Below, one piece after another: positions 1 through 16,163 of a DNA stretch of 16,163 nt (positions are counted from its first letter, which is position 1; every line of letters begins with the position of its first letter). Source of the stretch: Candidatus Roizmanbacteria bacterium RIFCSPHIGHO2_02_FULL_43_11. GTDB taxonomy: Bacteria > Patescibacteriota > Microgenomatia > UBA1406 > HO2-37-13b. The position numbers and the translations under genes are program-made. The stretch is from contig MFZT01000033.1 in assembly GCA_001789515.1 (NCBI GenBank), positions 19,970 to 36,132 of the forward strand, in the 5' to 3' direction. The notes beneath the pieces were generated by a model. The model had not been told where the DNA came from, did not search any database, and worked only from the letters and a program-made list of their open reading frames with translations.

Positions 1-1223
1 ATAAAGATCTAAAACCCATTCTTGAGGAAACATACGGTGTTCTTGTGTATCAAGAACAAGTCATGGCAATTGCCGTTGCTATTTCTGGATACACCATGAG
101 TGAGGCAGACGGTCTCAGGATGGCAATGGGCAAAAAGAAGATTAAACTCATGAAAATTCATCATGAAAAGTTTGTCAGTCAAGCTGTTGAAAGGGGGTAC
201 GAGAAGACTCTTATTGAAAAAATTTATAGCTTTATGGAGAAATTTGCAGCCTACGGATTTAACAAAGCCCACTCTGCTTGCTACGGTCTTATTGCGTACT
301 GGACTGCTTATATGAAAGCAAACTACCCTGTGGAATATATGGCAGCGGTGCTTACGGCAGAGCTTCAGTCATCTGCCGGAGCTCAGAAGGAGGCTAAAGT
401 GTTTCAAGCTATTGAAGAAACACGGTCTCTTGGTACTCATGTGCTTCCACCAGATATTAATGCTTCCATCAAAGACTTCTCAATTGAGGGAGAAAGCATC
501 AGGTTTGGATTGAGTGCAATTAAGAATGTTGGTGAGTCTGCGATTGAGTCAATTCTTGAAGCCCGTCGTGAGAGGAAATATGGCGGGCTTAGAGACTTTT
601 TGGCACGTGTAGACCTGTCTAAGGCAAATAAGCGTTGTGTGGAAAACCTCATTAAGGCAGGGGCTTTTGATGCTTTTGGTTCTAGGAAAGCTTTGCTAAC
701 ATATTATCCTCAAGCGCTTGCCGAGGCACAAGCATATAGGAAACAATTCGATTCGGGCCAATTCGACCTGTTTGGCGTCCAAAAAAAAGAGTACCTCAAG
801 GATGAATCTCTTGAGCAATCTGAGTTTTCTGAATCAGAGCTTATCGTTCTTGAAAGGGAAGTAGTTGGCTTCACCATCAACAGAAATCAATTAAAACAGT
901 ATTCAGCACTCATTGAAAAGAAGATCCAAAAAAAACTTGGTGACCTTTCGCATGATGATGTAGGAAAAACATACATCCTTGCCGGGACAATCAGCGCTGT
1001 AAAATTTGTTACCACGAAGAAAGATAGTCAACAGATGGCGTTTGTTAATATTTACGATGAATCTGACTCTATAGAGGCCATTGTTTTTCCGAAAATATAC
1101 AAAAATACGGCACAGATATGGCAGGAAAATACGCCACTTCTTTTTAAGGGGAAAATTGATGAACGAGAAAACGCACTATCTATCATTATTGAGAATGCGG
1201 TTGATTTGTCAAAGATTAGCTAA
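1..1223 (+). CDS. dnaE: DNA polymerase III alpha subunit, C-terminal part (5' truncated by the window)
   Basis: Replicative DNA polymerase catalytic subunit. The reading frame is open from the first complete codon at position 3, so the gene continues upstream; about 406 residues are visible. The first visible residues include the family block YGVLVYQEQVM, followed by SGYTMSEADGLRMAMGKKK and the block FAAYGFNKAHSACYGLIAYW of the polymerase fingers. Next come a helix-hairpin-helix segment (GLSAIKNVGESAIESI) and the conserved NLIKAGAFDAFG. A terminal OB-fold follows (ILAGTISAVKFVTTKKDSQ through IEAIVFPKIYKN). The protein stops about 35 residues after the OB core, so little room is left for a separate tau-binding C-terminal domain such as that of E. 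coli DnaE. Upstream context is unseen. The next gene downstream belongs to an independent RNA unit with its own promoter. Identification is secure. Confidence 0.97.
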   Translation, partial: KDLKPILEETYGVLVYQEQVMAIAVAISGYTMSEADGLRMAMGKKKIKLMKIHHEKFVSQAVERGYEKTLIEKIYSFMEKFAAYGFNKAHSACYGLIAYWTAYMKANYPVEYMAAVLTAELQSSAGAQKEAKVFQAIEETRSLGTHVLPPDINASIKDFSIEGESIRFGLSAIKNVGESAIESILEARRERKYGGLRDFLARVDLSKANKRCVENLIKAGAFDAFGSRKALLTYYPQALAEAQAYRKQFDSGQFDLFGVQKKEYLKDESLEQSEFSESELIVLEREVVGFTINRNQLKQYSALIEKKIQKKLGDLSHDDVGKTYILAGTISAVKFVTTKKDSQQMAFVNIYDESDSIEAIVFPKIYKNTAQIWQENTPLLFKGKIDERENALSIIIENAVDLSKIS

Positions 1224-1242
1224 AAATCATTTCTAGAGACCG

Positions 1243-1271
1243 TTGACATTAATTCGTTCAATTGATACAAT
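1243..1271 (+). promoter_or_regulatory. Strong sigma70-type promoter for the tRNA-Ala/23S unit
   Basis: A perfect TTGACA (1243-1248), a 17-nt spacer and TACAAT (1266-1271) lie 20 nt after the dnaE stop. Predicted +1 is near 1278. It is the best promoter match in the window, and the nearest genes downstream are tRNA-Ala and 23S rRNA. This fits a stable-RNA unit transcribed independently of any 16S gene. Confidence 0.8.
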
Positions 1272-1317
1272 GCGCAGTACATGATGTTTAGCATCAGTAT
1301 TTCTTAGGCATCTGGAT

Positions 1318-1388
1318 CGCGCACGAGCCGACTCCTATCAGCCTTTTAGAAGAATAATCAACTGCTCTTGTGCGCGTTTGTTTTTTTT
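1318..1388 (+). terminator. Terminator-like hairpin in the 23S leader
   Basis: CGCGCAC (1318-1324) pairs with GTGCGCG (1370-1376), and the stem continues as GAGC (1325-1328) with GCTC (1364-1367) across a 2-nt bulge. The loop is about 35 nt. The stem is followed by TTTG and eight Ts (1377-1388). This is the shape of an intrinsic terminator, yet it sits between the strong promoter and tRNA-Ala. It could attenuate rRNA synthesis, end a small leader RNA of about 110 nt, or be bypassed by antitermination. The rest of the 1272-1472 leader holds a second hairpin, CACAGC/GCTGTG (about 1409-1425), and no gene that I can recognise. Confidence 0.5.
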
Positions 1389-1472
1389 GTCGAATTTGAA
1401 AGAGTTTCACAGCTTGATGCTGTGGCCACAAGGCTTTGACGCGCACCTTTGTGCTACAGCTAAAGGCTTTAT

Positions 1473-1546
1473 GGGCCTGTAGCTCAGTTGGCCAGAGCGC
1501 CCGCCTTGCACGCGGGAGGCCAGGGGTTCGAATCCCCTCGGGTCCA
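1473..1546 (+). tRNA. tRNA-Ala (anticodon UGC)
   Basis: A complete cloverleaf is visible. The acceptor arm is GGGCCTG/CGGGTCC with discriminator A1546, and the D stem is GCTC/GAGC. The anticodon stem CCCGC/GCGGG encloses loop CTTGCAC with anticodon TGC, and the T arm carries GGTTCGAATCC. CCA is not encoded (the sequence continues CTCA). tRNA-Ala is the classic spacer tRNA between 16S and 23S. Here it is retained directly upstream of 23S although no 16S precedes it. The antisense reading frame over this gene is a familiar spurious ORF. Confidence 0.97.
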
Positions 1547-1573
1547 CTCAAGCTCTATCTTAATATTATGGGG

Positions 1574-1599
1574 CAGCCTATAATATAAATATAGGGCTG
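1574..1599 (+). other. Hairpin in the tRNA-Ala/23S spacer
   Basis: CAGCC (1574-1578) pairs with GGCTG (1595-1599), and an AT-rich inner stem TATA/TATA follows with one bulged G. No T-run follows, so it is more likely part of precursor-RNA folding or processing than a terminator. Confidence 0.4.
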
Positions 1600-1616
1600 G
1601 AAACAGTTCTAGTACT

Positions 1617-1721
1617 TTGACAATTAGGCCTGGAAATTAAATGTAATCGCCAAAAAAGAACTATTACAAAGCTACTTGGCAAATTGATTCTCAATCTTAA
1701 GAATTAATTTGCGGGATATTA
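1617..1721 (+). other. 5' half of the long 23S processing stalk
   Basis: Successive blocks upstream of the 23S pair with blocks downstream of it. TTGACAATTAGGCCTGGA (1617-1634) pairs with TCCAGGCCTTGTTGTCCAA (6256-6274). CTATTACAAAGCTACTT (1661-1677) pairs with about 6229-6244. CTTAAGAATTAATTTGCGGG (1696-1715) pairs with the segment ending at 6230. GCGGGATATTA (1711-1721) pairs with 6206-6216. Together they form an imperfect extended helix that closes the 23S domain, as expected for RNase III-type precursor processing. Confidence 0.7.
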
Positions 1722-2043
1722 TGTAATGCTTATGGTGGATGCCTAGGTAATTTGAGCCGAAGAAGGACGGGTGCTTAAGCCCGATATCGTCGATGAGCCC
1801 TTAAGCAGGCACTTCAATCGGCGGTTTCCGAATGGGATAACCCTTTAACCAGCTTTAGAAATGATGCTGGGGGGAACCTGATGAACTGAAACATCTAAGT
1901 AATCAGAGGAAGAGAAATCAACAGAGATTCTGTGAGTAGCGGCGAGCGAAAGCGGAACAGCCCAAACCACTCCCTCGGGAGTGGGGTTGCGGGACGTGCA
2001 ATGTGGGATCACAAAGCGTTAGGAGAATGGTCTGGAAAGGCCA

Positions 2044-2074
<31 letters not shown>

Positions 2075-2172
2075 ACGCGATGTGCCCTAGCGCGACTCCC
2101 AAGTACTACGGGACACGGAAAACCCTGTAGGAATCTGGGGCGGTCATGCTCCAAGGCTAAATACTCAAATTA

Positions 2173-2211
<39 letters not shown>

Positions 2212-2338
2212 TCCCCCGGCGAGGGGAGTGAAATAGAACCTGAAACCATAAGCTAACAAACCGTGAGAGCTTCACCTTCGGGTGGGGTGATCACGTGCCT
2301 ATTGAAGAATGAGCCAGCGAGTTTTCAATGTCTGCGAG

Positions 2339-2499
2339 AAGCCACCATAATACAATGTTTCATTGCGAAACGTAAAGCATTTTAAGCGAAGGAAGTGAAG
2401 ATTGACAAAGAAGTAGCAAAACGCTACTTTTAGGAGATCTGAGCTTCCTGCAGCCAAAATGATTTATGTTGTAGTAGAAATAATGTGTTATGGTGGCTT
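2339..2499 (+). other. Helix-25 intervening sequence (IVS-like insert) in 23S rRNA
   Basis: About 161 nt is inserted where a typical 23S has the short tip of helix 25, between the CAGCGAG block and CAAAGGTTAACC. Its ends form a 16-bp stem: AAGCCACCATAA (2339-2350) with TTATGGTGGCTT (2488-2499), continuing for four more pairs. An inner hairpin AGTAGC/GCTACT lies near 2412-2428. It lacks group I core motifs and is too short for the IVS-encoded four-helix protein found in some spirochaetes. IVSs at this helix in Salmonella and Leptospira are excised by RNase III without religation, leaving fragmented 23S. The same fate is inferred here. An unspliced lineage-specific helix extension is the alternative. 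Confidence 0.65.
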
Positions 2500-3862
2500 C
2501 AAAGGTTAACCAATTTTAATTGGGAAGCCATAGCGAAAGCAATTTTCTGTGAAAGCAGAAAAGGGTCTTAATTAGGGCCTTGAGTAGATATTGACGGACC
2601 CGAAACCAGGTGAGCTAACCATGAGCAGGGTGAATTTCGAGTAACATCGGAAGGAGGCCCGAACCCGTTATCGGTGAAATGATTTGGGATGACTTGTGGT
2701 TAGAGGTAAAATGCCTATCGTACCTGGAGATAGCTGGTTCTCCCCGAGATATATTTAGGTATAGCCTTTTAGAGTAACGTGTGGGGTAAAGCTACTGAAT
2801 GGATCAAGGAGGCTTACGCTAACTTGATCCAATCAAACTCTGAATACGCACGCTTGGATCTAAAGGAGTCAGACTTGCTCGGATAAGCGAGTATGGTCGA
2901 AAGGGAAACAGCCCAGACTCCCATCTAAGGCCTCCAAATGATCGTTAAGTGGGTAAGGAAGTGAGATTTCAAAGACAGACGGGAAGTTGGCTTAGAAGCA
3001 GCCATCTTTTAAAGAAAGCGTAACAGCTCACCGTAATATGTTGCCTTCGGGCGACATGAGGTCTTGCGCCGAAAATGATCGAGGCTCAAACGATCTGCCG
3101 ACGATGGAGATTTATCCAGCCTAGCTGGATGAGTGGTAGGGGAGCTTTCTATATGCAGCGAAGCTGTCGCCGTAAGGCATGGTGGAGCGTATAGAAGTGA
3201 GAATGCTGGCATAAGTAGCGAATCTTACGGTGAAAATCCGTAATGCCGAAAATCCAAGGTTTCCTCAGCAACGTACATCGACTGAGGGTTAGTCGGATCT
3301 AAGGGCTCCTCCGAAAGGAGCGTCTCGATGTACAAGCCGTTAATATTCGGCTACCGTGTAGTATGCGTTATTATGTTTGCAGTGACGAAATGGGTTAGGC
3401 AGGGCCTTCTATATGAAGGTTTAAGCAGCAAGTCTTCGGGCAAGCTGTGAATACAACCTTACGCAAGTGAGGGAGTCTGCTGACATCCGTTTCCGGGAAA
3501 AGCTGCATGCAGAGTGTGCTATGCGTCCGTACCGCAAACCGACACAGGTGGATTGGTAGAGTATACCAAGGCATTCGAGTAATGGTAGTTCAAGGAACTC
3601 GGCAAACAAGCTGGACGTAACTTCGGGATATGTCCTCCCTGAATAGCAATATTTAGGGCGCAGCTAACGACTTTCAACTGACTGTTTAGCAAAAACACAG
3701 CTCCCTGCAAACCGGAAACGGGACGTATAGGGGGTGAGGCCTGTCCAGTGCTGGTAAGTTAAGAATTGGGGTTGACTTCTGTAATTTATTATGGACAGAG
3801 GCTCTGATTTAAGCTCCAGTGAACGACAGCGGTAACTCTGACCGTTCTAAGGTAGCGTAGTC

Positions 3863-3896
<34 letters not shown>

Positions 3897-4315
3897 TTAA
3901 CAAGTTGAAAACTGTCTTGAACTACTGCTCGGCGAAATTGCAATGGCTGTGAAGATGCGGCCTTCCTGCACCAGGACAAAAAGACCCCGGGAGCTTTACT
4001 GAAACTTATTATTGACAAGAGATTATTAACTGTTTAGCGTAGGAGGGAGACTTTAAGTCGACAATGAAACACCTCTCTTTAATAATCTTGCGTCTGACCT
4101 TGCGAAAGTGAGGGACAGTGGTAGGTGGTCAGTTTAACTGGGGCGGTTTCCTCCAAAAGCGTAACGGAGGAGCGCAAAGGTTGGCTTGTTCCGGATGGAA
4201 ATCGGAATGTACGTGTAAACGCATAAGCCAGCTTGACTGTGAGGGATACAACCCGATCAGGTTCGAAAGAAGGCGTTAGTGATCCCCCGATCGATTATGA
4301 TTGTCGGCGGGGCTT

Positions 4316-4353
<38 letters not shown>

Positions 4354-4402
4354 CTCCTGAGCGTTCATAGCGACGGGGAGGTTCGGCACCTCGATGTCGG
4401 CT

Positions 4403-4697
4403 CGATTAGGGTCGCTGCCTGAGTAATCAGGCATGAAAAACAACTAGCTCATAACGGTGGACTCCATGCTAGAATGAACTATTCAATATGGACAATACCG
4501 TGGGAAGTCAGCAATTACGATGATTAAAATATCCTTCACCTAACGGATATAAAATTGCTTGACCCCGTAACGACTGATCCCAAGGCATAATGCTACGGGT
4601 GAGATAGAAATGTTCAAGTTCTATCAAACGCTAGTCCCCATATGGTGAAATATGGGTGAAGGTATAGTCTACACTGCAAGTAATTGCAGATTTTGTG
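4403..4697 (+). ncRNA. Group I intron 1 in 23S (ORF-less, 295 nt)
   Basis: Inserted after the U equivalent to E. coli U2511 (exon GGCT). The exon resumes with CATCGCATCC. Both group I boundary rules hold: U before the 5' site and G4697 as the terminal nucleotide. P1 is explicit: exon CGGCT (4398-4402) pairs with GGTCG (4410-4414), with a U-G wobble at the splice site, and the helix is extended by C4403-G4409. P2 hairpin is CCTGA-GTAA-TCAGG. A P6-like stem GCAATT/AATTGC encloses ATATCC/GGATAT. The P7 strands are in GTAACGACT (4567-4575) and GGTATAGTC (4661-4669). The P8-like hairpin is CCATAT/ATATGG and the P9 hairpin is CTGCAAGTAATTGCAG. It is closely related to intron 2 but carries no reading frame. 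Confidence 0.85.
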
Positions 4698-4719
4698 CAT
4701 CGCATCCTGGGGCTGTAGT

Positions 4720-5465
4720 AGAATAATCTGCTATCCTTCATGGAAACATGAGGGTAATATACGGATCCAAAACGGTGAAGACCATATTGTTCGTGAATTA
4801 ACAGAGTTCACAAAAGTTTCACTTATATAGTGTAAACTCGAGATCATTATGGTTAATACCGTGGGAAAGAACTGTTCCGAAGCTGATAAAGCTTATATTG
4901 CAGGTTTTCTTGATGCTGATGGTGCTATTATGGCTCATGTTGAGCGTAATAGCGAGTTAATCTATAAATTTCGAGTGCGAGTCTCAATTGCCTTATATCA
5001 ATCACAAAATGCAGTTATTGAGTGGATGTATAAAAAACTTGAGACTGGTTCAGTTACTAAGCAGCGGAACTTGTATAAGTGGAATACAACTGATCAGAAT
5101 GCTGTAAGGGTAATTTTGACAGTGTTGAAACCATATTTGCGGGTTAAGAAAAAGCAAGCTGAACTTGCTTTATCAATTATGAATACACCCATCTGTTCAA
5201 AAAGAAAACTTCTTTATGTAGCAACATTAGCTGATGCATTGTGTTCACTGAATGTCAGATCTCAAAATTCTGGCATGAAGAATGTAACAATGATCAAGGA
5301 ATACTTCTCCTGTAACGACTAAGTGTGATGATTTGAGTTATCACACAAGATAGATTCATTCAATTGAATTTATAATACGGTCCGCACCTACGTTGTGCTT
5401 GGTGACAAGCGGCAATATGGTGAAGGTATAGTCTGACACTTGTAGTAATACAAGATTACAGATTG
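4720..5465 (+). ncRNA. Group I intron 2 in 23S with homing endonuclease (746 nt)
   Basis: Inserted after the U equivalent to E. coli U2533 (exon CTGTAGT), resuming at AGGTCCCAAGGG. The terminal nucleotide is G5465. P1 is a 7-bp helix: GTAGT|AG (4715-4721) with CTGCTAT (4728-4734) around loop AATAAT, with U4719-G4730 as the splice-site wobble. The conserved core is shared with intron 1: AATACCGTGGGAA (4855-4867), GTAACGACT (5312-5320) and GGTGAAGGTATAGTCT (5419-5434). The P9 hairpin CTTG/CAAG follows near 5438-5453. The homing endonuclease gene occupies the interval between the first two core blocks. Only 22 nt of exon separate this intron from intron 1. Confidence 0.88.
4849..5322 (+). CDS. 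LAGLIDADG homing endonuclease (single motif, intron-encoded)
   Basis: A 157-residue protein with one LAGLIDADG motif near the N terminus (YIAGFLDADGAI, about residues 16-27; D24 is the expected catalytic acidic residue). Single-motif members such as I-CreI act as homodimers that cut the intronless allele of the host gene and so drive intron homing. A later segment (TLADALCSLNVRSQNSG) resembles the C-terminal half of this family. There is no Shine-Dalgarno sequence. The start at 4849 lies 6 nt before the conserved intron-core block AATACCGTGGGAA, so codons 3-7 use that block. The last codons TGT AAC GAC TAA are the P7 strand itself. The protein therefore begins and ends inside ribozyme structure. 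The catalytic motif is intact and the frame has no disruption. Cleavage is inferred to be at the 23S site near E. coli 2533. Confidence 0.9.
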   Translation: MVNTVGKNCSEADKAYIAGFLDADGAIMAHVERNSELIYKFRVRVSIALYQSQNAVIEWMYKKLETGSVTKQRNLYKWNTTDQNAVRVILTVLKPYLRVKKKQAELALSIMNTPICSKRKLLYVATLADALCSLNVRSQNSGMKNVTMIKEYFSCND

Positions 5466-5536
5466 AGGTCCCAAGGGTTGGTCTGTTCGCCCATTAAAGC
5501 GGTACGCGAGCTGGGTTCAGAGCGTCGTGAGACAGC

Positions 5537-5881
5537 TGGTAACACGCTGAACTGTCTCTTTTCCTAGACGTAAAAATAAATCTTTTTGTCCATAACATAA
5601 TAGGAAAATATAAATCTGGCTATATGCTGGAACATCTTGATAAGAGTAGGTTACTCGGATATAATCCAGTGAAAATATCTGCTCGTTTTACGGAGTTGCC
5701 TTTGGGCTCCTGTAAGGCAAGACAATCAGCAGGAAAGACTAGATATAAACGATCTTCACCATTGAAGATATGAAATCTAGAATCCCCACAGACTATACGC
5801 CAGACATAGCGGTATAATAATGCTGCTTAAAGATATAGTCGAATCCCTATGGTGACATAGGGTACTAACAATTAGAGTATG
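5537..5881 (+). ncRNA. Group I intron 3 in 23S (ORF-less, 345 nt)
   Basis: Inserted near E. coli 2604/2605, at the 3' strand of helix 93. The ligated exons read GACAGC|TCGGACTC, which restores the pairing GAGC/GCTC. The group I core is textbook: Q segment AATCAGCAGG (5724-5733), R segment with GACTATA (5791-5797), S segment AAGATATAGTC (5830-5840) forming P7 GACTATA/TATAGTC, and P9 hairpin CCCTAT/ATAGGG (5845-5862). The P5-type hairpin is TTGCCT/AGGCAA just before Q. These segments differ from those of introns 1 and 2, so this is another subgroup. The 5' site appears to follow C5536 rather than U. The boundary has one-nucleotide ambiguity because T occurs at both ends. Confidence 0.85.
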
Positions 5882-6205
5882 TCGGACTCTATCCGGTGCA
5901 GGCGTTTTGATTTTTGAGAGGACTCGCTTCTAGTACGAGAGGACCGAAGTGAGGGAATCCCTGGTGTACCAGTTGTCTCATAAGGGCATCGCTGGGTAGC
6001 TATATTCCTATGAGATAAGCACTGAAAGCATCTAAAGTTCGAAACTCACCTCAAGATGAGAAATCTATCCAGCACCATTTTTGTATTATAGATCTTTCTA
6101 TAGCACAGAAATGGTGCTGGTCAGGCCCCCAGTAGATCACTGGGTTGATAGGCGCACGGTGTACGCTCCGTAAGGAGTTTAGCCTATGCGTACTAATGGC
6201 CGAAA

Positions 6206-6274
6206 TAATATCCCGCAAATAAGTTTTTAAGTATTTGTAGTAGAAAGCATAATAATCCAGGCCTTGTTGTCCAA
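6206..6274 (+). other. 3' half of the 23S processing stalk
   Basis: Complements the 5' half around 1617-1721: TAATATCCCGC (6206-6216) is the 23S terminal helix strand, and TCCAGGCCTTGTTGTCCAA (6256-6274) pairs with the outer block upstream. The rest of the gap to topA (6275-6439) is AT-rich. It shows no 5S rRNA and no tRNA; only the topA promoter is recognisable. Confidence 0.7.
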
Positions 6275-6402
6275 CTATAATTTCCGCCTTTAAAGAATTG
6301 GCAGATTCAAATAACTTCTATAGCCTTCGCAAAACAAAATATCATTTTTTTGAACCTAAAGTGATGTTATTTTTCAATTGCGCTAACTATACATAAACGT
6401 CC

Positions 6403-6431
6403 TTGCCTTTACTGGGACCGTCCAGTATGAT
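6403..6431 (+). promoter_or_regulatory. topA promoter, near-leaderless
   Basis: TTGCCT (6403-6408), a 17-nt spacer and TATGAT (6426-6431). The predicted +1 is about 6438, two nucleotides before the ATG at 6440. The spacer contains a small hairpin ACTGG/CCAGT. There is no Shine-Dalgarno sequence in this interval, which agrees with a nearly leaderless mRNA. Confidence 0.55.
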
Positions 6432-6439
6432 CTCATCAT

Positions 6440-8914
6440 ATGAAATCACTTGTTATTGTTGAATCACCGGCAAAAGCTGGTACCATAGGAAAAATCCTTG
6501 GGAAGGATTACTTTATCGCATCATCATTTGGCCACATTCGTGACCTTGCAAAGGATGGCGAGGGTAGCACGGGAGTTGATGTTCATAAGAAGTATAAACC
6601 CCATTATATAGTTGCTCCTAGCAAGGCAAAGGTTGTAAAGGATTTAAAAACTCTTGCAAAAAAATACAGCTTAGTTCTTCTTGCAACTGATGAAGATCGT
6701 GAGGGGGAAGCTATTGCATGGCATCTTTTTGATGAGCTTAAACTAAAAAAGGCGAACACCAAACGTATAACATTCACAGAAATTACATCAGAGGCAATCC
6801 TTAATGCCACACAAAATCCTCGTGATATTGATCTGGATCTAGTTGATGCTCAACAGGCCCGGCGCATTTTAGATCGCTTAGTTGGATTTGAGCTATCAAG
6901 GCTCCTATGGAAAAAGGTACGTGGTAAGCTTTCAGCAGGTAGAGTGCAATCAGTGGCTGTTCGACTTATTGTAGAGCGCGAGCGTGAAATTCAGCAGCAT
7001 GAGTCAAAAAAATTCTACAAGGTTACTGGTCTTTTTGGCACAACACATTTTGAAGCATCGCTTTCGGAAGATCTTCCTTCACACGATACGGCAGAAAAAT
7101 TTCTTAAGAGTTGCAGCAATGCAGTATTCACTGTTCATGCTGTTGATGTCAAACCTGCAAGACGTGCTCCTGCGCCTCCATTTACAACTTCAACACTCCA
7201 GCAGACAGCCGGCCAGAAGCTTGGCTTTTCTGTTTCACGAACTATGTCTATAGCCCAAAAGCTGTATGAAGCAGGGCACATTACATATATGCGTACGGAT
7301 TCAATGCACTTGAGTACATCGGCGCAAAAAAAGTTGGCAAGCCACATCCTGAAGGAATTTGGTGAAAAGTACCTAAAACCTCGTCAATATGTTTCAAAGT
7401 CGAAGAATGCACAAGAAGCCCATGAAGCTATTCGCCCAACATACCCGCAAAATAAGCATGCTTCAGATAACGCAGACCTTCAGAAACTTTATGACCTTAT
7501 TAGGAATAGAGCACTGGCGTCTCAGATGGCTGAAGCAGAGGTCCAAAGAACACAGGTCATCATCAACATCAGTACAAACGATAAATACACATTCATTTCC
7601 AAAGGCGAAATTATCACCTTTGACGGATTTCTAAAAGCATACAAGAATACAAAATGGTATACCTATGACGATATCATTCTTCCACAACTTGCAACGGGTG
7701 ATACGCTTACAGCATCTGAAATTAAGGCTCTAGAAAGACTTATCAAACCTCCGGCACGATACAGTGAGGCAACACTTGTCAAAAAGCTTGAAGAACTAGG
7801 AATTGGCCGTCCTTCAACCTACGCCCCCACGATAGACAAAATTACTTCTCCAACAAGGGGATATATCACAAAAGAAACGCGAGAGGGCATTCCAACTGAA
7901 TTTTTACAACTCACCCTGAAAGACTCCAAAATTACTGAAACAGTAATAACAGAAGTAACAGGCGCACAGAAGAACAAATTATTCGCAAGTGATATGGGAA
8001 TAGTTGTAACAGATTTTCTTGTAAAAAACTTTGAAAATATCATGGACTATGCTTTCACAGCAGAAGTTGAGGGGAGTCTTGATCATATTGCGTCAGGAAA
8101 TGCTGATTGGGTGAAGACCATAGATACGTACTACAAACCGTTTACAATGAGCGTTGGTAAAACTCTGAGTTCAGCAGAGCGGGTAACTGGAGAGCGAATT
8201 CTTGGCAGTGATCCAAAGTCAGGAAGAACAATCCTTGTACGCATGAGTAAATTCGGTCCGGTTGCGCAAATAGGCAGTCAGGATGAACTAAAAGGAGATG
8301 AAAAACCAGATTACGCCAATCTTTCACCTGGTCTGTCACTTGAAACAGTAACTCTTGAGGATGTTCTCCCACTTTTTTCCCTCCCAAAAAACCTTGGGAC
8401 GTATAAAGATAAGGATGTTGTTGTCGGCAGAGGCAAATTCGGGCCATATATCAAGTGGGGTGACACATACATCTCTATTCGTGGAACTGACCCTTTAACA
8501 GCAACTCTCCACTCTGTAATGAAAAGCATACGGGAAAAGGAACACGAGATGGAACCAATTACCATGTATCAAGACAAACCTATTACAAAGGGGGTTGGGA
8601 GATTTGGCCCTTACATAAAATGGGAAGAGACGTTTGCTGCAATTCCAAAAAAATCAGGTATCAATATTGCAACAATCACCCCAGAGCAGGCGATACATCT
8701 TATGGAGGAGAAAGTTAGAAAGGATAATGAGCGAATCCTCTATAGCTGGGGCAATGGCTCTGTTACGTTACAAAACGGAAGATTTGGGCCATGCATTCGT
8801 ATTAAGGGCAAGAGAAAATTTTACTCACTGCCAAAGAACGACTCAGGTGAAAAACTGCCAGTTGAAGATCTTAAAAAGCTTTCTGAGAAGGAAATTCGAA
8901 AACTGATCTCATAA
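6440..8914 (+). CDS. topA: DNA topoisomerase I (type IA)
   Basis: Relaxes negatively supercoiled DNA by transient single-strand cleavage. The 824-residue protein starts with the Toprim domain: E8 in VIVESPAKA and D84/D86/E88 in LATDEDREGEAIAWH are the metal-binding acidic residues. The type IA core follows, with LDRLVGFELSRLLWKK and SAGRVQSVAVRLI (about residues 144-176). The catalytic tyrosine is Y283 in ITYMRTDS, and GIGRPSTYAPTI is present further on. The C-terminal third carries glycine/phenylalanine repeats (SKFGPVAQIG, GKFGPYIKWG, GRFGPYIKWE, GRFGPCIRIK), the Toprim-associated C-terminal repeat type, and has no four-cysteine zinc ribbons. The ATG at 6440 gives the canonical MKSLVIVESPAKA start. 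It is followed 38 nt later by pyrG. Confidence 0.97.
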   Translation: MKSLVIVESPAKAGTIGKILGKDYFIASSFGHIRDLAKDGEGSTGVDVHKKYKPHYIVAPSKAKVVKDLKTLAKKYSLVLLATDEDREGEAIAWHLFDELKLKKANTKRITFTEITSEAILNATQNPRDIDLDLVDAQQARRILDRLVGFELSRLLWKKVRGKLSAGRVQSVAVRLIVEREREIQQHESKKFYKVTGLFGTTHFEASLSEDLPSHDTAEKFLKSCSNAVFTVHAVDVKPARRAPAPPFTTSTLQQTAGQKLGFSVSRTMSIAQKLYEAGHITYMRTDSMHLSTSAQKKLASHILKEFGEKYLKPRQYVSKSKNAQEAHEAIRPTYPQNKHASDNADLQKLYDLIRNRALASQMAEAEVQRTQVIINISTNDKYTFISKGEIITFDGFLKAYKNTKWYTYDDIILPQLATGDTLTASEIKALERLIKPPARYSEATLVKKLEELGIGRPSTYAPTIDKITSPTRGYITKETREGIPTEFLQLTLKDSKITETVITEVTGAQKNKLFASDMGIVVTDFLVKNFENIMDYAFTAEVEGSLDHIASGNADWVKTIDTYYKPFTMSVGKTLSSAERVTGERILGSDPKSGRTILVRMSKFGPVAQIGSQDELKGDEKPDYANLSPGLSLETVTLEDVLPLFSLPKNLGTYKDKDVVVGRGKFGPYIKWGDTYISIRGTDPLTATLHSVMKSIREKEHEMEPITMYQDKPITKGVGRFGPYIKWEETFAAIPKKSGINIATITPEQAIHLMEEKVRKDNERILYSWGNGSVTLQNGRFGPCIRIKGKRKFYSLPKNDSGEKLPVEDLKKLSEKEIRKLIS

Positions 8915-8952
8915 AATATTGCAAAATCTGCGTGCGTCAAGTAAGCTTATAT

Positions 8953-10623
8953 ATGCCCAAGTATATTTTTGTTTCAGGTGGAGTCATTTCTGGTTTAGGC
9001 AAGGGCATAACAGCCGCCTCGGTGGGTTTACTTCTCAAGAATTCAGGCTATCGCATTGTTCCAATCAAGTGTGAAAACTATCTCAATATTGATTCAGGCA
9101 CAATAAACCCCATAGAACATGGAGATCCTTTTCTGTGCGAGGATGGACTTGAGGCAGATATGGATATCGGGACATACGAAAAATTTCTTGATCAGGATAT
9201 GGGCCATGACAACTTTATGACCCTTGGTCAAATCTATAAAACAGTTATCGATAGAGAGAGACGTTTTGAGTACAACGGCGAGGATGTGGAAGCAATTCCT
9301 CACGTGACTGATGAAATCCTTTCAAGAATTGAACGGGCTGTGAAGAATCAAAAGGGAGATATTGCAATCATAGAGCTTGGTGGGACTGTTGGTGAGTATC
9401 AAAATGTTCTTTATTATGAAGCTGCGCGCATCCTTCAATTTCGAAAACCAGGTGATGTGATGCATATTCATGTAAGTTACATCCCATATCCGCGACATCT
9501 CGGAGAGCCAAAAACGAAACCTGCGCAACTGTCTATAAGGACCTTAAATTCAATGGGTATTCAGGCAGATATGCTCATTGCCCGTTCATCCCAGCCTCTT
9601 GATGTGCGCAGGAGGGAGCGTTTGTCACTGTTTTGCAACCTTTTGCCTGAGGACGTGCTCTCAAGCTATGATGTTGATTCTGTCTATAAAATCCCCTTGA
9701 TCCTCGAAGAGCAGGGATTAAGTAAACGTATTCAAAAAAAATTACGTTTGAGAACACATCGGCCTGAACTTAAGGAGTGGAAACGCTTTATCAAAACAGT
9801 AAAAAGGCCTAAAAAGCACCACATCCGTATTGCAATAGTAGGTAAATACTTTGCTACAGGGGAATACCAGCTTAAGGATTCATATGCTGCCCTTTTTGAT
9901 GCCATTGATCATGCAGCGTGGAAGCAGAACTGCGATGTCCACATCGACTGGATTATGTCAGAGAAGGTTGAAAAAACCGGTATTCGTAAACAACTTCACA
10001 AAGACACCCATGGAATTATTGTCCCAATTGGCTGGGGTGAGAGAGGGGTTGAAGGAATGATTGAAGCTGCATCGTTTGCAAGGACAAACAAGATACCATA
10101 CCTTGGTTTGTGCTATGGAATGCAACTGGCAGCTGTTGCCTTTGCTAGAGATGTGCTAGGCTTGAAAAAAGCCAATACTGAAGAAGTGGATCCAAAATCT
10201 CCGGACCCAGTTATCCATATAATGCCGCCTCAAAAGGAACTCCTTGGCAGAAGAGCATATGGAGGGACTATGAGGCTTGGGGCATGGGAAGCATATATAA
10301 AAAAGGGCACTCTGGCTGACTCTGCATATAAGGAATATCTCGGGTATCTCAAGCCTGGTAAGCAGTTGATGAGCGAACGTCATAGGCATCGCTATGAGTT
10401 TAATGACACCTATGCAAAGCGATTCGAGAAAGCAGGTATGACCATTGCTGCGCGATCAAAAATTGAGGGCCTTGCGGAAATTGTGGAACTGCCTATATCT
10501 CAACATCCTTTCTATATTGGCATTCAGGGACATCCAGAATATAAAAGCCGCCCCATGAGGCCACATCCTCTTTTTCTTGCATTCATCAAAGGTTGTATAA
10601 CAGCACATCACATGTTAAAATGA
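8953..10623 (+). CDS. pyrG: CTP synthase (glutamine-hydrolysing)
   Basis: Makes CTP from UTP, ATP and glutamine. The protein has 556 residues. The N-terminal amidoligase domain has the P-loop SGGVISGLGKGITAAS (8-23), the Mg-binding E141 in ELGGTVGE, and YIPYPRHLGEPKTKP. The C-terminal class I glutaminase has nucleophile C387 (LGLCYGMQ), the lid motif GGTMRLG, RHRHRYEFN, and H527/E529 in GHPEY. I prefer ATG 8953 over an in-frame GTG 21 nt upstream because it gives the family-typical start MPKYIFVSGG. Divergence is clear: the usual oxyanion PGGFG is PIGWG (359-363), and the substrate block reads KCENYLNIDSGTINP instead of the common KLDPYLNVDPGT form. There is no Shine-Dalgarno sequence. It is probably cotranscribed with topA and with rplS, which starts 6 nt after its stop. 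Confidence 0.96.
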   Translation: MPKYIFVSGGVISGLGKGITAASVGLLLKNSGYRIVPIKCENYLNIDSGTINPIEHGDPFLCEDGLEADMDIGTYEKFLDQDMGHDNFMTLGQIYKTVIDRERRFEYNGEDVEAIPHVTDEILSRIERAVKNQKGDIAIIELGGTVGEYQNVLYYEAARILQFRKPGDVMHIHVSYIPYPRHLGEPKTKPAQLSIRTLNSMGIQADMLIARSSQPLDVRRRERLSLFCNLLPEDVLSSYDVDSVYKIPLILEEQGLSKRIQKKLRLRTHRPELKEWKRFIKTVKRPKKHHIRIAIVGKYFATGEYQLKDSYAALFDAIDHAAWKQNCDVHIDWIMSEKVEKTGIRKQLHKDTHGIIVPIGWGERGVEGMIEAASFARTNKIPYLGLCYGMQLAAVAFARDVLGLKKANTEEVDPKSPDPVIHIMPPQKELLGRRAYGGTMRLGAWEAYIKKGTLADSAYKEYLGYLKPGKQLMSERHRHRYEFNDTYAKRFEKAGMTIAARSKIEGLAEIVELPISQHPFYIGIQGHPEYKSRPMRPHPLFLAFIKGCITAHHMLK

Positions 10624-10629
10624 CCTACT

Positions 10630-10953
10630 ATGGCACGCTCTGCTGAACTAAAAGGAATTCGAGTCACTGTCGGTGACACTATCAAACTCCAGTATGCCTT
10701 TATGGACAATGATAAGAGAAAATCACAGCTTTTTGAGGGGATAATTCTATCCATCAGGGGTAGAGGGGATAATAAAATGATGACCGTTCGCAAAGTAACA
10801 CGCAGTAACATTGGAGTTGAGCGTATTTTCCCACTTGCATCGCCTTTTATTGATAGTGTTGAGATCGCCAAGGCTACTTCCTCAACTCGAGCGAGCTTGA
10901 TGTATATTCGCACGCGCTCAAAAAGAGATATCAAGGAAAAGCTCTATTCCTAA
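10630..10953 (+). CDS. rplS: Large-subunit ribosomal protein bL19
   Basis: A 107-residue protein matching bL19, which sits at the subunit interface of the ribosome. Diagnostic stretches are VGDTIKL, the LFEGIILSIRGRG block (about residues 35-47), TVRKVTRSNIGVERIFPLASPFI and LMYIRTRSKRDIKEK. Its length is slightly below the usual 115-120 residues. The start at 10630 lies 6 nt after the pyrG stop, indicating tight co-transcription. No Shine-Dalgarno sequence precedes it. It is followed by the yraN-type gene; in many bacteria rplS and yraN are near neighbours with rnhB between them, which is absent here. Confidence 0.95.
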   Translation: MARSAELKGIRVTVGDTIKLQYAFMDNDKRKSQLFEGIILSIRGRGDNKMMTVRKVTRSNIGVERIFPLASPFIDSVEIAKATSSTRASLMYIRTRSKRDIKEKLYS

Positions 10954-11002
10954 AATCCAATTTTCAAACGCCAATCCATTTCATTCTTTTTTCATTTCTA
11001 TC

Positions 11003-11011
11003 TGGTAAAGT
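11003..11011 (+). promoter_or_regulatory. Extended -10 element for the yraN-type gene (leaderless geometry)
   Basis: TGGTAAAGT matches an extended -10 (TGnTAAAGT). The hexamer ends 6 nt before the ATG at 11018, so the predicted +1 is the A of the start codon. No good -35 is seen in the pyrimidine-rich stretch upstream. Support is mainly the same geometry at other genes in this window. Confidence 0.4.
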
Positions 11012-11017
11012 CAACCC

Positions 11018-11368
11018 ATGAATCAACGGGGACAATGGGGAGAGGATCATGCTGTTGAGTACCTTCTAAGCAACGATTACAAAATATTGGTGCGTAATTT
11101 TCGGACTCCGCATGGAGAAATCGATATCATTTGCTCACATGATGACACGCTTGTGTTTGTCGAGGTAAAAACACGAAAAGGCAATTTATATGGTAATCCA
11201 TACGAGAGTGTTACTCCATTTAAGAGGTATAAAATGCAACGAGCTGCTGCTGAGTATCTTCGGGTATCCAATGAGGGGTCAGTTTTGACTCAATTTGATG
11301 TGATTTCAATTATCCTGAATAATGGAAAAGCTGCATTAATGCATTTTAAAAATGCTATTGAAGCATGA
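11018..11368 (+). CDS. yraN: YraN/UPF0102 family putative endonuclease-like protein
   Basis: A 116-residue protein of the UPF0102 family, with a restriction-endonuclease-like fold and no firmly established cellular role. Visible motifs are GQWGEDHAVEYL at the N terminus, the GEID signature (33-36), FVEVKTRKG (47-55) with E49 and K51 as the usual active-site-like pair, and a C-terminal TQFDVISI. Its length is typical of the family. The start at 11018 gives the family-like MNQRGQWGE opening and lies exactly 6 nt after a -10-like element. It follows rplS by about 64 nt and precedes tRNA-Glu by about 54 nt. Confidence 0.88.
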   Translation: MNQRGQWGEDHAVEYLLSNDYKILVRNFRTPHGEIDIICSHDDTLVFVEVKTRKGNLYGNPYESVTPFKRYKMQRAAAEYLRVSNEGSVLTQFDVISIILNNGKAALMHFKNAIEA

Positions 11369-11371
11369 GGC

Positions 11372-11400
11372 TTTAAAAAGGAGATGAAATTAAGTACAAT
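11372..11400 (+). promoter_or_regulatory. Probable tRNA-Glu promoter
   Basis: TTTAAA (11372-11377), a 17-nt spacer and TACAAT (11395-11400). The predicted +1 is near 11407, 16 nt before the tRNA. The -35 matches consensus at four of six bases. Confidence 0.4.
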
Positions 11401-11422
11401 ATGACTTCATAGCTGCTACAAC

Positions 11423-11496
11423 GGCCCCGTCGTCTAGCGGCCTAGGACATTGGGCTTTCATCCCAAAAATCACGGGTTCGAATCCCGTCGGGGTCA
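11423..11496 (+). tRNA. tRNA-Glu (anticodon UUC)
   Basis: The cloverleaf is complete. The acceptor GGCCCCG pairs with CGGGGTC (one G-U) and the discriminator is A11496. The D stem is GTCT/GGAC. The anticodon stem TTGGG/CCCAA encloses loop CTTTCAT with anticodon TTC, and the T arm carries GGGTTCGAATCCC. CCA is not encoded as such (CCT follows). The 5' half resembles the well-known tRNA-Glu CGTCTAG block. Confidence 0.96.
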
Positions 11497-11703
11497 CCTA
11501 GTGCAAAATCAGAAAGGTTAGGATTAAGAATGGCTTGATAAGACGGGCTAAAAACCTGATTCGATAAGCCCGAATAGTGCCATACCAACCCAGAGGGGAC
11601 TATCGAACCAAGCAGCCCTCTACGCTCACCTGGTTCAGAATCTACGATACGAAGTTTCCCAGCTTAAGAAACCTGCCTAAAAAAAGGGCACTTGATAATT
11701 CAC
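11497..11703. other. Intergenic stretch without a recognisable gene
   Basis: It lies between tRNA-Glu and the vapB promoter. The only clear structure is the inverted repeat CGGGCT (11544-11549) / AGCCCG (11567-11572), with the motif GATAAG repeated beside both arms. A 63-codon frame overlaps it but has no start context or recognisable motifs. I see no 5S, SRP RNA, tmRNA or RNase P RNA signature. Confidence 0.4.
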
Positions 11704-11733
11704 TTGACAACATGTTGTGCGATATATTAAAAT
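11704..11733 (+). promoter_or_regulatory. vapBC promoter, leaderless
   Basis: A perfect TTGACA (11704-11709), an 18-nt spacer and TAAAAT (11728-11733). The predicted +1 is 11740, the A of the vapB ATG. Two dyads overlap the promoter, as is typical of autoregulated toxin-antitoxin operons. Confidence 0.7.
11707..11718. promoter_or_regulatory. Candidate VapB/VapBC operator palindrome
   Basis: ACAACATGTTGT is a perfect 12-bp palindrome overlapping the last bases of the -35 hexamer and the spacer. An imperfect second dyad, GATAT...ATATC (11721-11736), covers the -10. Ribbon-helix-helix antitoxins usually bind such paired palindromes and repress their own operon. Binding here is inferred. Confidence 0.5.
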
Positions 11734-11739
11734 ATCTTT

Positions 11740-12006
11740 ATGTTAAAAACCTACTTATACATCCCTGAACAATTGGAGGAAAAAATTGTCTATACCGCAA
11801 AAGCTCTTAAGCAAAGCAAAGCGGAAGTTATACGTCAAGCTCTTGAAAAAGGAATTCATGCTGTTCAACAACGGGGGACTGCTTCTGCAAAAGCTTTACT
11901 AGAAGTTGCCGAACTAGGTAAAAACCATCAAATAAAAGGTCCTAAAGACAGTTCTGAACGGATGGATGATTATTTATGGGTTAATGACAGCAGCAATAAT
12001 GAATAA
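11740..12006 (+). CDS. vapB: VapB-type antitoxin (ribbon-helix-helix)
   Basis: An 88-residue protein. Residues about 3-39 (TYLYIPEQLEEKIVYTAKAL to EVIRQALEKGI) fit a CopG/Arc-type ribbon-helix-helix DNA-binding domain: one short strand and two helices. The C-terminal segment SERMDDYLW (about 72-80) resembles the toxin-wrapping tail of VapB proteins. It overlaps the next gene by 8 nt, as is normal for translationally coupled TA pairs. The ATG is at the predicted transcription start, so its mRNA would be leaderless. The function, neutralising the VapC-like toxin and repressing the operon, follows from the family and the context. Confidence 0.8.
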   Translation: MLKTYLYIPEQLEEKIVYTAKALKQSKAEVIRQALEKGIHAVQQRGTASAKALLEVAELGKNHQIKGPKDSSERMDDYLWVNDSSNNE

Positions 12007-12427
12007 ACCACCTAAAGTCATAGTAGATGCTGATGCTATTATTGCTCAGGCTAATCCATATGACATGCATCACAAAACAGCGGGAACAATATCTGAAGCT
12101 CTAATAAAAATGAATGCTCAAGTGATATATCCAAGCACGGCTATTGTCGAATCTAATGCTTTTATTCAGCGCCCTCTAAATAGTTCCGCCAGCGCATATG
12201 GTACAGCGGTTGTTTTCACAAATCCTGAAGTACAAGTTGCAGAAGTCAATCAACAAACACTGAAAACTGCTTTGAAGTATTTTAGTCCAACAACAAGTAA
12301 AAAAAATACTCTGTTTGATTGTATAGTTGCGGCTGTTGCAGATGAACAGAAAGCAGATGCTATTTTCAGCTTTGACAACTTTTACAGAAAAAAAGGGTTT
12401 AAGCTTGCGTCTGAAATTGTTAAATAG
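11999..12427 (+). CDS. vapC: VapC-type PIN-domain toxin (putative ribonuclease)
   Basis: A 142-residue PIN domain. The catalytic acidic residues are all visible: D10 in VIVDADAII, E51 in STAIVESNAF, D107 in FDCIVAAVADE and D126 in IFSFDNFYRKKGF. VapC toxins are Mg-dependent RNases that cut tRNA or rRNA when antitoxin is lost. I chose ATG 11999, which overlaps the vapB stop and puts the first strand directly at the N terminus. Two upstream in-frame ATGs (11966 and 11984) would add residues encoded inside vapB. No inactivating change is seen. There is no clear terminator downstream. The target is unknown; with tRNA-Glu nearby and introns in 23S, no target should be presumed. Confidence 0.85.
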   Translation: MNKPPKVIVDADAIIAQANPYDMHHKTAGTISEALIKMNAQVIYPSTAIVESNAFIQRPLNSSASAYGTAVVFTNPEVQVAEVNQQTLKTALKYFSPTTSKKNTLFDCIVAAVADEQKADAIFSFDNFYRKKGFKLASEIVK

Positions 12428-12540
12428 ACTTATCACGCATGTCTCAGCTTAAAAAACCGCATCAGACTACAAAAATGGGATACAATTAGCTCGAATATAG
12501 AGACATCTGGGTCACCAAAAAAGAGGACTATAACAAAGCA
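12428..12540. other. Convergent intergenic region after vapC
   Basis: It separates vapC (plus strand) from a minus-strand gene and shows no convincing terminator. It contains GGGTCACC (about 12510-12517), which repeats the 3' end of tRNA-Glu (GGGTCACC at 11491-11498). The match is short and may be chance. Confidence 0.3.
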
Positions 12541-13071
12541 CTACTTCCCAACATCAACGCCTTGAGGGAGTCCAACATCGTTTGCTCCTCCAGACTTGTC
12601 TGCTCCTCCAGTACCTGAGTTCTCTCCACCCTTTTCTGATCCTCCGCCAACGCCTCCACCAGCACCTCCTACACCACCACCAGAATTTTCGCCCTTTTGC
12701 TGCACACACCTAAGAGCGCACATTGCAGCGGCGCGATCTCTCCAGTATTTATACTGCCCGACCTGGCAACTAGCAGCTGGTAACTCCCGATCCTGGGTGT
12801 CACCTGCACATCGATATCGAGCACCCTTCCATCGAACTCCTGGAGGGCAAGCAGTTCCTTTACACCTTGGACACTGATTATAGGGAGTAAGTGAAAGTAC
12901 CTGAGGATTACACAGTTTGCTTGCAGCTTCTGATGCGGAGTTAATGGCCTGATCCTGAGTTGCCTTCCAACTTAAAATAAACGCAAGTGTAAGCAGAACA
13001 AGAACACCGATTAGGATATACAACATGGGCAGGCTATTCTTTACGTTTGACTGCCTCGATTTCCTTGCCAT
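12541..13071 (-). CDS. Unrecognised membrane-anchored cysteine-rich protein with glycine-rich tail
   Basis: 176 residues, family not recognised. A basic N terminus (MARKSRQSNVKN) precedes one hydrophobic segment (about residues 15-33), consistent with an N-in signal anchor. The probably extracytoplasmic part holds eight cysteines (54, 67, 70, 75, 88, 102, 118, 122), including CPRC, enough for four disulfides or metal sites. Residues about 127-163 are a low-complexity Gly/Ser linker in which GENSG occurs twice. The start is supported by a near-consensus promoter whose predicted +1 is the A of this ATG. The next upstream gene on the same strand ends 56 nt away. The role is probably at the cell surface, which is inference only. 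Confidence 0.7.
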   Translation of the reverse strand: MARKSRQSNVKNSLPMLYILIGVLVLLTLAFILSWKATQDQAINSASEAASKLCNPQVLSLTPYNQCPRCKGTACPPGVRWKGARYRCAGDTQDRELPAASCQVGQYKYWRDRAAAMCALRCVQQKGENSGGGVGGAGGGVGGGSEKGGENSGTGGADKSGGANDVGLPQGVDVGK

Positions 13072-13077
13072 ACTGTT

Positions 13078-13106
13078 ATGCTAGTTGCTTGTACCTTAAA
13101 TGTCAA
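13078..13106 (-). promoter_or_regulatory. Promoter of the cysteine-rich protein gene, leaderless
   Basis: On the minus strand: TTGACA (13106-13101), a 17-nt spacer and TAGCAT (13083-13078). The six nucleotides AACAGT then lead directly into ATG at 13071, so the predicted +1 is the start codon's A. Confidence 0.65.
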
Positions 13107-13127
13107 CAACTTGTTTTGAAATGACTT

Positions 13128-13940
13128 CTAAAGGGTAATCGACAATGAGTCAGCAAGCATATCAACGGCCGAACATGGTTTCACGCTTTTTATCTCCTGC
13201 GTTTGGGCTGATATAACAACATTTCGGCACACGTTGTAGGGGAGAATGGCAAACATAAGCTGGCTGGATTTTGCTCTTAATTTATATACAACATCATCAT
13301 TATCCTGATCGAGTAACAGCTTCTCTGCTGGAATGCCCTCTGTGATCACTTTACTACTGGACAAATATGACCATACGGAATCAGGATAGTATAGAATCTG
13401 TTTTGGACCATCTGGTGTCACAATTTTAAGTGATAATTGACCGGGATTTAATTGCATTGGATAGGGAGTGACAGCGACCACGTTATTTCGCGAGAAGGCA
13501 ATACTATTCCTACCTTGAGGCCAAGCCTGAAAATGGAAGCGTGTGAGAAAGATATTGAGAGGGGATGATGCGAAAACTTCTCGAGCAAGATGCTCCTGAG
13601 TGTTAAGTAAATCCTCTATGGAGCTGCTAATCCGAGGAATTCTCGCAAATTGCGTAGATTCTAGGCCTACTGTAACAATTAAGGATCCATTATCATTTCT
13701 GAGGGTTAATTCTGAGGATGGTGGTAAATTTTGGACGAGATCGATAAGTGGAACCTCACGGGCTTGATCGTTACTAACCGTCTGTGCACCAAGGATCTGA
13801 TATGGCACGATGGTTGGATGAAAAAATGTTGAGGATGTAAGTCCAATGAGAAGACCTACGGAAAGAAAAGTGAGAAGCAGCCCGAAGAAAAAATGTGACC
13901 AGGTCGAGAGTGCATCTTCATTCACAAATCGTGATAACAT
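13128..13940 (-). CDS. Unrecognised membrane-anchored protein
   Basis: 270 residues from ATG 13940; family not recognised. One hydrophobic segment (about residues 16-35, FFFGLLLTFLSVGLLIGL) follows a short N terminus. The remaining 230 or so residues look soluble and probably extracytoplasmic, with alternating beta-type stretches (SSELTLRNDNGSLIVTVGL, LSLKIVTPDGPKQILYY) and two C-terminal cysteines. The frame opens upstream at a TTG (13979), but that codon lies inside the divergent promoter and would precede the predicted +1 (about 13943). The ATG at 13940 is therefore preferred; it leaves a leader of only 3 nt. It is divergent from the HolA-like gene. Confidence 0.68.
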   Translation of the reverse strand: MLSRFVNEDALSTWSHFFFGLLLTFLSVGLLIGLTSSTFFHPTIVPYQILGAQTVSNDQAREVPLIDLVQNLPPSSELTLRNDNGSLIVTVGLESTQFARIPRISSSIEDLLNTQEHLAREVFASSPLNIFLTRFHFQAWPQGRNSIAFSRNNVVAVTPYPMQLNPGQLSLKIVTPDGPKQILYYPDSVWSYLSSSKVITEGIPAEKLLLDQDNDDVVYKLRAKSSQLMFAILPYNVCRNVVISAQTQEIKSVKPCSAVDMLADSLSITL

Positions 13941-13949
13941 TGTAGTACG

Positions 13950-13979
13950 ATTGTATATCTTTTTACCTAGCTTATACAA
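13950..13979 (-). promoter_or_regulatory. Minus-strand half of a palindromic divergent promoter
   Basis: Read on the minus strand: TTGTAT (13979-13974), an 18-nt spacer and TACAAT (13955-13950). The predicted +1 is about 13943, 3 nt before the ATG at 13940. The same bases read on the plus strand give the opposing promoter. Confidence 0.55.
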
Positions 13980-13980
13980 T
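13951..13980 (+). promoter_or_regulatory. Plus-strand half of a palindromic divergent promoter
   Basis: TTGTAT (13951-13956), an 18-nt spacer and TACAAT (13975-13980). The predicted +1 is about 13987, effectively the ATG at 13986. The inverted repeat ATTGTATA (13950-13957) / TATACAAT (13973-13980) makes the -35 of each promoter overlap the -10 of the other. Confidence 0.55.
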
Positions 13981-13985
13981 ATGAC

Positions 13986-14672
13986 ATGCTGACAATCTAT
14001 TGTGGAAATAACACCGCTGAATCACGCAAACTTTTTGCACAGGAACGAAGAAAGTGTGAAACTTCTGGCATACGCCCGATTGACCTTCCTGATATGAATG
14101 TAAGCATACTGCAGCAGGCGCTGAACCAGGCCACATTTGCTTCACTGTTTCAAGATAGCAGTGCTCTTTTTCTGGAGAATTGTATTGGAAATAAGGCAAT
14201 TCGTAGTGTTATCCAGGAGCATATACAGCAAACATCACTGGGCATATTTATATGGGAAGATGGGATGGCGGATAGAGATGCTAAAAAATACTTTCCCTTA
14301 GCTTCAATACGTGCATGCATGCTTCCGATGACAATTTGGAAGTTTCTTGACAGTATTTATCCGAGCAACGTGGCTCAGGTGCTTCGCATACACAACGAAT
14401 TGCAGGGCACGGTTGAAGGAGCGTTCATCATGCATATGGTAATAGGAAGGATTAAGGAACTCATATTAGTTTTGCACGCACTTCCGGGAAAAAGTAACCG
14501 TGCACCGTGGCAAGAGAGCAAACTCAAGAGTCAGGCAAAACGTTGGAAGGAAGGCCATCTGATGCAATTTCACAAAAAATTGGGGGAGATTGCTTTTGGT
14601 GTCAAGACTGGCGATATTCCCTATAGTACCTCTCAAGCGCTTGATATTCTTTTCTGTTTTTATCTACAATGA
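13986..14672 (+). CDS. DNA polymerase III delta-like (HolA-like) protein, short form
   Basis: 228 residues. The N terminus MLTIYCGNNTAESRKLF and the block LGIFIWEDGMADRDAKKYFP resemble the delta-subunit pattern, in which a helicase-like domain is followed by 'E..D.R...K.L'. The C-terminal block QAKRWKEGHLMQFHKKLGEIAFGVKTGDIPYSTSQALDIL fits the delta C-terminal helical domain (typically 'K.G.....ALE.L'). Delta loads the sliding clamp with the clamp loader. At 228 residues it is well below the usual 320-340, so part of the N-terminal module is missing. It is probably cotranscribed with the phosphohexomutase 15 nt downstream. It could instead be an unrelated helical protein. Confidence 0.5.
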   Translation: MLTIYCGNNTAESRKLFAQERRKCETSGIRPIDLPDMNVSILQQALNQATFASLFQDSSALFLENCIGNKAIRSVIQEHIQQTSLGIFIWEDGMADRDAKKYFPLASIRACMLPMTIWKFLDSIYPSNVAQVLRIHNELQGTVEGAFIMHMVIGRIKELILVLHALPGKSNRAPWQESKLKSQAKRWKEGHLMQFHKKLGEIAFGVKTGDIPYSTSQALDILFCFYLQ

Positions 14673-14687
14673 CAATCAGCTGTATAT

Positions 14688-16106
14688 ATGAATACTCTTC
14701 CTGACCATATTTTTCGTGGGTATGACATCCGAGGTGTTGTGGACAAGGACCTTGATGAGGAAAATGTATATATCCTCGGACAGGCATATGCCACATGGCT
14801 CCTCAACAGGCGCATCTATGATTGTGTTGTGGGCTATGATTGTCGGCTTTCAAGCCCGGGGTATTACCAAGCTATGACATATGCACTCATGCAAGCGGGT
14901 ATTACGGTATATGATATCGGGCTCACCCTGTCTCAGATTGCTTATTTTGCACAATATCTGTTTCGCACTCGTGGTATGGTAATGATTACAGCATCACATA
15001 ATCCAAAGGAATATAACGGCTTCAAATTAGGGTCTGGATTCTCTGAAACCATGCTGACAAAAGACATTCAGGATTTAAAAAGTATTGCTCAGAGCCAGAA
15101 ATTTCACACAGCCGCTAAGAAGGGGAATCATGTTATAAAGGATGTCTTTGAGGATTATCTCAATGATCTTAAGCGTCATATATTGCTAGAATCTATTGCT
15201 CCGATGCGTGTTGTTATTGATTCGTGTGCTGCAACAACAGGGGTATTTCTTCCCCGTATCCTAAGGGCGTATGGGTGTGATGTGATTGAACAAAATATTC
15301 AGCCTGATGGCAACTTCCCTGTAGGTACTCCAGATCCTACTGAAGCATCCGTTCAAACAAGACTGGCCGATAGAGTTAAAGCAGAGAAAGCTGACATCGG
15401 TTTTTCATATGATGCTGATGGGGATCGGATCGGTGTTGTTGATGAGGAAGGAAACCTGATCTGGAATGATACACTATGTTCATTATATGCTCAGGATATA
15501 CTTGAATCACTGCCTGGGTCAAAGATTGTTTTTAATACGCTTTGCTCAAAGCAAGTTGATGAGGTTATTAGATTATCAGGTGGTGAGGCAATTATGTGGA
15601 TGACAGGACATTCATTTATTAAGTCCAAGGTGAGGGAGACAGGAGCTCCATTTGGAGGTGAGCTGAGCGGACACTTTTATTTTGTTGACAATTTTTATGG
15701 TCACGATGACGGTGCCGTATCAACACTTAGGCTTCTTGCATATCTTACCAGAGCTAAGCAGTCACTAAGAAATGCTGTTAGGTCACTGCCGCAATACATT
15801 TCAAGTCCAGAAATTAAAGTTGGCTGTCCTGACGGGCTTAAGCTCCAAGTTGTTCAGCAACTTACCCAACAAGTCAAAGCTGCATTTCCTCATGCAGAAT
15901 ATGTAGAAATTGACGGGATTCGAGTTGATACTGAAAGTGCAATGCTTGTTATACGTGCTTCCCAGAATGGTCCATACCTTACCGTGAAATTTGAAGCGAA
16001 AGCAGATGAGGAGTATCATACCATTAAAACAATGATCAGCAACATGCTGCACAAAAATAGGGATATTGATTTCCAGTACGGTGTTAACCTTGAGTCACTT
16101 TTATGA
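14688..16106 (+). CDS. Phosphomannomutase/phosphoglucomutase
   Basis: An alpha-D-phosphohexomutase of 472 residues that interconverts hexose 6- and 1-phosphates for nucleotide-sugar and envelope glycan synthesis. Four domain signatures appear in order: N-terminal FRGYDIRGVV, the phosphoserine loop TASHNPKEYNGFK (S103), the metal loop D242/D244/D246 (YDADGDRIG), the sugar loop GGELSGHFYF (323-332), and the C-terminal phosphate-binding loop. That last loop reads RASQNGPYL (423-431) where related enzymes usually have R.SNTEP-type residues, so the consensus Thr and Glu are replaced. Mannose or glucose specificity cannot be read. There is no Shine-Dalgarno sequence. The stop overlaps the next start (ATGA). 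Confidence 0.93.
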   Translation: MNTLPDHIFRGYDIRGVVDKDLDEENVYILGQAYATWLLNRRIYDCVVGYDCRLSSPGYYQAMTYALMQAGITVYDIGLTLSQIAYFAQYLFRTRGMVMITASHNPKEYNGFKLGSGFSETMLTKDIQDLKSIAQSQKFHTAAKKGNHVIKDVFEDYLNDLKRHILLESIAPMRVVIDSCAATTGVFLPRILRAYGCDVIEQNIQPDGNFPVGTPDPTEASVQTRLADRVKAEKADIGFSYDADGDRIGVVDEEGNLIWNDTLCSLYAQDILESLPGSKIVFNTLCSKQVDEVIRLSGGEAIMWMTGHSFIKSKVRETGAPFGGELSGHFYFVDNFYGHDDGAVSTLRLLAYLTRAKQSLRNAVRSLPQYISSPEIKVGCPDGLKLQVVQQLTQQVKAAFPHAEYVEIDGIRVDTESAMLVIRASQNGPYLTVKFEAKADEEYHTIKTMISNMLHKNRDIDFQYGVNLESLL

Positions 16107-16163
16107 GTCATTTCTACATTCATGCATCACAGCTGAGTCAACATGTAGGTAAGTCTGATCTTA
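16103..16163 (+). CDS. Start of an unidentified downstream gene (truncated by the window)
   Basis: ATG at 16103 overlaps the phosphohexomutase TGA (ATGA), a typical translational-coupling arrangement, and the frame stays open to the end. Only about 20 residues are visible, beginning MSHFYIHASQLSQHVGKS. This faintly resembles the N-terminal lead into an OB-fold of class II aminoacyl-tRNA synthetases, but it is too short to name. Confidence 0.5.
   Translation, partial: MSHFYIHASQLSQHVGKSDL

Follow-up and report, generated by a model that had tools for sequence, protein, structure and literature searches.

The 23S rRNA gene in the window (the whole stretch of DNA analysed here, 16,163 nucleotides from a member of the Patescibacteria, or CPR) is interrupted at three places in domain V, after U2511, U2533, and C2604 on alignment to E. 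coli rrlB. The presence of an array of three introns is confirmed and the array is mostly ordinary; its interest lies in the 5′ splice-site pair of the second and third introns. Comparison with related loci suggests that two of the three intron families represented in the window, those at 2533 and 2604, can dispense with the near-universal U-G pair at this junction. Judged from the aligned sequences, the guide is matched to the host base at the junction, with U-G at U2511, a paired A, C, or U at 2533, and U-G or C-A at 2604, where there is one exception. We consider it highly probable that this 23S was invaded at three peptidyl-transferase-centre sites by group I introns, most likely through LAGLIDADG homing, with an endonuclease left only in intron 2; splicing, homing, and independent removal of the introns are inferred. 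With much less assurance, we slightly favour the further reading that these ribozymes fix the cut without the hallmark wobble and that the introns are able to persist at drifting rRNA positions.

Table 1. Features of the interrupted 23S rRNA gene, in window positions.
Feature	Position	Strand	Size or sequence	Basis
23S rRNA gene (exons and inserts)	1713..6220 (3′ end approximate)	+		Rfam LSU_rRNA_bacteria, 1860.6 bits from 1713; exon alignment to E. coli rrlB
P1 of intron 1	4398..4414	+	CGGCUC (4398-4403) with GGGUCG (4409-4414)	U2511-G at the junction
Intron 1, apparent group I, after U2511	4403..4697	+	295 nt	Starts with C, ends with G; site shared with homologues in L006-L010 and L039; P3 and P9 covary
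Exon, E. coli 2512-2533	4698..4719	+	22 nt	Alignment to E. coli, no indels
P1 of intron 2	4715..4734	+	GUAGUAGA (4715-4722) with UCUGCUAU (4727-4734)	U2533-G
Intron 2, apparent group I, after U2533	4720..5465	+	746 nt	Ends with G; encodes an intact LAGLIDADG ORF
ORF, putative single-domain LAGLIDADG homing endonuclease	4849..5322	+	157 aa	PF00961, 37.1 bits (cut-off 23.1); no internal stop
Exon, E. coli 2534-2604	5466..5536	+	71 nt, last base C2604	Alignment to E. coli, no indels
P1 of intron 3	5529..5558	+	GAGACAGC (5529-5536) with ACUGUCUC (5551-5558); 7 bp	C2604 opposite A
Intron 3, group I, after C2604	5537..5881	+	345 nt	Ends with G; Rfam 78 bits at 5568-5862

The alignment to E. coli rrlB bears out the original prediction on the three sites, given there as U2511, U2533, and about C2604, and on their coordinates, as well as on the exact lengths of the two exons between them, which contain no indels. 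Placement of intron 3 at 2593 is ruled out by the exon, which runs on via GAGACAG to 2604, with the 3′ exon restarting at 2605; an end after U2605 is likewise ruled out, as the terminal G would be lost and the related locus L126 (A at +1) fixes C2604. The 3′ ends of introns 1, 2, and 3 are TTTTGTG, CAGATTG, and GAGTATG, respectively, with a terminal G in all three. Neither intron 1 (4403-4697) nor intron 3 (5537-5881) contains an ORF of at least 80 aa. The assembly (708,812 bases, 87% complete) contains the 23S stretch at 3700-4402 only once. The same gene carries an insert in domain II near E. coli 600 (window 2338-2500) that folds as a single long hairpin of −79 kcal/mol and resembles intervening sequences of the RNase III type. 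The genome's own 16S (L004 1080-1830, contig C49) is interrupted near E. coli 1498-1500 by a group I-like insert that scores 22 bits, below the Rfam threshold, and encodes a 170-aa LAGLIDADG_3 protein; this site was placed by eye, the script alignment having ended at 1408. Elsewhere in the window (11740-12427), overlapping small genes for an Rv0623-like regulator (below cut-off) and a PIN domain protein look like a VapBC-type toxin-antitoxin module.

Against the Rfam model Intron_gpI (RF00028), intron 3 scores 78 bits, above the gathering score of 50, whereas introns 1 and 2 fall below it at 18.3 bits (E 0.081) and 23.4 bits (E 0.0024), respectively; of the three group I introns originally predicted, this search thus recovers the third and not the first two. 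The sub-threshold scores are a limit of the profile and not a structural feature of the class. In a search of six related loci, no gathering match was located within any 2511 or 2533 intron; a match in L161 (2070-2410) begins in the final bases of the 2533 intron and spans the 2604 intron. Because Rfam also missed the 2604 intron of L008 and the 2593 intron of L010, its silence at the 2511 and 2533 introns is no test. The prediction is supported all the same for introns 1 and 2 by the core helices of their relatives: helices covary among those relatives, P7 is nearly invariant, and the introns end in G, so that both look like group I introns.

Of 379 genomes of the phylum searched, 31 (counting that of the window) contain DNA similar to intron 1, and no match is found in phage records. 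Among the loci returned by this search 2511 is occupied in L006-L010, L039 having been found by another route, and these six together with the window form the L2511 family. In its seven members P7 is invariant (35 of 35 cells paired), 41 of 42 cells are paired in P3 and 20 of 21 in P8, and a single unpaired cell occurs in each of P1, P3, P8, and P9, with none in P2, P4, P5, or P7. Inspection by eye reveals no consistent P10 pairing for intron 1. The L2533 family comprises 17 introns, excluding L036, in which the exon region was not mapped, and L037, L159, and L180, in which the aligner misplaced the junction and A2533 is observed. With the ORF cut out, all cells are paired in P1 (102/102), P3 (102/102, 13 of them with both sides changed), P4 (51/51), P7 (85/85), and P8 (68/68), as are 101 of 102 in P9. 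One pair of P7 varies, on a single side only, and there is no two-sided change; as judged from these alignments P7, nearly invariant in both families, contributes no covariation. For P1 and P2 of the L2533 introns, 224 of 224 cells are paired and the covariation score is 0.667, compared with 0.195 in shuffles, none of 500 of which scores as high. By the cruder measures of pairs with two-sided change and of pair types, 8 and 3 of 500 shuffles are as high, and structures slid along the alignment are 45-55% paired. This test uses 16 of the 17 rows, omitting L040 for a 41-nt insert in P1; the contig bearing L040 is titled Chlamydiae bacterium MAG, and the 2533-family intron on it reflects either transfer or mis-binning. 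The final base ahead of the 3′ exon is G in all 16 mapped L2533 introns. Extra hairpins are present between P7 5′ and P3 3′, presumably as in subgroup IA.

In the window itself, the P1 helices of introns 1 and 2 are equalled in folding by 2 and 1 of 200 shuffles, respectively, and folding together with alignment upholds the P1 helix, U-G wobble, and terminal G that had been written out for these two introns. For intron 3 the figure is 8 of 200, and folding by itself is weak support. The earlier account of P1 overlooks the pair of intron 3, which at the junction is C-A and not U-G; on the evidence of C2604 opposite A, we would class intron 3 as a variant member of group I and not a typical one.

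The rule from which this pair departs is evident at eight other sites (2262, 2449, 2500, 2504, 2511, 2593, 2596, and 2656), where the last exon base is U in 126 of 129 distinct introns. The three that differ (L021, L037, and L175) look like aligner misplacements, as likewise appears to be the case for one A at 2604 (L140), which has U in two further readings. The junction is U-G in 7 of 7 L2511 introns. At the opposite end of the intron, 11 of 33 distinct introns at 23S 2500 end in A and not in G (L009, L019, L029, L037, L041, L048, L067, L130, L162, L173, and L176).

At 2533 the last exon base and its guide form A-U in 13 of the 17 introns, C-G in three, of which two (L044 and L048) are near copies, and U-G in one, that of the window. 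The 2530 pair of P1 also varies and is still matched (G-C in 14, A-U in two, U-A in one), and the other four P1 pairs are invariant. The A and C types lack a U at any of the five final exon positions, and therefore shifting the cut by one or two bases cannot restore U-G. The alternative that the relatives are cut after 2532 and have G2533 in the host is ruled out, as base 2533 in 93 distinct loci without an insert there is A in 44, U in 28, C in 21, and G in none. The L2533 intron of G183, a genome of the same phylum (L107 and L160), is identical in its ends and length to that of L041, on a contig named Uhrbacteria.

At 2604, the junction pair in 24 distinct introns is U-G in 20, C-A in three (the window, L110, and L126), and U-A in one (L035); this set remains after 6 of 30 motif rows were dropped by their flanks (L007, L037, L061, L069, L088, and one of two L035 rows). 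Exon C has guide A in 3 of 3 cases and exon U has guide G in 20 of 21 (Fisher p 0.002, relatedness ignored). A pattern open to all four exon/guide combinations returned 20 matches in 379 genomes, of which the 15 in 23S, all of them also among these 24 introns, are 12 U/G and 3 C/A, none crossed. The other five (L138, L142, L145, L156, and L157), which lie outside 23S, were rejected as chance matches, and because these are uncrossed too (3 U/G and 2 C/A) the outcome of the search is weaker than it appears. In a tree of the 24 introns, the three C-A introns and two U-G introns of the same class form a supported clade of five (99/97); at least four guide-base changes are required, and the AU test does not reject a tree on which C-A arose once (p 0.54). 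The three C-A cases, with hosts all in one class, may represent fewer than three events. A C-A pair can mimic the geometry of a U-G wobble when protonated, and it is said to have worked in the engineered intron of Doudna in 1989.

The host base at this site varies within a helix. In 91 distinct loci without a 2604 insert the 2590-2604 pair is A-U in 46, C-G in 37, G-C in six, and G-U in two. It is G-C in the window, in L074 of the same genus, and in L075 of the same family, and A-U in L076-L078 of the window's family. Neither L074 nor L075 has a 2604 intron, and therefore the change in the host helix seems to have preceded the intron or to have been independent of it. Of the 2604 introns, 16 were reached by routes other than the C/U pattern, and none of these is in a G2604 host, compared with G in 37 of the 91 insert-free loci (p 0.0006); because sampling is uneven, this is only a hint that 2604 introns may avoid G2604 hosts.

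The endonuclease ORF of intron 2 shares sequence with the ribozyme. The 5′ strand of P4 (GTGGGAAAG, 4861-4869) falls in its first codons and that of P7 (AACGACTAA, 5314-5322) in its last codons, stop codon included. The protein ends VNxVGK and FSxND, which are encoded by core RNA, are conserved (alignment A1) and may be kept for the sake of the RNA. The nearest solved structures are of the I-CreI and I-MsoI types, with phmmer matches within residues 10-151 of 157; all are single-domain LAGLIDADG proteins, but the intron 2 product, encoded at 2533, is a separate homologue and a putative endonuclease. At E 0.001, 101 proteins are similar to it, its own cluster included. The 2533 family was traced via the endonuclease, which led to 38 loci in named genomes, only part of them at 2533, and in a search of 380 genomes in one class 22 genomes matched, five with matches above 200 bits. 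In L106 the ORF is eroded and the A-U pair at 2533 is kept, a combination that makes it less likely that the intron depends on its own protein in cis.

All three sites are occupied in other genomes of the phylum (several loci from similarity searches failed to align to 23S and were left out). None of the three introns is present in five mapped same-family relatives (L074-L078, with G384 and G385 left out of the comparison), two of which carry one at 2500. This absence is most simply explained by recent gain through homing, with loss elsewhere as a less simple alternative. Introns separated by short exons recur among the relatives: 11-nt exons separate the introns at 2500 and 2511 in L009 and those at 2593 and 2604 in L165 and L140, the pair at 2511 and 2533 is found again in L039 and also in L106, where the 2511 insert is visible by its 3′ end only, and the mapped 23S stretches of L045 and L046 have five inserts each. 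The 11-nt exon of L165 and L140 is mostly taken up by P1 of the second intron (2604). Part of PMC10136302 describes exons of 23 nt in phage Twort orf142 and 34 nt in Coxiella 23S, with exon skipping observed in both. Short exons are thus not exceptional, being of 11 nt in three relatives and of 23 and 34 nt in published cases.

Coordinated splicing, which the tight stacking had been taken to imply, is unsupported: as its 3′ exon, intron 1 would use the first bases of the 22-nt exon, from 2512 on, and P1 of intron 2 uses 2529-2533. These uses lie at opposite ends without overlap, and therefore either splicing order would be possible. Under the mechanism proposed here, each intron would fold its own P1 with the end of the preceding exon, cut there with guanosine, and ligate the exons, this two-step pathway removing each intron from the rRNA precursor to give an uninterrupted 23S. 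The first bases of the 22-nt exon would serve intron 1 and the last five intron 2, with no conflict to impose an order. In the A-U and C-G forms at 2533 the cut would be set by other contacts or helpers, and the guide A of intron 3 would give a C-A pair with host C2604, standing in for the shape of the U-G wobble.

The weak Rfam scores of introns 1 and 2, the non-U-G junctions among the relatives of intron 2, and the RNase III-type-looking hairpin insert in the same 23S are also what might be seen if these two introns were derived from group I but no longer self-splicing, and were excised by other nucleases or retained in a fragmented 23S like intervening sequences. An unspliced group I intron in bacterial 23S was reportedly described by Everett in 1999. 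We regard loss of self-splicing as improbable, as the relatives preserve P1 to P9, including the exon-guide pairing, through compensatory changes and G precedes the 3′ exon in every mapped L2533 intron, neither of which is expected of relics. Still less credible is joint removal of introns 1 and 2, in which the 22-nt exon would often be skipped or the two would act as one composite ribozyme, making the stacking functional. The two introns share neither P1 nor 3′ exon bases, a skipped exon would cost 23S, present as one copy in the assembly, 22 nt of its peptidyl-transferase region, and the five mapped same-family relatives are without all three introns; these points stand against the recurrence of the 2511 and 2533 pair in L039 and L106 and against the skipping known for the Twort and Coxiella exons (in part of PMC10136302).

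Agreement between exon and guide at 2533 and 2604 might also be due to inheritance and not to selection, an explanation that we consider unlikely, though less so than either of the foregoing. Homing co-converts the flanking exon, and with flanking exon bases carried along with the intron, exon and guide bases could be inherited as a unit. In this case the introns probably arrived by LAGLIDADG homing, and the minimum of four guide changes on the 2604 tree, with a single C-A origin not rejected, is compatible with such coupling. Nevertheless, C2604 with G2590 also occurs in insert-free L074 and L075 and in 6 of the 91 insert-free loci, base 2533 is already variable where no intron is present, and both members of a pair had to change somewhere for pairing to stay complete.

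The natural intron families at two rRNA sites, whose junctions are A-U, C-G, or U-G at one site and U-G or C-A at the other, provide a ready-made series for testing the role of the wobble with the host rRNA matched, and they suggest how a homing intron can survive when the host base at its site changes. In CPR bacteria, entire families of introns, here those at 2511 and 2533, may escape surveys based on Rfam. In the open full-text literature no naturally occurring family of group I introns whose junctions are Watson-Crick or C-A was found, a novelty that is provisional, with subscription journals mostly outside the scope of the search; nor was any report of group I introns at 23S 2511 or 2533 found in the open literature, in a search with subscription journals and supplements largely outside its scope.

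Comparison with published systems places the array in a known setting. According to parts of a survey of CPR 23S genes (Tsurumaki et al. 2024, PMC11270868), inserts are present in 284 of 348 genes, with group I introns clustered around the peptidyl-transferase centre, and 2604 is named as a LAGLIDADG_1 site. Of the insertion sites predicted in the window, 2604 is thus a published one, and 2511 and 2533 are unnamed in the abstract and a part of section 5 of that paper; judging from their numbers, 23IS9-11 of that paper would be expected somewhere from 1952 to 2593. The window resembles its sites 23IS6-23IS14, as presented in those parts, in having, within domain V, a cluster of several group I introns per gene and LAGLIDADG_1 ORFs in such introns; the same passages, unlike the present analysis, contain no discussion of splice-site pairs. 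As in phage Twort orf142 and Coxiella burnetii 23S (part of PMC10136302), two group I introns surround a very short exon, in one of those cases also in 23S; the sites and hosts are different, and splicing and skipping were seen experimentally in those systems, whereas the window is known from sequence alone. The nearest published case found for the junction is a group B IStron that is spliced after G (part of PMC4227781). As described there, the U-G pair of the IStrons is present and shifted by one base, whereas the A and C types at 2533 have another pair in its place.
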